Below are positions 1-64,000 of a DNA stretch of 64,000 nt, piece by piece. Numbering within the stretch: position 1 is the first letter of the stretch; each line of letters begins with the position of its first letter. Under the pieces are notes generated by a model, which worked only from the letters and a program-made list of their open reading frames with translations, was not told the DNA's origin and searched no databases. Source of the stretch: Cardiobacteriaceae bacterium TAE3-ERU3 (GTDB taxonomy: Bacteria > Pseudomonadota > Gammaproteobacteria > Cardiobacteriales > Cardiobacteriaceae); NCBI GenBank assembly GCA_019218315.1, contig JAHUUI010000002.1, positions 372,001 to 436,000 on the forward strand, written 5' to 3'. A program made the translations under genes and the position numbers.

Positions 1-804
1 CCCAATACCACCAGGAACAGGTGTAATAGCCCCAGCCACATCCTTCACAGATGCAAAATCCACATCGCCAACCAACTTGCGCTTATTGCCATCACTTCCG
101 ATGCGATTAATCCCGACATCAAGCACCACTGCACCAGGCTTGATCCATTCAGCCTTAACCATTTCCGGCTTGCCAACCGCAGCAACAACGATATCGGCCT
201 CACGGCATAAAGCCGGCAGATTATCACTACGTGAATGAGCTATTGTCACAGTTGCATTGGCTTTGAGTAATAATGCCGCCATTGGCTTACCAACGATATT
301 CGAGCGCCCGATAACGATGGCTTTTTTGCCAGACAAATCTCCAATGCGATCTTCCAGTAGCAGCGAACAACCAAGTGGTGTACACGGTACAGAAGCATCT
401 TGACCACTCCACAGCCTACCAATATTGACCGGATGAAATCCATCGACGTCTTTCTCTGGATTAATAGCATTCAATACGGCATCGCTATCAAGGTGATTTG
501 GTAATGGCAACTGAACAAGAATGCCATGAATGGCTGGATCAGCGTTGAGCGATTTGATTTTGGCCATTAAAGTCGTCTGATCCGTTGATGCTGGCAAGCG
601 GTGTTCTTCACTGTGAAACCCGGCCGCTTTGGCCTGCTTGCCTTTACTTGCGACATAGACTTCACTCGCAGGATCATCACCGACCAGTACTACAGCCAAC
701 CCTGGCTTTTTACCAGTTTTAGCATGCCAGTCGGCCGTGTCCTGAGTTACCTGATTACGAATTTTTTCAGCAAATGCCTTACCATCAATGATTTCAGCGC
801 TCAT
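1..804 (-). CDS. folD: FolD, methylenetetrahydrofolate dehydrogenase/cyclohydrolase (partial, 3' end off the window)
   Basis: The reverse strand is open from an ATG at 804 to base 1, giving 268 codons without a stop. The protein begins [18 protein letters not shown] and contains the substrate-site [14 protein letters not shown] segment with its catalytic Lys, the [10 protein letters not shown] motif, [10 protein letters not shown], the NADP-binding [11 protein letters not shown] loop and, at the window edge, the PVPGGIG motif. These are diagnostic of the bifunctional cytosolic enzyme interconverting 5,10-methylene-, methenyl- and 10-formyl-THF. E. coli FolD has 288 residues, so about 20 are missing beyond the left edge. 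A GGAG-type ribosome site precedes the start. No frameshift is seen. Confidence 0.95.
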
Positions 805-1000
805 CCACCTTCTCCAGTGCAAAACGAATTCCCGATGCCATAGCTTAGAAGCTTATCACCATATCTAGGCATCACATCAAGCCATAACGATAAGATTGTA
901 TCGTAACAGCCGTTATTTTTGTTCTGTATATTGAGTCAAAAGTCACGTGATACGAACTGCTTTTTCATAGTGAAAGCCTTGGTTGTTCAGACACGCTTAT

Positions 1001-1030
1001 GCCTTAATCACCACACTTGCCGATTAAGGC
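1001..1030 (-). terminator. Hairpin at the argC 3' end
   Basis: A perfect 9-bp inverted repeat (GCCTTAATC / GATTAAGGC, 12-base loop) overlaps the argC stop codon. No T-run follows on the minus strand, so it is either a weak terminator or an RNA 3'-end stabiliser. Confidence 0.4.
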
Positions 1031-2064
1031 AGGTGCGCAACTTCCAGCAAGCCAGCCGTCTCATCACAACCAAACATCAAGTTCATTGACTGTACGGCTT
1101 GCCCAGCTGCGCCTTTGATCAAGTTATCCTCAACCACAGATATAATTGCAGTACGCTGATCGACCGAACGGTGCACGCCAATCTGTACGCAATTCGTGCC
1201 GCGCACATGGCGCGTTTGCGGATGGGCACCTGAGTCAAGCACACGCACAAATGGCTCATCTGCATAAGCGGCTTTGAAGCATTCGTAAATATCAGCCTCA
1301 ACATCAGCCAAAGGTGCATAAAGCGTCGCTTCAATACCGCGAATCATCGGCAATAAATGCGGTACGAATGTGCAATACACCTCCTGACCAGCAATATCCG
1401 ACAAACCTTGCTCTATTTCTGGCTGATGGCGGTGACCAGACGCCGCATAGGCTTTAAAATTACCTTCCATTTCGGCAAAAAGGTTATCTACTTTTGCGCC
1501 ACGCCCTGCGCCTGAAATACCGGACTTAACATCAGCAATCAATTGATCACCGCGAACCAAGCCAGCTTCAAGCAGTGGTTTAAAGCCAAGCTGCACAGCA
1601 GTTGGATAACAGCCCGGGTTGGCAATCAATCTCGCAGATTTAATCTCCTCACGATACAACTCCGGCAAGCCATAAACAGCTTCTTTGAGCAAATCTTGTG
1701 CTGTGTGCTCAATGCCATACCATTGCGTAAAAACAGCAGCGTCTTTTAAGCGGAAATCACCAGAAAAATCAATCACACGGACACCAGCATCAATCAATGC
1801 TGGTGCTTCTCGCATACACACACCATGCGGTGTCGCAAAAAATACGACGTCACAAGCAGTTAAATCCGTCTGTTCTGGTGCACTAAATTCTAGTGCACAC
1901 ACATCGTATAAATGCTCAAAAACCGATGAGACTGGTTGCCCAGCATACTGCCGCGAAGTGACGCCAATAATTTCTGCTTGTGGATGGGCGCTGATTAAGC
2001 GCAATAACTCAGCGCCAGTGTAGCCACTGGCGCCGACGATACCTACTTTGATTGGATTAGCCAT
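1024..2064 (-). CDS. argC: ArgC, N-acetyl-gamma-glutamyl-phosphate reductase
   Basis: 346 aa, the usual length for the type 1 enzyme, which reduces N-acetylglutamyl phosphate to the semialdehyde with NADPH in arginine synthesis. The N-terminus carries the Rossmann motif GIVGASGYTG (residues 8-17). The catalytic Cys lies in NPGCYPT (Cys152) and the catalytic His region is SGHRHQPE near residue 215. The start overlaps the 3' end of the upstream HIT gene by 8 bases, so the two are probably cotranscribed. No other arg genes are nearby. Confidence 0.95.
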   Translation of the reverse strand: MANPIKVGIVGASGYTGAELLRLISAHPQAEIIGVTSRQYAGQPVSSVFEHLYDVCALEFSAPEQTDLTACDVVFFATPHGVCMREAPALIDAGVRVIDFSGDFRLKDAAVFTQWYGIEHTAQDLLKEAVYGLPELYREEIKSARLIANPGCYPTAVQLGFKPLLEAGLVRGDQLIADVKSGISGAGRGAKVDNLFAEMEGNFKAYAASGHRHQPEIEQGLSDIAGQEVYCTFVPHLLPMIRGIEATLYAPLADVEADIYECFKAAYADEPFVRVLDSGAHPQTRHVRGTNCVQIGVHRSVDQRTAIISVVEDNLIKGAAGQAVQSMNLMFGCDETAGLLEVAHLP

Positions 2065-2467
2065 TCAAAGCATCCTGAATCAATTTGGCAGTCTCTTTCA
2101 GCTGCTCCATAGCCACAGACTTATCACCATGGCTACCGAGCTGCTCACCTTCCCATACTGGAATCAAATGCATGTGGTAATGAGCAACTGTTTGCCCAGC
2201 CGCCGCCCCATTAAACTGCATTACTTTAATTCCATCCGGATTTAAAGCTTTACGCAGTGCATTAGCTAATCGCTGACTAAACAGCATAATTGCTGATAAA
2301 TCTTCAGGATCTACATCATAGATATCAGGACTGGCTTTTTTGGGAATGATTAACGTATGGCCTTTGGATTGCGGAAAAGCATCCATAAACACATAAATAC
2401 GCTCATCTTCATAGACTTTAGCACTGGGTAACTCACCAGAAAGTAGTTTATCAAATACGGTAGCCAT
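2057..2467 (-). CDS. HIT-family nucleotide hydrolase/transferase
   Basis: 136 aa with the histidine triad HYHMH at residues 96-100 near the C-terminus, as in Fhit/Hint-like phosphoramidase or dinucleotide hydrolases. Supporting segments are the DAFPQSKGHTLIIPK strand and the conserved Asn of MQFNGAAAGQ. Bacterial members usually cleave purine-nucleoside phosphoramidates or diadenosine polyphosphates; the substrate here cannot be told. It is translationally coupled to argC by an 8-base overlap. Confidence 0.88.
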   Translation of the reverse strand: MATVFDKLLSGELPSAKVYEDERIYVFMDAFPQSKGHTLIIPKKASPDIYDVDPEDLSAIMLFSQRLANALRKALNPDGIKVMQFNGAAAGQTVAHYHMHLIPVWEGEQLGSHGDKSVAMEQLKETAKLIQDALNG

Positions 2468-2509
2468 TATTCCCCCTCAAGTTACCTAATAATTGAAGCT
2501 GGATATGAA

Positions 2510-2818
2510 TTATCCGATCAGTAAATCTTCTTTATCTCCACCATTTGCAATATGGTCTTTCATCCAATCAGGCTGACGACCATATCCACTCCAAGTGTTA
2601 TTCGGGTCTTGAGGATCGCGATATTTTGCAGGCTTAGCTGGCTTAGTACCCTTTTTACTTCCTGCAATATCAACTTCTTGAGTCAGTCTGGCGGCTTGCT
2701 TTTGCGCTTCAGCCAAAATTGCTTTGGCACGTTCTTTTCTTGTTTTATCGATAAAACGCAGCAGCGCTTCAAATTCATCAAAAGACAGTGATTCTATTTT
2801 TTCGTAAAGATTTTGCAT
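2510..2818 (-). CDS. H-NS-like nucleoid-associated protein
   Basis: 102 aa. The N-terminal half is helical and charged (an oligomerisation coiled coil, about residues 1-50). The C-terminal half carries the H-NS DNA-binding core: KYRDPQDPNNTWSGYGRQP, where the Gly-Arg-Gln-Pro loop is the AT-hook-like minor-groove reader. It is shorter than E. coli H-NS (137 aa), matching the short BpH3/XrvA/HvrA-type members. Expected role: silencing of AT-rich DNA. It is followed by the HIT-argC pair 43 bases downstream. Confidence 0.85.
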   Translation of the reverse strand: MQNLYEKIESLSFDEFEALLRFIDKTRKERAKAILAEAQKQAARLTQEVDIAGSKKGTKPAKPAKYRDPQDPNNTWSGYGRQPDWMKDHIANGGDKEDLLIG

Positions 2819-2990
2819 ACTTAGTTAGTCTCCAAAGTTGTTTTTGTAAAAATCGTATTTATTATAATACCGCACTAATCATAAAGTAAGTTATCTGGAA
2901 TATTTAAATAATGACATATTATTTTTGACAACCGCTGTAATCAAGAAATGCAAGCTTCTCCAAATACCGACTTAACCAATGCATAAATAT

Positions 2991-3021
2991 AAAAGGATAG
3001 ATTGAAGCAATCTATCCTTTT
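2991..3021. terminator. Perfect hairpin with A/T flanks downstream of the L,D-transpeptidase
   Basis: Inverted repeat AAAAGGATAGATT / AATCTATCCTTTT (13 bp, 5-base loop GAAGC), with T-runs usable on both strands. It lies between the stop of the L,D-transpeptidase gene (3118) and the H-NS gene start (2818) and so ends the minus-strand transcript. I see no gene elsewhere in this 300-base gap. Confidence 0.8.
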
Positions 3022-3117
3022 ATATTTAATGCTATTAAATCAAGTATATTTGTATCTTATAAATTGAAAAGCCTGAATACACAATTTACCCAGTTTCTTT
3101 TACAACAGGTTACGGTA

Positions 3118-4035
3118 TCAAATTCCGGCTTGTGTGGCGACTTCAACAGGCATACCGCTGGCTTCTTCAACCACAGTGCGAATTAGCTCATCTGCAACAC
3201 TATATCCCTTGCCTTGCACCTGCTCACGTACACTTTGTTGTGCTTGCTGCAATGCTTCCTGTGGGCTGACGTTGTACTCTTCAAGTGGTGGGTGATACTC
3301 AAGATACACACTATCGCCAAACCAGCCGACTTTCATCGGTTGATTAATGATATTGACCTGAACACCTTTTGGCACCAACTTAAACAGTTCTTCAATGCCC
3401 TCAGGATAAAGCCGTACACAACCATGCGATACGCGCATGCCGACCCCCCATGGCTTATTCGTACCATGCAACAGATAGCTTGGGTTAGACAAACGCATGG
3501 CAAACAGACCTAGTGGATTATTCGGCCCAGCTTCAACTACGGCTGGTAGAGGGTCGCCTTGTGCGGCGTGCTCAGCACGAATAGAAGCTGGCGGCGTCCA
3601 TGTAGGGTTGGCACGTTTCTCAATAACGTGCTGAATACCCAAAGGTGTATCCCAATCTTCACGCCCGATCCCGACGGCATAAACATAGACTACCGGTTCA
3701 TTTTCCGGGTAGTAATACAGGCGCATTTCCGGCAGATTAAGCACAATACCTTTTCGCGGGGCATCAGGCAAAATATAGCGCGACGGAATCAATACTTGCG
3801 TACCGGCACCAGGATACCAAACATCAACACCAGGATTAGCACGCTCCATTGCTTCAAACCCAATACCGAATTCCCGACCAATATCCGGTAGCGTATCGGC
3901 ATCTCGTGCTTCGACAACACGCACTTTACCGACAACATTGACCCCGGGTGGTGGTAACGTCACTTTCTCGGCCAACGCAGCACCACTTACTGCTGCCAGA
4001 CCTGCAATTGTCAAAATCTTGTGCCAAAAATGCAT
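3118..4035 (-). CDS. L,D-transpeptidase (YkuD/ErfK family)
   Basis: 305 aa from the ATG at 4035, chosen because an AGGAAA ribosome site lies just upstream and it begins the signal peptide MHFWHKILTIAGLAAVSGAALA. The longer open frame up to 4077 lacks such a site. A LysM-like segment (about residues 35-80) is followed by the YkuD domain with the catalytic signature HGTNKPWGVGMRVSHGCVRLYP split around His and SHGCVR, where Cys is the nucleophile. Family role: periplasmic 3-3 peptidoglycan crosslinks or attachment of Braun-type lipoprotein; which one is not determined. Confidence 0.9.
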   Translation of the reverse strand: MHFWHKILTIAGLAAVSGAALAEKVTLPPPGVNVVGKVRVVEARDADTLPDIGREFGIGFEAMERANPGVDVWYPGAGTQVLIPSRYILPDAPRKGIVLNLPEMRLYYYPENEPVVYVYAVGIGREDWDTPLGIQHVIEKRANPTWTPPASIRAEHAAQGDPLPAVVEAGPNNPLGLFAMRLSNPSYLLHGTNKPWGVGMRVSHGCVRLYPEGIEELFKLVPKGVQVNIINQPMKVGWFGDSVYLEYHPPLEEYNVSPQEALQQAQQSVREQVQGKGYSVADELIRTVVEEASGMPVEVATQAGI

Positions 4036-4287
4036 AAATTTTTCCTGTAATCTTAGACGGAAATAGAAACGGAGCATTATATAGCACCAGCATCTTCTTT
4101 TGTCATAATGAAAAGTCAGAAATCATACTAAGCAATAGTTGCCAAATCGCTTTTACATTACGCTCGTTCAAAGCCATCACTTATTACGAAGCCAAGTAAA
4201 AGATCTTTACTCCGAAAATAGCGAAGAAATTATATCAAGCGTCTAAATATTCAGGTATTCAATGATTACGGACAATATGCAGCAAAA

Positions 4288-4311
4288 AGCCTCCGGTAAT
4301 TACCGGAGGCT
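4288..4311 (-). terminator. Rho-independent terminator of prfB-lysS
   Basis: A perfect palindrome (AGCCTCCGGTAA and its complement) is followed on the minus strand by TTTTT, 27 bases after the lysS stop codon. Confidence 0.9.
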
Positions 4312-4338
4312 CAAGTTTATACTTAACGGTAGTATTTA

Positions 4339-5847
4339 TTATTCAGGTCGCATATGCGGGAACAGCAGAACGTCGCGAATTGACGGGCTATCCGTCAACA
4401 GCATGACCAGACGGTCAATCCCGATACCTTCACCAGCTGTCGGAGGCATACCGTATTCCAGTGCACGAATGTAGTCAGCATCGTAGTGCATTGCTTCATC
4501 ATCCCCTGCATCTTTCGCAGCAACTTGCGCGCGGAAACGCTCAGCTTGATCTTCGGCATCATTTAACTCCGAGAAGCCATTGGCCATTTCACGGCCACCA
4601 ATAAATAGCTCAAAGCGGTCAGTTAGCGCCGGGTTTTCATCATTACGGCGAGACAGTGGCGAGACTTCCCATGGATACGCCGTGATAAAGGTTGGCTGAA
4701 TCAGTAAGTGCTCAACTGCTTCTTCAAAGAGCATGGTTTGCAAATTACCGAGGGCATCATCTGCGCTGGTCTTTTGCTTGTACTCGCTATTGAGCAAAGC
4801 CGACAGTGCCGCTGCATCATTGACAACATCAGCATGCTGTGGCGCATATTTTGCAATGGCATCAGTCATGGTCAAGCGATCAAATGGCTGCGAAAAATCA
4901 ATATCTTGACCTTGATAAGTCAGTTTACTGCTACCCAGTACGCTTTCGCTCAAACCACGCAACAGAACTTCCGTCAAATCCATCAAGTCATTGTAATCCG
5001 CGTATGCCTGGTAAAACTCAAGCATGGTGAATTCAGGGTTGTGACGGGTTGATACGCCTTCATTGCGGAAGCTACGGTTGATTTCAAACACGCGTTCAAA
5101 ACCACCAACCACCAGTCGCTTCAAATATAACTCTGGGGCAATACGCAGGAATAGCGGCATATCCAACGCGTTGTGGTGCGTAGCAAATGGCTTCGCAGTT
5201 GCGCCACCCGGGATTGGGTGCATCATTGGTGTCTCTACTTCCATGAAGTTGTGGTCTTCAAAGAAATGACGGATATGACGCAATACCTGCACGCGGGTTT
5301 TAAACACGTCGCGGCTTTCTTTATTCATGATCAGATCAACATATCTCTGACGATAGCGCGTTTCCTGATCAGATAAGCCGTGGAATTTTTCTGGTAACGG
5401 ACGCAGTGATTTAGTCAGCAATTCAATCTCGCTGGCATGAACGGTCAATTCACCAGTACGGGTGCGAAACAGCTTGCCTTTAATGCTGATAATGTCGCCA
5501 ACGTCCCACTTTTTAAACTGCGCATACACGCCTTCAGGCAGATCATCACGGGCAATATATGCTTGCATACGCTCACCGCTACCATCCTGAATTTGCGCGA
5601 AACTTGCCTTACCCATGACGCGCTTACCCATCATGCGTCCGGCAAGTAAAAATTCACCGGCCGCCTCAAGTGCTTCAGCGTCTTCAACCTCACCATATTG
5701 CTGATGAACATCGGCAGCATTATGTGTTGGGCGGGTATGATTCGGAAATGCCACGGCCTGAGTTTCACGAATGGTGTTGAGCTTCTGACGGCGCTCAGCG
5801 ATCAGCTTATTTTCATCAAGTTGTGGAGAATTTTGTTCACTCATCAT
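4339..5847 (-). CDS. lysS: LysS, class II lysyl-tRNA synthetase
   Basis: 502 aa (E. coli LysS 505). The N-terminal OB-fold anticodon-binding domain occupies about residues 50-165 ([15 protein letters not shown]). The class II core shows motif 2, [20 protein letters not shown], and motif 3, [11 protein letters not shown], followed by the family-typical RDVLLFP. It charges tRNA-Lys in the cytosol. It lies 118 bases downstream of prfB in the same orientation, the same pairing as in E. coli, and ends in a strong terminator. Either of the first two Met codons could start it. I saw no lysine riboswitch upstream. Confidence 0.97.
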
Positions 5848-5965
5848 TGTTCCTTTAATTTGCCGGTATGTCGGTTAGTTTTCTACCAATATAAATTTTT
5901 GCCGGCGAAAGTTATGTCTGTCTATCATTGCTTTGTATCAATTAAGCAACTTAATAAAGCAAATC

Positions 5966-7067
5966 TTATACCTCAACGCCCTGCTTGAGACTTTCCTGAA
6001 TAAACGGATCAAGGTCGCCATCAAGTACAGCCTGAGTATTGCTGGTTTCATAACCCGTACGCAAATCTTTAATCCGCTGCGAATCAAGAACATACGAACG
6101 GATTTGACTACCCCAGCCAATGTCGGACTTGGTATCCTCAAGAGCCTGACTCTCGGCACTGCGCTTTTGCATCTCAAGCTCATAAAGCTTGGCGCGCAGC
6201 TGCTTCATACAGGTATCTTTGTTTTGGTGCTGTGATCGGCTGTTTTGCGATTGCACAACGATACCCGTCGGGTTATGCGTAATACGTACCGCAGACTCAG
6301 TACGGTTAACGTGCTGACCACCTGCGCCGGATGCACGATAAACGTCGATCCGCAGATCAGCCGGATTGATTTCAATATCAACATTGTCATCAATTTCTGG
6401 TGACACGAACACAGCAGCAAAAGAGGTATGACGACGGTTACCACTATCAAATGGTGACTTGCGCACCAGACGGTGCACACCAATTTCAGTACGCAACCAA
6501 CCGAATGCATATTCACCGGTGAATTGAATAGTTGCAGACTTGATACCCGCGACTTCTCCCGGCGACTCTTCGATCAGCTCAGTCTTAAAGCCTTTAGCCT
6601 CACCCCAGCGCAGATACATACGCAGCAGCATTGAAGCCCAATCTTGCGCTTCCGTACCACCTGATCCAGCCTGAATATCAAGGAAGGCATTATTGATATC
6701 GAGCTCACCGGAAAACATACGGCGGAATTCATAATCTTCGATCTGCTTTTCAAAGCGTGCCACGTCTTTTAATGCAGCTTCGACGGTTTCTTCGTCATCT
6801 TCCATCTCAGCCAGCTCGATCAACTCGCGGCTGTCGCCCAATCCTTGCTTGAGGGTATCAAGCCCGTTAACAACACCCTCAAGGCTCAGGCGTTCTTGGT
6901 TAAGCTTGGCTGCAAAATCAGGATCATCCCATACAGATGGCTGTTCGAGTTCACGATTAACCTCATCGAGGCGCTCGGATTTTAAGTCGTAGTCAAAGAT
7001 ACCCCCTAAGCGCCGCTTCGCGCTTAAGCAGGTCATCAATACGCTCGTAAGTGCTGTTTAATTCCAT
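5966..7067 (-). CDS. prfB: PrfB, peptide chain release factor 2, with programmed +1 frameshift
   Basis: The gene starts at the ATG at 7067 in a 24-codon zero frame ([20 protein letters not shown] then RGYL) that ends at TGA (6995-6993). The rest is in the +1 frame. The junction CTTAGGGGGTATCTTTGAC is the E. coli RF2 autoregulatory site: an internal AGGGGG Shine-Dalgarno, then CUU-UGA-C. After the shift the protein continues [19 protein letters not shown], with the SPF anticodon-like tripeptide (RKSPFDSG) and the GGQ peptidyl-hydrolysis motif (SGAGGQHVN). RF2 reads UGA and UAA. Low RF2 favours the shift, giving autoregulation. The total of about 366 residues matches the family. Confidence 0.96.
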
Positions 7068-7169
7068 AAATCCCGTCCGGGCAAAAGCCCGCTATTATAA
7101 GAAATTTCGCGTAGAAAATGTAGCGGCTGGCTAATACTTTGGCAATACCAACGTTAATCGCAAATTTGG

Positions 7170-7868
7170 TTAGCTGTAATCGCGTGCGCCAAATATGGCG
7201 CTTCCTACCCGCACCATCGTTGAGCCTTCAGCGATTGCCAATGCCATATCACCACTCATACCCATCGACAGTTCAGCGAAGTCGCTTTTATCACCAAAGT
7301 GCTGCCGGGCTTGCTGCTGAATTTGGCGCAGTAAACGAAAACAAGCACGAATCTGCGCTTCATCATCAGTATTTGCACCGATCGTCATTAATCCGCGAAT
7401 GTGGATACGATCGCAGGAAAGCGTTTCTTCAATCAAGCTCAAAGCATCCTCCGGTGCCACACCAAATTTGGATGCTTCACCAGAAGTATTGACCTGAATT
7501 AAAGCGTTAATAGTGCGGTCTTCGAATTCCAAACGATCTTGGAGTTTGTGCGCAAGCTTGATTCGGTCTAACGATTGAATACAGCTCGCCAGCCCAATCA
7601 CATCTTTGACCTTGTTGGTTTGTAGATGTCCGATCATATGAGTTTCATGCGTGATATCAGCCAGTGCATCGTATTTGGCGTTAATTTCTTGCACTTTATT
7701 TTCGCCAATCAAGGTTTGCCCGGTGGCAAGTGCTTCGCGGATCATCTCAGCAGGCTTGGTTTTGGTCACCAGCATCAAGCGCACTTCACTGGGGTCACGC
7801 CCTGCTTGTGTACAAGCAGCCTCAATCTCGCTCAATACTTGCGCGACATTACGGGCAATGGCATTCAT
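7170..7868 (-). CDS. YggS/PLPBP pyridoxal-phosphate homeostasis protein
   Basis: About 233 aa from the ATG at 7868 (MNAIARNV), chosen because family members start here and a GGGAG site precedes it. The longer frame to 7979 would overlap most of the Zur C-terminus. Single TIM-barrel fold: the PLP-binding Lys lies in LMLVTKTKP, followed by GENKVQE, HMIGHLQTNK, IQVNTSGEASKFG and LSMGMSGD. All are hallmarks of the alanine-racemase-like PROSC/YggS group, which buffers free PLP and is not a racemase. It overlaps the upstream regulator gene by 20 bases. Confidence 0.93.
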   Translation of the reverse strand: MNAIARNVAQVLSEIEAACTQAGRDPSEVRLMLVTKTKPAEMIREALATGQTLIGENKVQEINAKYDALADITHETHMIGHLQTNKVKDVIGLASCIQSLDRIKLAHKLQDRLEFEDRTINALIQVNTSGEASKFGVAPEDALSLIEETLSCDRIHIRGLMTIGANTDDEAQIRACFRLLRQIQQQARQHFGDKSDFAELSMGMSGDMALAIAEGSTMVRVGSAIFGARDYS

Positions 7869-8334
7869 ATTCACAAGCTCCCCGACATTTTTGGCAACGC
7901 CCACTGAGCACAAACGGCTCGGGGCTGACGTCAAAACCGCGCTGATGGCAGTACTGCAACAGCATCCCAACTGGCTCATCTGCAGGCAACTCTTCAGTGT
8001 GGCCGCACTCGGTACAGTTGAGAATCACGCTGGTGTGCTCGTTAGCAAAATGATCACAAAATACGAAGCCGTTGAGCGACTCGGCACGGTGCAAAATGCC
8101 AACCTCGACCAAAAAATCAAGTGCACGATACACAGTAGGCGGCGCCGCATTACCGCGCAGACGCTGCAGATCATTGAGCAAGTCATATGCTTTGACCACA
8201 TCCGGATAGCCCAGAATCAGCTCCAGCACTTGACGGCGAGTTGGCGTCAGGCGTGCACCCGAACGCATGCAATGGCGCTCGGCAGCGGCCAAAATCGCAG
8301 CATTGTCTCGTTGTGTTTTTTGAGTTTTATTCAT
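7849..8334 (-). CDS. zur: Fur-family regulator, most likely Zur
   Basis: 161 aa. The N-terminal winged helix (residues 20-95) includes RLTPTRRQVLELI and PPTVYRALDFLVEVG. The C-terminal dimer/metal domain has FCDHFANEHTSV, the CTEC pair and a second CQKC pair, which bind structural zinc. The order and the NGFVFCDHF segment resemble Zur more than Fur or PerR. Zur represses zinc uptake genes through a TGTTATA-centred palindrome; such a palindrome is present at 34422-34442. It is divergent from the phosphoesterase cassette. Assignment as Zur rather than another Fur paralogue is from memory of motifs. Confidence 0.82.
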   Translation of the reverse strand: MNKTQKTQRDNAAILAAAERHCMRSGARLTPTRRQVLELILGYPDVVKAYDLLNDLQRLRGNAAPPTVYRALDFLVEVGILHRAESLNGFVFCDHFANEHTSVILNCTECGHTEELPADEPVGMLLQYCHQRGFDVSPEPFVLSGRCQKCRGACEYECHCP

Positions 8335-8365
8335 AGGGGAAATTCTACCACGACCAAATTAAAAT

Positions 8366-8399
8366 GCGTCATAAAACGGTAACATCAAATGCTTATGGT
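8366..8399 (+). promoter_or_regulatory. PHO box and -10 element upstream of the lipid-remodelling cassette
   Basis: GCGTCATAAAACGGTAAC (8366-8383) matches the enterobacterial PHO-box consensus CTGTCATAWAWCTGTMAY at 15 of 18 positions by hand count. A TATGGT -10-like hexamer starts at 8394, 10 bases after the box, the spacing normal for PhoB-activated promoters, where the box replaces the -35. The first gene starts 45 bases after the box. Confidence 0.6.
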
Positions 8400-8428
8400 G
8401 GCTACACGGGTCAACTCAGGAGGTCACT

Positions 8429-9205
8429 ATGCATTACCGTACGATTTGGATTTCCGACTGTCATCTCGGCACGCGCAGCGCACAATCGCATCTGCTGCTG
8501 GATTTTTTGCGCAATACCGAAAGCGACACATTATTTTTGGTTGGAGATATCGTCGACGGCTGGCAACTTAAAAAGCACTGGTACTGGCACCAGGAGCACA
8601 ATGATGTGATCCAGAAACTGTTGCGTAAAGCGCGCAAAGGTACGCGCGTTATTTACGTGCCCGGCAACCACGACGAAGCCGCACGGCAATACGTCAACCT
8701 CAACTTTGGCGGCGTTGAAATTCATCAGCAAAGCGAACATACCACAGCTGACGGCCGTCGCCTGCTGATCATGCACGGCGATGAATTTGACGGCGTGATG
8801 CAATACGCAAAATGGCTCGCACATCTTGGCGATACCCTCTATCAATGCGCACTGGGGCTCAACGCCTTGCTCAACAAAATCCGTCGCCGCTTTGGCAAGC
8901 CGTATTGGTCGCTGTCGCAATACCTCAAATACAAAGTCAAAAATGCCGTCAACTTCATCACCGAGTTTGAGCGGTTGATTGCCGGAGAGGCAAAAAAACG
9001 TGGCTTTGATGGGGTTGTGTGTGGCCATATTCACCACGCTGAAATGCGCACTATTGACGGGGTCGAATACTATAACTGTGGTGACTGGGTTGAAAGTATC
9101 ACTGCATTGGTCGAGCATCAAGATGGTCGTATGGAAATCATCTACTGGGCTGACGTCGTCGCCAGCTACATGGAAAACCCAATTCAGCGCAAAGCCAAAG
9201 CATGA
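8429..9205 (+). CDS. PlcP-type metallophosphoesterase (UDP-2,3-diacylglucosamine diphosphatase family)
   Basis: 258 aa calcineurin-like phosphoesterase. Metal motifs in order: ISDCHLG (residues 8-14), VGDIVDGW, PGNHDE, MHGDEFD, CGHIHHAE, then YYNCGDWVES. It belongs to the LpxH superfamily, but has GNHDE where LpxH has GNRDF, plus the long insertion YWSLSQYLKYKVKNAV, which fits the PlcP/COG2908 branch. Rhizobial and marine PlcP strip head groups from phospholipids during phosphate limitation. The next gene overlaps by 4 bases. A strong AGGAGG site precedes the ATG. A role as a second LpxH cannot be excluded. Confidence 0.8.
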   Translation: MHYRTIWISDCHLGTRSAQSHLLLDFLRNTESDTLFLVGDIVDGWQLKKHWYWHQEHNDVIQKLLRKARKGTRVIYVPGNHDEAARQYVNLNFGGVEIHQQSEHTTADGRRLLIMHGDEFDGVMQYAKWLAHLGDTLYQCALGLNALLNKIRRRFGKPYWSLSQYLKYKVKNAVNFITEFERLIAGEAKKRGFDGVVCGHIHHAEMRTIDGVEYYNCGDWVESITALVEHQDGRMEIIYWADVVASYMENPIQRKAKA

Positions 9206-10227
9206 ATATTGTCATCATCAGTGACGCTTGGCATCCACAAATCAACGGCGTCGTCCGGACTCTGACCGAAACCCGTAAAGCACTCATCGACGGCGGGCAT
9301 AAGGTACTCATGGTTACGCCGGAGCAATTCCGCACCATACCCTGCCCAAGCTATCCGGAAATTCGCCTTGCCATCAACCCCGGCAAAAAAATAGCATCTT
9401 TGCTCGATACGTTTAAGCCAAGTGCCATTCATATTGCCACCGAAGGCACACTTGGCTGGGCGGCACGGCGCTATTGCCTCAAGCACAAACTGCCTTTTAC
9501 AACGGCTTATCACACCCGTTTTCCAGAGTACGTTCATCTACGCTGGCGTATTCCATTGCAATGGTCTTACGCCATGATGCGCCGTTTTCATCGCCCTGCA
9601 CAGCGAGTCATGGTGCCGACGCGCAGCATTGCTGACGCTTTGGCAGAACAGGGCATTCGCCATACAGCTGTTTGGGGGCGAGGCGTCGATGGTAATCGCT
9701 TTCAGCCCGGATTTCGCGACATCTTGCGTCCGCACATGACTGGCTGTGAAGAAATGCGCCCGGTATTTATGTGTATTGGCCGTGTCGCACCGGAAAAAAA
9801 CCTCGAGGCATTTCTACGCCTTGATTTGCCGGGCAGTAAATGGGTGATTGGCGACGGCCCTGCCCTACCCACATTGCAAGCTGCTTACCCTGATGTGCAT
9901 TTTCTCGGCGCACGCGCACAGAAAGAATTACCGCCGTATTACCGCGCAGCAGATGTATTTGTCTTTCCGAGCAAGACCGATACCTTCGGACTGGTATTGC
10001 TGGAAGCAATGGCTTGCGGCACACCCGTCGCAGCATTTCCTGTTGCAGGGCCACTCGACGTTGTTACCGATCCACGTACTGGCATTCTTGACGCTGACCT
10101 ACGCCAAGCTTGCATTGCCGCACTCGATTGCGACCGTAACGCGTGCGCAGATTATGCAGCCGCATACACTTGGCAACACACCACGCAGCGCTTTTTTGAG
10201 TTGCTAGAGCCTTTTCAAGCGCTGTGA
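9202..10227 (+). CDS. GT4 glycosyltransferase, Agt-like diacylglycerol glycosyltransferase
   Basis: 341 aa GT-B fold enzyme. The N-terminal domain begins with VIISDAWHPQINGVVRTL, the acceptor-loop motif of this group. The C-terminal nucleotide-sugar domain has CIGRVAPEKN and the EX7E-like TDTFGLVLLEAMACG. Close in appearance to alpha-mannosyltransferases (MgtA/PimB-like) and to Agt enzymes that put glucose or glucuronate on diacylglycerol. The start overlaps the phosphoesterase stop (ATGA), so the two are translationally coupled. With a UDP-glucuronate-making gene downstream, glucuronosyl-diacylglycerol is the favoured but unproven product. Confidence 0.78.
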   Translation: MNIVIISDAWHPQINGVVRTLTETRKALIDGGHKVLMVTPEQFRTIPCPSYPEIRLAINPGKKIASLLDTFKPSAIHIATEGTLGWAARRYCLKHKLPFTTAYHTRFPEYVHLRWRIPLQWSYAMMRRFHRPAQRVMVPTRSIADALAEQGIRHTAVWGRGVDGNRFQPGFRDILRPHMTGCEEMRPVFMCIGRVAPEKNLEAFLRLDLPGSKWVIGDGPALPTLQAAYPDVHFLGARAQKELPPYYRAADVFVFPSKTDTFGLVLLEAMACGTPVAAFPVAGPLDVVTDPRTGILDADLRQACIAALDCDRNACADYAAAYTWQHTTQRFFELLEPFQAL

Positions 10228-10288
10228 ATTATTGTCGCAATATTCGCTAACTAAACTTCGACCATCAACAGCAACAAGAGGTTAAGCC

Positions 10289-11650
10289 ATGCGAATCAGT
10301 GTATATGGATGCGGTTATGTCGGTCTGGTTAGCGCTGCCTTATTTGCCGACAGCGGCAATAACGTCCTCGCAGCGGATATCAACGCAGAGCGAGTAGCAC
10401 AACTCAACCGCGCCATCATGCCCATTTACGAGCCGGGCTTACAAGAAATCGTCGCACGCAATATCGAGCAAGGTCGCCTGCGTTTCAGCAGTAATCTTCA
10501 TGAAACCGTCAAACATGGGGAAGTGCAATTTATCGCCGTCGGTACACCAACTGCGGCCAGCGGCGACACTGACATGCGCGCTATTGATGCCGTCGCTGCG
10601 ACCATTGGTGAATATTTGCACCACCCAGCTGTCATCGTTAACAAATCCACCGCACCGGTTGGCACTGTTGCCAGAATCTGGCGCATCATCAGTGACGCCC
10701 AGCAAGCACACAACCAGCACGCTGATTTCACCGTCATCAGCAACCCGGAGTTTCTCAAAGAAGGCGCAGCCATAGCCGACTTTATGCGCCCAGACCGTAT
10801 CATCATTGGTAGCGACGACGAACACGCCACTGCAATTATGCGCACACTCTATGCCCCATTTAATCGCAACCGCGACCGCATCATGGTGATGGATACCACC
10901 TCAGCCGAGCTGACCAAGTATGCTGCTAATGCCATGCTCGCTGCCCGCATCAGCTTCATTAACGAAATCGCGCGTATTGCCGATATTCTCGGTGCAGATA
11001 TTGAACGCGTCCGCCAAGGTATTGGCGCTGATCCTCGCATTGGCTACGACTTTCTCTATGCTGGTTGTGGCTTTGGCGGCTCGTGTTTTCCCAAGGACTT
11101 ACGCGCCCTGCAACACACGGCAAAAAGCGCGCAACTCGACACGCCATTATTGCAAGCCATTACTACTGTCAACGAGCGGCAAAAGCAACGCCTGACCGAC
11201 ATGCTCGACCAGTATTACGGCGACGAACTCAGTAATAAGCACATCGCCATTTGGGGTGGTGCATTCAAAGCCAATACGGATGACATCCGCGAATCCCCCG
11301 CACTGGACCTGATTGACCATTTACTCAAATGCGGTACAAAAATCAGCCTCTACGACCCACAAGCCATTGCTGCGCTCAAGCGCCATTACGCTGAGCATCC
11401 TGCGGCATATCTACTGCAATTCGCCCTCACGCAAAATGCCGCACTTGAGCACTGCGATGCACTGTGTATCGTCACTGACTGGCGTGCATTCCAAAGCCCC
11501 GACTTTATTCTCCTCGCCGAACAGCTGCGCGACCGCGTCATTTTTGATGGGCGTAACCTTTACGATCCAGCTCTTCTGAGCAGATACGACTTGCAATATT
11601 TCGGTATCGGGCGAGGAAGCTCACTTTCTACCATACAGCACCATACTTAA
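10289..11650 (+). CDS. UDP-glucose 6-dehydrogenase
   Basis: 453 aa. The N-terminal NAD domain starts VYGCGYVGLVSAALFADSG. The middle shows VNKSTAPVGT, SNPEFLKEGAAIADF and the dimer helix. The catalytic Cys is in GCGFGGSCFPKDLRAL. The C-terminal UDP-binding domain contains WGGAFKANTDDIRESPAL. It oxidises UDP-glucose twice to UDP-glucuronate. Start chosen at ATG 10289 with AAGAGG upstream. It follows the glycosyltransferase by 61 bases and is closed by a terminator, so it probably belongs to the same operon and supplies its donor sugar. Confidence 0.93.
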   Translation: MRISVYGCGYVGLVSAALFADSGNNVLAADINAERVAQLNRAIMPIYEPGLQEIVARNIEQGRLRFSSNLHETVKHGEVQFIAVGTPTAASGDTDMRAIDAVAATIGEYLHHPAVIVNKSTAPVGTVARIWRIISDAQQAHNQHADFTVISNPEFLKEGAAIADFMRPDRIIIGSDDEHATAIMRTLYAPFNRNRDRIMVMDTTSAELTKYAANAMLAARISFINEIARIADILGADIERVRQGIGADPRIGYDFLYAGCGFGGSCFPKDLRALQHTAKSAQLDTPLLQAITTVNERQKQRLTDMLDQYYGDELSNKHIAIWGGAFKANTDDIRESPALDLIDHLLKCGTKISLYDPQAIAALKRHYAEHPAAYLLQFALTQNAALEHCDALCIVTDWRAFQSPDFILLAEQLRDRVIFDGRNLYDPALLSRYDLQYFGIGRGSSLSTIQHHT

Positions 11651-11717
11651 GTGTCACACGGCAATCTACACTGATTTTTTATATTATTGATATAATGATC
11701 GCCGTTGCGCAGAACCA

Positions 11718-11752
11718 TATCGGCAAAAGTCTAACCTTTGCCGATACTTTTT
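11718..11752 (+). terminator. Terminator of the phosphoesterase-glycosyltransferase-dehydrogenase operon
   Basis: Stem TATCGGCAAA / TTTGCCGATA with a 9-base loop, then CTTTTT. It lies 68 bases after the stop of the dehydrogenase gene. Confidence 0.8.
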
Positions 11753-11783
11753 AAATAACTGACGCAATCCCTACAGCTGAACG

Positions 11784-11957
11784 GTTTTAAATTTCATACA
11801 AGGCACGGGATCCCACGACAAAATACTGACGTATTTTTTTGTGGATGCCCGCATTGGCGCAAACAGTACAACTAGTACGGCGAATTCCCTTGGAAAGTTG
11901 TTTGCAATTTTTCCAAGGGGCTCGGCAAGACAATACAACGCTGTATGAAGTTTGAAG
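11784..11957. repeat. Dispersed hairpin repeat, copy 1
   Basis: About 174 bp with imperfect terminal inverted repeats (GGTTTTAAATTTCATAC on the left, GTATGAAGTTTGAAGG on the right). Inside are an imperfect hairpin around ATCCCACGACAAAATAC / GTATTTTTTTGTGGAT and the block CAGTACAACTAGTACGG, also found in copy 2 at 49949-50081. This copy has an extra 44-base or so insert forming its own stem (CCCTTGGAAA / TTTCCAAGGG). The right end runs to just before hemJ. No ORF inside, so a MITE-like or REP-like element is likely. Confidence 0.65.
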
Positions 11958-11999
11958 GTGTTTGGCTATAAAATAGAACTAATCAACAAAGTGATCATC

Positions 12000-12437
12000 A
12001 TGACGTACCTACTCTGGAAAGCACTACACCTTATTTTTATGGTCTGCTGGTTTGCCGCGCTCTTTTACCTCCCGCGCATTTATGTCTACCACGCCATGGC
12101 GCAAGCCAACGGCGAAACGCAAGCTACTGCTCGCTTTGTGGTCATGGAGCGCAAGCTCTACATCCTCGGCCATATTGCCATGGGGCTAATGTTGATCAGT
12201 GGTGGACTATTACTGTGGTCCGGCGCCTGGGCTGCATTCAGCAAATCCGGCTGGCTACACACCAAGCTGACACTGGTTGCCATCCTCATCGGCTACTACA
12301 TTTATTGTGGCCGCCTCAACAAGGCGTTTGCCCGTGGTGAGAACAAACACAGCCATAAGTTTTATCGCTGGTTTAACGAAGTGCCAGCTGTATTCTTAAT
12401 TGTGATTACCTTACTCGCCATTTTCAAACCATTCTGA
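12000..12437 (+). CDS. hemJ: HemJ-type protoporphyrinogen IX oxidase
   Basis: About 145 aa integral membrane protein with four hydrophobic segments. It opens MTYLLWKALHLIFMVCWFAALFYLPR, the HemJ signature whose His is needed for haem binding, followed by VYHA, ERKLY and a C-terminal membrane helix. HemJ oxidises protoporphyrinogen IX to protoporphyrin IX in bacteria lacking HemG or HemY. The ATG at 12000 fits the family. The open frame reaches back to 11952, but those codons lie in the dispersed repeat. The ribosome site is weak, so the start is less sure than the identity. Confidence 0.82.
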   Translation: MTYLLWKALHLIFMVCWFAALFYLPRIYVYHAMAQANGETQATARFVVMERKLYILGHIAMGLMLISGGLLLWSGAWAAFSKSGWLHTKLTLVAILIGYYIYCGRLNKAFARGENKHSHKFYRWFNEVPAVFLIVITLLAIFKPF

Positions 12438-12487
12438 AGACCGGCCGAACATGTTAAAATCGCGGTTTTACGTCAGCGGAGCCATCC

Positions 12488-13177
12488 ATGTCGCAACAAG
12501 CCGCGATTTCATCTTTTAATCAGCACGGTCATGCTTTTTGGGATAAAAAAGGCCCTTACCGTACCCTGCACGAAATCAACCCGACTCGTCTCAAGCTGAT
12601 CGAGCGCTACGTTAACCTGCAAGGTGCGCAAATCCTCGACATTGGCTGTGGCGGCGGCGTACTCAGTGAGGCAATGGCCAAGCGCGGTGCACAAGTGACC
12701 GGCATTGATCTCAGCCCCAGCGTACTTGACGCTGCACGCGAACACGCAGCCGAGGAGCAAGTCAACGTCACCTATCGTCAATGTGACAGCACGCAACTCG
12801 CCAAAGAAGGGCAAACTTGGCAACACATCACCTGCATGGAAATGCTCGAGCATGTCGTCGATCCCGCAGCGGTCATTAAAGACATTGCCGCCTTACTCAA
12901 GCCCAACGGCTATGCCTTTTTCTCAACCCTGAACCGCACCAAAAAATCTTATCTCGCCGCGATTGTCGCAGCCGAGTATCTCACCCGCCTCGTCCCGCGC
13001 GGTACCCACGACCACAACTGGTTCATCACCCCAGCTGAGCTAAGCAATATGATTGAACACGCCGGATTAAAAGTTAGCGGACTTTACGGCATGGACTATC
13101 ACCCGCTGATCAAAAGTGCCCACCTCAGCCGTAATCTCGACGTCAACTATTTCCTCGTTGCGCAGAAAGTCGCCTAA
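12488..13177 (+). CDS. ubiG: UbiG, ubiquinone biosynthesis O-methyltransferase
   Basis: 229 aa class I SAM methyltransferase. Motif I is ILDIGCGGGVLSEAMA (residues 49-64), the acidic end of strand 2 is VTGIDLS, and the post-motif segment ITCMEMLEHV is typical of UbiG. The C-terminal YGMDYHPL...LSRNLDVNYFLVAQK also matches. It methylates two hydroxyl groups during ubiquinone synthesis. It is the first gene of a tight plus-strand run (ubiG, HAD phosphatase, SDR, kdsD, lpt genes), an order also known from Pseudomonas for the first three. Confidence 0.94.
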   Translation: MSQQAAISSFNQHGHAFWDKKGPYRTLHEINPTRLKLIERYVNLQGAQILDIGCGGGVLSEAMAKRGAQVTGIDLSPSVLDAAREHAAEEQVNVTYRQCDSTQLAKEGQTWQHITCMEMLEHVVDPAAVIKDIAALLKPNGYAFFSTLNRTKKSYLAAIVAAEYLTRLVPRGTHDHNWFITPAELSNMIEHAGLKVSGLYGMDYHPLIKSAHLSRNLDVNYFLVAQKVA

Positions 13178-13203
13178 ATTCTTGTTTGAAACTGGAGAAA
13201 AAC

Positions 13204-13869
13204 ATGTCCAAATGTCATTATGAGGCTGTCTGGTTTGACCTCGACGGTACCCTGTTCAACACCTCGGACAACATCATCCCTGCGATAAAAGCAGCGCTGA
13301 CCAGCTTCGACTATTCCGTACCTGAAGATGAATTCCTGCGCCGTAATATCAACTTTGGCTCACGCGGTGTGCTTGCCCGCGCCATCGGATGCGACAAAGA
13401 CGATCCCAAGATAGAAGAATTACACGAAGTCTACAGCGAGCATTACATCAATGACCTGAGCAGCAAAAGTGTGTGGTTCGACGGTATTGAAGCTATCGTT
13501 GAGCGCCTCGAGCAGGAAGGTACACCGTGGGGTGTTGTCACCAACAAAATTGAATATTTCACCATCCCGTTGGTCAAGCAACTCGGCATTGACCAGCGCA
13601 TCGCGCTACTCATCTGTGGTGATACCGTCGAAGAAAGTAAACCTTCAGCTAAACCACTGTTACATGCTTGCGAGCAAACTGGCCACGATCCGAAAAAATG
13701 CGTTTTTATCGGCGACAACTCAACCGACATCATTGCCGGACGCAATGCAGGCATGGCAACCGTCGCTGCGGCTTACGGTTTTGTACCTGCTGGTGAATCT
13801 GCTTACGATTGGGGCGCAGATGCTGTGGTTGAAAGCCCTAGCGAACTGAACAACATACTGTGGCCATAA
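13204..13869 (+). CDS. HAD phosphatase, MupP or phosphoglycolate phosphatase type
   Basis: About 221 aa from the ATG at 13204, which has a GGAG site; an in-frame TTG at 13186 would place that site inside the gene. HAD motifs: I FDLDGTLFNT, II VVTNK, III a Lys in EESKPSAKP, IV FIGDNSTDI. The alpha-helical cap between motifs I and II is of the PGP type. Annotation tools would call it Gph. Its place between ubiG and a YciK-like SDR is that of Pseudomonas MupP, the MurNAc-6-phosphate phosphatase of cell-wall recycling, so MupP is the better guess. Confidence 0.8.
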   Translation: MSKCHYEAVWFDLDGTLFNTSDNIIPAIKAALTSFDYSVPEDEFLRRNINFGSRGVLARAIGCDKDDPKIEELHEVYSEHYINDLSSKSVWFDGIEAIVERLEQEGTPWGVVTNKIEYFTIPLVKQLGIDQRIALLICGDTVEESKPSAKPLLHACEQTGHDPKKCVFIGDNSTDIIAGRNAGMATVAAAYGFVPAGESAYDWGADAVVESPSELNNILWP

Positions 13870-13871
13870 AC

Positions 13872-14567
13872 ATGAGCAAACAAGAACAAATTATCCTCAT
13901 CAGCGGCGCCTGTGGCGGTATCGGTAAAACCCTTGCTCACCATTGGGATCAAGACCACAGCAAGCACCTTTTACTGCTCGATTCTGACAGCATGGGGCTG
14001 CAAGCACTCGACGACGAACTACGTGGTGACCACACCCTCATTCCGTTTGATCTTTGGGCTGCAGATCAACGCCAGTACGATACCTTGGCGAATATGATTG
14101 AAACCGACTACGGGCGGCTTGATGCACTCGTCCATCTCGCTGCTCATTGCGGCAACCTGCGGCCACTGATGCACTGCGACCCTGAGCGCTGGCTCAAAGG
14201 ATTACAAGTCAACCTCACTGCGCCATTCTGGCTGACTCAAGCGTGTATTGGCTTGCTGCGCCAAGGACATAACCCACACCTGATTTTCACTCTACATCAG
14301 CGCCACCGTGAGCAAGAAGCCTATTGGCACAGCTATGGCGTTGCTCAGGCAGGACTGGAAGCGATGATTGAAACCCTTATTCATGAACGCAGCGCTTACC
14401 CTGAAATCACCATCAGCCGCGTTGACCCACACTGGGTTGATACCAACATGAGCCGCGCCATTTTCCCCAATGGAGAACCACATTGGCGACAGCCTGATGA
14501 AATCGTCAGTCTTTATGATCAGGCACTCACCAATACTCCTGAGCAACAGGAGATCATCAGCCCATGA
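13872..14567 (+). CDS. YciK-like short-chain dehydrogenase family protein with degenerate active site
   Basis: About 231 aa from the ATG at 13872 (an in-frame GTG at 13860 overlaps the previous stop). A Rossmann glycine motif is present (SGACGGIGKTL), and VHLAAHCGNLRPL replaces the NNAG strand. The expected YxxxK catalytic pair reads YGVAQ, with Gln for Lys, and the usual Ser strand reads LIFTLHQR. Redox catalysis by the standard mechanism is therefore doubtful. It shares the ubiG-phosphatase-SDR order of Pseudomonas, and its stop overlaps the kdsD start by 4 bases. The function of YciK-like proteins is not established. Confidence 0.75.
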   Translation: MSKQEQIILISGACGGIGKTLAHHWDQDHSKHLLLLDSDSMGLQALDDELRGDHTLIPFDLWAADQRQYDTLANMIETDYGRLDALVHLAAHCGNLRPLMHCDPERWLKGLQVNLTAPFWLTQACIGLLRQGHNPHLIFTLHQRHREQEAYWHSYGVAQAGLEAMIETLIHERSAYPEITISRVDPHWVDTNMSRAIFPNGEPHWRQPDEIVSLYDQALTNTPEQQEIISP

Positions 14568-15535
14568 ACCACCATCAGACATGGCTTGACGCTGCCAAAA
14601 ATGTGCTTAAAACCGAAGCCGATAGCATCCTTGCCCAGCTCAACAGCATTGATGAATCATTCGCTGCGGCCTGCGACATCATCCTTAATACCAAAGGGCA
14701 TTTGATCGTCGCCGGCATGGGTAAATCCGGCCATATTGGCAGCAAAATAGCCGCTACATTTGCCAGTACCGGTACACCGGCATTTTTCGTCCATCCTGCG
14801 GAGGCCGGACACGGCGATCTTGGCATGATTACAGCACGCGATACTTTGCTCGCGCTGTCGTATTCCGGTGAAAGTGATGAAATCATGACCATGATGCCCA
14901 TCGTCCAGCAAATGGGCGTCAAAGTCATCACCATCACAGGCAACCCTAATTCATCAATGGCGAAGCAAGCAGATATTCATTTGCACTTGCGTATTGAGCG
15001 CGAAGCCTGCCCACTTGGCCTTGCCCCCACGTCGAGCTCAACGGCCACCCTTGCACTTGGCGACGCGCTCGCTGTCGCACTCATCACCGCACGAGACTTT
15101 TCCTCACAGGATTTTGCCCGCTCTCACCCGTTTGGCCGACTGGGTCGCCGCCTGATCACGCGAGTGAGTGACGTCATGCGCAGTGGCGATGATATTCCCG
15201 TGGTCAATGCTCAGGCGAGCGTCAACGAAGCATTATTCGCCATCACCAGCAAAGGGCTGGGCGCGACTTTAATTGCTGATAACAACACTTTGCTCGGTAT
15301 TTATACCGATGGTGATCTGCGCCGCAGCCTTGAGCAGCAGCCCAATGCTCTGAGCCACGATATTGCCGAAGTCATGACCCGTGCCCCCAAAACTACGACC
15401 GCGGATACACTCGCCGCAGAGGCATTGCAGCTGATGGAACAACGCAAAATAACCACGCTACCGGTCACAGATGCACACAACCAGATCTGCGGCATCTTAC
15501 ATATTCACGACCTTTTACGCGCTGGAGTGGCGTAA
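14564..15535 (+). CDS. kdsD: KdsD, D-arabinose-5-phosphate isomerase
   Basis: 323 aa. An N-terminal SIS sugar-isomerase domain (residues 35-170: GHLIVAGMGKSGHIGSKIAAT, SYSGESDE, PLGLAPTSSST) is followed by two CBS domains (about 205-320). This is the KpsF/KdsD architecture. It converts ribulose-5-P to arabinose-5-P, the first step to Kdo for lipid A. It is coupled by overlapping start/stop codons on both sides. The usual next gene kdsC is absent and lptC follows directly. Confidence 0.93.
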   Translation: MNHHQTWLDAAKNVLKTEADSILAQLNSIDESFAAACDIILNTKGHLIVAGMGKSGHIGSKIAATFASTGTPAFFVHPAEAGHGDLGMITARDTLLALSYSGESDEIMTMMPIVQQMGVKVITITGNPNSSMAKQADIHLHLRIEREACPLGLAPTSSSTATLALGDALAVALITARDFSSQDFARSHPFGRLGRRLITRVSDVMRSGDDIPVVNAQASVNEALFAITSKGLGATLIADNNTLLGIYTDGDLRRSLEQQPNALSHDIAEVMTRAPKTTTADTLAAEALQLMEQRKITTLPVTDAHNQICGILHIHDLLRAGVA

Positions 15536-16095
15536 TGAAAGTACGCCATATCATTGGCTGGAGTATGCTTGCAATTCTCTGCATGTATTGGTGGTGGGCA
15601 CAAAACAGCCCACCACCGGTCTCCGTGCAAAATGATTATGTGCCTTTGCTCACCTTGACCGACAACACCACCTATATCTATGCTGAAAATGGCCAGCGGG
15701 CCAGTAGTCTGCATGCTGAGTACGCCGAGCACCACGATAACGGCAGTGGCACCCATTTTACCCGCCCTGAGCTCACCCATCAGGAAAGTGCGGATACCCA
15801 CTACACGGCAACAGCCGAGCAGGGCTTTATCAATGATATGAAAGATAGTGTCGAGCTTAGTGATGATGTCGTCGTCAAAAGATATATGCATGATCGCTTG
15901 GTTGATCAGCTCACCACAAACAGCCTGATCTATCACCCACAAACAAGCAACATGATTACCCACGACCCGCTTATATTTACCAGTCAGGATAGCCGTACAA
16001 CCGCGACGGGCGCGCTGTGGCAGCTCAATAAAAATTCGCTTATACTGAAACAAAATATAAGGACGCATTATGAAACGACCTCTTCTCAGCCTTAG
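15535..16095 (+). CDS. lptC: LptC, lipopolysaccharide export system protein
   Basis: 186 aa. A single N-terminal membrane anchor (HIIGWSMLAILCMYWWWA, residues 4-21) is followed by a periplasmic beta-jellyroll region with the LptC-type segments SLHAEYAEHHDNG, LTHQESADTHYTATAEQG and VVVKRY. It joins LptB2FG to the LptA bridge in moving LPS across the periplasm. The start is the ATG in GTAATG, overlapping the kdsD stop, and the 3' end overlaps lptA by 26 bases. Confidence 0.88.
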   Translation: MKVRHIIGWSMLAILCMYWWWAQNSPPPVSVQNDYVPLLTLTDNTTYIYAENGQRASSLHAEYAEHHDNGSGTHFTRPELTHQESADTHYTATAEQGFINDMKDSVELSDDVVVKRYMHDRLVDQLTTNSLIYHPQTSNMITHDPLIFTSQDSRTTATGALWQLNKNSLILKQNIRTHYETTSSQP

Positions 16096-16540
16096 CCGGC
16101 CAATCATTCTCTGCTTGAGCGCACAACTGGCCAACGCACAGGCGAGTGATCTGCCTGTCGACTTGATTGCCGACCAAGGCGAGTATGATGGCGCAACTGG
16201 CGTTGCCACTTATACCGGTAACGTCGTCATTACTCAAGGCGACATGAAGCTCACTGGGGATAAGGTCGTCATCCATACCAAGGAAGGTAAAATTACCAGC
16301 GTTGAATCATGGGGAAGCCTAGCTACTTTCCACTACGTCCCTGCCAATGAACCAGCTGTGGACGGTCGCGGTAAATACATGAAATACAACGTACCAGCCG
16401 GCGTCGTTGACATTGAAGGTGATGCCTACGTCAAGCAAGCTCAAAATGACACCCATGGCGACACACTTTCTTATAACCTCAATAACGAAACGGTCACCGG
16501 CAAACGCGTCAAAATGTCATTTTTACCTGCAAGCTCATGA
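16070..16540 (+). CDS. lptA: LptA, periplasmic LPS-bridge protein
   Basis: 156 aa with a signal peptide ([23 protein letters not shown]). The OstA-like beta-jellyroll begins [33 protein letters not shown], read as LPS-binding strands, and continues [19 protein letters not shown]. It polymerises head to tail between LptC and LptD. It overlaps lptC (26 bases) and lptB (4 bases), indicating one tightly translated unit. Confidence 0.93.
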
Positions 16541-17265
16541 CCACACTAACCGCCGAAGGGCTGATCAAGCGCTATAAATCGCGCACTGTTGTCAACGAAG
16601 CATCGCTAAGCGTCGATGCTGCGCAAGTCGTCGGCCTACTCGGACCAAATGGTGCCGGCAAAACGACAACCTTCTACATGATGATCGGCCTGATTAAACC
16701 TGATGCGGGGCAAATCACCCTCGACAACAAGGAAATCACCACACTACCTATTCACCAACGTGCACGCCTTGGCCTATCTTACCTACCACAAGAAGCTTCC
16801 GTATTTCGCAAACTCAGCGTGCGCGACAATATCCTTGCCATTCTTGAACTGACAGGCAAGCGCAGCAAAAAAGAACGCCTCGAACGCACTGACCAGCTAC
16901 TCAGCGAACTGAGCATCACACATCTTGCCGATACCCTTGGCATCAGCCTATCGGGTGGCGAACGACGCCGCACAGAAATAGCACGTGCACTTGCCTGTGA
17001 CCCCCGCTTTATTTTGCTCGACGAACCCTTTGCTGGTGTCGATCCGATTGCCGTCGCAGATATCCGTAACATCATCACCCACCTCACCGACCGCAATATA
17101 GGCGTACTGATCACCGACCACAACGTCCGTGAAACCCTGAAAAGTTGCGACCATGCCTATATTCTCAGTGAAGGCCGCGTCATCGCCGCCGGTAGTCCGA
17201 CCGATATCGTCAATAATGACGAAGCACGGCGTGTCTATCTCGGTGAAGACTTCACCATTCACTAG
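16537..17265 (+). CDS. lptB: LptB, LPS-export ABC ATPase
   Basis: 242 aa. Walker [15 protein letters not shown]-loop [12 protein letters not shown], signature [15 protein letters not shown], Walker [17 protein letters not shown] and the H-loop His in [11 protein letters not shown]. The C-terminal VYLGEDF is characteristic of LptB. It powers LPS extraction from the inner membrane with LptF/G, which are not in this window. It lies 15 bases upstream of rpoN, the standard arrangement. Confidence 0.96.
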
Positions 17266-17280
17266 CGGAAATCCAGGCGT

Positions 17281-18660
17281 ATGCCGAGGCAAATTTTACA
17301 GCTCAAACAAAGCCAGCAGCTGACGCTCACCCCGCAGCTGCAGCAAGCAATTACTTTGCTCAATATGAATCAGCTGGATTTGGCACTGGAAGTACGCCAA
17401 ATGCTCAGCCAAAACTTTATGCTTAGTAGTGAAAGTGAGTTTGATAGTGAAACCACTACAGAGCATAACGACAGTGAAGAATACGAGCTCGACTACGACG
17501 ACAGCGAACTGTGGGCGGATTGCAACCACGACTGGCCAACAAGCAGCAATAACAACAGCGAATATACAGCACCCGAAACCTACACAGCCAATAGCGTCGA
17601 GCTACACACCTTTATCGCCGAGCAAATCCTGCTCATGCCACTTGATGAAACCACCATGAGTGCTGCGCTCGCGCTTGCCTACTTACTCGATGAGCGCGGC
17701 TACCTCACGCTTGACGAAGCCAGTGCTAAAAGTGACTACAATATAGATAAAAATACTTATCAAGCAGCCGTTACAGCACTACAACAGTGCCAGCCAAGCG
17801 GCATTGGCGCCCGCGACCTCGAAGAAGCACTCAATCTGCAAATCGCAGCCCTTCCAGCCGATACCAACTATCTCTCGACCCTGAAGCGCATCATGCGTCG
17901 CCATTTTGCGTTTCTCAGCAAAGACAGTGAACGCGTGCAAAAGCAGCTTGACCTGTGCGATGAAGAATTCCAAGGTGCACTCGCATTACTGCGCTCATTA
18001 CACCCATATCCGGCTGATAACTACGAAGCGCCCATCCGTGAATACATCGAGCCGGAAGTCATCGTGCACGAACGTGGAGGCATCAGCTATATCGCCCGGT
18101 TCGACACCCACCTGCCTGCACTTTCAATCAACAGCGCCTATGCAGCCGTCCAACCCAATAACGAACAGGAAAAAACCCTTCTTCGCGCGCAACTCAGCGA
18201 AGCAAAATGGTTCATTGGTGCGCTGGAGAAACGCGAAGATACTATCCGCCGTGTCGCCAGTATTATCGTCGCCACCCAGCAAGATTTTTTCCAGCAAGGC
18301 GATATCGCCATGCGCCCACTGACACGTGCGCAAGTCGCAGAAATGCTCGATGTCCACGAATCTACCGTCGCCCGCGCCGTCAATGGTAAATACCTGCAAT
18401 GCAAGCGCGGCGTATACGAGCTGCGCGAATTTTTCTCGCACGCCGTCAGCAGCAGCGAAGACGGTGAAGAAGCTTCTGTCAAAGCCATCAAAGCCATCAT
18501 CAGTGGCCTCATCGAAAGTGAAAATAAAAAGAAACCACTCAGCGACCAGAAAATCTGCGACATGCTCGCCGAAGAAGGCCATCAGCTCGCACGCCGAACC
18601 GTCGCAAAGTACCGCGAATCACTAGGTATTCCAGCCGCACCAGGCCGCCGCGAGCGGTAA
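17281..18660 (+). CDS. rpoN: RpoN, RNA polymerase sigma-54 factor
   Basis: 459 aa. Region I is Gln/Leu-rich (LKQSQQLTLTPQLQQAITLL) and binds activators. Region II is acidic (residues 50-100). The core-binding region follows, with the helix-turn-helix VAEMLDVHESTVARAVNGKYLQ and the C-terminal RpoN box ARRTVAKYRESLGIP that reads the -24 element. The usual downstream hpf and ptsN are absent; mfd follows after 71 bases. I found no convincing -24/-12 promoter in the window. Confidence 0.96.
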   Translation: MPRQILQLKQSQQLTLTPQLQQAITLLNMNQLDLALEVRQMLSQNFMLSSESEFDSETTTEHNDSEEYELDYDDSELWADCNHDWPTSSNNNSEYTAPETYTANSVELHTFIAEQILLMPLDETTMSAALALAYLLDERGYLTLDEASAKSDYNIDKNTYQAAVTALQQCQPSGIGARDLEEALNLQIAALPADTNYLSTLKRIMRRHFAFLSKDSERVQKQLDLCDEEFQGALALLRSLHPYPADNYEAPIREYIEPEVIVHERGGISYIARFDTHLPALSINSAYAAVQPNNEQEKTLLRAQLSEAKWFIGALEKREDTIRRVASIIVATQQDFFQQGDIAMRPLTRAQVAEMLDVHESTVARAVNGKYLQCKRGVYELREFFSHAVSSSEDGEEASVKAIKAIISGLIESENKKKPLSDQKICDMLAEEGHQLARRTVAKYRESLGIPAAPGRRER

Positions 18661-18731
18661 GAGGCCACTTGTTTTGTTTTCACTACATCGCCATATTAAA
18701 CAAACACACTTAAACATATCAGCTGCTATTC

Positions 18732-21700
18732 ATGTCAGATAATCGCAAACACCTACCCTACAATCTTCATCAACACCTTTCCGGCAAACACGTCCACCTG
18801 ATTGTCGCGCCCGACACGCGTTGGGCAGAATATTACTACCGCAATTTGCAGTTCTGGCTCGACCAACCCGATGACCTCTACTGGTTCTCTGACTGGGAAA
18901 CCCTGCCCTACGACCAATACACCCCGCACCCCGACTTAATCTCCGAGCGCCTGCGCGTCCTAGCCGAACTGCCGACGCGCAAGCACGCGGTCGTCGTCAC
19001 CGCAGCCAGTACCCTGCGCCAGCGCCTCTGCCCGCAAACCCACCTCGACACCTTCGGTATTCACCTCAAAGTCGGTGACCAGCTCGACCGCGATGCATTC
19101 ATCATGCGCCTCGTACAAGCGGGCTACCAAAAAACCACCCTGATTGCCGACAAAGGCGAATATGCTGCGCGTGGCAGCCTAGTCGATTTATTCCCAATGG
19201 GTGCGAAAGCGCCGATCCGCCTCGAATGGTTCGACAACGAAATCGACACCATCCGTACCTTTGACCTCGAAACCCAGACCACGCTGAGCAAACTAAATCA
19301 CATCAGTATATTACCCAGCCGTGAACTCGACCTCTCTGACACAGGTCGCGTCTGCTTCCGCCAAAATGCACGGCAAGTTATCGGTGAACACATCGTCAAT
19401 CACGGTATCTATAAGCAAATCAGCGACGGCCGCACCCCGCAAGGCCTCGAATACTATCTGCCACTGTTTTTTGACGACACCGCCACCCTGTTTGACTACC
19501 TGCCCAAACACACCCGCCTGATTCTCGGTGATGGTGTCAGTGAAGCCCTGAGCAAACACGCTGCTTATTGCCACAAGCGCTTCGAGCGTACCAATCCGCT
19601 CCGTGAACGCAGTCTGTTGCCACCGGAAAAACTGTGGCTTGATCCTGAAACCGTACAAAGGCAACTCGCCAAACTCGAAGCGCACACCTATCCGAAAAAT
19701 GCGGTCAGTATCGACTTCAGCGGCAACCGCCAGCAGCGCGAGCAGCAATGGCAAGCGCACATCGCGCAACATCCCGACAGCAATCTACACTTGCCCAGCA
19801 ACGGTAGCCGTGAATACTGGTACGAAAAGCTATTCAAAGCCCATTCCGATCTACAACTGCCCGAACACTGGCAAGCAAATAAAGGCTTGAATCTGTTCAT
19901 CTCACCGGTGCATTACAGCTTCCGCGACGGCGACACCCTGCACCTCAGTGAAGCCGACCTGCACGCCATCCCCGTCGCACCCAACTACCGGCAAAAAGCG
20001 CAACAAGACCCGGCGAGTATCATCCAATCGCTGCAAGACCTCACCATCGGCGCACCAGTCGTGCATACCAACTACGGTGTCGGGCGCTATCGCGGCCTCG
20101 AAAGCCTTGAGCCGGGCGGAGAAGAATTGATGACTATCGAGTACGCCAAAGGCAGCAAGCTGTTTGTGCCCGTCACCGACCTCGATCTCATTACCCGCTA
20201 CAGCGGCACAGACCCCGACAACGCCCCACTGCACGACATCGGCGGCAAACAGTGGCAAAGCAGCAAAAAGAAAATCAGCCAAAAAGTACGCGATACCGCC
20301 AGCGAACTGCTCGCCATCTACGCGCAGCGCGAAGCAACCCAAGGCACACCGTTGACCATCGACCACAACGCGATGCAAACCTTTGCCGACGACTTCCGCT
20401 TTGATGAAACCCCTGACCAGCAACACGCCATCGACGCTGTCCTTGCCGACCTCGAACGCGCACGGCCAATGGATCGCATCGTCTGCGGTGACGTTGGCTT
20501 TGGCAAAACCGAAGTCGCCCTGCGCGCCGCCTACGCCACTGTACTTGGCGGCCAGCAAGTCGCGCTGATCGCACCGACCACCCTGCTCGCCAACCAGCAT
20601 TATCTAAACTTCCTCGACCGCTGCGCCGACTATCCGGTCATCATCGACGCTGTCTCGCGCTTCAACAGCGCCGCCGAACAAAAAGCCAGCCTCGAACGCC
20701 TCGCAGCAGGCAAAACCGACATCATCATCGGCACCCATCGCCTGCTGCAAAAAGACGTCGCATTTAACAACCTCGGCCTCGTCATCATCGACGAAGAGCA
20801 GCGCTTTGGCGTACGCCACAAGGAAAAGCTCAAAAGCCTGCGCGCCAACGTCAACCTGCTTACCCTCACCGCTACGCCTATCCCGCGCACACTCAACCTT
20901 GCCCTATCCGGCCTGCGCGACCTCTCGATCATCGCCACCCCGCCCGCCGGACGCCAATCGGTGCAAACCATCGTCAGCGACTACGACGCAGCGGTGATCG
21001 AAGAAGCCTGCGAACGCGAAATGCGCCGTGGCGGACAAATATTCTTCCTGCACAACGACATCGCCAGCATCGAACGCCTCGCGCGCAACCTGCAAGAACT
21101 CTTGCCCGAAGCGCGCATCGGCATGGCGCACGGACAAATGCGCGAAAGCGAACTCGAGCACATCATGCAGGATTTCTACAATCGCCACTACGACATCCTC
21201 ATCGCTACCACCATCATCGAATCCGGCATCGACATCCCCAACGCCAACACCATCATCATCAACCGTGCCGACAAACTCGGCCTCGCGCAACTGCACCAAT
21301 TGCGCGGTCGTGTCGGGCGCAGTCACCACCAAGCCTATGCGTATCTGTTCACGCCGAGCTGGAGTACGCTGACCAAAGACGCACAGCGCCGCCTCGAAGC
21401 CTTCACCACGCTGGACAGCCTCGGTGCCGGCTTCCTGCTCGCTAGTCAGGACCTCGAAATTCGCGGTGCTGGTGAGCTGCTCGGCGACGAACAAAGCGGA
21501 CAAATCCAGCAAATCGGCATGAGTTACTACCTCGACCTGCTCGAACGCAGCGTTAGCGCACTCAAAGCCGGTGAAACCTTCGATCCCGACAACGAAGCGC
21601 ACAACCGCATCGACATCGAACTGCACGAAAGCGCGCTGCTGCCCGATAACTACGTTTATGACCCGCAAATCCGTCTCGTCTTTTATCAGCGCCTCAGCCA

Positions 21701-22064
21701 ATGCCAGAACCACGACGCCATCGATGAACTCACCGTCGAACTGGTCGACCGCTTCGGCAAACTGCCACAAGCAGCGAAAAACCTCATCACCCGCGCCCAC
21801 CTCAAACTGCGCGCGGACAAACTCGGCATCAGCGCCATCGACATCGGTGAAGAAAGTATCAAGCTCACCTTCACCCCGACCCCGAACATCAACAGCGAGT
21901 CATTATTCAGCCTGATGCAGCAAGACCCTGCCACTTACCGCATGAACGGCCCCACTGCACTCACCATCCGCACAGGCAACAATGGCGAAATTCGTGACGG
22001 ACACATCAGCGAGCAATTTACACAACTTGAGCAGTTCCTCGACCACATCGAGCCAGCTCAATGA
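18732..22064 (+). CDS. mfd: Mfd, transcription-repair coupling factor
   Basis: 1110 aa (E. coli 1148). The UvrB-like N-terminal module includes WFSDWETLPYDQYTPHPD. The CarD-like RNA-polymerase interaction domain is near residues 430-500 (PVVHTNYGVGRYRGLE). The translocase has Walker A CGDVGFGKTEVALRAA, DEEQRFG, TATPIPRTL, and RecG-like motifs with HQLRGRVGRS. The C-terminal UvrA-binding-type domain follows. It frees stalled RNA polymerase at lesions and recruits UvrA. The coding sequence is GC-richer than its neighbours, which produces long antisense open frames that are not genes. Confidence 0.97.
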   Translation: MSDNRKHLPYNLHQHLSGKHVHLIVAPDTRWAEYYYRNLQFWLDQPDDLYWFSDWETLPYDQYTPHPDLISERLRVLAELPTRKHAVVVTAASTLRQRLCPQTHLDTFGIHLKVGDQLDRDAFIMRLVQAGYQKTTLIADKGEYAARGSLVDLFPMGAKAPIRLEWFDNEIDTIRTFDLETQTTLSKLNHISILPSRELDLSDTGRVCFRQNARQVIGEHIVNHGIYKQISDGRTPQGLEYYLPLFFDDTATLFDYLPKHTRLILGDGVSEALSKHAAYCHKRFERTNPLRERSLLPPEKLWLDPETVQRQLAKLEAHTYPKNAVSIDFSGNRQQREQQWQAHIAQHPDSNLHLPSNGSREYWYEKLFKAHSDLQLPEHWQANKGLNLFISPVHYSFRDGDTLHLSEADLHAIPVAPNYRQKAQQDPASIIQSLQDLTIGAPVVHTNYGVGRYRGLESLEPGGEELMTIEYAKGSKLFVPVTDLDLITRYSGTDPDNAPLHDIGGKQWQSSKKKISQKVRDTASELLAIYAQREATQGTPLTIDHNAMQTFADDFRFDETPDQQHAIDAVLADLERARPMDRIVCGDVGFGKTEVALRAAYATVLGGQQVALIAPTTLLANQHYLNFLDRCADYPVIIDAVSRFNSAAEQKASLERLAAGKTDIIIGTHRLLQKDVAFNNLGLVIIDEEQRFGVRHKEKLKSLRANVNLLTLTATPIPRTLNLALSGLRDLSIIATPPAGRQSVQTIVSDYDAAVIEEACEREMRRGGQIFFLHNDIASIERLARNLQELLPEARIGMAHGQMRESELEHIMQDFYNRHYDILIATTIIESGIDIPNANTIIINRADKLGLAQLHQLRGRVGRSHHQAYAYLFTPSWSTLTKDAQRRLEAFTTLDSLGAGFLLASQDLEIRGAGELLGDEQSGQIQQIGMSYYLDLLERSVSALKAGETFDPDNEAHNRIDIELHESALLPDNYVYDPQIRLVFYQRLSQCQNHDAIDELTVELVDRFGKLPQAAKNLITRAHLKLRADKLGISAIDIGEESIKLTFTPTPNINSESLFSLMQQDPATYRMNGPTALTIRTGNNGEIRDGHISEQFTQLEQFLDHIEPAQ

Positions 22065-22235
22065 ACCCATTACCGACTTTTGCAGCCAATATACCGACCA
22101 TATTGCTTGGCAAGATAAATACATATATGGCAGGGCATCCGAAAAATATCGCGGCCGATAAAAAATAAGGTATTGTCTTTTATATTTTTGTTATTCCTGT
22201 ACATTTTGGGAAGTTAGCCATAAGTGGGGAGAGGC

Positions 22236-22757
22236 ATGGTGGATATAAAAAATATTACTGCATCCGACATGGATGCTTATATCGGTGATCTAAGTACATT
22301 GCTTATTGATTGCGTTGATCGCGGTGCATCGCTTGGTTTTTTACCTCCACTCAAAGAAAGTGAAGCGGCGCAATACTGGCAAATGACAAAAGAAAGCATC
22401 AAAGAAGGGAATACATTTTTACATCTTGCTTTTATCGATGGCAATTTGGCGGGCTGTGTATTGTTGCGCTGCTGCGGGAAGTCAAACGGGTTGCACCGCG
22501 CGGAAATAGAAAAACTAATGGTATCGCCCGCTGCACGGCGATGCGGCATTGCTTTGAACTTACTGGAAACAGTCGAGTCTTTTGCCCTGACCCTCAACTT
22601 GAAACTCTTGGTACTGGATACCAGAGAAGGTGATGTTTCCGAGCAGCTATATCAAAAGCATGGCTTCATAAAAGCAGGCGTCATTCCAAAGTTTGCCTTA
22701 AGCGCATCAGGCGACCTCGCAGGAACAAGCATTTACTACAAACTCATTGGTTCTTGA
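22236..22757 (+). CDS. GNAT-family N-acetyltransferase
   Basis: About 173 aa from the ATG at 22236, which has a GGGGAG site; an upstream in-frame GTG at 22224 is less likely. GNAT core: HLAFIDGNLAGCVLLRCC (strand 4 region), IEKLMVSPAARRCGIALNLLETVE, equivalent to the acetyl-CoA loop Q/RxxGxG/A with Arg-Arg-Cys-Gly-Ile-Ala, then LVLDTREGDVSEQLYQKHGF. Resembles GNATs that act on small molecules; substrate unknown. It appears to be a single-gene unit between mfd and the gene remnant. Confidence 0.8.
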   Translation: MVDIKNITASDMDAYIGDLSTLLIDCVDRGASLGFLPPLKESEAAQYWQMTKESIKEGNTFLHLAFIDGNLAGCVLLRCCGKSNGLHRAEIEKLMVSPAARRCGIALNLLETVESFALTLNLKLLVLDTREGDVSEQLYQKHGFIKAGVIPKFALSASGDLAGTSIYYKLIGS

Positions 22758-22968
22758 AAAGTTCCTGAGTAACTACCTGGATAACTAACCGACCAGCCTT
22801 CTATATCGAAATAGTTCGAAGAGACGGCTATTTTATCGCTTAAGCGATCACTCCTTCTGACGGCCATATTGATCATCTCTACCCCGCCATCAGGCATAAA
22901 CATTCGGGCATTTGCACCGCTTCAATCAATATTGTCCAAGCCTTACCTTCATTAACAACATTCAGCAT
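22736..22968 (-). pseudogene. Possible frameshifted small gene (weak ankyrin-like motif)
   Basis: Read on the minus strand, codons from 22968 give MLNVVNEGKAWTILIEA. One base later the frame changes and continues GANARMFMPDGG..., running to a stop at 22738-22736. Joining the two frames restores LIEAGANA, which resembles an ankyrin-repeat turn, as if one base of an Ala codon was lost. The 3' end overlaps the acetyltransferase gene by about 20 bases. There is no ribosome site at good distance. The rest of the gap up to 23091 shows nothing else. Call is tentative. Confidence 0.3.
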
Positions 22969-23091
22969 TTCCTTTGATTACTACATGATACGGCAAAGCA
23001 ATTTCGCAATAAAAGCCATCAAAGCATAGGCATAATCATACATTTCCGTTATATTGCGCATCCCGATCAAAGCAGTGCACCGGATAACCTA

Positions 23092-24111
23092 ATGGCTACT
23101 TTACGCAACAAAGTTTACCAACAGCTTGAAAGTGAAAACCATACAAAACCAACCCCACTGGATTGGTTTCTAATCACGCTGATTGTGCTCAACGTAATTG
23201 CGGTGATCATTGAGTCAAATCGTAATATTTACCTCGCTTATCGCTATTACTTCGACGGCTTCGAGACTTTTTCATTAATCGTATTCAGCATTGAATACCT
23301 TGCGCGTATTTGGTCGATCCCAGAAAAATATCCATATTACAAACCATGGAAAGCGCGTAGTAAGTGGTTTATCTCGCTAGACTCGATTATCGACTTACTC
23401 GCCATTTTGCCCGCAATGCTGTATTTCTTCTTCCCGTTTGACTTGCGCTTCCTGCGCTTGCTACGGCTTTTGCGTCTGCTCAAATTGGCGCGCTATTTTG
23501 CAGCACTGCGTATTTTGCTCGGCGTTCTGCGTCGTGAAAAAAATGCTTTCAAAGCCGTATTGTTGATTTTGATCGTCGTCATTATTATCTCGGCAAGCAG
23601 CATGTACGTTGCCGAACACCGTGCACAGCCTGACGTATTCGGCACGATCTATGAGTCGATGTGGTGGGCGGTGGTCTCTCTCACCACAGTCGGGTATGGG
23701 GATGTAGTGCCCGTCACGGCTGCGGGGAAAGTCATCGGTGCAATTATTACGATTCTGGGCATCGGCATGGCCGCACTACCCGCCGGCATCCTCGCTTCCG
23801 GTCTTGCTGATGAGCTGCGTAGTCGACGCCAAAAAATCGAGCAAACTTTCCGTAAAATGCTGCTCGATGGTGAAATAGACCTCAATGAGAACTCACAGTT
23901 TCGCCGCCTACGCAAAGAATTGGGTATTTCCAGCGAACACGCAGCCGAAATCAAAGAAGAGGTTTTGCGCGAACTGCAACTCGAAAAAGAAGAGGAAGCA
24001 CGCGAGGAAACGGCGCAGCGTACACCCGTATCTTATAATTATTGCCCAAATTGCGGGCAGCAACTAGAAATCAGCATTGAAGAAAAAGAGCCCCCAACTG
24101 ATCAGTATTAA
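23092..24111 (+). CDS. Voltage-gated-type potassium channel with C-terminal zinc ribbon
   Basis: 339 aa. Six membrane segments: S1 near 25-45, S4 with repeated Arg (RFLRLLRLLRLLKLARYF), a pore helix, and the K+ selectivity filter TTVGYGD. S6 is followed by GMAALPAGILASGLADEL. The cytosolic tail is helical and acidic (about 245-310) and ends in CPNCGQQLE, half of a zinc ribbon. It is expected to be a Kv-like inner-membrane channel. No regulator or partner is nearby. Confidence 0.85.
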   Translation: MATLRNKVYQQLESENHTKPTPLDWFLITLIVLNVIAVIIESNRNIYLAYRYYFDGFETFSLIVFSIEYLARIWSIPEKYPYYKPWKARSKWFISLDSIIDLLAILPAMLYFFFPFDLRFLRLLRLLRLLKLARYFAALRILLGVLRREKNAFKAVLLILIVVIIISASSMYVAEHRAQPDVFGTIYESMWWAVVSLTTVGYGDVVPVTAAGKVIGAIITILGIGMAALPAGILASGLADELRSRRQKIEQTFRKMLLDGEIDLNENSQFRRLRKELGISSEHAAEIKEEVLRELQLEKEEEAREETAQRTPVSYNYCPNCGQQLEISIEEKEPPTDQY

Positions 24112-24169
24112 TTGAATACCGTATTTGCATGATCCATATATTTTTACCCATACATAATTAGGAGACTTA

Positions 24170-25621
24170 ATGAGCCATCCTCAACCTGTTCAACAGCAAA
24201 AAACATTTATGGGGCACCCACGTGCGCTTGGCACACTATTTAGCCTCGAAATGTGGGAGCGCTTTTCCTACTACGGCATGCAGGCCATTCTTGCTTATTA
24301 CATGTACTACAGCGCAACCCAAGGCGGCCTGGGTATGGATCGCAGCGTTGCAGTCAGCCTTGTTGGTGCTTATGGTGGTAGCGTCTATTTATGCACCATT
24401 CTTGGCGCATGGCTTGCTGACCGGGTTCTCGGTAGCGAACGTGTGCTGTTTTATTCAGCAACCATGATCATGGCCGGCCATATTGCATTAGCCATCCTCA
24501 ATGGTGGGCTTGGCTTGACTATAGGTCTGATACTAGTCGCAGTCGGCTCAGGCGGGCTGAAAGCCAACGCCTCTTCAATCGTCGGTACGCTCTACGCTGA
24601 GGGAGATCCAAAACGCGATGCAGGATTTTCCATTTTCTATATGTCGATCAATATCGGTGCATTGGCTGGTCCACTGCTCACTGGCTTACTACAAACCCGA
24701 ATGGGCTTTCACTACGGCTTTGGCGCGGCTGCAGTTGGTATGGCATTAGGCCTCGGTATCTATTTCATTGGCCGCAAAAACATCCCAGCCGAAGCGAACG
24801 AAGTTGCCGATCCACTGCATGGCAAAGTTCTAATCCATTACGCAATTGGTTTCTTGGCCTGCATTGCCATAGTTGCAGCATTATTCATTGGTGGCATCAT
24901 CACCCCGGCAAACCTTGCAGACAGTATTTCCTATGCCGTAATAGCGGCCATTATTATCTATTTCATTGTTATTTTGCGCTCAAAAGAAGTCAGTAGCACA
25001 GAGCGCAGCCGAGTCTATGCATTTATACCACTGTTTATCGCATCCGTTGCATTCTGGGCGCTGTTCCAGCAGCAGTTTACCTTCATCGCGGTTTATGCGG
25101 ATGAAAAACTCAATCGCAGCTTGCTTGGCTGGGAAATGCCTGCTTCATGGGCACAATCCATCAACCCGGTTTTCATCATCCTATTTGCCGGTCTTTTTGC
25201 CGCAATGTGGACGAAAATGGGCAAAAAGCAGCCATCAACACCAGTCAAATTTTCCTTGGCTTTGATGCTAATTGGCCTCGCTTTTCTCGCATTTATTCCG
25301 CTTAATACGCTAGAGAAAACCCCGTTATTGGCTTTTATCGGGATTATTTTGCTGTTTACCTGGGCTGAGCTACTGATCAGCCCAATCGGGTTATCCGTAA
25401 CCACCAAGCTCGCACCAAAAGCATTTCGTACACAAATGCTGGCGCTTTTCTTCCTATCACTCTCTCTCGGTACGATTTTTGCCGGGATATTCGCCGGCTA
25501 CTATCAGCCCGGCAATGAAGTGCGCTACTTTGTCAGCCTCGGTGCAAGCTGTATCGTACTCGGTATTATCTTGCTGCTTTGCACACCATGGATCAAGCGC
25601 ATGATGCAAGGCGTGCAATAA
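24170..25621 (+). CDS. POT/PTR-family proton-coupled oligopeptide transporter
   Basis: 483 aa, 12-14 membrane helices. The N-terminal signature EMWERFSYYGMQAILAYYMYY contains the ExxERFxYYG motif that couples protons to peptide uptake. GGLKANASSIVG and DAGFSIFYMSINIGALAGPL are the second PTR signature, and WAELLISPIGLSVTTKLAP corresponds to helix 10. Likely imports di- and tripeptides, like DtpA-D. RBS AGGAGAC is upstream. It is closed by a strong bidirectional terminator. Confidence 0.92.
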   Translation: MSHPQPVQQQKTFMGHPRALGTLFSLEMWERFSYYGMQAILAYYMYYSATQGGLGMDRSVAVSLVGAYGGSVYLCTILGAWLADRVLGSERVLFYSATMIMAGHIALAILNGGLGLTIGLILVAVGSGGLKANASSIVGTLYAEGDPKRDAGFSIFYMSINIGALAGPLLTGLLQTRMGFHYGFGAAAVGMALGLGIYFIGRKNIPAEANEVADPLHGKVLIHYAIGFLACIAIVAALFIGGIITPANLADSISYAVIAAIIIYFIVILRSKEVSSTERSRVYAFIPLFIASVAFWALFQQQFTFIAVYADEKLNRSLLGWEMPASWAQSINPVFIILFAGLFAAMWTKMGKKQPSTPVKFSLALMLIGLAFLAFIPLNTLEKTPLLAFIGIILLFTWAELLISPIGLSVTTKLAPKAFRTQMLALFFLSLSLGTIFAGIFAGYYQPGNEVRYFVSLGASCIVLGIILLLCTPWIKRMMQGVQ

Positions 25622-25682
25622 AACCTTGCTCTATGCCGAAAAATGGCCACAGCATAACCATTTTCCGGCTATATCACCCAGC

Positions 25683-25718
25683 AAAACCCCCACAAATATT
25701 GCTATTTGTGGGGTTTTT
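25683..25718. terminator. Bidirectional terminator between the peptide transporter and nadM
   Basis: Stem CCCCACAAATA / TATTTGTGGGG with loop TTGC, flanked by AAAA on the left and TTTTT on the right. It sits between two convergent genes and can serve both. Confidence 0.9.
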
Positions 25719-25732
25719 ATTTCACGCTCAAC

Positions 25733-26734
25733 TTATGAGAGCTGGCGAATAATACTGTAATGATCTTCAAAGCAAAATTGCGGATCAAGTTCACCTAATG
25801 CGATCCATTTAGCATCTGCAGCATCATCAGCCGCATGAACATCGGGCAGCGTTTCACGCCCAAGCACAATACGGTGGACATGGGTAATGGTGCGCCCTCG
25901 CGCACTGCGATCAGGCTTAGCGAAGACTTCAACCAAGTCGATCTCTCCTTCTGCACAAGACAACCCCGTCTCCTCACGCAACTCTCGCAATGCAGCTACA
26001 GCAAGCGTCTCATCTTGTTCAATAAAGCCACCGGGCAATGCCCACAGCCCGGCACCTAACGGACCTTTACGCTGCACCAACAAAACGTGCCCAGCGCACA
26101 AAACACAAGCATCAACCGTAACGAAGACCGGAGGATACGGAGCGACTGACCACTGTGCTTTCCAAGCCTGCAAATGCTCATATTCCTGCCGCAAACGACA
26201 ATATTCATCTGAAAAACGAAAATCACGTAGTGCAGCTGCTACATTCTCATGCAAATCCGGGTAATCAAAGCGCTCACCTTCCGGCAAGCTAAAATAGGCG
26301 TTACGTACGTCAGTGGCACTGATGTGATCAATATTATCAACCGGCACCATGCCCCAGTTCGGAAACAGCTCAAGATAATAAGACGAGCTATCTTTCATGT
26401 GCCCAATCAACCCCACTTTGGCATCACTGCCCGTGATTTCGGCAACCGTCTCGACAGCATTGCGCTGCCACGCGTCGTCGTCATAAGGATAATCTTCAAT
26501 ACCGCGCACGATAATGCGCGCATTGGTTTGTGCATCATAGATGCTGCGGATCATCGCTTCACGCTCAGCAACCGTCCACGGATTCGATACTGTACGCGGG
26601 CTATTGGCTGAACCGAGCAGCAAAATGACACGATCAGCACGTGCCAATGCCTGCTCGACCACACCTTGATGTGCACGGTGAAATGGCTGAAAGCGGCCAA
26701 TAAAGACCAAGTAGTCGTAGGGTTTATCGCTCAT
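25733..26734 (-). CDS. Bifunctional NMN adenylyltransferase (NadM) / Nudix hydrolase
   Basis: 333 aa fusion. The N-terminal nucleotidyltransferase domain (1-175) has the GRFQPFHRAH motif and ISATDVRNAYF. The C-terminal Nudix domain (about 200-333) has the complete box GGFIEQDETLAVAALRELREETGL. The layout matches Synechocystis slr0787 and Francisella NadM-Nudix, which make NAD from NMN and ATP and hydrolyse ADP-ribose. It ends the recR-nadM pair: recR's stop is 3 bases upstream of its start, so the two are cotranscribed. Confidence 0.92.
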   Translation of the reverse strand: MSDKPYDYLVFIGRFQPFHRAHQGVVEQALARADRVILLLGSANSPRTVSNPWTVAEREAMIRSIYDAQTNARIIVRGIEDYPYDDDAWQRNAVETVAEITGSDAKVGLIGHMKDSSSYYLELFPNWGMVPVDNIDHISATDVRNAYFSLPEGERFDYPDLHENVAAALRDFRFSDEYCRLRQEYEHLQAWKAQWSVAPYPPVFVTVDACVLCAGHVLLVQRKGPLGAGLWALPGGFIEQDETLAVAALRELREETGLSCAEGEIDLVEVFAKPDRSARGRTITHVHRIVLGRETLPDVHAADDAADAKWIALGELDPQFCFEDHYSIIRQLS

Positions 26735-26737
26735 GGA

Positions 26738-27343
26738 TCAATCATTCACATAGCGCTGGCGAGTATTGAATGCCAACGACAATGTACCTTTGTCGATGTA
26801 GGAAAGCTCACCACCCATCGGAACACCACTGGCGAGCCGGGTAGCGGGAACATTGTGCTTAGCCGCAAGTTCGGCCAAGAAGTAAGCAGTTGTCTCACCT
26901 TCCATGGTGCTGTTGGTCGCAAGCACCAATTCAGTGATCTCACCTTCGCCCAAGCGGCGATCAAGAATATCCATACCCAGCGCTTCAGGGCCAATACCAT
27001 CTAGTGGTGCAATGTGCCCCATCAACACAAAATACAAACCACGATAATCTGTTGATTGCTCTATCGCTAATACATCATCTGGCGCTTCTACGACACATAA
27101 CACACCCTGATCACGACGTGGGTTAGCGCAAATCAGACACACTTCTGCATCACTCAGATTACGGCAGTGCTTACAGCGCGTTGCTGTCTCCAGTGCATGA
27201 CTGATCGCTTTTGCCAATGTCTGTGCTTTATCTTGTTTCTTAAGCAATAGCTGTAAGGCCATACGCTGTGCGGTTTTAGCACCTACACCCGGCAAGCAGG
27301 TCAGCGCCTCAACCAAATGATCAAAGGAAGCGGAAAAACTCAT
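26738..27343 (-). CDS. recR: RecR, recombination mediator protein
   Basis: 201 aa, exactly the family length. N-terminal helix-hairpin-helix LPGVGAKTAQRMA, Cys4 zinc finger CKHCRNLSDAEVCLIC, then the Toprim domain (VVEAPDDVLAIE ... TNSTMEGETTAYFLA) and C-terminal Walker-B-like tail. With RecF/O it loads RecA onto SSB-coated gaps. It lies downstream of ybaB by 11 bases in the dnaX-ybaB-recR order conserved across proteobacteria. Confidence 0.97.
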   Translation of the reverse strand: MSFSASFDHLVEALTCLPGVGAKTAQRMALQLLLKKQDKAQTLAKAISHALETATRCKHCRNLSDAEVCLICANPRRDQGVLCVVEAPDDVLAIEQSTDYRGLYFVLMGHIAPLDGIGPEALGMDILDRRLGEGEITELVLATNSTMEGETTAYFLAELAAKHNVPATRLASGVPMGGELSYIDKGTLSLAFNTRQRYVND

Positions 27344-27354
27344 GCTAATCCTGC

Positions 27355-27681
27355 TTAAAATGGCATTTTAAAGCCAGGTGGTAAATTCAGGCCTTCGGTC
27401 AAACCAGCCATTTCACGCTGAGTCATTTCTTGAGCTTTTTTCGCAGCATCACTGATTGCAGCTGCGATCAGTGCTTCAACCATATCTTTATCTTCAGTCA
27501 TCAACTCATCACTAAGCGCCACGCGTTCACAGCCGAAATGACCATTCATGGTCACCACAACCGCACCAGCACCAGACTGCCCCTCAACGGTCTTGTTACC
27601 CAGCTCTTCCTGCATACGCTGCATGTTTTCCTGCATTTCCTGGGCTTTTTTCATCATACTGCCCAATCCACCTTTCAGCAT
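27355..27681 (-). CDS. YbaB/EbfC nucleoid-associated protein
   Basis: 108 aa. The N-terminal helix MKKAQEMQENMQRMQEELGN and the VEGQSGAGAVVVTMNGHFGCERVALSDEL strand region are diagnostic. It is a homodimeric, low-specificity DNA-binding protein. It is coupled to dnaX with a 2-base gap and to recR. Confidence 0.95.
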   Translation of the reverse strand: MLKGGLGSMMKKAQEMQENMQRMQEELGNKTVEGQSGAGAVVVTMNGHFGCERVALSDELMTEDKDMVEALIAAAISDAAKKAQEMTQREMAGLTEGLNLPPGFKMPF

Positions 27682-27683
27682 AT

Positions 27684-29858
27684 TTAGCTCCTGTTATATT
27701 TTGGTTTAAGGGAAACGATACTGCCCGGAACAATCACAGCCCCCAGGCGCCTCTGTAAATCTTTAACGACGGGATGAGCGTGCATAGCTGCTTCTGCGCG
27801 GTTGCGCTCATCTATAATCGCTTGCTCTTGTAATATGGCCGGCGTTTCGTGCGCTGCATCCGCCACACAAACCACCTCACATTTAGCCTGTGTATAAGCT
27901 GTTAATGACTCTGACAGCAACGCAATAGTCTCATCTTCACCGGCAAGCATCATCGCACCATCAGCCAAACCAAGGGTTAACTGCGGTGGATGCCAACCAA
28001 GCACCACGCTATGCTCTGCAATGACGCCGGCTGCACCTGGCAAATCCAATATTGTCGTCAGCTGTGCCCAAGCATAAGGATCTTTCGCACAGTCATCCAG
28101 CCCGATACTTACTTCCTCAATGCGCTGATTATTGCTATTCGCTTCAGGTTCTGCGTCACTGAGTACAGCGTGATCTCTCTCACTCTTTACTGACGAATAT
28201 TCTGTTGGTTCTTCTTGAGCTTGCACCTGCTCAGGTACTGGCTCAATATTCTCATCAGGCGAAGCATTTTCTACTTTTGCTGAAGCCATTTCTTCTGGCG
28301 CTACGTTCTCGTCATTGGGCACAAAATTACTCACCGCAGAACGATCAGCATCTTGCTGCTTGGTAAGATTCGTTGTGACCACTGGCGACTTGGTTTCCAT
28401 CGCGTTGTCACTATCTATTGCTTTGACAGGCTCGCTATCAGCCTCATTTTCTTCGCCATGATCAAAGCTTGTAGATGGCTCAGGCTCATGGGACACCTCA
28501 GTATCGCCATAATTTGGCGCACTAACCCACGGAGGTGGCAATTCATCATCTGAAATTGGCGGTGCTGCGGCTTGTACTTGATTAACCTCATTGCCACTCT
28601 GCACAGCGTTGTGCACTACCGGTTGTAATTCATCTGTTTTTTTTTCTGCCGAGCTTGCTTCGTCGCTATCTTTTTCTTTAAGCATCGCCTCAAGATCATC
28701 AAGCGTCTCTACCTGCTTGCCCGGTGAAGCAGGTGCAACAGGAGGAATCTCACGCAACGTTGCCGGATCAGCTGTCGGTAAAAGTGGGCGCAAAGCAATC
28801 ATGCGCAGTAAGATCATTTCCACAGCCAAGCGTACATCAGGCTGGTAAGCAAGGCTTTGCCAGCCATCAGTTGCAATCTGATACCACAGCTGCACCAGCT
28901 CCACGGGCAGCCGCTCTGCTAGTAGTTTGATCTCATCATCAATTTCTCCACTAAAACGTTCCGCATCGAGCTGCGCGATCGTCACTTCCTGCAGCTGATA
29001 AAGCAAGCGCTTGAGTAAATCTTGATAGTCAGGAGCAAACTCATCAAGCGTATGCAGTACGCCACGTAAAGCTGGTGCGTCTGCATCAGCCAAAGTACCC
29101 ATGATGGCTCGAAGTTGCTGTGCAGGTACTGCACCAAGCAATTGTGCGACGTCTTTACTGCTGATAGCTCCTCGCCCATATGCAATGGCTTGGTCGAGCA
29201 AGCTCAAACTATCACGCATACTGCCTGAGCCAGCCTCTGCAAGCAGTTTTAATCCGTCTTGCTCATACTCAATATTGTCGTGGTCAAGAATTGCCTGCAA
29301 ATGCGCAACGATCTGCGCACTGGTCATGTTTTTTAAATGAAATTGTAAGCAACGAGACAGCACCGTAGCAGGCATTTTTTGCGGATCTGTCGTCGCGAGA
29401 ATAAATTTGACGTGTTTAGGTGGCTCTTCCAGCGTTTTAAGCAGTGCATTAAAGCTGCTGCGTGAAAACATGTGCACTTCATCAATCAGATAAACTTTAT
29501 AGCGCCCTTTAACCGGTGCATAAGGGACGTTATCAAGCAGCTCACGAGTATCATCAACGCCGGTTCTCGACGCTGCATCCACCTCAATTAAATCGGGAAA
29601 GCGGCCTTGATCAATCTCACGACAATGTTCGCACTCACCGCAAGGCTCAGCACTGACGCCATTAGTCAAGCAATTTAGGGATTTAGCAAAAATGCGTGCA
29701 ATAGTTGTTTTGCCGACACCTCGGGTACCGGTAAACAGATATGCGTGGTGGATACGGTCGTGATCAAGTGCATAGGTCAATGCCTGCGTAACATGCTGCT
29801 GACCAACCAGTTCATGAAAATTTTTCGGCCGCCACTTGCGTGCTAATACTTGATACAT
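27684..29858 (-). CDS. dnaX: DnaX, DNA polymerase III subunits tau/gamma
   Basis: 724 aa tau. AAA+ domain: Walker A GTRGVGKTTIA (about 44-54), zinc site CLTNGVSAEPCGECEHC, Walker B LIDEVHMFS, sensor 1 FILATTDPQ and SRC box LSRCLQF. Clamp-loader domain III follows to about residue 370. An acidic, low-complexity linker (about 385-590) then leads to a C-terminal alpha-polymerase-binding region. A nine-A tract at codons 405-408 could yield a truncated gamma form (separate entry). Tau tethers core polymerases in the replisome. Confidence 0.96.
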   Translation of the reverse strand: MYQVLARKWRPKNFHELVGQQHVTQALTYALDHDRIHHAYLFTGTRGVGKTTIARIFAKSLNCLTNGVSAEPCGECEHCREIDQGRFPDLIEVDAASRTGVDDTRELLDNVPYAPVKGRYKVYLIDEVHMFSRSSFNALLKTLEEPPKHVKFILATTDPQKMPATVLSRCLQFHLKNMTSAQIVAHLQAILDHDNIEYEQDGLKLLAEAGSGSMRDSLSLLDQAIAYGRGAISSKDVAQLLGAVPAQQLRAIMGTLADADAPALRGVLHTLDEFAPDYQDLLKRLLYQLQEVTIAQLDAERFSGEIDDEIKLLAERLPVELVQLWYQIATDGWQSLAYQPDVRLAVEMILLRMIALRPLLPTADPATLREIPPVAPASPGKQVETLDDLEAMLKEKDSDEASSAEKKTDELQPVVHNAVQSGNEVNQVQAAAPPISDDELPPPWVSAPNYGDTEVSHEPEPSTSFDHGEENEADSEPVKAIDSDNAMETKSPVVTTNLTKQQDADRSAVSNFVPNDENVAPEEMASAKVENASPDENIEPVPEQVQAQEEPTEYSSVKSERDHAVLSDAEPEANSNNQRIEEVSIGLDDCAKDPYAWAQLTTILDLPGAAGVIAEHSVVLGWHPPQLTLGLADGAMMLAGEDETIALLSESLTAYTQAKCEVVCVADAAHETPAILQEQAIIDERNRAEAAMHAHPVVKDLQRRLGAVIVPGSIVSLKPKYNRS
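28630..28646 (-). promoter_or_regulatory. Nine-A slippage tract in dnaX, candidate gamma-subunit frameshift site
   Basis: The coding strand reads GCA GAA AAA AAA ACA GAT, i.e. A9 at 28645-28637. A -1 shift (or one extra A in the transcript) after codon 407 gives AAC AGA TGA, so translation stops two codons later, leaving a 409-residue product that retains domains I-III. E. coli gamma is 431 residues and made in the same way. A small stem (TGCACA / TGTGCA) lies about 20 bases downstream of the tract. I see no Shine-Dalgarno-like stimulator upstream. Confidence 0.6.
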
Positions 29859-29993
29859 ACTCTCAACTTGGGTTTGGCAGCCTTTGCTGATTCGCAGCAG
29901 CTAACTTGGTTTCGCTCAACGAACTTGAACAAACACGCGCTGCATGGCTGGTAGATGACTATCCACTATTGGGACAAATTCTATCCTGAAAAG

Positions 29994-30103
29994 AGAGGCC
30001 TGCACCAGCATTCTTCGGCGCCCAGTTAAACCGCTACCGTTGCTTCCTTCCGGACCTGGCGGGGTTCGCGGCGCACCGTCGCGAAGCGCCAATGCAGACC
30101 AGA
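29994..30103 (-). ncRNA. ffs: 4.5S signal recognition particle RNA
   Basis: The minus strand contains the SRP domain IV core GCCAGGTCCGGAAGGAAGCA (GGTC / GGAAGGAAGCA internal loops). The flanks pair along the hairpin: GGTCTGCA on the 5' side with TGCAGGCC on the 3' side. Length is about 110 nt. A clear sigma-70 promoter lies upstream and a T-rich end (CTCTCTTTT) follows. Ends are estimated to within a few bases. The RNA works with Ffh to target membrane proteins. It sits about 135 bases upstream of dnaX. Confidence 0.93.
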
Positions 30104-30108
30104 GGCGA

Positions 30109-30136
30109 ATTATAGAGCAATTCACGATAGTGTCAA
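30109..30136 (-). promoter_or_regulatory. Sigma-70 promoter of ffs
   Basis: On the minus strand a perfect -35 TTGACA (30136-30131), 16-base spacer and perfect -10 TATAAT (30114-30109). The predicted start is around 30103. Confidence 0.88.
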
Positions 30137-30398
30137 ATGGGTTGTGCCTTTGCCGTAGCCACAAGATAACTTTCTATTGCCAATTAACCCTTTGCATTAC
30201 CTTTCAGTTAAGAATAACGCCGAAGTATATGGGGAGTCTGTAACTTTTAGGATCTCTTTGTTTCCTGTATGCTTTTGCCCCCAATTTGCTGGCTGAATAT
30301 ACTTTTCCAGTAGCATAAATTGGTTGTACAAACTTTGACAAAAAACAGTCAACAAATACAGTACAAACCATACATTACATTGATATTTAGGAGAAAAC

Positions 30399-30557
30399 AT
30401 GGATCTTTTACGTATTATTATCGCTATTTTTATTCCACCATTGGGCGTTTTCTTGCAAGTCGGCCTTGGCAAGGACTTTTGGATTAACCTCCTACTGACG
30501 CTGCTCGGCTATATTCCTGGGATCGTCCATGCAGTTTACATCATCGCCAAACGCTAA
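30399..30557 (+). CDS. Pmp3/YqaE-family small membrane protein
   Basis: 52 aa, below the usual ORF size limit. Two hydrophobic helices: LLRIIIAIFIPPLGVFLQVG with the Pro-Pro-Leu-Gly motif typical of UPF0057, and FWINLLLTLLGYIPGIVHAV containing the Gly-Tyr-Ile-Pro-Gly-Ile-Val-His-Ala signature. It ends YIIAKR. Strong TTAGGAG ribosome site 8 bases before the ATG. Members are small inner-membrane proteins induced by membrane or osmotic stress in several organisms; their exact activity is not known. It has its own terminator. Confidence 0.93.
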   Translation: MDLLRIIIAIFIPPLGVFLQVGLGKDFWINLLLTLLGYIPGIVHAVYIIAKR

Positions 30558-30576
30558 TAAGTTTGCGCGAAGCAGT

Positions 30577-30605
30577 AAAAAGACCGGCTCATTGCCGGTC
30601 TTTTT
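30577..30605. terminator. Bidirectional terminator after the Pmp3 gene
   Basis: Stem AAAAAGACCGGC / GCCGGTCTTTTT, loop TCATT. It lies 20 bases after the stop and serves the convergent minus-strand gene as well. Confidence 0.92.
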
Positions 30606-30633
30606 CATTTGGGATAACAAATAAACCACGTAA

Positions 30634-32181
30634 TTAGTCACATAAGAAACTGAGTACTAACCCTGACTTACTCATAACCACGGTACACTGCTTACCATTT
30701 CCACTAGGATGATAAGACTCACACCAGCTTGACTCAATCGGCTGCCCAGCTACAGTACACGTCGTTGGGCTGCTAAATTGCAATATCCCTTTTAATTCGC
30801 TGAATCCTTTTCCTGTAGGTACTGCGCCTTGCACTGATGTAGCACGAACCATATCCTGGCTAAGCTCAACAGGCTGGTCATTCTTCGCTGCGCGAAGTGC
30901 CTTCTGTGCTTCCCTACGCGCCTGCTCTGCAGCTTTTGCAGATGCTGCAGCTTCACGTGCAGCTTGCTCTTCCGCAGCTTTAGCAGCCAAGGCTGCTTGG
31001 CGTGCTTGTTCCTCTCTGGCCTTTTGCTCAGCTGCGGCACGCTCAGCAGCTGCTTTTTCTTGTGCAATCCTCGCTTGCTCCGCTGCTGCTTTAGCTCGTT
31101 CGGCTTCGGCTTTGGCCTGTGCCTCAACTAATGCTTGCTGACGTGCAGCTTGAGCTTGTTGTTGCTGACGCGCTTCCTCAGCCGCACGCTGTGCACTTTC
31201 TTGCTGCGCACGTGCCTGTGCTTCTGCTGCTTGCTGAGCCTGCACTTGTTGCTGCTTCAAGGCCAGTGCCTGAGCGCGTTGTTCTGCAGCCAGGCGTTCT
31301 TCTGCCTGATTCTTTTCTGCAGCAATGTCGAGCAGTTTCAATCTTCTTTCTTCAGCTTCACGCTGTTGCTCCGCTGCAATCGCAGCAGCTTCTGCTGCAC
31401 GACGCTCAGCTTCCGCTCTACGCTGCGCCTCTTCGCGTGCTCGCGCAATTTCCTTACGTCGCGCAGCTTCTTGTGCAGCGCGGCGTGCAGCACGCTCCGC
31501 ATCGCGTTTGGCTAATTCTTTTTTGTTCTTTTCATGCTCCATCATCATCAACTGATAAAGCAGCTGACCATCAATTTGGCGATAATCGGCAACAGGTAAC
31601 TGCCGCTCTTGACGGAATGCCTGCAAAGCAGTGATGGTATTTGGCCCGATAATGCCATCTGCCCCACCTGCATCAAATCCAAGATCCGTCAATTCCTGCT
31701 GCGTTTTCTTGATCACACGGCGATAGAAATCGGCCAACCAATCGTTATGCAATTTTCCATCTTCACTAAAACCATATTTTTTTTGATAGCGCTGTATGGC
31801 GGCCAGGCTGCGATCACCCAAATCACCATCAATAATACCTGCATCAAAATTTAAAAAACGCAATCCAGTCTGGATTAGCTTACCCATCGCCGGGCTGTAG
31901 CTGCCTTCGTTGTAACGATTTTCCTTACTGAGCGCATTGGCTATATTCGTGCTGCCGGCAAGCCTTGCACGATCATATAAAGTAAAGCCCCGTGGATCAG
32001 CAACGCTATCTCCACAAGCTTGGCTAAAGCGATCAAGGTTACTCGCTTCATCCACACGCAGTAATTCGCTCATCGCCTGCTCATCACACTTTTGTTGGCT
32101 ATTTTGTGCGACAGCTGCACCAGTACATATATGTAGTACAAAAAGTGTTGAAAGACTTAGTGGCGAGAATTTAAATGACAT
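30634..32181 (-). CDS. Secreted peptidoglycan-binding protein with long Ala/Glu/Gln/Arg coiled coil
   Basis: 515 aa. A signal peptide (to about residue 25, ...TGAAVAQ) and an N-terminal region with one Cys pair lead to two PG_binding_1-type modules (about 95-145 and 160-215: LRFLNFDAGIIDGDLGDRSL and LTDLGFDAGGADGIIGPNTI). Then comes a TolA-like helix of about 220 residues (220-440) rich in Ala, Glu, Gln and Arg. The C-terminal 75 residues hold four Cys (TTCTVAGQPIESSWCESY, GKQCTVV, FLCD) and probably form a disulphide-linked small domain. I know no characterised protein with this order. A periplasm-spanning tether is plausible. Confidence 0.75.
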   Translation of the reverse strand: MSFKFSPLSLSTLFVLHICTGAAVAQNSQQKCDEQAMSELLRVDEASNLDRFSQACGDSVADPRGFTLYDRARLAGSTNIANALSKENRYNEGSYSPAMGKLIQTGLRFLNFDAGIIDGDLGDRSLAAIQRYQKKYGFSEDGKLHNDWLADFYRRVIKKTQQELTDLGFDAGGADGIIGPNTITALQAFRQERQLPVADYRQIDGQLLYQLMMMEHEKNKKELAKRDAERAARRAAQEAARRKEIARAREEAQRRAEAERRAAEAAAIAAEQQREAEERRLKLLDIAAEKNQAEERLAAEQRAQALALKQQQVQAQQAAEAQARAQQESAQRAAEEARQQQQAQAARQQALVEAQAKAEAERAKAAAEQARIAQEKAAAERAAAEQKAREEQARQAALAAKAAEEQAAREAAASAKAAEQARREAQKALRAAKNDQPVELSQDMVRATSVQGAVPTGKGFSELKGILQFSSPTTCTVAGQPIESSWCESYHPSGNGKQCTVVMSKSGLVLSFLCD

Positions 32182-32193
32182 GTGGTTTCCTCT

Positions 32194-32811
32194 TTATTTA
32201 ATCCATTTTTCAAGATGCGTAGACAGTGTTTTACGCAATAAAAATGCCTGCAAGGCTAAAATCAAGGTGGCATTTTTAATCTCACCATTCAGCAGCCAAC
32301 TCAAAGCTGTGTCATAGGGAACACGATGAACAAGAATATCCTCGCCTTCCTCTAGCAGACCTGTATAACGTGCCGCGGCATCAGTATCAACTCGGGCAAA
32401 ATAAAAGTGAGTCTGGCCCGCACTACCTCCGGGGCTACCAAAATAGGTTTCCACATACTCCAATGCCTCAGCACGCAAGCCAACTTCTTCTTCTAATTCA
32501 CGCTGAATACATTCATCCGGTGTTTCCCCTGGCTTATCCATAAAGCCGGCTACAGCCTCAAGCTGCCATGGATGATGCCCTGCAACCATCGCACCAATGC
32601 GAAACTGCTCTATCAACAAGAATTCTTCTTTTACCGGATCATAGGGTAGCGCCACCACAACAAACCCACTGGTCGCCGAGCACTCACGCATAACCGGACC
32701 ACTGCACCCACCACGAAACAGTTCAAAATCCACCTCATAGCGGCGCAGTTTGAAAAAGCCGCGGTAGACATCCTCTTCTTTAAGCACCTTGAACTGATAT
32801 TGCATCGTCAT
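32194..32811 (-). CDS. nudF: ADP-ribose pyrophosphatase (NudF-type Nudix hydrolase)
   Basis: 205 aa. Complete Nudix box GFMDKPGETPDECIQRELEEEVGL. The upstream residues YRGFFKLRRYEVDFELFRGG and the C-terminal FYFARVDTDA match E. coli NudF, which cleaves ADP-ribose to AMP and ribose-5-P. It starts at the first or third codon (two Met two codons apart). It follows nlpD by 3 bases and is part of surE-nlpD-nudF. Confidence 0.9.
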   Translation of the reverse strand: MTMQYQFKVLKEEDVYRGFFKLRRYEVDFELFRGGCSGPVMRECSATSGFVVVALPYDPVKEEFLLIEQFRIGAMVAGHHPWQLEAVAGFMDKPGETPDECIQRELEEEVGLRAEALEYVETYFGSPGGSAGQTHFYFARVDTDAAARYTGLLEEGEDILVHRVPYDTALSWLLNGEIKNATLILALQAFLLRKTLSTHLEKWIK

Positions 32812-32814
32812 TCC

Positions 32815-33543
32815 TCAGCGTGGCACTGTACCGATAAAACCATATGGATTAACCGGTTTACCCTGTTTTCTCGTTTCAAAATGCAGTGACGGCGTATTTT
32901 GTGGGCTAATCCCCATTGTGGCAATCTGTTGGCCTTTTTGTACTTTCTGGTGCTCATTAACCATCGCTTGCTGTAAATAGCCATAAGCTGAAAGTGTGTT
33001 ATTACCATGATTAATAATAACCATGCGACCAAAGCCGGAAAGCCCTGTACCACTATAAGCAACTGTACCACTACTCGCAGCATAAATAGGCTGCCCCATA
33101 CTGCCGCTAATTTTCATGCCCTGATGGCCTGGCTTATTTGCATCAAATTCACGAGATACTTGACCACGAACAGGCCACTGCCAATCTGACAAACCAGCTT
33201 TAGTGACTTTTGGCGCTACTACGCGCTTACGTGCAACGCCAGTTGGCGGCTCCAAGCGCAGCTTACTTCCCGCCAAAATCCGGTTCGGATTATCAATCCC
33301 ATTCCAGCGCGCCAATTCCTGCAAATCAAGACCGTGCCGCCAAGCTATACCAAACAAAGTATCACCACGCTTGATGGTATAGCTTCCTTTTGCTGCCAGA
33401 GCACCTCGCTCACCATGCAATTGGTAGGCTTTTGATCCCCCTGAAGAGCAGGCAAAACTAAACAGCGCCAATGTGGCTATAGCAGCATGATACAGAGTTG
33501 TGCTTTGCTTGCGGGTATGCTTTTTTATTGCCATATGGCTCAT
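32815..33543 (-). CDS. nlpD: NlpD-like LysM/M23 lipoprotein
   Basis: About 242 aa from the ATG at 33543, which overlaps the surE stop (ATGA) and has an ideal GGAGGA site. A lipoprotein-like leader ends in FSFACSSGG. LysM near residues 55-97 (YTIKRGDTLFGIAWRHGL). C-terminal LytM/M23 domain (about 145-240). The metal site is degenerate: HQGMK where active enzymes have HxGxD, and PSLHFE lacks the first His of HxH. E. coli NlpD is also inactive and activates amidase AmiC in cell division. surE upstream supports nlpD; rpoS does not follow. Confidence 0.88.
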   Translation of the reverse strand: MSHMAIKKHTRKQSTTLYHAAIATLALFSFACSSGGSKAYQLHGERGALAAKGSYTIKRGDTLFGIAWRHGLDLQELARWNGIDNPNRILAGSKLRLEPPTGVARKRVVAPKVTKAGLSDWQWPVRGQVSREFDANKPGHQGMKISGSMGQPIYAASSGTVAYSGTGLSGFGRMVIINHGNNTLSAYGYLQQAMVNEHQKVQKGQQIATMGISPQNTPSLHFETRKQGKPVNPYGFIGTVPR

Positions 33544-34289
33544 ATATCCTCCAACCATCCACGAACATCATCTAACTGACGATGGCGGGTTAAATCAAAT
33601 TGTAACGGTGTAATCGATACGTAACCGTTTGTAACTGCATGAAAATCTGTTTCTTCACCTTCATCATTTACTTCGCCAGGTGGGCCAATCCAATACATTT
33701 TACGTCCGCGAGGATCTTTCGTTTCAATTAACGCACCAGCTTTACTACGAGAACCTAAAGTTGTAGTGCGAAAACCTTTGATTTCGGAGTATGGCAAGTC
33801 AGGGATATTAACATTGAGCAGTGTATTTGCTGGAAGCGGGTGGGCACGCAAATGGCGGAACAAATCAACGACAACCATAACAGCATCAGCAAAGTGCTCT
33901 GGATGATGGGAATCGCAAGAAACAGCAATTGCGGGTAAACCGAGATGCCGCCCTTCAAATGCAGCAGCCACCGTACCAGAGTACATCACATCATCACCAA
34001 GATTAGCGCCACGATTGATGCCAGAAATCACCATCTGTGGTTGTTCATCAAAATAACCACTTAGGGCAAGGTTCACACAATCTGATGGCGTCCCATCAAC
34101 ACTGTGAATAACCTCATCATGGCGAGTTACGGTCAGTGGACGACGTAGTGTCAGGGAATGGCTCGCACCACTACAATCGCGATCTGGAGCCATTACCACC
34201 AAACGCTCAACCTCTTTTTCCAGCGCCTTGGCCATCAGGCGTAGGCCTTCGGAAAGATAACCATCATCGTTGGACAATAATAAAAACAT
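33540..34289 (-). CDS. surE: SurE, 5'-nucleotidase/exopolyphosphatase
   Basis: 249 aa from the ATG at 34289 (MFLLLSNDDGYLSEGL), preceded by AAAGGG; the frame stays open to 34358 but that extension is unlike the family. Metal-site motifs: LLSNDDG, DRDCSGASHSLTLRRPL, GTPSDCVNLAL, SGINRGANLGDDVMYSGTVAAA. It dephosphorylates 5'/3'-nucleotides. In E. coli it lies in surE-pcm-nlpD-rpoS; here pcm is missing and nlpD follows directly. Confidence 0.95.
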   Translation of the reverse strand: MFLLLSNDDGYLSEGLRLMAKALEKEVERLVVMAPDRDCSGASHSLTLRRPLTVTRHDEVIHSVDGTPSDCVNLALSGYFDEQPQMVISGINRGANLGDDVMYSGTVAAAFEGRHLGLPAIAVSCDSHHPEHFADAVMVVVDLFRHLRAHPLPANTLLNVNIPDLPYSEIKGFRTTTLGSRSKAGALIETKDPRGRKMYWIGPPGEVNDEGEETDFHAVTNGYVSITPLQFDLTRHRQLDDVRGWLEDI

Positions 34290-34415
34290 ACCCTTTCTCG
34301 CAAAGAAAAACGTTAGCCAGTTTAGCGCAAGCCCACACCAATACACAATGAATATCACATTAGCTTCAAGGGCTTTATTCTAAGCTCACTTTTTCGGCTA
34401 TTTCATCGAGCGCAT

Positions 34416-34442
34416 ATTATAAAGTGTTATATCATAACACTT
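34416..34442 (-). promoter_or_regulatory. Zur-box-like palindrome over a -10 element, upstream of surE
   Basis: AAGTGTTAT-ATC-ATAACACTT (34422-34442) is a perfect 9-bp inverted repeat with a 3-base centre. It matches the gammaproteobacterial Zur core TGTTATAnTATAACA. Immediately beside it on the minus strand is TATAAT (34421-34416), so a bound repressor would cover the promoter. The first gene in that direction is surE, about 125 bases on. Confidence 0.5.
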
Positions 34443-34962
34443 ATGCATAGCCACATATATCCGTATAAAGTAGATGTGCCTATCTTGCTTTACCAAACGG
34501 CAACTCAAAGCCACCTAATAGGCAATCTTCATAGCAAAAAGTTCAGAACCAATAAATCAGTAAATAACTATCGACCACTACACAGCCATAATATTCTCTA
34601 CTGCCCTTGATCTCACTTTATTGCAACCGCTATAGAATTAGTCGATCCAAACAGTTTACGGGCTTGGCACTTTTTATTTAGCTGCGATGTAGATGCAAAT
34701 GATCAGCCAATTTGCATATCAAGGCACTCAATAAAAGCTTAATCCCTAGTTATATTAAGTAATACAGGCTCAGTGTTTGCTGTCATCCAACGTTAGCACT
34801 GATCAGCCTTAATTGAGTTAATCTACAGAAATTAAATAACCAATCAATATTTTCCAAGCAGTTTTTTACACGCAAACTTCCCATATAAAAGTAATGGTTT
34901 TCATTAGATGCTATTTACAGTAGGATTAATTTAACGTTTTAAAATTCAAACGAGGTATGACG
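34443..34962. other. 520-base intergenic stretch upstream of ppsA
   Basis: AT-rich DNA with no open frame that has a ribosome site, no strong hairpin with a T-run and no recognisable riboswitch. It probably holds the ppsA promoter and leader, but I could not place a convincing -35/-10 pair. Confidence 0.5.
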
Positions 34963-37329
34963 ATGGCGCTGGTACTTCCTTTTTCACAACTCAGCCGACA
35001 TGATGTAGATTCTGTTGGTGGCAAAAATGCTTCTCTTGGTGAAATGATCAGTCATCTCACTGAACTTGGTGTACAGGTTCCTGATGGATTCGCCACGACA
35101 GCGGAAGCATTTTGGGCTTTTTTGGATACCAGCAACTTACGTGAAAAAATTAATGAGCGCCTGAGTGCACTTGACGTAGATAACATTAGCGCTTTGACAG
35201 ATGCAGGCAAAACCATTCGTAAATGGATTATCGACGCGCCTTTCCCCGAGCAGCTTGAGAAGGAAATTCGCCAGCATCACGCTGACTTTGTCGCAAACTC
35301 AGGCAATGGCGTTTCATTTGCCGTTCGCTCTTCAGCAACAGCTGAAGATTTGCCTGATGCGTCCTTTGCCGGACAGCAAGAAACTATGCTCAATGTCAGC
35401 GGCATCGATAACATCCTGCAAGCAGTAAAAGAAGTCTTCGCCTCGCTGTACAATGACCGTGCCATTTCTTACCGCGTTCACCAAGGCTTTGCCCACGATG
35501 ACGTTGCATTATCCGCTGGCATACAGCGCATGGTGCGTTCAGATAAAGCATCTAGCGGCGTCATGTTCACCTTAGATACCGAATCAGGCTTCCGCGATGT
35601 CATCCTCATCACAGCCTCATATGGCTTGGGTGAAATGGTCGTTCAAGGTGCAGTGAATCCTGATGAATACTATGTACATAAAGCCACCCTCGAAGCAAAC
35701 CGCCCAGCCGTCGTACGTCGTTCACTCGGCAGTAAAGCTGAACGCATGGTTTACGCTACTGGCGAAAGTGATAAAACAGTTGCCATCGAGCCAGTTCCCT
35801 ATCAGGACACTTTGCGCTACGCACTCAATGATGAAGATCTCGAATTTCTCGCCCGTCAAGCTATTATCATCGAAAAACATTATGGTTGCCCCATGGATAT
35901 TGAGTGGGGCAAAGATGGCCTAGACGGTAAACTTTATATTTTGCAAGCACGCCCTGAAACTGTCAAAAGCCGCGAGAACAGCAATGTTGTCGAGCGCTAC
36001 CTGCTTAACGAAAGTGGCAATGCACTTTGCAGTGGTCGCGCAATTGGCAGCCGCATTGCCACTGGTACTGTGCGTATTGTCAAAGGCTTGGATGACATGG
36101 ACAGTGTTAAACCCGGTGATATTCTCGTATCAGACATGACTGACCCCGACTGGGAACCAGTGATGAAGCGTGCGGCTGCTATCGTTACCAATCGTGGTGG
36201 GCGTACTTGTCACGCTGCAATCATTGCCCGTGAACTCGGTGTGGCTGCAGTAGTTGGCTGCGGTGATGCTACTAAAACGCTACAAGATGGTGCGCAAGTC
36301 ACTGTATCTTGTGCTGAAGGTGACACTGGCTACATCTACGAAGGCACGCTAGACTACAGTCATGAGCAGCGCGAGCTCGACAGCTTGCCCGATATCGGCT
36401 TCAAAATCATGATGAATGTCGGCAACCCTGATCGTGCCTTCGACTTTGCACAACTACCCAATGCAGGTGTTGGCCTTGCTCGCCTTGAGTTCATCATTAA
36501 CCGCATGATCGGTATTCACCCGCGCGCCCTACTCGACTTTGACAGCCTTGATAACGACCTCAAAAGTGAAATCAGTGAACTGACTGCAGCCTACCCAGAT
36601 CCCGTCAGCTTCTACGTCGACCGTATTGCTGAGGGAGTTGCTACCATCGCTTGCGCCTTTGCCGATAAGCCCATCATCGTGCGTATGTCTGACTTTAAGT
36701 CCAATGAATACGCCAACCTCATTGGTGGCGAAGCCTACGAACCAGACGAAGAAAATCCAATGCTTGGCTGGCGCGGCGCATCACGCTATACATCGGCTGA
36801 TTTCCGCGCCTGCTTTGATCTTGAGTGTCAAGCAATGCGAAAAGTACGTGAAGAAATGGGCTTCACCAATGTGCAGCTAATGATTCCTTTTGTCCGCACT
36901 CCTGATGAAGCGGCACAAGTCATCGAGATCTTGCGTGACAACGGACTCGAGCGTGGTAAAAATGGACTCAAGCTGATTATGATGTGTGAGCTGCCATCCA
37001 ATGCTGTACTCGCTGAAGATTTCCTCGAACACTTTGACGGCTTTTCAATCGGTTCCAACGACATGACCCAACTTTCACTTGGGCTTGATCGTGATAGCGG
37101 CCTTATCTCACATTTATTCGATGAGCGAAACCCCGCCGTCAAAGCCATGATGTCGATGGCAATTACCGCATGCCGCAAGCACAATAAGTACATCGGTATT
37201 TGTGGACAAGGTCCTTCCGACCATCCTGAGCTAGCACATTGGCTTAAAGAGCAAGGCATCAGCACAGTATCACTCAACCCAGATTCTGTTGTACCAACAT
37301 GGCTATACCTTGCCAGCCAAACAAAATAG
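34963..37329 (+). CDS. ppsA: PpsA, phosphoenolpyruvate synthase
   Basis: About 788 aa (E. coli 792). The start is the second ATG (34963), because GAGG lies 7 bases before it; the first, at 34957, is too close to the site. N-terminal ATP-grasp nucleotide domain ([33 protein letters not shown]). Central swivelling His domain with the phosphorylated His in [18 protein letters not shown] (about residue 410). C-terminal TIM-barrel PEP site with [12 protein letters not shown] and SIGSNDMTQ. It makes PEP from pyruvate and ATP for gluconeogenesis. The regulator PpsR is not adjacent. Confidence 0.96.
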
Positions 37330-37437
37330 ACCTAGCTTAATTGTAGTGAGTACTGCAAAGCAGATATGGCAGTCCAAATAAAGCATTAGCTTATTTAGAC
37401 CACTTTGATTACTGTTTTGCAGGATCTAAAACGCACA

Positions 37438-37463
37438 AAAAACCCGGCCGAAGCCGGGTTTTT
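37438..37463. terminator. Terminator downstream of aceF (minus) and ppsA (plus)
   Basis: Stem AAAAACCCGGC / GCCGGGTTTTT with tetraloop CGAA, 15 bases beyond the aceF stop. It is symmetric enough to serve both convergent genes. Confidence 0.92.
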
Positions 37464-37478
37464 GACGCTATAGCTTAT

Positions 37479-39098
37479 TTACAACAAGCTACGCTTCATA
37501 TCACTGAGCAATTGACCCAGCAGTACCGTCATGCGTGCTGCAAGAGCCCCGTCAATGACGCGGTGGTCGTAAGACAAAGACATCGGCAACATCAGGCGTG
37601 GCTCAAATTCTTTACCATTCCAGACTGGCTGCATGCTTGAACGAGATACACCAAGAATAGCAACTTCCGGCGCATTGACGATTGGTGTGAAGTAAGTTCC
37701 ACCGATACCGCCAAGGCTGGAAATAGTCATAGACGCGCCCTGCATGTCAGATGGACTAAGCTTACCATCACGCGCCTTTTTACTCATTGCCATCAAATCT
37801 TCTGACAACTCGTAAATGCCTTTCTTATCCACATCACGGATAACTGGTACAACCAAGCCATTTGGCGTATCAACTGCAATACCGATATGGATATATTTCT
37901 TCAGGATCAGAGATTTTTTGTCCGGTGACAATGAAGAATTAAAGCGCGGCAGCTCTTGTAATGCTTTAGCCAATGCTTTCATCAAGAATGCCAACATAGT
38001 GACACGAACTCCGCGCTTTTCAGCTTCGGCTTTAAGCGACTTGCGGAATGCTTCCAGTTCTGTGATGTCAGCAAGATCATGCTGGGTAACGTGCGGAATA
38101 TTCAACCAGCAACGCGTCATCGCTTCACCAGTCAGAATATTGATACGCGACAACTTCTGCTCTTCAACTTCACCAAACTTACTGAAATCGACAGCAGGAA
38201 TTGGTGGAATACCGCTACCTTGGGTGGCAGCGTTGGCACTAGCACCACCGCTTGCCAAGGCTTGCTTGATGAACGCTTTAACGTCATCTTCAAGGATACG
38301 GCCTTTACGACCACTACCTTTTACCTTACCAAGATCTGCACCAAGCTCACGCGCGAAACGACGCACTGACGGGCTGGCATGTGCTTTACTAAATGACTCT
38401 TCGTCGATCTTTTGGCTTGCAGGTGCTTGCTGTTGCTTAGACTCGGCTGGTTTGCTTTCTGCTTTCGCTTCCTGCTTTTCAGCTGGTTTTTCCGCAACTT
38501 TTTCAGCTTTGGCTGCTGGCTGAGCCTGCTTAGCTCCGCCACCAACGCGGATTTCACCAATCACATCACCGGTTGCAACCTTGTCACCAACTTTTACGCT
38601 GAGTGAGACGATTTCACCTTTAGATGGTGAAGGAACTTCCATAGAAGCCTTATCAGACTCAAGCGTAATAATACCCTGCTCAGCTTCCACTTGGTCACCG
38701 ACTTCGACGTTGACTTCGATCACGTCAACTGCGTCAAAATCACCAATATCTGGAACAGTCAGCGGCTGGGTTTCACCACCAGTGCTTTCTTCCTGTGAAG
38801 ATGCTTCTGGCTGCTGCTCAACAGCAGCCTCATTACTATTATCGGCTGAATCAGCAGCGCCTTCTGCAGCTTCCAACTCAGCAATCACATCACCTTCTTT
38901 GACCTGATCACCGACTTTGACCAACACCTTGGTCACTTTACCACCCTGCTCAGCAGGCACTTCCATTGAAGCTTTATCGGATTCCAATACCAGGACCGAT
39001 TGCTCGGCCTGGATTTCATCCCCTTCATTGATCAGTACTTCGATAACGTCTACCGCATCAAAGTCGCCAATATCGGGTACACGAATTTGAATACTCAT
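37479..39098 (-). CDS. aceF: AceF, pyruvate dehydrogenase E2 (dihydrolipoamide acetyltransferase)
   Basis: 539 aa. Two lipoyl domains (about 3-78 and 112-188), each with the lipoylated Lys in ESDKASMEVP. An Ala/Glu/Lys-rich mobile linker (190-235) follows. The E1/E3-binding domain is near 240-275 (ASPSVRRFARELGADLGKVKGSGRKGRILEDDV). The catalytic core ends with the active-site SYDHRVIDGALAAR. It transfers acetyl from lipoate to CoA. It lies 24 bases downstream of aceE. The E3 gene lpd does not follow, so it must be elsewhere. Confidence 0.96.
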   Translation of the reverse strand: MSIQIRVPDIGDFDAVDVIEVLINEGDEIQAEQSVLVLESDKASMEVPAEQGGKVTKVLVKVGDQVKEGDVIAELEAAEGAADSADNSNEAAVEQQPEASSQEESTGGETQPLTVPDIGDFDAVDVIEVNVEVGDQVEAEQGIITLESDKASMEVPSPSKGEIVSLSVKVGDKVATGDVIGEIRVGGGAKQAQPAAKAEKVAEKPAEKQEAKAESKPAESKQQQAPASQKIDEESFSKAHASPSVRRFARELGADLGKVKGSGRKGRILEDDVKAFIKQALASGGASANAATQGSGIPPIPAVDFSKFGEVEEQKLSRINILTGEAMTRCWLNIPHVTQHDLADITELEAFRKSLKAEAEKRGVRVTMLAFLMKALAKALQELPRFNSSLSPDKKSLILKKYIHIGIAVDTPNGLVVPVIRDVDKKGIYELSEDLMAMSKKARDGKLSPSDMQGASMTISSLGGIGGTYFTPIVNAPEVAILGVSRSSMQPVWNGKEFEPRLMLPMSLSYDHRVIDGALAARMTVLLGQLLSDMKRSLL

Positions 39099-39122
39099 AA
39101 TTTCTTGTCCTCTCTTGGCCGA

Positions 39123-41783
39123 TTAGCGTTTGGTTGGAGAAACTGCATCCGCATCAATGCCGTATTTGGCAATGGCTTCGGCAACAGTACTCGGCTTGAT
39201 TTTGCCTTCTTTCGCCAATGCATCAAGAGCTGCGACCACAACATGATAACGATCAACTTCGAAGAATGAGCGCAATGCTTCACGAGTATCAGAGCGACCA
39301 TAACCATCAGTACCGAGTACAATCATATCGCGCTCTTCTGGCAAGTATGCACGTACTTGCTCAACGAAGTTGCGTACATAGTCAGTAGAAGCAATAACTG
39401 GACCTTCTGTACCTTCCAGCTGCTCTGCAAGGAAAGATTTCTTCTGCTCACCTTCAGGATGCAGGCGGTTGTGGCGTTCAGTTTCCAGGCCATCGCGAGC
39501 CAGTAATGTGAATGACGGTGCACTCCAGACGTCTGAACCAACACCCCAATCCTGCTCAAGCAATTTCGCGCCTTCAATGACTTCCATCAGGATAGAACCA
39601 GAACCCATCAGCTGGACATGGCCCTTCTTGCCTTCATGGCTATGCAAGCGGTAAAGACCTTTGAGAATACCTTCTTCACAGCCTTCCGGCATTGCAGGCA
39701 TCGCATAGTTTTCATTGAGCAATGTAATGTAGTAATACACATCTTCCTGCTCCTGATACATACGGCGCAAACCATCACGAATAATAACCGCAACTTCATA
39801 AGCAAAGGTTGGGTCATAGGGTACACAATTTGGTACAGTCGCCGCATAAATATGGCTGTGGCCATCTTCGTGCTGCAAACCTTCTCCATTCAATGTCGTA
39901 CGACCTGCTGTACCACCAAGCAAGAAGCCGCGTGCACGCTGGTCGCCAGCAGCCCACGCCAAATCGCCGAAGCGCTGAAAGCCAAACATTGAGTAGTAAA
40001 TGAAGAATGGCACCATTGGTACGCCGTGTACTGAATAAGAAGTACCGGCTGCAATCCAATCACTCATACCACCTGCTTCGTTGATGCCTTCTTGCAGAAT
40101 CTGACCATCTTCCATTTCTTTATAGAACATCAGCTGCTCAGCATCAGCAGGGGTATATTGCTGACCATGCGGATTCCAAATACCGTACTGGCGGAACATG
40201 CCTTCCATACCGAAGGTACGTGATTCATCAGGTACGATTGGCACAATGTGCTTACCAAGCGTCTTGTCTTTCAGCAAAGTAGTCAGAATACGTACAAATG
40301 CCATAGTCGTTGAAATTTCACGACCTTCTTTAGTCGCACCAGTTACAGCGCTGAATGCTTCAAGATTGGGCACTGGTAACGAAGCAGATTTACTACGGCG
40401 AGATGGAACAAATCCTTCCAACTCTTTACGGCGCTCCATCATGTACTCGTAAGCTTTTGAGTCTTTTTCCAGCTTGAGGTACTCGGCTTTTTCAACTTGC
40501 TCGTCACTCAGCGGCAACTGGAAACGGTCACGGAAGCGCTTGAGCTGATCCATGTCCATCTTCTTCGCTTGGTGGGCAATGTTTTGTGCTTCGGCAGTAC
40601 CACCCATGCCGTAGCCCTTGATGGTCTTGGCAAGAATCAAAGTCGGTTTATTGCTTTCCATTGCAGCTTTGTATGCAGCATAAATCTTCGCTGGATCGTG
40701 ACCACCGCGGTTGAGTTCCCAAATATCCTGATCGGACATATCGGCAACCATCTTCTTCAATTCAGGTGTATTGAAGAAAAATTCGCGTACATATGCGCCA
40801 TCTTTGGATTTAAAGGTCTGATAGTCACCGTCAAGCACTTCCATCATGCGCTTACGCAGTAGACCTTCAGTGTCACGCGCCAATAGAGCATCCCAACGGT
40901 TGCCCCACAGGACTTTGATCACATTCCAGCCAGCACCACGGAACTCAGACTCCAATTCTTGAACGATTTTACCGTTACCACGAACTGGGCCATCAAGACG
41001 TTGCAAATTACAGTTGATAACAAATACAAGGTTATTGAGGTTTTCGCGACCGGCCAGGCCAATTGCACCGCGAGATTCTGGTTCATCCATCTCGCCATCA
41101 CCACAGAATGCCCAGACTTTACGGTCATTCTTTTCGATCAGACCACGGCTTTGCAAATAACGCATGAAACGTGCCTGATAAATTGCCATCAGTGGGCCAA
41201 GACCCATAGATACGGTTGGGAACTGCCAGAAATCAGGCATCAACCATGGATGTGGATAAGATGATAAACCTTTACCACCAGCTTCTTGACGGAAATTATC
41301 TAGCTGTTCTTCGGTCAAGCGGCCTTCAAGATAGGCACGTGCATAAAAGCCCGGCGCTGAGTGGCCTTGGAAGAAGATCAAGTCTCCACCATTGTCGCCT
41401 TCATGACCACGCCAAAAGTGGTTCTGCCCGACTTCATACAAAGTCGCTGCAGAAGCAAAACTTGCAATATGCCCGCCAACGTTGGTTGTTTTGCCTGCTT
41501 TAACCACCATTGCCAAAGCATTCCAGCGAATGTAAGCACGAATTTTGTGTTCTAGGGCTGTATCACCCGGATAAGGTGGCTGATTTGAAAGTGGAATCGT
41601 ATTTACATATGGTGTATTTGCACTATATGGTAAATCCATTCCAGCCAAACTTGCACGCTCAATCAGGGATTCGAGAATATAGTGTGCGCGTTCATTTCCG
41701 TCCGCTTGCAAAACGCTCTCAAGCGCTGCTAACCATTCTTTGGTTTCTTGCGGATCAATATCTTGGTTTTTTTCAGTGGCCAT
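39123..41783 (-). CDS. aceE: AceE, pyruvate dehydrogenase E1 (homodimeric)
   Basis: 886 aa from the ATG at 41783 (MATEKNQDIDPQETKEW), chosen because GGAGAGGAC lies just upstream; the in-frame ATG at 41798 includes that site. Thiamine-diphosphate motif GDGEMDEPES ... NLNNLVFVINCNLQRLDGPVRGNGK, as in the single-chain E1 of gammaproteobacteria. Other landmarks are SFASAATLYEVGQNHFWRG and LLGGTAGRTTLNGEGLQHEDG. E. coli AceE has 887 residues. It decarboxylates pyruvate and acetylates E2. No pdhR repressor gene is adjacent. Confidence 0.97.
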   Translation of the reverse strand: MATEKNQDIDPQETKEWLAALESVLQADGNERAHYILESLIERASLAGMDLPYSANTPYVNTIPLSNQPPYPGDTALEHKIRAYIRWNALAMVVKAGKTTNVGGHIASFASAATLYEVGQNHFWRGHEGDNGGDLIFFQGHSAPGFYARAYLEGRLTEEQLDNFRQEAGGKGLSSYPHPWLMPDFWQFPTVSMGLGPLMAIYQARFMRYLQSRGLIEKNDRKVWAFCGDGEMDEPESRGAIGLAGRENLNNLVFVINCNLQRLDGPVRGNGKIVQELESEFRGAGWNVIKVLWGNRWDALLARDTEGLLRKRMMEVLDGDYQTFKSKDGAYVREFFFNTPELKKMVADMSDQDIWELNRGGHDPAKIYAAYKAAMESNKPTLILAKTIKGYGMGGTAEAQNIAHQAKKMDMDQLKRFRDRFQLPLSDEQVEKAEYLKLEKDSKAYEYMMERRKELEGFVPSRRSKSASLPVPNLEAFSAVTGATKEGREISTTMAFVRILTTLLKDKTLGKHIVPIVPDESRTFGMEGMFRQYGIWNPHGQQYTPADAEQLMFYKEMEDGQILQEGINEAGGMSDWIAAGTSYSVHGVPMVPFFIYYSMFGFQRFGDLAWAAGDQRARGFLLGGTAGRTTLNGEGLQHEDGHSHIYAATVPNCVPYDPTFAYEVAVIIRDGLRRMYQEQEDVYYYITLLNENYAMPAMPEGCEEGILKGLYRLHSHEGKKGHVQLMGSGSILMEVIEGAKLLEQDWGVGSDVWSAPSFTLLARDGLETERHNRLHPEGEQKKSFLAEQLEGTEGPVIASTDYVRNFVEQVRAYLPEERDMIVLGTDGYGRSDTREALRSFFEVDRYHVVVAALDALAKEGKIKPSTVAEAIAKYGIDADAVSPTKR

Positions 41784-41798
41784 AACGGTCCTCTCCAT

Positions 41799-42176
41799 TC
41801 AGGGTGTGGCATGAAGCCATTTACATTTCTCCGGCCAATTGTACCACGAAACGCCCCATAGAAAACGTACCCACACGCCAATGCCAAAGGGTATTAAGGG
41901 GTCTACTAACGACTAAAAACAACTGAATGAATCATATTCAACGACATATGAAATCCATCGTTTTATAGAACCAATGAAAATTCAGCAAGATAAAAAACAC
42001 TGCACTGAATTTAATCTATAACAGCATATTGATTTAAATAATCAACTTATAAAGCGAAATAACTAATGCTAAAACAAACATCCCTACTAAGCGACGGATT
42101 AGCGTTAGCACATTGTAGAGTGTATAAAAATTGAAACAAAATGAGCACAATTTGTCTCATTTTTACAAAAAATACT
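41799..42176. other. Intergenic stretch between aceE and the FadL-type gene
   Basis: AT-rich; no ORF with a ribosome site. It contains an 8-bp inverted repeat (AAAATGAG / CTCATTTT, near 42139-42165) about 80 bases upstream of the porin gene, which could be an operator or weak terminator. Divergent promoters must lie here. Confidence 0.4.
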
Positions 42177-42205
42177 TGCTAGTAATTATAGATACCAGCT
42201 AAAAT
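42177..42205 (+). promoter_or_regulatory. Candidate sigma-70 promoter of the FadL-type gene
   Basis: TTGCTA, 17-base spacer, TAAAAT, ending 41 bases before the ATG. An AAGGAAC ribosome site follows. Confidence 0.45.
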
Positions 42206-42245
42206 CTCACCACAATTTATCATAGCAGCTACATAAGGAACGAAT

Positions 42246-43754
42246 ATGAACCACCTTCGCATTAGCACTCTTTCAGCCATTATTATTACAGCAATCGCTG
42301 CACAATCTGCCTGGGCATCAGGCTATCATTTTGGCACACAAAGCGTCAGCGTTCAGGCGACATCTAATGCCTCATCAGCCGAAGCAGCAAGCCCGGCAAC
42401 CATTTTTTACAATCCAGCCGGTCTTAGCAAATTGAGCGGTACACAAATCACAGGCAACCTGATTACTGCATTTCCTAGTGTCAAATATAGCAATGCACAA
42501 GGTGGATACTTTAACCCTAAAGGCCAAGGCCTACCTATTAAAGGAGAGAGCTCAGGCTCAATCACAAAATCTGCAATTTTTGTACCTCACCTCTACGCCA
42601 GCTACCAGTTCTCACCTCAGCTGACAGCAGGCCTTGGCGTCTACGTACCTTTTGGTGCTGGCACTGAATATGATGATAAATCCATCATGCGCTACAGCGT
42701 CAAGAAAACCGAGATGAAAACCTTCAATATTCACCCAACTATTGCTTACGATTTCCAAAATGGCCATAGCATCGGTGGTGGTGTGTTTGCCCAATACATG
42801 AATGCAAGCCTTGGTAAAACAGTTGATTTTGGTCCTTCCATCCAAGGGGCACTTCAAGCTCATCATGTTCCCCCAGCTATGGCTCAAGCCCTTGCTCCTA
42901 GTGGAGCCAGCGATATCAATGTCGATATAGAAGGAAATGATTGGGGCTTTGGTTATAGCCTAGGCTGGATGTGGGATATTAACGACAATGCCCGTATTGG
43001 CCTTAGCTATCGTTCAAAAGTCGAGCATACTTTGAAAGGAACGGCTAAATGGACACCAGTAGGTACTACATTTAGTAATCCTACACTTATCCCAACACCA
43101 CATGGTGCATTGCCAGCAGGTGCTACAATTACTCAAATGGTACAGAATGATGCTGGCTACAAACCTGAGGAAAATGCTTCCGTCAAGATTGTTACCCCAG
43201 AGTCTCTCTCGCTACATGGCATGTTCAAAGTCAGCCCACAAGTTGACTTATTTGGTGATGTCACCTGGACACGTCATTCTCGATTCAATAACCTCAATAT
43301 CAATTACGAAAATACCAAGACTGTACCTAATGCACAAATCGGCGGCAGAACCATGGCTAACGCGACCATGCTCAAGCCGAACTGGCGTGATACCTATAAA
43401 GTCAGCGTCGGTGGTGCTTATCAGTTGAATGATCAATGGCAATTACGCGGTGGTATTGGCTATGACCAATCTCCGGTACGCAGTGCGGAAGATCGCCTTT
43501 CAACCATGCCTGACAATGACCGACTACTGCTCTCTCTCGGTGCTAAATACGACATCGATGACAATCAAACACTCGACTTTGCCTACACTTATATCCACAT
43601 CAAAGATGCCAAGGTTGATAGTACTGGCTACTGTGGCGGTAAAGTTAAAGCCGGCCCGGGTGCGATCAACTGCGTATCTGACCGTACAAATGCTTCTGCA
43701 GACTACAAGAGCAATGCTCATTTCCTCGGCCTGCAATACACTTATCGTTTCTAA
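42246..43754 (+). CDS. FadL/TodX-family outer membrane transporter
   Basis: 502 aa. A signal peptide of about 25 residues ends at QSAWASG. The mature N-terminus YHFGTQSVSVQATSNASSAEAASPATIFYNPAGLSKL carries the FadL hatch signature with NPAGL. The rest alternates as beta strands and ends in the outer-membrane C-terminal Phe (LGLQYTYRF). FadL proteins pass long-chain fatty acids or other hydrophobic compounds through a lateral opening. The ligand is unknown. Single-gene unit with its own terminator. Confidence 0.92.
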   Translation: MNHLRISTLSAIIITAIAAQSAWASGYHFGTQSVSVQATSNASSAEAASPATIFYNPAGLSKLSGTQITGNLITAFPSVKYSNAQGGYFNPKGQGLPIKGESSGSITKSAIFVPHLYASYQFSPQLTAGLGVYVPFGAGTEYDDKSIMRYSVKKTEMKTFNIHPTIAYDFQNGHSIGGGVFAQYMNASLGKTVDFGPSIQGALQAHHVPPAMAQALAPSGASDINVDIEGNDWGFGYSLGWMWDINDNARIGLSYRSKVEHTLKGTAKWTPVGTTFSNPTLIPTPHGALPAGATITQMVQNDAGYKPEENASVKIVTPESLSLHGMFKVSPQVDLFGDVTWTRHSRFNNLNINYENTKTVPNAQIGGRTMANATMLKPNWRDTYKVSVGGAYQLNDQWQLRGGIGYDQSPVRSAEDRLSTMPDNDRLLLSLGAKYDIDDNQTLDFAYTYIHIKDAKVDSTGYCGGKVKAGPGAINCVSDRTNASADYKSNAHFLGLQYTYRF

Positions 43755-43765
43755 ACAACTAAACT

Positions 43766-43790
43766 ACCGTACGCCCTCGTGGCGTACGGT
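43766..43790 (+). terminator. Hairpin after the FadL-type gene
   Basis: Perfect 10-bp stem ACCGTACGCC / GGCGTACGGT with loop CTCGT, 11 bases past the stop. The T-run is short (TTCT). Confidence 0.7.
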
Positions 43791-44013
43791 TCTCCATACT
43801 TCATGGAAGTGCTTTTTTAGTCACAACAAAGCTTCCATCTACCGCATAGCATCAGCGATGCTTGTATATAGAAAGCTGCCTAATACACAGCCAAAAGTAC
43901 ACCAGCTCAGCCTTTACACTTCACTTCTAACCACTACACAAACCCTATCTCCCAATCAATCACCACAGGCATAAATTACGACAAAGTATGCTCGCAATCA
44001 GCCTCTAGTATTT

Positions 44014-45456
44014 ATGTTATCCTTCGCCTTTACCATTAATATGGGTATCATCTTGAACCGAATTGTCATATTTATAGCCTGTTTTTCTACACTGGTTTTT
44101 GCCCAAACTTCGGGGCCACTTGCGCCCGATAACGTCGTCTTTAGTGAACCAGCGATAGCTAGCGACAGCTCCAGTGCAGAAGAAGTGACGCCACCTGAAC
44201 TCCCACAAGGAGTGGCTGAACTAGACAGTGAAGAAGATGAGCGATTAATCCTGACTTCTTTGGAAGATAGCACACCGGAAAATGATGCAGTTCCTTACGA
44301 TGCTTTACGCCGTTTCGTCGATGTATTTGACAGCATCAAGAGAAACTATATTGAAGAGGCCAGCAACGAAGTCTTGATAGAAAATGCTATTCGCGGCATG
44401 ATTGGTCGGCTGGACCCACACTCTGTTTATTTTAATGAAGAAGAATATCAGGCTTTTAAAGAGCAGACAGACGGTGAATATGCAGGCATAGGCGTCGTAC
44501 TCGATTTTCAAAATGGTGCCATTGAAGTCATCTCAGCTATTCCTGGCAGCCCAGCTGAGCGGGCTGGATTGTTAAGTGGCGACATCATTTCGAGCATCAA
44601 CCAGCAATCCGTTCAGGACATCACCTTACAAGAAGCAATTACCATGCTCGAAGGGCAACCTGAAACTGAAATAGCATTGGGTGTATTGCGTGGTGATGAA
44701 GTCATTAATATGAACCTCACCCGTGAAATTATTCAAACCAACAGTGTCACAGCAAATTGGCTGGCACCTGGCGTGGTTCAACTGCGTATCAGCCAATTTC
44801 AAGAAGACACTACCGATTCTCTACGCGACACAATAACCCAATTGCAAGAGAAAGAAACCTTAAAAGGTATCATCCTCGACCTGCGTAACAACCCGGGAGG
44901 CTATCTACTTAGCGCCGTCAGTAGCGCTGATCTTTTCTTAAATGATGGTGACATCCTCTCGGTACGTGACCGTGAGAAAATGGAGCAACAACGCTACAGC
45001 GCCGAAGAAGGCGATATTCTTGACAATGCGCCAATCGTCGTCATGGTCAACCGTGGCAGCGCATCAAGTGCTGAAATTCTCGCTGCAGCACTACAAGAGA
45101 ACCGCCGAGGGTTAGTCGTTGGGCAAAAGACATTCGGTAAAGGCAGTGTACAGACCTTGATACCTTTATACGATGGTGGAGCAATCAAGCTCACTACGGC
45201 GAAATATTACACACCCAAGAATAATCTTATTCAGGCTCGAGGTATCACTCCTGATATCCAGCTGACAAGTATCGAAGCCAATATTGTCAAAGAAAGCAAT
45301 GTGACCAGTGAAGCAAACCTACCCAACCATCTAAAAAATGAACAGCAAATCAATCGTAAGAATACTGTAGATAAAAATATTGCCTCTTTAGCTACATCAG
45401 ACTTCATGCTCTACGAAGCCCTTAATATACTTAATACCATGATTATTTCCCGCTAA
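44014..45456 (+). CDS. S41 carboxyl-terminal processing protease (CtpA/Prc-like)
   Basis: 480 aa. The likely signal peptide is MGIILNRIVIFIACFSTLVFA, so translation may start at the internal ATG at 44041. Domain order: helical N-domain (VFDSIKRNYIEEAS, RGMIGRLDPHSVYFNEEEY), PDZ (about 145-215, GEYAGIGVVLDFQNG), and S41 core (LRNNPGGYLLSAV; catalytic Ser in VNRGSASSAEILAAAL, Lys in GQKTFGKGSVQT). It cleaves C-terminal tails of periplasmic proteins. No RNA- or division-gene partner is adjacent. Confidence 0.92.
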   Translation: MLSFAFTINMGIILNRIVIFIACFSTLVFAQTSGPLAPDNVVFSEPAIASDSSSAEEVTPPELPQGVAELDSEEDERLILTSLEDSTPENDAVPYDALRRFVDVFDSIKRNYIEEASNEVLIENAIRGMIGRLDPHSVYFNEEEYQAFKEQTDGEYAGIGVVLDFQNGAIEVISAIPGSPAERAGLLSGDIISSINQQSVQDITLQEAITMLEGQPETEIALGVLRGDEVINMNLTREIIQTNSVTANWLAPGVVQLRISQFQEDTTDSLRDTITQLQEKETLKGIILDLRNNPGGYLLSAVSSADLFLNDGDILSVRDREKMEQQRYSAEEGDILDNAPIVVMVNRGSASSAEILAAALQENRRGLVVGQKTFGKGSVQTLIPLYDGGAIKLTTAKYYTPKNNLIQARGITPDIQLTSIEANIVKESNVTSEANLPNHLKNEQQINRKNTVDKNIASLATSDFMLYEALNILNTMIISR

Positions 45457-45462
45457 AAGACC

Positions 45463-45495
45463 TCCCATCAGTAGCTAATTCAAACTGCTGATGGG
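45463..45495 (+). terminator. Hairpin after the S41 protease gene
   Basis: Near-perfect 11-bp inverted repeat CCCATCAGTAG / CTGCTGATGGG, 11-base loop, 6 bases after the stop. No T-run follows, so efficiency is uncertain. Confidence 0.5.
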
Positions 45496-45606
45496 TGTAA
45501 ACAATAAGCCTACCGACCAAACCATTTAACTTATTGAAAGTTGGAATAATGATACATTCTTGTTACTTAAAAATGCTATGATTTACCTGTATAAACTACC
45601 AATTGG

Positions 45607-46206
45607 ATGGCAAAAATGTGGGCTTTTCTTATTGTTTTGTTACTAATCATTCTGCTCATACTTGTTGCAGTCGGTATCTATAACACACTGATACGCGAAC
45701 GTAACGACATTAAAAATGCTTTTGCACAAATAGACATCCAGCTCACACGGCGGCACGATCTTATCCCCAATCTTGTTGAGGTTGCCAAACGCTACATGGC
45801 TCACGAGCAAGATACGCTCACTCAAGTTACACAGGCACGCAATCAAGCTGTCTCGGCATTAAAAAATACAGCGGGCTCTGGTGGGCTGCCTGATATTGGC
45901 AAACTTTCAGCTGCTGAAGGAGCGCTAGGCAAGAGCCTTGGTACGCTTTACGCAACCTTTGAAAGCTATCCTGAACTCAAAGCAGACCAGCAAATGCGAG
46001 AATTGCAGGAAGAAATCTCCAGCACAGAAAACCGCATCGCATTTGCTCGCCAGCATTACAACGACAATGTCAAACAGTACAACAACAGCACACAATCCTT
46101 TCCCAGTAACGTCATTGCAGGGTTGTTCGGCTTCAAGAGCCATGAATGGCTGGAAATAGAAAACATGAAGAACAAACGTGAGGCGATCAAAATCGATTTC
46201 AGCTAA
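45607..46206 (+). CDS. LemA-family membrane protein
   Basis: 199 aa. One N-terminal membrane helix (MWAFLIVLLLIILLILVAVGIY), then the LemA four-helix bundle with YNTLIRERNDIKNAFAQIDIQLTRRHDLIPNLVEVAKRYM and LQEEISSTENRIAFARQHYNDNV. A start three codons later (45616) is possible. Role unknown; LemA genes often precede membrane peptidases or TPM-domain proteins, and here an M48 protease gene follows after 12 bases. Confidence 0.93.
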   Translation: MAKMWAFLIVLLLIILLILVAVGIYNTLIRERNDIKNAFAQIDIQLTRRHDLIPNLVEVAKRYMAHEQDTLTQVTQARNQAVSALKNTAGSGGLPDIGKLSAAEGALGKSLGTLYATFESYPELKADQQMRELQEEISSTENRIAFARQHYNDNVKQYNNSTQSFPSNVIAGLFGFKSHEWLEIENMKNKREAIKIDFS

Positions 46207-46218
46207 AAACATCCCATT

Positions 46219-48066
46219 ATGGCAAGTTCTACCCTGTTTCAGGTTCATCACCGCAAGGCACGCAAAGCAAGCCGACGAATGAGCCTGTTTTTTTGGGGTG
46301 GCGTCGCGATCAGCTTTGCCATTTACGTCGCTTTAATCTATTTCCTCAGCCGCTTTTTTTGGTTCGATACAATCGGCTACAAGCCTTTAATAACAGCGCT
46401 TCTGCTCGCCTCGCTTGCACCTCTAACCGTACTTTACGGTTATCTCGAAGCCCGTAGCCATTTCAGGCAAAAAAGCTTACAGGAAAAAATGAACACACTC
46501 GGCGCTAAACCCGTCGGCAAAATTAACCGTGAGCGGGATAGGCAATACCTCAACGTCATCGAAGAAATGGCCATTGCTGCGGGCATTCACCCACCTGATG
46601 CCTATATCTTGCGCAAGGACATGAGCATCAATGCTTTAGCAATGGCAGACGCACAAGGCAAAACAGCCATAGCTGTATCACAAGGTGCTCTGCAATGGCT
46701 TGACCGCGACGAACTACAGGCACTCATCGCACATGAAACCGGGCACATAGCCAATGAAGATGTCATGCTCTACAGTCGCCTGAGCGCTATGCTGCATGGC
46801 TATTTTCTATTGACCGAATGGCGTAGCAACAGGGATGACCGCGTTCACAGTGCACCAGAAGCTTTTTGGCGTATTGGTGAAGCAGGTGATTACAATCTAA
46901 TTCTCAATGTACTTGGGGAAATCATCGGCTGGTTTGGCTTCGCCATGCTGCTCTACGGACGCTGGATGCAAGCACAATTTTCGCGTGAACGTGAATGGAT
47001 GGCTGATGCTAGCGCTGTACAATTCACACGCCACAGCAGCGCACTGGTCTCTGCTTTGAAAAAAGTTCTCGCGCTTGAAGATAAATTCAGTAAACACACC
47101 AATCCCCCGCCATCCCAGCAGCATTTTCTATTCATCAACTACCATACTGCGCAATTTAACTTTGCGACCCATCCACCGCTAAAAGATCGCATCCGCCGCT
47201 ACGGCTGCGCTGCAAGCCAGCAGGAACTCGATGACCTACGCTACCAAATGCAACAGAATATCAAGCAAGGTCCTTTGGATAACCCCACAGAACAAAACAA
47301 ACAACTATTTACCGCTGCTGTAATATTCCCGGTCCTAACTATAGAACGAGAAAGTACACTCAGTGACAAACCTCTACCAGCTCCAGACTCAGAGCATCTG
47401 CGCTATGCCATTCTGTCTTTTTTCGTCTATCACAGCGACAACACACTATTTGAACTCAAGCTTAATAATCTCATCGAAGACAGTGAGGCTATGCTTTGCG
47501 AACGCTACTTACAGCAACTCAGCGAGGCTCAACCACTCAGCCACCTGGCCCTATTTCTCCACTATTTGCATCAGGCAATTGAAGCTTCACGCTCAGAACT
47601 GATAGAGCTACATACCACCATTAAGCAACTGATCAAACTTGACGGTGCATTCAACCTCTACGAATGGTGCTTATATGCCCTGTTTGCCACCACACTCAGT
47701 CCACAGAAAAGCACCAGCAGCAATGAGGAAACAGCCACCGCACTACAGTACTTCACCACATGGCTCGCGGCATTACACGAGGCCAATCAAGATAGTGACA
47801 TTGATACCATTGATGCCGCTACGACTTATCATCATTTGTTTACCACAGCATTGCCCAGTGAACCTGAGCCTTATACCTCTCCGACATTTTCAGCTGATGA
47901 AATGCGCGCAGGATTAAAAAATCTCGCCCTCTTGCGCAACAGCAAACCCGTCTATTGCCAACAGATCTGTGCGACCCTAACGCAATGGAAAAATGCACAA
48001 AGGCTATTATCTATGGCTGAGTTCTATCTGCTATTTACCCTAAAGCACGCACTTAAACACTCATAG
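46219..48066 (+). CDS. M48-family membrane zinc metalloprotease with long C-terminal extension
   Basis: 615 aa. Two N-terminal membrane helices (about 22-44 and 56-76). Zinc site HETGH at 172-176 (LQALIAHETGHIANEDV) with the third ligand in EREWMADASA, as in HtpX-like enzymes. A further membrane segment is at about 232-250. The last 250 residues are helical and hydrophilic with no motif I recognise; HtpX itself ends near 290. Cotranscribed with lemA. The last 14 bases overlap the convergent asparaginase gene. Confidence 0.87.
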   Translation: MASSTLFQVHHRKARKASRRMSLFFWGGVAISFAIYVALIYFLSRFFWFDTIGYKPLITALLLASLAPLTVLYGYLEARSHFRQKSLQEKMNTLGAKPVGKINRERDRQYLNVIEEMAIAAGIHPPDAYILRKDMSINALAMADAQGKTAIAVSQGALQWLDRDELQALIAHETGHIANEDVMLYSRLSAMLHGYFLLTEWRSNRDDRVHSAPEAFWRIGEAGDYNLILNVLGEIIGWFGFAMLLYGRWMQAQFSREREWMADASAVQFTRHSSALVSALKKVLALEDKFSKHTNPPPSQQHFLFINYHTAQFNFATHPPLKDRIRRYGCAASQQELDDLRYQMQQNIKQGPLDNPTEQNKQLFTAAVIFPVLTIERESTLSDKPLPAPDSEHLRYAILSFFVYHSDNTLFELKLNNLIEDSEAMLCERYLQQLSEAQPLSHLALFLHYLHQAIEASRSELIELHTTIKQLIKLDGAFNLYEWCLYALFATTLSPQKSTSSNEETATALQYFTTWLAALHEANQDSDIDTIDAATTYHHLFTTALPSEPEPYTSPTFSADEMRAGLKNLALLRNSKPVYCQQICATLTQWKNAQRLLSMAEFYLLFTLKHALKHS

Positions 48067-48988
48067 CCAATGCGTAATGCAATGTTACAAATACCATTTC
48101 TGGTGTAAGCGCTGCGCCATTTTCGACGCCAAGTGCACCAGCTCCGGCGGCGTAAGTATCTTGCCGGACTTCACCGCCGAGGCATTGCGTAGTGTTGATG
48201 ATGCGTACGCCACGCGCAACGGCATTGCGGATCGCGCTGTGCAAGTCATCACGTTCAGGCAAGTTACCACTGCCGAAGCTGCACAACACCACGCCCTTAA
48301 TCTCCGGATCAGTGAGGACAGGCAGAAAGGCACTTTCCGGCATATCAGGATAGACGTAAAGCATTGCCACTGCGCCACGCTGAAAGCCACGCCAATTGCC
48401 TTGCAAATACGCACTGGTTTTATTGCTAATGGTGGGTTGGCTGTGCCATTGCAGCTCGCCATTCAGCCAATGCGCCAAAGGTGCTGCGTCACCACTGGTG
48501 AATGCGGCAAAGGCTTGAGCATGGACTTTGCGCACTGCATCACCACGCAATAATACATTGTGGAAAAAGACACTCACCCCGCCTTCTTGCATCTGCGCAG
48601 CGGTTAATGCGCCGCGTACATTATTGCTTGCATCGCTACCTTCTTCGCCAAGCGGGTATTGGCTGCCTGTGATGATGACCGGCTTTCCCAAGCCCTGTAG
48701 CATCAAAGTAATCGCAGCAGCGGTATAAGCCAGAGTGTCTGTACCATGCAGGACGACGAAGCCATCGTAATCGCGTTGCGCAGCGGTAATCGCATCAGCG
48801 ATGGTCTGCCAGTTGTCCGGCGTAGCGGATGAGCTATCAATTAGCGGTGAAATAGCGGTAATTGCCAAATCGGGTTGCTGTAACGCACTGCGCAGACATT
48901 GCGGAAAATTCGCATCAGGAATCAGCCCACGTGAAGACGGCACCATACCAATGGTGCCGCCAGTGTATATAACAAGTATCTGCGTCAC
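48053..48988 (-). CDS. Asparaginase, type I (cytosolic)
   Basis: 311 aa. N-terminal nucleophile motif YTGGTIGM (catalytic Thr) and second motif LHGTDTLAYTAA. It also contains ITGSQYPLGEEGSDASNN and C-terminal VVLCSFGSGNLP. No signal peptide, so AnsA-like rather than periplasmic AnsB. It hydrolyses Asn to Asp and ammonia. It starts 2 bases after lspA ends, so it is the last gene of the ribF-ileS-lspA transcript. Confidence 0.93.
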   Translation of the reverse strand: MTQILVIYTGGTIGMVPSSRGLIPDANFPQCLRSALQQPDLAITAISPLIDSSSATPDNWQTIADAITAAQRDYDGFVVLHGTDTLAYTAAAITLMLQGLGKPVIITGSQYPLGEEGSDASNNVRGALTAAQMQEGGVSVFFHNVLLRGDAVRKVHAQAFAAFTSGDAAPLAHWLNGELQWHSQPTISNKTSAYLQGNWRGFQRGAVAMLYVYPDMPESAFLPVLTDPEIKGVVLCSFGSGNLPERDDLHSAIRNAVARGVRIINTTQCLGGEVRQDTYAAGAGALGVENGAALTPEMVFVTLHYALAMSV

Positions 48989-48990
48989 GT

Positions 48991-49458
48991 CTATGGCTCG
49001 CGTGACGGCTTACTGAATAACCAGCCAGCAATCAGTAATATCACGCCGATGGTGATGCCGACATCAGCGACATTAAAGGTCGGCCAGTACCAGCCTTTGT
49101 AGTGCCACTGGATGAAATCGACAACATGCCCGTAAGCAAGGCGGTCATAAGCATTGCCAATTGCGCCGCCCATGATTGAACCGTAGCCGAGCAGCGGCAA
49201 CCAGCGACGCGGTTCAGTGAGAATGGCATAAGCAAGCCACAGGCTAACCACAACCGCCAGGCCGGTAAACAGCCAACGCTGCCAGCCGTCATGATCTGCG
49301 AGGAAGCTGAATGCCGCGCCGCGATTAAACGCCAGCGCAAAATTCATGTATTCATTGACGTAGATGCTTTGTGTGGACAAGGCATCAAGCGCCCACTGTT
49401 TGCTAAAGTAATCAGCAATCAGCCAAAGGGCGGCGACGATAAAAGCGGCTATGCGCAT
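48991..49458 (-). CDS. lspA: LspA, prolipoprotein signal peptidase
   Basis: 155 aa, four membrane helices. Aspartyl-protease catalytic dyad in GNAYDRLAYGHVVDFI and FNVADVGITIG, and conserved NRGAAFSFLA. It removes the signal peptide from diacylglyceryl-modified lipoproteins. In most proteobacteria it directly follows ileS; here a 450-base GyrI-like gene and a repeat separate the two. Confidence 0.95.
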   Translation of the reverse strand: MRIAAFIVAALWLIADYFSKQWALDALSTQSIYVNEYMNFALAFNRGAAFSFLADHDGWQRWLFTGLAVVVSLWLAYAILTEPRRWLPLLGYGSIMGGAIGNAYDRLAYGHVVDFIQWHYKGWYWPTFNVADVGITIGVILLIAGWLFSKPSREP

Positions 49459-49473
49459 AAGATTCTCCGTTGT

Positions 49474-49923
49474 TTATGCTACAGCGATATAAATATCAAC
49501 TTGGTTAGCAGAAATATAGTGTTCGTAATCGGTAGTGAAGCTGCGGGTATGTGGGCAATCTTCAGCAGAAAAATATGCCCAAACTGCTTGCCAACAAACG
49601 ACGACAGCTTGCGGCATGTCGCCCTGCTGCGAGAATTTGAGATATTTACCTGCGGGTAGTGTCAGATCAACTGCGTCGTCATCATTCAGCGCAACACCGG
49701 CAAGTGCAGCGATGACGGTAAAGTCTCCGTGTTCATCTGATGCGTAATCGCTGTACACACCATAAACCCCGCTAGCTGCTGGCAGTTGCGCAGCAAAATG
49801 CTGGTAAAACTGCTGCCATAAACCGCCGAGTTTCCCACCTTCTGACTGCATTTCACTGCGGTTGTTGGTGCGCACCGCGATACCACTGACATTGATTGCA
49901 GGTTGCTCGACGATGTTAAACAT
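49474..49923 (-). CDS. GyrI-like effector-binding domain protein
   Basis: 149 aa stand-alone domain. It starts MFNIVEQPAINVSGIAVRTNN, typical of the SOUL/GyrI fold, and ends with an FTTDYEHYIS ... VDIYIAV strand pair, the usual C-terminal signature of GyrI/Rob/BmrR C-terminal domains. It has no DNA-binding domain. GyrI-like proteins bind hydrophobic small molecules or hydrolyse thioesters/cyclopropane-type compounds; the ligand here is unknown. It lies 15 bases upstream of lspA and is probably expressed with it. Confidence 0.75.
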   Translation of the reverse strand: MFNIVEQPAINVSGIAVRTNNRSEMQSEGGKLGGLWQQFYQHFAAQLPAASGVYGVYSDYASDEHGDFTVIAALAGVALNDDDAVDLTLPAGKYLKFSQQGDMPQAVVVCWQAVWAYFSAEDCPHTRSFTTDYEHYISANQVDIYIAVA

Positions 49924-49948
49924 TTTTTCACTTCCTCAATGAACAGGT

Positions 49949-50081
49949 ATCCTTTCGGTTTCATACAATACTTGGGTTCCCACAAAAAATGCTAGTGCAT
50001 TTTGCTGTGGGTACCCTTACTGTCGAAAGCAGTACAGTCAGTACGGTGAGACAGCGTAACGCGGTATGAGATCGAAAGGAT
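49949..50081. repeat. Dispersed hairpin repeat, copy 2
   Basis: 133 bp with terminal inverted repeats ATCCTTTCGGTTTCATAC / GTATGAGATCGAAAGGAT (15 of 18 pairs). The inner hairpin runs GGGTTCCCAC...GTGGGTACCC with the AAAATGC / GCATTTT arms around loop TAGT. The block CAGTACAGTCAGTACGG equals that of copy 1 at 11784-11957. It lies between the ileS stop (8 bases beyond its edge) and the GyrI-like gene. Confidence 0.72.
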
Positions 50082-50089
50082 TTCGCTAC

Positions 50090-52864
50090 TTAAACGTAAT
50101 GACGGACTTCTCCAGCCCCACTCACATTGTCAATACAACGCGCGCACAAGGTTGGGTGTTCGCTGTTCTGACCAACGGATGGGACGAGATGCCAGCAGCG
50201 TTCGCATTTTTCCGCGCTACTTTTCGCCACTTGTACGCCCGGCTCGCCGGCTTCAAGTTTGACACTCGATACGATAAAGGCAAAGCGCAGTTCGTCGCCG
50301 AGGCGCGACAATTGTGCCAATTCATTTTCCGGCAAAGTGACAGTAATGTCGGCTTCTAGCGAACCGCCAATGATGCCGTCTTTACGCGCTTTCTCCAACT
50401 CGTGGTTGACCTTTTCACGCCAAGCCATCAGCAGCTGCCAGAATTCACCGTCGAAGTCATCATCCTGCAAGTCAAACAGACCAGTGTAGAACTCACTGAG
50501 GAAGACAGATTCAGCGCGATCACCCGGCATGTGCTGCCAGATTTCTTCAGCCGTGAAGCTGAGAATTGGTGCGAGCCAACGCACCATTGCTTCAAGGATA
50601 TGGTAAATCGCGGTTTGTGCCGAGCGTCGTGCGACGTTGTCAGTGGCGATGGTGTATTGGCGGTCCTTGATGACGTCGAGATAGAAACCACCCATGTCAA
50701 CCGAGCAGAAGTTGAACAACAGCTGGTAAATGTGGTGGAACTCATAACGCTCGTAGTCTTCAACCAGCTTCGCCTGTACTTGCTGTGCGCGCGCGACAGC
50801 GTAGCGGTCCAGCGCAACCATGTCGGCCTTGGCGACCATGTGCTTGCTTGGGTCAAAGTCGTGCAGGTTGGCAAGCAGGAAGCGGCAAGTATTGCGGATA
50901 CGGCGGTAGGCATCGGCGCGCTGCTTGAGAATGTTGTTGGACAGGTTCACTTCCGCACTGTAATCCGCCGAAGCAACCCATAGGCGCAATACGTCTGCAC
51001 CCATTTGCTTGATAACCGATTGAGGGTCAACCACGTTGCCAAGGGATTTACTCATCTTGCGCCCGTTTTCATCAACGGTGAAGCCGTGTGTGAGCAATCC
51101 TTTGTATGGCGGTTGGCCGTCAATTGCGCTGCCAGTCAGCAGTGATGAGTGGAACCAACCGCGGTGTTGATCCGAGCCTTCGAGGTACAAATCAGCCGGG
51201 TAAGAAAGTTCCTCGCGCTGGCGCAGCACCGAGTAATGGGTGATGCCCGAGTCAAACCACACATCGAGTACATCGTTGAGTTTGTCGTAATGCTCGACGT
51301 CAGCAGCTGGAATCAGCTCTTCGAGTGGCAAAGTAAACCAAGCTTCGATGCCATCTTTTTCAATCGCATCAGCTGCTTTTTCCATAATTGCGACAATATC
51401 AGGGTGCAGTTCGCCGGTTTCTTTGTGTACGACAAAGCACAGCGGTACGCCCCAATAACGCTGACGCGAGATACACCAATCAGGGCGACCGGCAATCATG
51501 TTGGTCAAGCGTGCGCGTCCCCATGCAGGCGTGAACTCGACGTTTTCCAGCCCTTTCAAGGCAGCATCGCGTAAGCCTTCTTTATCCATACTCACAAACC
51601 ACTGGGTAGTGGCGCGGAAAATAGTCGGTGATTTGTGGCGCCAGCAGTGTGGATAGCTGTGGGTAAACTTGCTGCCTTGCAGCAAACGACCGCGCTCGCG
51701 TAGCAAGTCAACCACAGCGTCATTGGCCTTGAACACGTGCTGACCGGCAAAATACGGCGTATCGTCGCTGTAGCAACCATTACCAAGCACAATATTAATT
51801 AAATCCAGTCCGTATTGGCGACAGACATCATAGTCTTCCACGCCGTGTGCAGGTGCGGTATGAACACAGCCAGTACCCTGTTCAAGAGTGACGTGCTCAC
51901 CGTTAAGCACGGGCACAACGCGCTCATCGACAAATGGATGTGCAAGCTTGAGCAGCTCAAGTGCCTTACCATCGGCTTTGGCCAGGATTGTTGGTTCACC
52001 ATCGAGTTCCCAGTGCTTCGCCAGCCCTTCGAGCATATCCTCAGCGACAATCAGCACACCAGCTGATGTTTGCGCAAGGACGTAGGTAAATTCAGGATGT
52101 ACGCTGACCGCGACGTTCGCTGGCAAGGTCCACGGGGTAGTCGTCCAAATGACGACATCAGCTGCATCAAGCTCGCCATCGTAATTAAAACGCTGCTTGA
52201 GATCAGCAACGTCACGCACTGGAAAGCGTACATCAATCGAGATAGAGGTTTTATCCTGATACTCAACTTCAGCTTCGGCCAGCGACGAGCCGCAATCCAG
52301 ACACCAGTTAATCGGCTTAAAGCCATTGACCACATGGTTGCGCTTGACGATTTCGGCCAAGCCGCGCACGATACCGGCTTCGGTTTCAGGAGCAGCTGTG
52401 ATGTAAGGTTTGTCCCAATAGCCAAACACGCCAAGGCGGATAAACTCAGCCTTTTGCAGCTCAACCTGACTTTCAGCAAATTCACGACACGCTTTACGAA
52501 ATTCGGCTGCAGTAACTTTCGGCCCCGGCTTGCCAATTTTCTGCTCGACTTTCTGCTCAATAGGCAGACCGTGGCAATCCCAACCCGGCACATAAGGACT
52601 ATCGTAGCCAAGCTGATGACGTGACTTGGTGATGATGTCTTTGAGGATTTTGTTCATCGCGTGGCCAACATGAATCACGCCGTTGGCGTATGGAGGGCCG
52701 TCGTGCAGCATAAAGCGTGGTTTGTCGGCAAATTGCGCACGCTGCTTACGGTAAATATCCTTGTCCTGCCAGAATTTAAGCATCTCAGGCTCGCGCTGTG
52801 GCAGATTGCCTCGCATCGGAAATTCGGTTTGCGGTAGGTTTAGCGTGTCTTTGTAGTCGGCCAT
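50090..52864 (-). CDS. ileS: IleS, isoleucyl-tRNA synthetase
   Basis: 924 aa (E. coli 938). HIGH motif PYANGVIHVGHAMNK, CP1 editing domain (VIWTTTPWTLPANVAVSV), KMSKS motif ENGRKMSKSLGN. The anticodon-binding domain follows and the C-terminal zinc finger has CERCWH and CARC pairs. Class Ia synthetase of the bacterial type. It lies 15 bases downstream of ribF, as in E. coli. Confidence 0.97.
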   Translation of the reverse strand: MADYKDTLNLPQTEFPMRGNLPQREPEMLKFWQDKDIYRKQRAQFADKPRFMLHDGPPYANGVIHVGHAMNKILKDIITKSRHQLGYDSPYVPGWDCHGLPIEQKVEQKIGKPGPKVTAAEFRKACREFAESQVELQKAEFIRLGVFGYWDKPYITAAPETEAGIVRGLAEIVKRNHVVNGFKPINWCLDCGSSLAEAEVEYQDKTSISIDVRFPVRDVADLKQRFNYDGELDAADVVIWTTTPWTLPANVAVSVHPEFTYVLAQTSAGVLIVAEDMLEGLAKHWELDGEPTILAKADGKALELLKLAHPFVDERVVPVLNGEHVTLEQGTGCVHTAPAHGVEDYDVCRQYGLDLINIVLGNGCYSDDTPYFAGQHVFKANDAVVDLLRERGRLLQGSKFTHSYPHCWRHKSPTIFRATTQWFVSMDKEGLRDAALKGLENVEFTPAWGRARLTNMIAGRPDWCISRQRYWGVPLCFVVHKETGELHPDIVAIMEKAADAIEKDGIEAWFTLPLEELIPAADVEHYDKLNDVLDVWFDSGITHYSVLRQREELSYPADLYLEGSDQHRGWFHSSLLTGSAIDGQPPYKGLLTHGFTVDENGRKMSKSLGNVVDPQSVIKQMGADVLRLWVASADYSAEVNLSNNILKQRADAYRRIRNTCRFLLANLHDFDPSKHMVAKADMVALDRYAVARAQQVQAKLVEDYERYEFHHIYQLLFNFCSVDMGGFYLDVIKDRQYTIATDNVARRSAQTAIYHILEAMVRWLAPILSFTAEEIWQHMPGDRAESVFLSEFYTGLFDLQDDDFDGEFWQLLMAWREKVNHELEKARKDGIIGGSLEADITVTLPENELAQLSRLGDELRFAFIVSSVKLEAGEPGVQVAKSSAEKCERCWHLVPSVGQNSEHPTLCARCIDNVSGAGEVRHYV

Positions 52865-52879
52865 AATTATTCCATTTGG

Positions 52880-53821
52880 TTAATACGATTCGGCGGCGGC
52901 GATAAATGCACGCGCGTCGTGAATATCTTGTTGAATCTGTTGTTGCAATGCGCTGCGGTCAGCAAAGCGGCGCTCGCTGCGGATAAACGACTGTACGTCC
53001 ACGCGCAACATCTGCCCATACACATCACCTAATGCCTCAAAAGCATGCACTTCCAGCTTGCGCTGCCTGCCGTCGAAAGTCGGCGCAACGCCGAGGTTTG
53101 CCACCCCCCAAACGCTTGTCGTATCAGGCAAAACGCATATTTTTACCACATACACCCCGTTGGGTAAACACCATTGCTCGGGAACATGGATATTGGCGGT
53201 CGGCGTGGTCATCTCACGGCCACGCTTATCGCCGTGCTGTACGCGGCCGGTCAAGGTCAAGCCATGCCCAAGCAAATCGCGTGCACGCTGCAAATCATGA
53301 GTATCCACAGCTGCGCGAATCGCTGAGCTGGAAATGCGCGTACCGTCCGCGTCGCGCACGCTGTCCATCGCACTGACCGTATAGCCGCATTCACCTGCCA
53401 TTGCCTCAAGTAAAGCGAAATCGCCGGCACCGCGATAGCCGAAGCGAAAATCATCGCCGACCAGCAAGCGCTTGACGCCCAAACCACGCACCAAATAATC
53501 ACGCACAAAATCACGTGGATCGCATTGGCGCAGTTGTTTAGTAAACGACAGTAGCGCCCAATGTTCAATACCGTAATACGCTAACCAATGCGCACGGTCA
53601 CGCATAGTAGAAATTAACGGCGGCGGCGTACCTGTCACCACTGCGCGTGGATGGGGAAAGAAGCTCATTAGCATCGGCGTCAGCCCTTCATTGGCGGCAA
53701 ACGCGCGCAATTCAGCAATCACCGCCTGATGGCCGCGGTGTACGCCGTCGAAATTGCCAATCGCTACCGCAGGCGGCGACGGCAAAGGCACACGCGGACT
53801 GCGTCGGTGAATCTGCATCAT
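52880..53821 (-). CDS. ribF: RibF, bifunctional riboflavin kinase/FAD synthetase
   Basis: About 313 aa from the ATG at 53821 (MMQIHRRSPRVPLP), which has AGGG upstream; the frame extends to 53968 but upstream codons do not resemble RibF. FAD synthetase domain with AIGNFDGVHRGHQAV and VGDDFRFGYRGAGD. The C-terminal flavokinase domain has the GRVQHGDKRGREMTTPTANI and GVYVVKI motifs. It makes FMN and FAD. A TATAAT hexamer is at 53852-53847, giving a short leader. Confidence 0.95.
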   Translation of the reverse strand: MMQIHRRSPRVPLPSPPAVAIGNFDGVHRGHQAVIAELRAFAANEGLTPMLMSFFPHPRAVVTGTPPPLISTMRDRAHWLAYYGIEHWALLSFTKQLRQCDPRDFVRDYLVRGLGVKRLLVGDDFRFGYRGAGDFALLEAMAGECGYTVSAMDSVRDADGTRISSSAIRAAVDTHDLQRARDLLGHGLTLTGRVQHGDKRGREMTTPTANIHVPEQWCLPNGVYVVKICVLPDTTSVWGVANLGVAPTFDGRQRKLEVHAFEALGDVYGQMLRVDVQSFIRSERRFADRSALQQQIQQDIHDARAFIAAAESY

Positions 53822-53893
53822 GAACCCTGAAAAATCAAAACGCGACATTATATACTGACCCGTGCACCAGTACCATAAACAGATGAGGTCACT

Positions 53894-54952
53894 ATGCTGA
53901 GCAATATCATCCCAGCACTGCAATACCCGATTATACAAGCACCAATGGCAGGTGTGGCCACACCACAACTCGCCGCCGCAATATGCAACACTGGCGGCCT
54001 CGGTTCACTTGGACTTGGCGCAAGCACTGCCACTACGGCTGACCATGCTATCCGCGAGCTCAAGGCACTGACTGACAAACCCTATAACCTCAACTTCTTT
54101 TGCCATCAAACACCGAAGCGTGATCCGCAATGCGAACAAGCATGGCTTGCGCATCTTGCGCCGCACTTTGCACAATTTGGGCAACAACCACCCGCTGCCC
54201 TAGAAGAACTTTACCTACCATTGGCAAATAATCCAGCCATGCTAGAACTGATTGCCACCCACCGCCCACCAGTAGTCAGCACCCATTTCGGCTTGCCACC
54301 TTCAGACCTCATCGAACTGGTGCACAATTACGGCGGTATCGTGATGGTCAGCGTCACCAGTCTCGACGAAGGCAAACATGCAGCACAAGCAGGTATCGAT
54401 GTGCTTATCGCGCAAGGCGTGGAAGCGGGCGGTCATCGCGGTCATTTTGATGCCGCACATGATGAAGAAATCGCCCTGCATCCACTGCTGTGCGACCTCA
54501 CCACAAATCTTGATTTACCAGTTATTGCCGCAGGCGGCTTAATGGACGGTCGTGATATCGCTGCCGTGATAAATCTCGGCGCTGCTGGCGCACAACTCGG
54601 CACTGCTTTTTTACTTTGCCCCGAAGCGGCGACCAGTGCTGCGCATCGTGCGGCATTAAACAGCCCTGCTGCACAGCACACCGCCTTGACGCGCAGCATT
54701 TCCGGCCGTGCTGCACGCGGCATCCGCGGTACCTTCCAACAACACATTGACGACAACACACCAACCATTCCTGATTACCCGATCACCTACGACGCAGCCA
54801 AACAACTACACGGCATTGCCAGTGCGCACAATAACCACGACTATTCACCAAACTGGGCGGGACAAGGTGCAGCGCGTTGCCGCGAGATGCCTGCAGGCGA
54901 ACTGCTCATCACGCTGGTTAATGAATACAAAAAAGCCCTTAATTCTGCATGA
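53894..54952 (+). CDS. Nitronate monooxygenase-family flavoprotein
   Basis: 352 aa TIM barrel. The N-terminus PIIQAPMAGVATPQLAAAICNTGGLGSLG is the class I NMO/2-nitropropane dioxygenase flavin motif. GVEAGGHRGHFD carries the family-conserved His, followed by VIAAGGLMDGRDIAAVINLGAAGAQLGTAFL and NWAGQGAARCREMPAGELL. It uses FMN to oxidise propionate-3-nitronate or related nitronates; some members are enoyl reductases. Divergent from ribF with about 70 bases between. Confidence 0.9.
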   Translation: MLSNIIPALQYPIIQAPMAGVATPQLAAAICNTGGLGSLGLGASTATTADHAIRELKALTDKPYNLNFFCHQTPKRDPQCEQAWLAHLAPHFAQFGQQPPAALEELYLPLANNPAMLELIATHRPPVVSTHFGLPPSDLIELVHNYGGIVMVSVTSLDEGKHAAQAGIDVLIAQGVEAGGHRGHFDAAHDEEIALHPLLCDLTTNLDLPVIAAGGLMDGRDIAAVINLGAAGAQLGTAFLLCPEAATSAAHRAALNSPAAQHTALTRSISGRAARGIRGTFQQHIDDNTPTIPDYPITYDAAKQLHGIASAHNNHDYSPNWAGQGAARCREMPAGELLITLVNEYKKALNSA

Positions 54953-54962
54953 ATCAAGGGCT
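54934..54962 (-). terminator. Terminator for the minus-strand lipoprotein gene, inside the neighbour's 3' end
   Basis: On the minus strand AGCCCTTGATTC / GAATTAAGGGCT form a stem (one mismatch) followed by TTTTTTT. It starts inside the coding sequence of the convergent flavoprotein, overlapping its stop codon. Confidence 0.85.
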
Positions 54963-54983
54963 GGATAAAAAACTCAAAGCCAA

Positions 54984-55535
54984 TTAGTTCTTGGCGCGCA
55001 TGATCTGGTACACCTGATCAATATGGTAAACCCGCATTCGCGCTGGATTCTTGCGCCCTTCTCCTGCATAGCTAAAAATTAGCGCTTTATTTTTTGCTCT
55101 GTTTGTCCAGCCGATAAACAGACCGCTGTGCTGAATGTCGTGGTAGCTGTGATTGACGTAATATAACCAGTCACCGGGCTTAATCAGATTATTATCGGCA
55201 TATGGTCCATGTTCATAAGTGCCTTTAAAAATAATATCCCGACGGTGACTTGGATAGCCTGCGCGGTTAAAGGCCTCATTGAGGTAATCCCAGCAAGCAC
55301 CAACAATTACCTCTTCAGCTGCCATCATATTGCCAATAGTATGTAGGACTTTCTTCCCTGATGGCTCCGCACTGGCAATCGCACTGGCTAAATCAGGAGA
55401 TGCTGTTTCTTTGACAACCTGCACCGCGGGCTTACTTGGTATTAGCTTTTTGAGGGCTCGCGCAGTATCCAACGAATCCTTGGCGCAACCAGCAAGGCTC
55501 AAAAGCAAGAATAGCTTAACCAAAAGTGCCGGCAT
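54984..55535 (-). CDS. Lipoprotein with predicted papain-like (NlpC/CHAP-type) domain
   Basis: 183 aa. Lipobox LSLAGC (Cys17) gives a lipidated protein. After a helical linker, a domain (about 65-183) shows the papain-like arrangement: a Cys at a helix start (GACWDYLNEAF), then PGDWLYYVNH and a His in DIQHSGLFIGW, then a strand-rich tail. These fit a cysteine amidase/peptidase such as NlpC/P60 or CHAP, but I recognise no named family. It sits 20 bases downstream of the ABC ATPase gene and may be cotranscribed with the transporter. Confidence 0.65.
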   Translation of the reverse strand: MPALLVKLFLLLSLAGCAKDSLDTARALKKLIPSKPAVQVVKETASPDLASAIASAEPSGKKVLHTIGNMMAAEEVIVGACWDYLNEAFNRAGYPSHRRDIIFKGTYEHGPYADNNLIKPGDWLYYVNHSYHDIQHSGLFIGWTNRAKNKALIFSYAGEGRKNPARMRVYHIDQVYQIMRAKN

Positions 55536-55554
55536 ATTGCCCCCTTATTCAAAC

Positions 55555-56349
55555 TTAGCCAAGAAGCAACGCATCATCCGTCACTTCCTCACCACGCTGG
55601 CGCTCAAATAAGCGCAGCAAATCTGCAACTTCCAAACCTTTGCGCTGCTCGCCACCAATATCAAATACTACCTGCCCCTGATGTAGCATGATTGTCCGCG
55701 TACCAATATCAAGTGCCTGGCGCATGCTATGCGTAACCATCAGCGTCGTCATATTGCGCTCAGCAATAATCTCTTGGGTCAACTTAAGCACAAATGCGGC
55801 AGTTTTGGGGTCGAGGGCTGCAGTATGCTCATCAAGCAGTAAAATACTTGAAGGACGCAAGCTCGACATCAGCAGGCTCACTGCTTGACGCTGACCGCCG
55901 GATAAAAGCCCCATACGGTCATGCAGGCGATTTTCCAACCCCAAGTCCAATTGTGAAAGACTCTCTTTAAAGCGGCTCAGATAGCTGCGTTTAACTGCTG
56001 GCGACAAGAAGCGTTTTTCACCACGCTTAAAAGCCAAAGCAAGATTTTCTTCAATCGTAAGGTTCGCACAAGTGCCGGCTAGAGGATCTTGAAATACCCG
56101 CGAAACCTTACTGGCGCGCTTATGAGTCGGTAATTTGGTTAGGTCTTCACCGTCAATTTCGATCGTACCTTCATCGACGATGATTTCACCAGCCAGGCTA
56201 TTGAGCAAAGTTGATTTACCAGCGCCATTTGATCCAATCACGCTGACGAACTCACCCTGATCCAAATGCAATGACAAACCGCGTAAGACAGGGTTTTCCA
56301 GCGGCGTACCGCGATTAAAGGTTTTAACTAAATTTTTTGCATCAATCAT
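55555..56349 (-). CDS. ABC transporter ATPase (TrpZ-like, COG1101)
   Basis: 264 aa. Walker A GSNGAGKSTLLN, Q-loop SRVFQDPLAGTCANLTIEENL, signature LSGGQRQAVSLLM, Walker B ILLLDEHTAALDP, H-loop MVTHSMRQAL. It pairs with the permease and binding protein upstream (gene order binding protein, permease, ATPase). The COG2984/4120/1101 set has been linked to aromatic amino-acid uptake (TrpXYZ) in some bacteria. Substrate is inferred only. Confidence 0.9.
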   Translation of the reverse strand: MIDAKNLVKTFNRGTPLENPVLRGLSLHLDQGEFVSVIGSNGAGKSTLLNSLAGEIIVDEGTIEIDGEDLTKLPTHKRASKVSRVFQDPLAGTCANLTIEENLALAFKRGEKRFLSPAVKRSYLSRFKESLSQLDLGLENRLHDRMGLLSGGQRQAVSLLMSSLRPSSILLLDEHTAALDPKTAAFVLKLTQEIIAERNMTTLMVTHSMRQALDIGTRTIMLHQGQVVFDIGGEQRKGLEVADLLRLFERQRGEEVTDDALLLG

Positions 56350-56356
56350 AGCAACC

Positions 56357-57253
56357 TCAGCGAATTTTCAAGCGCAGCTTATTGCGCATATTGGGCAGAA
56401 CAATTGCCAGCGTTACCAATGCAGCTGTAATCAGATTCAGGTCTTGCGCTTCCAATCCAATAAAATCAGCATTGAGCGCCAAAGCAATGGCTAAGCGGTA
56501 AATAATCGCACCAACAATACAGCCAATTAACGCACGAACAACCGTCTTTGGCATCACCATTGCTTCACCACCAATCAGTGATGCCAAGCCAATAACGATC
56601 ACACCAACCCCCATCGTCACATCCGCAGATCCCTGACTTTGAGCAAACAATGCACCAGCTAATGCAACGAGGCCATTGGCAATCGCAATACCGAGGATGA
56701 TCATAAACCCTGTTGCGATACCTTGCGCTCGTGCCATACTTGGATTTGCTCCAGTCGCACGCATAGCTAAGCCGGTTTCCGATTTCATGAACCACCACAT
56801 AGCAAGAAATGCCACCAACGCAACCATGGCAAACAACAACACAGGAACTACGAAATACGGCAGCGAAAGATTATTTTCCCATGCAGTCAAAATAGTATCT
56901 TCACCGAGTAGCGCCACGTTAGGCCGCCCCATGATACGCAAGTTCACAGAATAGAGCGCCGTCATAACCAAGATAGAAGCAAGCAGATTAAGAATGCCGA
57001 GCTTAACATTCAAAAACGCTGTCACCGCGCCCGCAGCCATACCAGCAAAAATCGCCATAAAGGTCGCCAGCCACGGATTCCAGCCATTCATAATACATAC
57101 CGCTGCAACGGCTGCACCCAACGGGAAACTCCCATCAACGGTCAAATCCGGAAAATCCAGTACGCGAAAAGACAGATAAATACCAAAAGCGACTAATCCA
57201 TAAATAAAACCAGTCTCTACTGCGCCATAGAACGCAATTTCACTCAACAACAT
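56357..57253 (-). CDS. ABC transporter permease (TrpY-like, COG4120)
   Basis: About 298 aa from the ATG at 57253 (MLLSEIAFYGAVETG). 8-9 membrane helices in the branched-chain-amino-acid permease fold: YLSFRVLDFPDLTVDGSFPLGAAVAA and GIANGLVALAGALFAQSQGSADV match the COG4120 pattern. It forms the channel with the ATPase 8 bases downstream. Confidence 0.88.
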   Translation of the reverse strand: MLLSEIAFYGAVETGFIYGLVAFGIYLSFRVLDFPDLTVDGSFPLGAAVAAVCIMNGWNPWLATFMAIFAGMAAGAVTAFLNVKLGILNLLASILVMTALYSVNLRIMGRPNVALLGEDTILTAWENNLSLPYFVVPVLLFAMVALVAFLAMWWFMKSETGLAMRATGANPSMARAQGIATGFMIILGIAIANGLVALAGALFAQSQGSADVTMGVGVIVIGLASLIGGEAMVMPKTVVRALIGCIVGAIIYRLAIALALNADFIGLEAQDLNLITAALVTLAIVLPNMRNKLRLKIR

Positions 57254-57337
57254 GAGGTTTATCCATTTAAAAATAAGAAAAGGCCAGGACGCCAAAGCGC
57301 CCTGACCGACTATGTTAACAAACTTATTAACAAATTT

Positions 57338-58306
57338 TTATTGGCCGATAACTTCTGCCGCACTATCAATCACTTCCTGAGGGATAGTAATACCCATTTT
57401 CTCAGCCGCGCCCGGATTGATAAATAAATTCAACTGTTCAAGTTGGCCAACTGGGATATCACCCGGATTCTTACCTTTAAGAATCTCTACAACTTGCTTG
57501 CCTGTTTCGCGGCCAACATCGTAGTAGTCGAAGCCCAAAGCTGCGACCACACCACGTTCAACCGAACCGGTATCAGCTGCAAAAACAGGAATATCATTTT
57601 GCTCACCAACTTGTACTACGCCTTCGAGCGCACTAACCACAGTGTTATCAAGCGTAATATAAATGACGTCTGCCTTACCGACTAGTGAGCGAGCCGCTGC
57701 CAATACCTCGGACGACTTAGTCGCAGGGGCTTCGATCAGCTCCAGATCTTTGCCTTCAAAGAAGGCTTTGATCTTTTCGTTTGTCGCCACTGAATTGGCT
57801 TCACCGGGGTTATAAACCGTACCGATTTTTTTCGCATCCGGTACGATTTGCTGAATCATCTCAACCTGCTTGTCGAGTGCAATCGCATCCGTAACGCCAG
57901 TGATGTTCTTACCCGGCTTGTCGAGGTCTTTAACCAGCTTGGCTTCAACCGGATCAGTGACGGCTGAAAATACCACCGGAATGCCACGGACAGCTGCCGC
58001 AACTGACTGCGCTGATGGCGTAGCAATCGCTACGATGACATCTGGATTATCACCAGCAAATTTCTTCGCAATCTGTGCCGCAATACCGGTATCACCTTGG
58101 GCACTCTCATGCATATAGGCAATATTTTTACCATCGACATAACCCTGATCGGTTAATTCATCGACAACGCCCTTGTGTACTGCGTCCAATGCAGGGTGCG
58201 CGACAATTTGCGTGATAGCCACAACCGGTTGATCAGCCGCAACAGCAGTACCGAGGCCTAATGCCACAGCAGCTGCGAGAACCATTTTTTTACCCAACGA
58301 TGTCAT
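57338..58306 (-). CDS. ABC transporter substrate-binding protein (TrpX-like, COG2984)
   Basis: About 322 aa from the ATG at 58306, which has GGAGAG 7 bases upstream. A signal peptide (MTSLGKKMVLAAAVALGLGTAVA) leads to the periplasmic two-lobe fold of the ABC_sub_bind family: ITQIVAHPALDAVHKGVVDEL, VFSAVTDPVEAKLV, IGTVYNPGEANSV, DNTVVSALEGVV and AALGFDYYDVGRETG. No lipobox is seen. It feeds the downstream permease. The promoter must lie in the 180 bases shared with the divergent symporter. Confidence 0.9.
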   Translation of the reverse strand: MTSLGKKMVLAAAVALGLGTAVAADQPVVAITQIVAHPALDAVHKGVVDELTDQGYVDGKNIAYMHESAQGDTGIAAQIAKKFAGDNPDVIVAIATPSAQSVAAAVRGIPVVFSAVTDPVEAKLVKDLDKPGKNITGVTDAIALDKQVEMIQQIVPDAKKIGTVYNPGEANSVATNEKIKAFFEGKDLELIEAPATKSSEVLAAARSLVGKADVIYITLDNTVVSALEGVVQVGEQNDIPVFAADTGSVERGVVAALGFDYYDVGRETGKQVVEILKGKNPGDIPVGQLEQLNLFINPGAAEKMGITIPQEVIDSAAEVIGQ

Positions 58307-58489
58307 TATTTGCTCTCCGTTAATATAGTGAAGATAAAATACTAGCACAGTTTTCAGCGCAGTGAAGCAGACAATAAAGATGACACAAAAGTTGCGGTTT
58401 GTTAAATATTTTATGCTATATTGTTGTATCTGCTTATTAGTTCAGCAGACAAAACTCGCTTCTTTCAACTATAAAATTTTGAGGATGTT

Positions 58490-60010
58490 ATGGAAAGCTT
58501 TATCGACAGCTTAAATGGGATTATCTGGAGCCCTGCTCTAGTATATCTCTGCCTCGGTGCGGGGTTATTCTTTTCAATTCTGACCCGCTTTTGCCAAATC
58601 CGTCATTTTGGTGAAATGTGGCGTTTGTTGTTCAAAGATCACGGATCACAAGAAGGTATTTCATCTTTTCAGGCGCTAGCCGTATCTCTTTCCGGTCGTG
58701 TCGGTATGGGGAATATCGCTGGTGTCGCAGCAGCTATCGGCTTTGGCGGCCCAGGTGCGATCTTCTGGATGTGGGTCGTTGCCTTCCTTGGCGCAAGTAC
58801 AGCCTATGTCGAATCTACACTCGCCCAAATGTATAAGATCGTTGACTCTGAAACCGGCCAATATCGCGGTGGGCCAGCGTATTATTTTGAGCGCTGCTTG
58901 CGTGGTCCATTCTGGACGTTCTACGGCGTAATATTTGCTATTTCAGCCATCGTCGCTTGTGGCCTCTTCTTACCAGGTGTTCAAGCAAACGGCGTTGCCA
59001 CTGCTGTGACCAATGTATTTGGTACAGGTGAAATGGTTCAAACTTCAATCGCTGGTGAAGTTGGCGTCAATACCCTAATTGCCGTTGCCGTAATCCTCCT
59101 CGTTTTAGGCTTCATCATCTTTGGTGGCATCAAGCGCATTGCGCATTTTGCACAAATCGTTGTGCCATTTATGGCTTTGGGCTACATCATCCTCGCTTTG
59201 ATTATCGTATTCCTCAATATTGACCGTGTACCGGGCATATTCAGCATGATCTTCAGCGATGCCTTTACAGCACAAGCAGGCTTTGGTGCTGCGATTGGCT
59301 GGGGCGTCAAGCGCGGCGTTTATTCTAACGAAGCAGGTCAAGGTACCGGACCACACGCAGCAGGTGCAGCAGAAGTAGAGCACCCAACCCAGCAAGGGCT
59401 GGTTCAGGCATTCTCTGTCTATGTCGATACCCTATTTGTCTGTACAGCTACAGCGCTGATGATCCTCATGACTGGTCAGTACAACATTCAAGGTTCGTTG
59501 GCTGATGGTCAATTCTTGGTCCAAAACGTTGATCCAAATGCTGTCATCAACTCTCCTGCATTTACACAAATGGCACTGACCAATGTTTATGGTGGCATGG
59601 GCGAAATCTTTGTTGCGATCGCAATATTCTTCTTCGCATTTACCACCATTCTTGCTTACTACTACATTGCAGAAGTAAACGTTGCCTACCTCAGCCAAAA
59701 AGTTGGCATGGAAGGCCCGGCGTTACTGATCGTCAAACTGGTTATTATGTTTGCCGTTGCATACGGAGCAGTAAACAATTCTGGCTATATATGGGCAATT
59801 GGTGATATTGGCGTAGGCGCCATGGCATGGCTGAACATCATCGGTATTATCGGTATATTCTTCCTCGCCAAGCCAACCATGACTGCGCTGAAAGACTACG
59901 AAGCACAGAAAAAGGCTGGCGTGAAGCACTTCACTTTCAACCCACAAAAGCTTGGTATTAAAAATGCCGACTTCTGGGAAGATCGCTGGAATCGCAACAA
60001 CCGCTCATAA
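58490..60010 (+). CDS. Sodium:alanine/glycine symporter (AGCS family)
   Basis: 506 aa, about 11 membrane helices. The family core ALAVSLSGRVGMGNIAGVAAAIGFGGPGAIFWMW coordinates sodium and substrate. GPAYYFE and GWGVKRGVYSNEAGQGTGPHAAGAAEVEHPTQQGLVQAF are also diagnostic. It imports alanine, glycine or related small amino acids with sodium. Divergent from the amino-acid-type ABC operon, suggesting a locus for amino-acid uptake. It has an AGGA site and its own terminator. Confidence 0.94.
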   Translation: MESFIDSLNGIIWSPALVYLCLGAGLFFSILTRFCQIRHFGEMWRLLFKDHGSQEGISSFQALAVSLSGRVGMGNIAGVAAAIGFGGPGAIFWMWVVAFLGASTAYVESTLAQMYKIVDSETGQYRGGPAYYFERCLRGPFWTFYGVIFAISAIVACGLFLPGVQANGVATAVTNVFGTGEMVQTSIAGEVGVNTLIAVAVILLVLGFIIFGGIKRIAHFAQIVVPFMALGYIILALIIVFLNIDRVPGIFSMIFSDAFTAQAGFGAAIGWGVKRGVYSNEAGQGTGPHAAGAAEVEHPTQQGLVQAFSVYVDTLFVCTATALMILMTGQYNIQGSLADGQFLVQNVDPNAVINSPAFTQMALTNVYGGMGEIFVAIAIFFFAFTTILAYYYIAEVNVAYLSQKVGMEGPALLIVKLVIMFAVAYGAVNNSGYIWAIGDIGVGAMAWLNIIGIIGIFFLAKPTMTALKDYEAQKKAGVKHFTFNPQKLGIKNADFWEDRWNRNNRS

Positions 60011-60031
60011 CGGTTAGGCCATAACAGCAAG

Positions 60032-60058
60032 GCCCCGGTTCAGCACATGAACCGGGGC
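60032..60058. terminator. Bidirectional terminator after the symporter gene
   Basis: Stem GCCCCGGTTC / GAACCGGGGC with loop AGCACAT, then TTATTT, between convergent genes. Confidence 0.88.
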
Positions 60059-60068
60059 TTATTTATAT

Positions 60069-60575
60069 CTATTGAATTGGTGTTAAAACCAACTCGCCTT
60101 GTTCTTGCCGCCAATGAAAATGGCGTAAATAGTCCATTCCCAAAAGAACTTCATCATCCATATTAGGCAAAATTGAAGCCCGAACATCATCCATTACCAA
60201 CCCGCCAATATTGATTTCATCAATTACAGTTGACCACTGCTCTGTAACGCCATTAGCTGTATAAGCTTTTCCTTGATGGCCTTTACGCAAGCCAATTTCA
60301 TTAGCTAGCTCCTCATTTAAAGCAATGTCGCTTGAACCCGTATCAATGAAAAACACCACCGGGTGACCATTAATCAAGCCACTCACTCGATAATGTCCGT
60401 CATAAGATTGCTTGAGCACCAATGAGCGGTCACCATCATTAAGTACTTCTACACGCTGGTTAGGATTGCGCCCCTTTTCGAAATAACCGCTCACATAAAA
60501 ATAAAACAATATTCCCATGAGCAAGAGCGTCAAAAGTGCAAAGCCTGTTCCAAACCGGGATGTACCGTTGCTCAT
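60069..60575 (-). CDS. Membrane-anchored retropepsin-like aspartic protease
   Basis: About 168 aa from the ATG at 60575; a GTG three codons earlier is possible. One membrane helix (FALLTLLLMGILFYFYVSGYF) then a periplasmic single-lobe aspartic protease domain with the active-site FFIDTGSSDIALNEEL and a second conserved strand DEVLLGMDYLRHF. It belongs to the TIGR02281-like clan AA group found in many proteobacteria, whose substrates are unknown. Active as a dimer in related folds. Confidence 0.82.
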   Translation of the reverse strand: MSNGTSRFGTGFALLTLLLMGILFYFYVSGYFEKGRNPNQRVEVLNDGDRSLVLKQSYDGHYRVSGLINGHPVVFFIDTGSSDIALNEELANEIGLRKGHQGKAYTANGVTEQWSTVIDEINIGGLVMDDVRASILPNMDDEVLLGMDYLRHFHWRQEQGELVLTPIQ

Positions 60576-60657
60576 CTTAATCACCCAAAAAGCGGTTATG
60601 GTACTATTCTAGCGATTCATTTATAGAAAAAGATATTTTGTATCCAAAGGAGAAATC

Positions 60658-61353
60658 ATGAACCTCAACAGTCTACTCAACAATGTTTTGTCCACTGGAC
60701 AAAAAATGCTTCAGGACAAAGTCGGAAATAACCCAAATACCCACAACCAGAACGCCAGTAAAAGCAGTAATAACTTTGACTTTCTAAACAGCTTCGGTGG
60801 CGGCGCAGCTACGGCTGGCCTGCTTAGCTTATTGCTCGGTACTAAAAGCGGCCGCGGCATATCAAAAAATGTCGTTAAACTCGGCTCAATGGCTGCCATT
60901 GGCACACTGGCCTATAAAGCCTATCAATCATGGCAAAAGCAAAATAGCAGCAATCAGCCAACTAACGCTGCCAGCCTCCAACCCACCCACGAACGCCCGG
61001 CCATACAGCAAGAGCAGGATTCGCAAGTCATCCTGCAAACCATGATCGCCGCTGCCTGTGCTGATGGCCGCGTTGAACAGCAAGAACAACAAGCCATCTT
61101 GAATGAAGTTGACCACAGCGATCACGAAGCCAAAGTGTGGCTCGAAGAGCAACTGCGCAACCCACAAACGCCAGCCCAACTCGCCAGCAAAATTGGCGAT
61201 GATCATGCACTCGCCGCTGAAAGCTACCTTGCTGCGCGTATCGTCTGTGGGGACCTGGATCGTAAAGAAATCGTCTTCCTGCACGAACTCTCCAATGCGC
61301 TTGGCCTCGATGATCAGTTAGTTAGCAAGCTCGAAGAGCAAGCCGGTTTCTAA
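60658..61353 (+). CDS. DUF533/TerB-like protein (YebE family)
   Basis: 231 aa. Gly/Ala-rich hydrophobic stretch near 45-85 (FGGGAATAGLLSLLLGTKSGRG), a Gln/Asn-rich linker, and a C-terminal helical TerB-like domain (about 120-231) with AACADGRVEQQEQQAILNEV and YLAARIVCGDLDRKEIVFLHELSNALGL, an acidic metal-binding-like pattern. Inner-membrane association is likely. YebE is induced by envelope stress in E. coli; role unknown. Good RBS (AAAGGAG). Confidence 0.87.
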   Translation: MNLNSLLNNVLSTGQKMLQDKVGNNPNTHNQNASKSSNNFDFLNSFGGGAATAGLLSLLLGTKSGRGISKNVVKLGSMAAIGTLAYKAYQSWQKQNSSNQPTNAASLQPTHERPAIQQEQDSQVILQTMIAAACADGRVEQQEQQAILNEVDHSDHEAKVWLEEQLRNPQTPAQLASKIGDDHALAAESYLAARIVCGDLDRKEIVFLHELSNALGLDDQLVSKLEEQAGF

Positions 61354-61410
61354 CCATCCTTCACAATAATCTTTCCGCGCATACACTCAATGTGCTAAGA
61401 TGCGCGCCTT

Positions 61411-61487
61411 CCGCCCGTAGCTCAGCTGGATAGAGCGTTGCCCTCCGGAGGCAAAGGTCAGGGGTTCGAATCCCTTCGGGCGGGCCA
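61411..61487 (+). tRNA. tRNA-Arg (anticodon CCG)
   Basis: A full cloverleaf of 77 nt with encoded CCA. The acceptor stem CCGCCCG pairs with CGGGCGG. D arm GCTC...GAGC. Anticodon stem TTGCC/GGCAA with loop CTCCGGA, giving anticodon CCG. T arm AGGGG-TTCGAAT-CCCTT. It reads CGG codons. It stands at the junction with phage genes, and tRNA 3' ends are common integration targets. Confidence 0.96.
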
Positions 61488-61499
61488 GCACAAAATATT

Positions 61500-61526
61500 A
61501 AAGCCCTGTATATTCAGGGCTTTTTT
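61500..61526 (+). terminator. Terminator of the tRNA-Arg gene
   Basis: Stem AAAGCCCTG / CAGGGCTTT with loop TATATT and a T6 run, starting 13 bases after the tRNA. Confidence 0.9.
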
Positions 61527-61539
61527 ATTGCATAGAATA

Positions 61540-61561
61540 AATTTGGTGCAAATTTGGTGCA
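61540..61561. repeat. Tandem 11-bp repeat next to the tRNA, possible integrase arm site
   Basis: AATTTGGTGCA occurs twice in direct tandem (61540-61550, 61551-61561). A few bases on lies GGTTCGAA, which repeats 8 bases of the tRNA T-loop. Such repeats are found at ends of elements integrated by tyrosine recombinases, so this may be the att end of the prophage. The core cannot be fixed without the other end. Confidence 0.4.
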
Positions 61562-61646
61562 ATCGGTTCGAACGCACCTGTGCCAACCCTATCTATAATG
61601 TCTATGAAATCATGCGGAGTAACACGCCATGAAAGACAAAGTAACC

Positions 61647-62081
61647 CTACTCTAACCACTCATACAATGACTGCGGACTGCGTCCAACATCATCAGATAA
61701 CCCCAGTGCTACCGCTACGTACTCGCTACAGTACCAGCGGTCATGCGATTGCCGCATCCACGGTACTACTGCTCTGAGTGATCCGAGCCAATCATATTTA
61801 GCACCTCGGTGCATGTCATAAAACCGCCGTATCTGTGCCACATCTGCATTAACGCGTACTAAATACCAGCGCTCAGGCGGCAATGGCATACGTTTACGTC
61901 TGACACCGCCATCACGTCCTGATGCTGAGTAACAAATAAACTCGGCGCCGTCTCTAATAGCTAACTCAGCATGCGAGTAACGAGATCGAGTTAGAAAACA
62001 TGTGATCTCATGTATCGCGCGGCGTAAAAAAGCCGCTCGTGAAAGCGGCTCTCTGTAGTGATAAAGCGCAACGTAGATCAT
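61647..62081 (-). CDS. Phage-associated YiiX/NlpC-like papain-fold protein
   Basis: 144 aa. Permuted papain-like pattern: a His in RYSHAELAIRDG and a Cys in DRWYCSEYVAVALGL, spaced like YiiX/YebB hydrolases. No signal peptide. It is the last gene of the minus-strand tail set and overlaps the previous gene by 4 bases. A role in lysis, host wall handling or tail maturation cannot be chosen. Confidence 0.65.
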   Translation of the reverse strand: MIYVALYHYREPLSRAAFLRRAIHEITCFLTRSRYSHAELAIRDGAEFICYSASGRDGGVRRKRMPLPPERWYLVRVNADVAQIRRFYDMHRGAKYDWLGSLRAVVPWMRQSHDRWYCSEYVAVALGLSDDVGRSPQSLYEWLE

Positions 62082-62788
62082 GACACCGTAAAATTGATAT
62101 CTATTGCGTCCACGTCTGCGACTGTCTGTGCAGCGTTGATCTGATCTTCGATCCTCTGGCGTTGCCCCGCGATTGTCGCTACTAGAGTCTGATAAGCTCG
62201 CGCTTTTTGCAGCGCTTTTTCACGCAGCACATCGAGATCAACGCCCCGCTGGTTTGCAATAGCCGCCAGTGTCGGTGTTTCAACGCTATTATCAGCCGCC
62301 CACAGCTCGGCCTCTCGCGCCTGCGCTGGCCACGTCAAACGCTCAAATTCCGGCACCGTTTCTGATCGCGTAACAGTTGCGATAAACCGCTGTGCCGATT
62401 GTGCCACTGCGATTAGTTTTGCCGTCTTGGCATCTGATAGCTGCTGCTCTATAGCATCATCAGTGAGCGTCCATGCACCACCCTGCCAGCTATGATATTG
62501 CGTGGGACGTGGCTCAGTTGTCGTGTTATCCGGTAATTCGCCGATCTCTGTAATAGCAATCTCTCGGCCATCATCAGTGCTATAGACTGTCTGCCCGCGA
62601 TAGTCTGACACGTAGTGCCACTTCTCACTGTCCCATTGTGCAACTTTGTTTTCTCGCTGTTCTGGCGGTGCTGTATCGATACAGCCAGCAGGTATTAAAA
62701 AACCCGCATCAAGCGGGTCTTTGTCTGCGATTGTTGTACTCACAAAATATTTGTTGCTGTCTAGCTGACAGACTGTTTTAGTTTGCAT
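62078..62788 (-). CDS. Phage tail-fibre assembly-like protein
   Basis: 236 aa. The N-terminal half has WDSEKWHYVSDYRGQTVYSTDDGREI, the pattern found in many phage tail proteins next to fibre genes. The C-terminal half is helical (about 130-236: AKTAKLIAVAQSAQRFIATV ... LTWPAQAREAELW), as in DUF4376 proteins. It lies 9 bases downstream of the fibre gene and overlaps the next. Likely a fibre chaperone or short tail component. Confidence 0.7.
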   Translation of the reverse strand: MQTKTVCQLDSNKYFVSTTIADKDPLDAGFLIPAGCIDTAPPEQRENKVAQWDSEKWHYVSDYRGQTVYSTDDGREIAITEIGELPDNTTTEPRPTQYHSWQGGAWTLTDDAIEQQLSDAKTAKLIAVAQSAQRFIATVTRSETVPEFERLTWPAQAREAELWAADNSVETPTLAAIANQRGVDLDVLREKALQKARAYQTLVATIAGQRQRIEDQINAAQTVADVDAIDINFTVS

Positions 62789-62797
62789 AGATCACTC

Positions 62798-64000
62798 CTA
62801 ATATTTGATGCAGGCTAAAAGTGCCACGTTGCGCGGTCGTATTTCAAATGCGGTTGGCATGCCTGTTTTAGAGAGATCAAAATTAATATCTGATCGCGTT
62901 CCCGGCTGCACGTTTGACATCCCAGAATCTGTAAAATATGTTGTTTTTATATCTCCGGACACCCAATTGCCAATTACTCCCACACCACCGACAGACCATT
63001 TGATATTACGCATCGCGTCGTCCTGAGCAGACCCTAACTCACGACCAACGTCAACGTTTTTCCCGTCGGACCACCCTCGTATAAACTCACCGCGCAGATC
63101 TGGCAATCTAAACCGAGCACCAGTTGCGTACCCAAATTTAGTACCGATTGCATTATATAAATCTGCATATGCCGCCATAGACACCTCTGCGCCATTTGCT
63201 TTAAGCCACCCCTGTGGTGCGCTGCTTGCTGCAAAAAACATGATAGTTCCGGGCGGGGCTGCTGATGCTGCTTTGTCGTACGCAATTTTTACAGCACGAG
63301 AGTTAGCGGCCGTCGATGTACTGTTACTACTGACCGATGACGACAACGGTATTGATGCTGCGTCGCCCGGAGGTCCGGGAGGACCTACGTCACCCGTATC
63401 GCCCTTTTGCCCCCGTGGTCCCGGCTCACCTTGTTCACCCTTTTCGCCTCGTTCGCCCTGCTCTCCCTTTTCACCTTTTTCACCTCTCAGCCCGCGATCG
63501 CCTTTTTGCCCCTGTGGTCCAACGTCGCCTGTATCTCCTTTTTGGCCTTGTGGTCCGCGTTGCCCCTGTAGTCCTTGCGGTCCTTGTGGGCCAACGGGTC
63601 CACGTATGTTAACCGGATCAGGGTTTTCGGCGTCTCCCGTGTTAGTCCACGTCAGCTCTCCATCCGGGCTAACGTGCGGCGTAAATACATATCCGTCAGC
63701 TCCCGCACCGTTTACTCTCGTCCAATCTTGCCAGCCGATGCCGCCCTTTGCGCGTACCCACAGCCTGTGGTCGTGATCGAGATATATTTGTGATTTGCTG
63801 TCGCCAAATGAGATCAAGCCGCCCGCACGTTTGACAGGATAATGCCGTGCTTTAGTCGCATCACCTGAGTTGTGTTGCGCGTAAAACCCAAGTGGCAACG
63901 TGTTTAGATCATCATCAGTCACGCTTTTAATCGCAAACTCGATATGCTGATCAGTTGCGCATGTGTCAATGCGCAGCGGCGTTAGTGACGTGCCGTCTAA
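62798..64000 (-). CDS. Phage tail fibre with collagen-like repeats and tail-collar domain (partial, 5' end off the window)
   Basis: The frame stays open from the stop at 62798 to the right edge (400 codons). A GTG at 63922 could be read as a start, but 26 open codons precede it ([19 protein letters not shown]...), so the gene more likely begins outside. Order: pyocin-knob-like segment ([20 protein letters not shown]), collagen-like Gly-X-Y run (about 33 triplets such as [13 protein letters not shown] and [13 protein letters not shown]), then tail-collar domain ([39 protein letters not shown]). Receptor-binding fibre of a prophage. Confidence 0.88.

Follow-up and report, generated by a model that had tools for sequence, protein, structure and literature searches.

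A nine-A tract in dnaX of a Cardiobacteriaceae genome as a probable transcriptional slippage site, of a kind found across Gammaproteobacteria

The window, a 64,000-nt stretch of a Cardiobacteriaceae genome, contains a dnaX gene with a run of nine A's on its coding strand, which is probably a transcriptional slippage site of the Thermus type that makes a gamma subunit. The support for this reading is higher for the class of A9 sites in gammaproteobacterial dnaX genes than for the site in the window. On balance we favor the wider view that dnaX of Gammaproteobacteria has switched repeatedly between transcript slippage at A9–A10, ribosomal shifting at A_AAA_AAG and neither of the two, with a tract that turns over fast and is selected for gamma rather than inherited. 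The window would then be one case.

The A9 Tract and Its Predicted Products

The dnaX gene encodes full-length tau of 724 aa (79.4 kDa) in a single open frame. The features discussed below are, in window coordinates:

27684–29858, minus strand: dnaX (tau subunit of DNA polymerase III; a short gamma product is predicted), from the open frame and Pfam clamp-loader domains
29169–29858, minus strand: domains I–II (AAA+ ATPase and lid; PF13177, PF22608), kept in both products
28776–29162, minus strand: DnaX domain III, residues 233–361 (PF12169, E 1.4e-10), kept in both products
28637–28645, minus strand: A9 tract, codons 405–408 (gAA AAA AAA AcA), proposed transcriptional slippage site, from the sequence
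28630–28632, minus strand: TGA, stop of the −1 frame (transcripts A10, A7, A13), from translated length variants; product 408–410 aa
28616–28618, minus strand: TAG, stop of the +1 frame (transcripts A8, A11), from the sequence and translated length variants; product 413–414 aa
27726–28088, minus strand: domain V (alpha-binding), residues 591–711 (PF12170, E 1.1e-5, slightly under the curated cut-off)

The coding strand reads GCA GAA AAA AAA ACA GAT GAA over codons 404–410, and the run, seen as T9 on the plus strand, lies where a sequence-only reading of this DNA had placed it. It includes an in-frame A_AAA_AAA followed by AC and starts 130 nt past domain III. The same reading had described a stop two codons into the −1 frame, and translation of length variants confirmed this: one added A (A10) leads to AAC AGA TGA and a product of 409 aa (45.6 kDa). 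It had not described the stop in the +1 frame. Losing one A or gaining two gives CAG ATG AAT TAC AAC CGG TAG, in which the stop comes six codons on. Together the off-frame products would measure 408–414 aa, or ∼45–46 kDa. According to Pfam they would keep domains I–III and lose the C-terminal part with domain V (from ∼591), so the earlier claim that the short protein ends after the clamp-loader domains holds.

In the mechanism that we propose, RNA polymerase would add or drop A's on the T9 template, giving dnaX mRNAs with 8, 9, 10, 11 or more A's. Full-length tau would be translated from mRNAs whose tract has 9 (or 12). All other lengths would meet a stop 2 or 6 codons on, depending on the off-frame entered, and would yield a gamma-like protein of the above size with the clamp-loader domains but without domain V. 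The tract, its phase, the two stops and the domain boundaries are read directly from the sequence; slippage in the window's organism, its rate and the use of gamma are inferred.

Homopolymers can also mutate by replication slippage, and the tract could then be a phase-variable DNA repeat that toggles dnaX between tau and a truncated form in the population. Tau is essential in E. coli. We regard this explanation as most improbable, as losing the C-terminal part of tau is expected to be severely harmful and the sequenced genome has the in-frame tract length.

An Rfam search of the dnaX region found no frameshift element. Its sole match was a bacterial small SRP RNA (RF00169, 62 bits) at 29999–30095 of the minus strand, just upstream of dnaX and on the same strand.

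Off-Frame Stops Gather at Runs of Nine A's

For every A run in the tails of the surveyed dnaX genes, we determined how many codons on the first stop comes in either off-frame. Both stops lay within 8 codons at 33/141 runs of A5, 14/64 of A6, 6/27 of A7 and 3/13 of A8, compared with 24/28 runs of A9 and 7/8 of A10 or more (Fisher p 2e-13). In other words, A5–A8 runs show the pattern in 23% of cases, which is background (14–23% at random positions in dnaX tails), and A9–A10 runs in 86%. The cut-offs of eight codons and, further below, six codons were picked after the first data; raising the cut-off to eleven leaves the result unchanged. With one vote per genus, which partly corrects for kinship, both stops were close in 14/17 (binomial p 5e-7).

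Nearby stops in both off-frames might gather at any A9. This idea was ruled out with A9 runs located in other genes, taken from the same genomes or similar ones: both stops were close in 2/15 (p 1.5e-6 against dnaX), so a run of nine does not by itself bring the stops with it. Slippage by bacterial RNA polymerase is known to be efficient at nine bases (PMC5009743; PMC1088944). From a ribosome one would expect no such sharp distinction between A8 and A9, nor would it have any use for a +1 stop after a −1 shift. The placement of stops in both frames at dnaX A9 runs looks like the result of selection, and the class-wide pattern is not a neutral one.

A9 Genes and A_AAA_AAG Genes Differ

The main mechanistic alternative is −1 frameshifting by the ribosome, programmed at the in-frame A_AAA_AAA, a weaker heptamer than that of E. 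coli, ending at the TGA. The heptamer and the close −1 stop are present and would allow some ribosomal shifting. We compared the A9 genes with dnaX genes that have A_AAA_AAG sites and no A9 (n = 12). In the latter the −1 stop is close (median 2.5 codons) and the +1 stop is at a median of 11.5 codons, against 2 codons in the A9 genes (p 9e-5). The RNA downstream is more structured at A_AAA_AAG sites than in A9 genes (mean z −1.39 against −0.17, p 4e-4), and Shine-Dalgarno (SD)-like elements precede 4/12 of the former and 2/36 of the latter.

In each of these respects the site in the window resembles the A9 class: stops are close in both frames, an SD-like element is missing and the folding is ordinary. 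No GGAG, AGGA or GAGG occurs in the 40 nt upstream of its A9, folding downstream does not go beyond shuffles (z 0.08 over 106 nt and −0.64 over the next 50 nt), and the nearest hairpin begins ∼21 nt after the run. The slip codon also lacks AAG. Moreover, a −1 ribosomal shift needs no close +1 stop, yet A9 genes typically have one, and A8 runs do not show the pattern of both stops although most of them contain an in-frame heptamer too. Two further observations speak for the ribosome: the genome has only tRNA-Lys(UUU), which is an E. coli-like condition, and a relative in the same family has an E. coli-like site (see below). Taking both sides into account, we consider ribosomal frameshifting quite unlikely as the explanation of the window's tract and transcriptional slippage the better reading.

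One A9 gene, L096, looks ribosomal, with an in-frame AAG, a far +1 stop and structured RNA, and the two classes are therefore not cleanly separated by run length alone. Another tail (L178 in genome G098, dnaX nt 1197–1461) holds A_AAA_AAG together with two A8 runs and may be intermediate between the two ways of making gamma.

The Single Site and Chance

An exact pattern search of both strands of the 2.41-Mb genome gave 539 A/T runs of exactly seven, 103 of exactly eight and 8 of nine; none longer than nine were seen. The ratio falls from 0.19 (seven to eight) to 0.08 (eight to nine), and although the numbers are small, this steeper drop fits the avoidance of nine-base runs described in PMC1088944. 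Besides dnaX, the runs of nine comprise three of sense-strand A in coding genes, one of T in a gene and three that are apparently intergenic. The three other sense A9 runs lie in a pilin-like gene, an acyltransferase-like gene (first codons) and an AAA ATPase gene, and at none of them do the stops of both off-frames come within 8 codons.

The tract could also be neutral, a Lys-rich, fast-evolving linker having chanced on GAA AAA AAA ACA, with any slippage being noise. Lysine in this dnaX is encoded by 24 AAA and 6 AAG codons, and in 28% of synonymous shuffles of the gene the tail acquires a run of nine or more A's. When both off-frame stops within 6 codons are demanded as well, the fraction is 5.6%. 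The window's A9 taken alone thus exceeds chance weakly; it is suggestive, not decisive, and does not reach significance as a single site. The weight of the case rests on the comparative pattern. The absence of the run from the congener (see below) also favors neutrality. Against it stand the scarcity of A9 relative to A8 in the genome, the two near stops in dnaX that other A9 runs do not have, and the class-wide pattern. We find a neutral origin unlikely.

Long A Runs in dnaX Across the Class

In all, 195 dnaX genes were analyzed, drawn from relatives, from an even class-wide draw (several of these genomes being metagenome bins) and from two families whose GC-rich dnaX genes contain A9. A run of at least nine A's past domain III was found in 36 of them, from 17 genera. 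Among the first 168 genes, 30 had such a run in the tail, against 9.7 expected from synonymous shuffling or 3.4 from codon shuffling, expectations that treat the genes as independent; the N-terminal part had none. The even draw alone gave 11/120 against an expected 3.9 or 2.4.

On a FastTree tree of the N-terminal domain, in which many branches are weakly supported, the trait needs at least 17 changes. This is evidence for repeated gain or loss of the transcript-slippage route in Gammaproteobacteria, insofar as the tracts mark that route. The tract also persists in GC-rich dnaX genes (65–71% GC). Two genes of one genus at 70–71% GC (L134 and L223, genomes G141 and G199) have both kept A9 and a −1 stop two codons on, built from different codons (ACA CCT GAC against ACG ATT GAA). 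In the 2.8 Mb of genome G141 there are only five A9/T9 runs, one of them in dnaX.

Close Relatives and tRNA-Lys Genes

The genome's neighbors place the window in Cardiobacteriaceae. Relatives were sampled as one genome per species, and conservation was read across species. The sequence-only reading had looked to relatives for conservation of the run, and within the genus this was not borne out. The only congener, G001 (83% identical in the N-terminal part, with a rearranged linker), has no A run in its dnaX linker and no other slippery heptamer among the types scanned. In the sister genus, dnaX of G004 carries A9, followed by off-frame stops at 3 and 1 codons, and that of G003 carries A8. Cardiobacterium hominis, also of the sister genus (L002 / L037), has A_AAA_AAG at dnaX nt 1407 with a −1 stop one codon on. 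These three sites are all closer to domain V than the window's tract. Cardiobacterium hominis thus has an E. coli-like site within the window's own family; the fold downstream of it is ordinary.

In the wider order, A9 or A10 just past domain III occurs in two genera, g12 (nine genomes) and g11 (two genomes). All six sampled species of Oceanospirillum carry A9–A10 at this place.

The Thermus-like route proposed by the sequence-only reading was strengthened in part, by the stops in both frames, by the lack of an SD-like element and of structure, and by the threshold in the class; the congener without the run and the non-significant single site weigh against it.

In the genome, tRNA-Lys(UUU) is encoded by two genes; tRNA-Lys(CUU) was not found among the tRNAs detected and typed. 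For Thermus it has been argued that a second lysine tRNA works against slippage by the ribosome, and this fails here as the reason for A9 over A6G.

In Rappaport israeli (L003 / L043; G011:C7:81087–82297) the dnaX frame breaks near codon 285, in domain III. There is no A run at the break, which is either a sequencing error or a true frameshift.

Comparison With Known Systems

Transcriptional slippage in dnaX of Thermus thermophilus (Larsen et al., 2000) is described in PMC5009743 and PMC1088944. Both genes encode tau in one frame, carry a sense A9 after the clamp-loader domains, have close stops in both off-frames and give a short gamma, which in our case is predicted. They differ in that Thermus has two kinds of tRNA-Lys and the window's gammaproteobacterium one. 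Furthermore, slippage at the window's site is predicted from sequence, and its run is absent from the one congener. The −1 ribosomal frameshift of E. coli (A_AAA_AAG) concerns the same gene and the same end product, with a −1 stop near an A-rich slip site. In contrast to that site, the window's has no AAG, no upstream SD-like element and no nearby stem-loop, and its +1 stop is also close.

Slippage of the Thermus type in dnaX is already known; less expected is its frequent recurrence, as we read it, in Gammaproteobacteria beside the E. coli route. A literature search limited to open papers found no prior report of recurring A9-type dnaX in this class. Opinions on the cellular importance of gamma have long diverged (PMC5009743). 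Should unrelated lineages repeatedly construct and retain slip sites for it by different physical means, this would argue independently for the usefulness of a truncated DnaX. Functional slippage that yields a shorter product has been considered hard to predict by comparative analysis (PMC1088944). The test for stops in two frames, combined with the threshold of nine A's, offers a way to predict it and might be used on other genes.

A different layout is known from GeneTack (PMC3711429), in which dnaX with A10 in two overlapping frames, for example in Chlorobi, is classed as programmed transcriptional realignment. There tau needs a slip, whereas in the window's dnaX tau is the zero-frame product. 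One gammaproteobacterial gene of our survey (L119; G167:C167) reads GAA AAA AAA AGC CTG TAA from dnaX nt 1121 onward, placing a zero-frame stop 2 codons past A9. The assembly is fragmented and an indel error is possible. The −1 frame is open for ∼198 codons, so that tau would need a slip, and in this respect L119 shares the reversed layout of the GeneTack genes.
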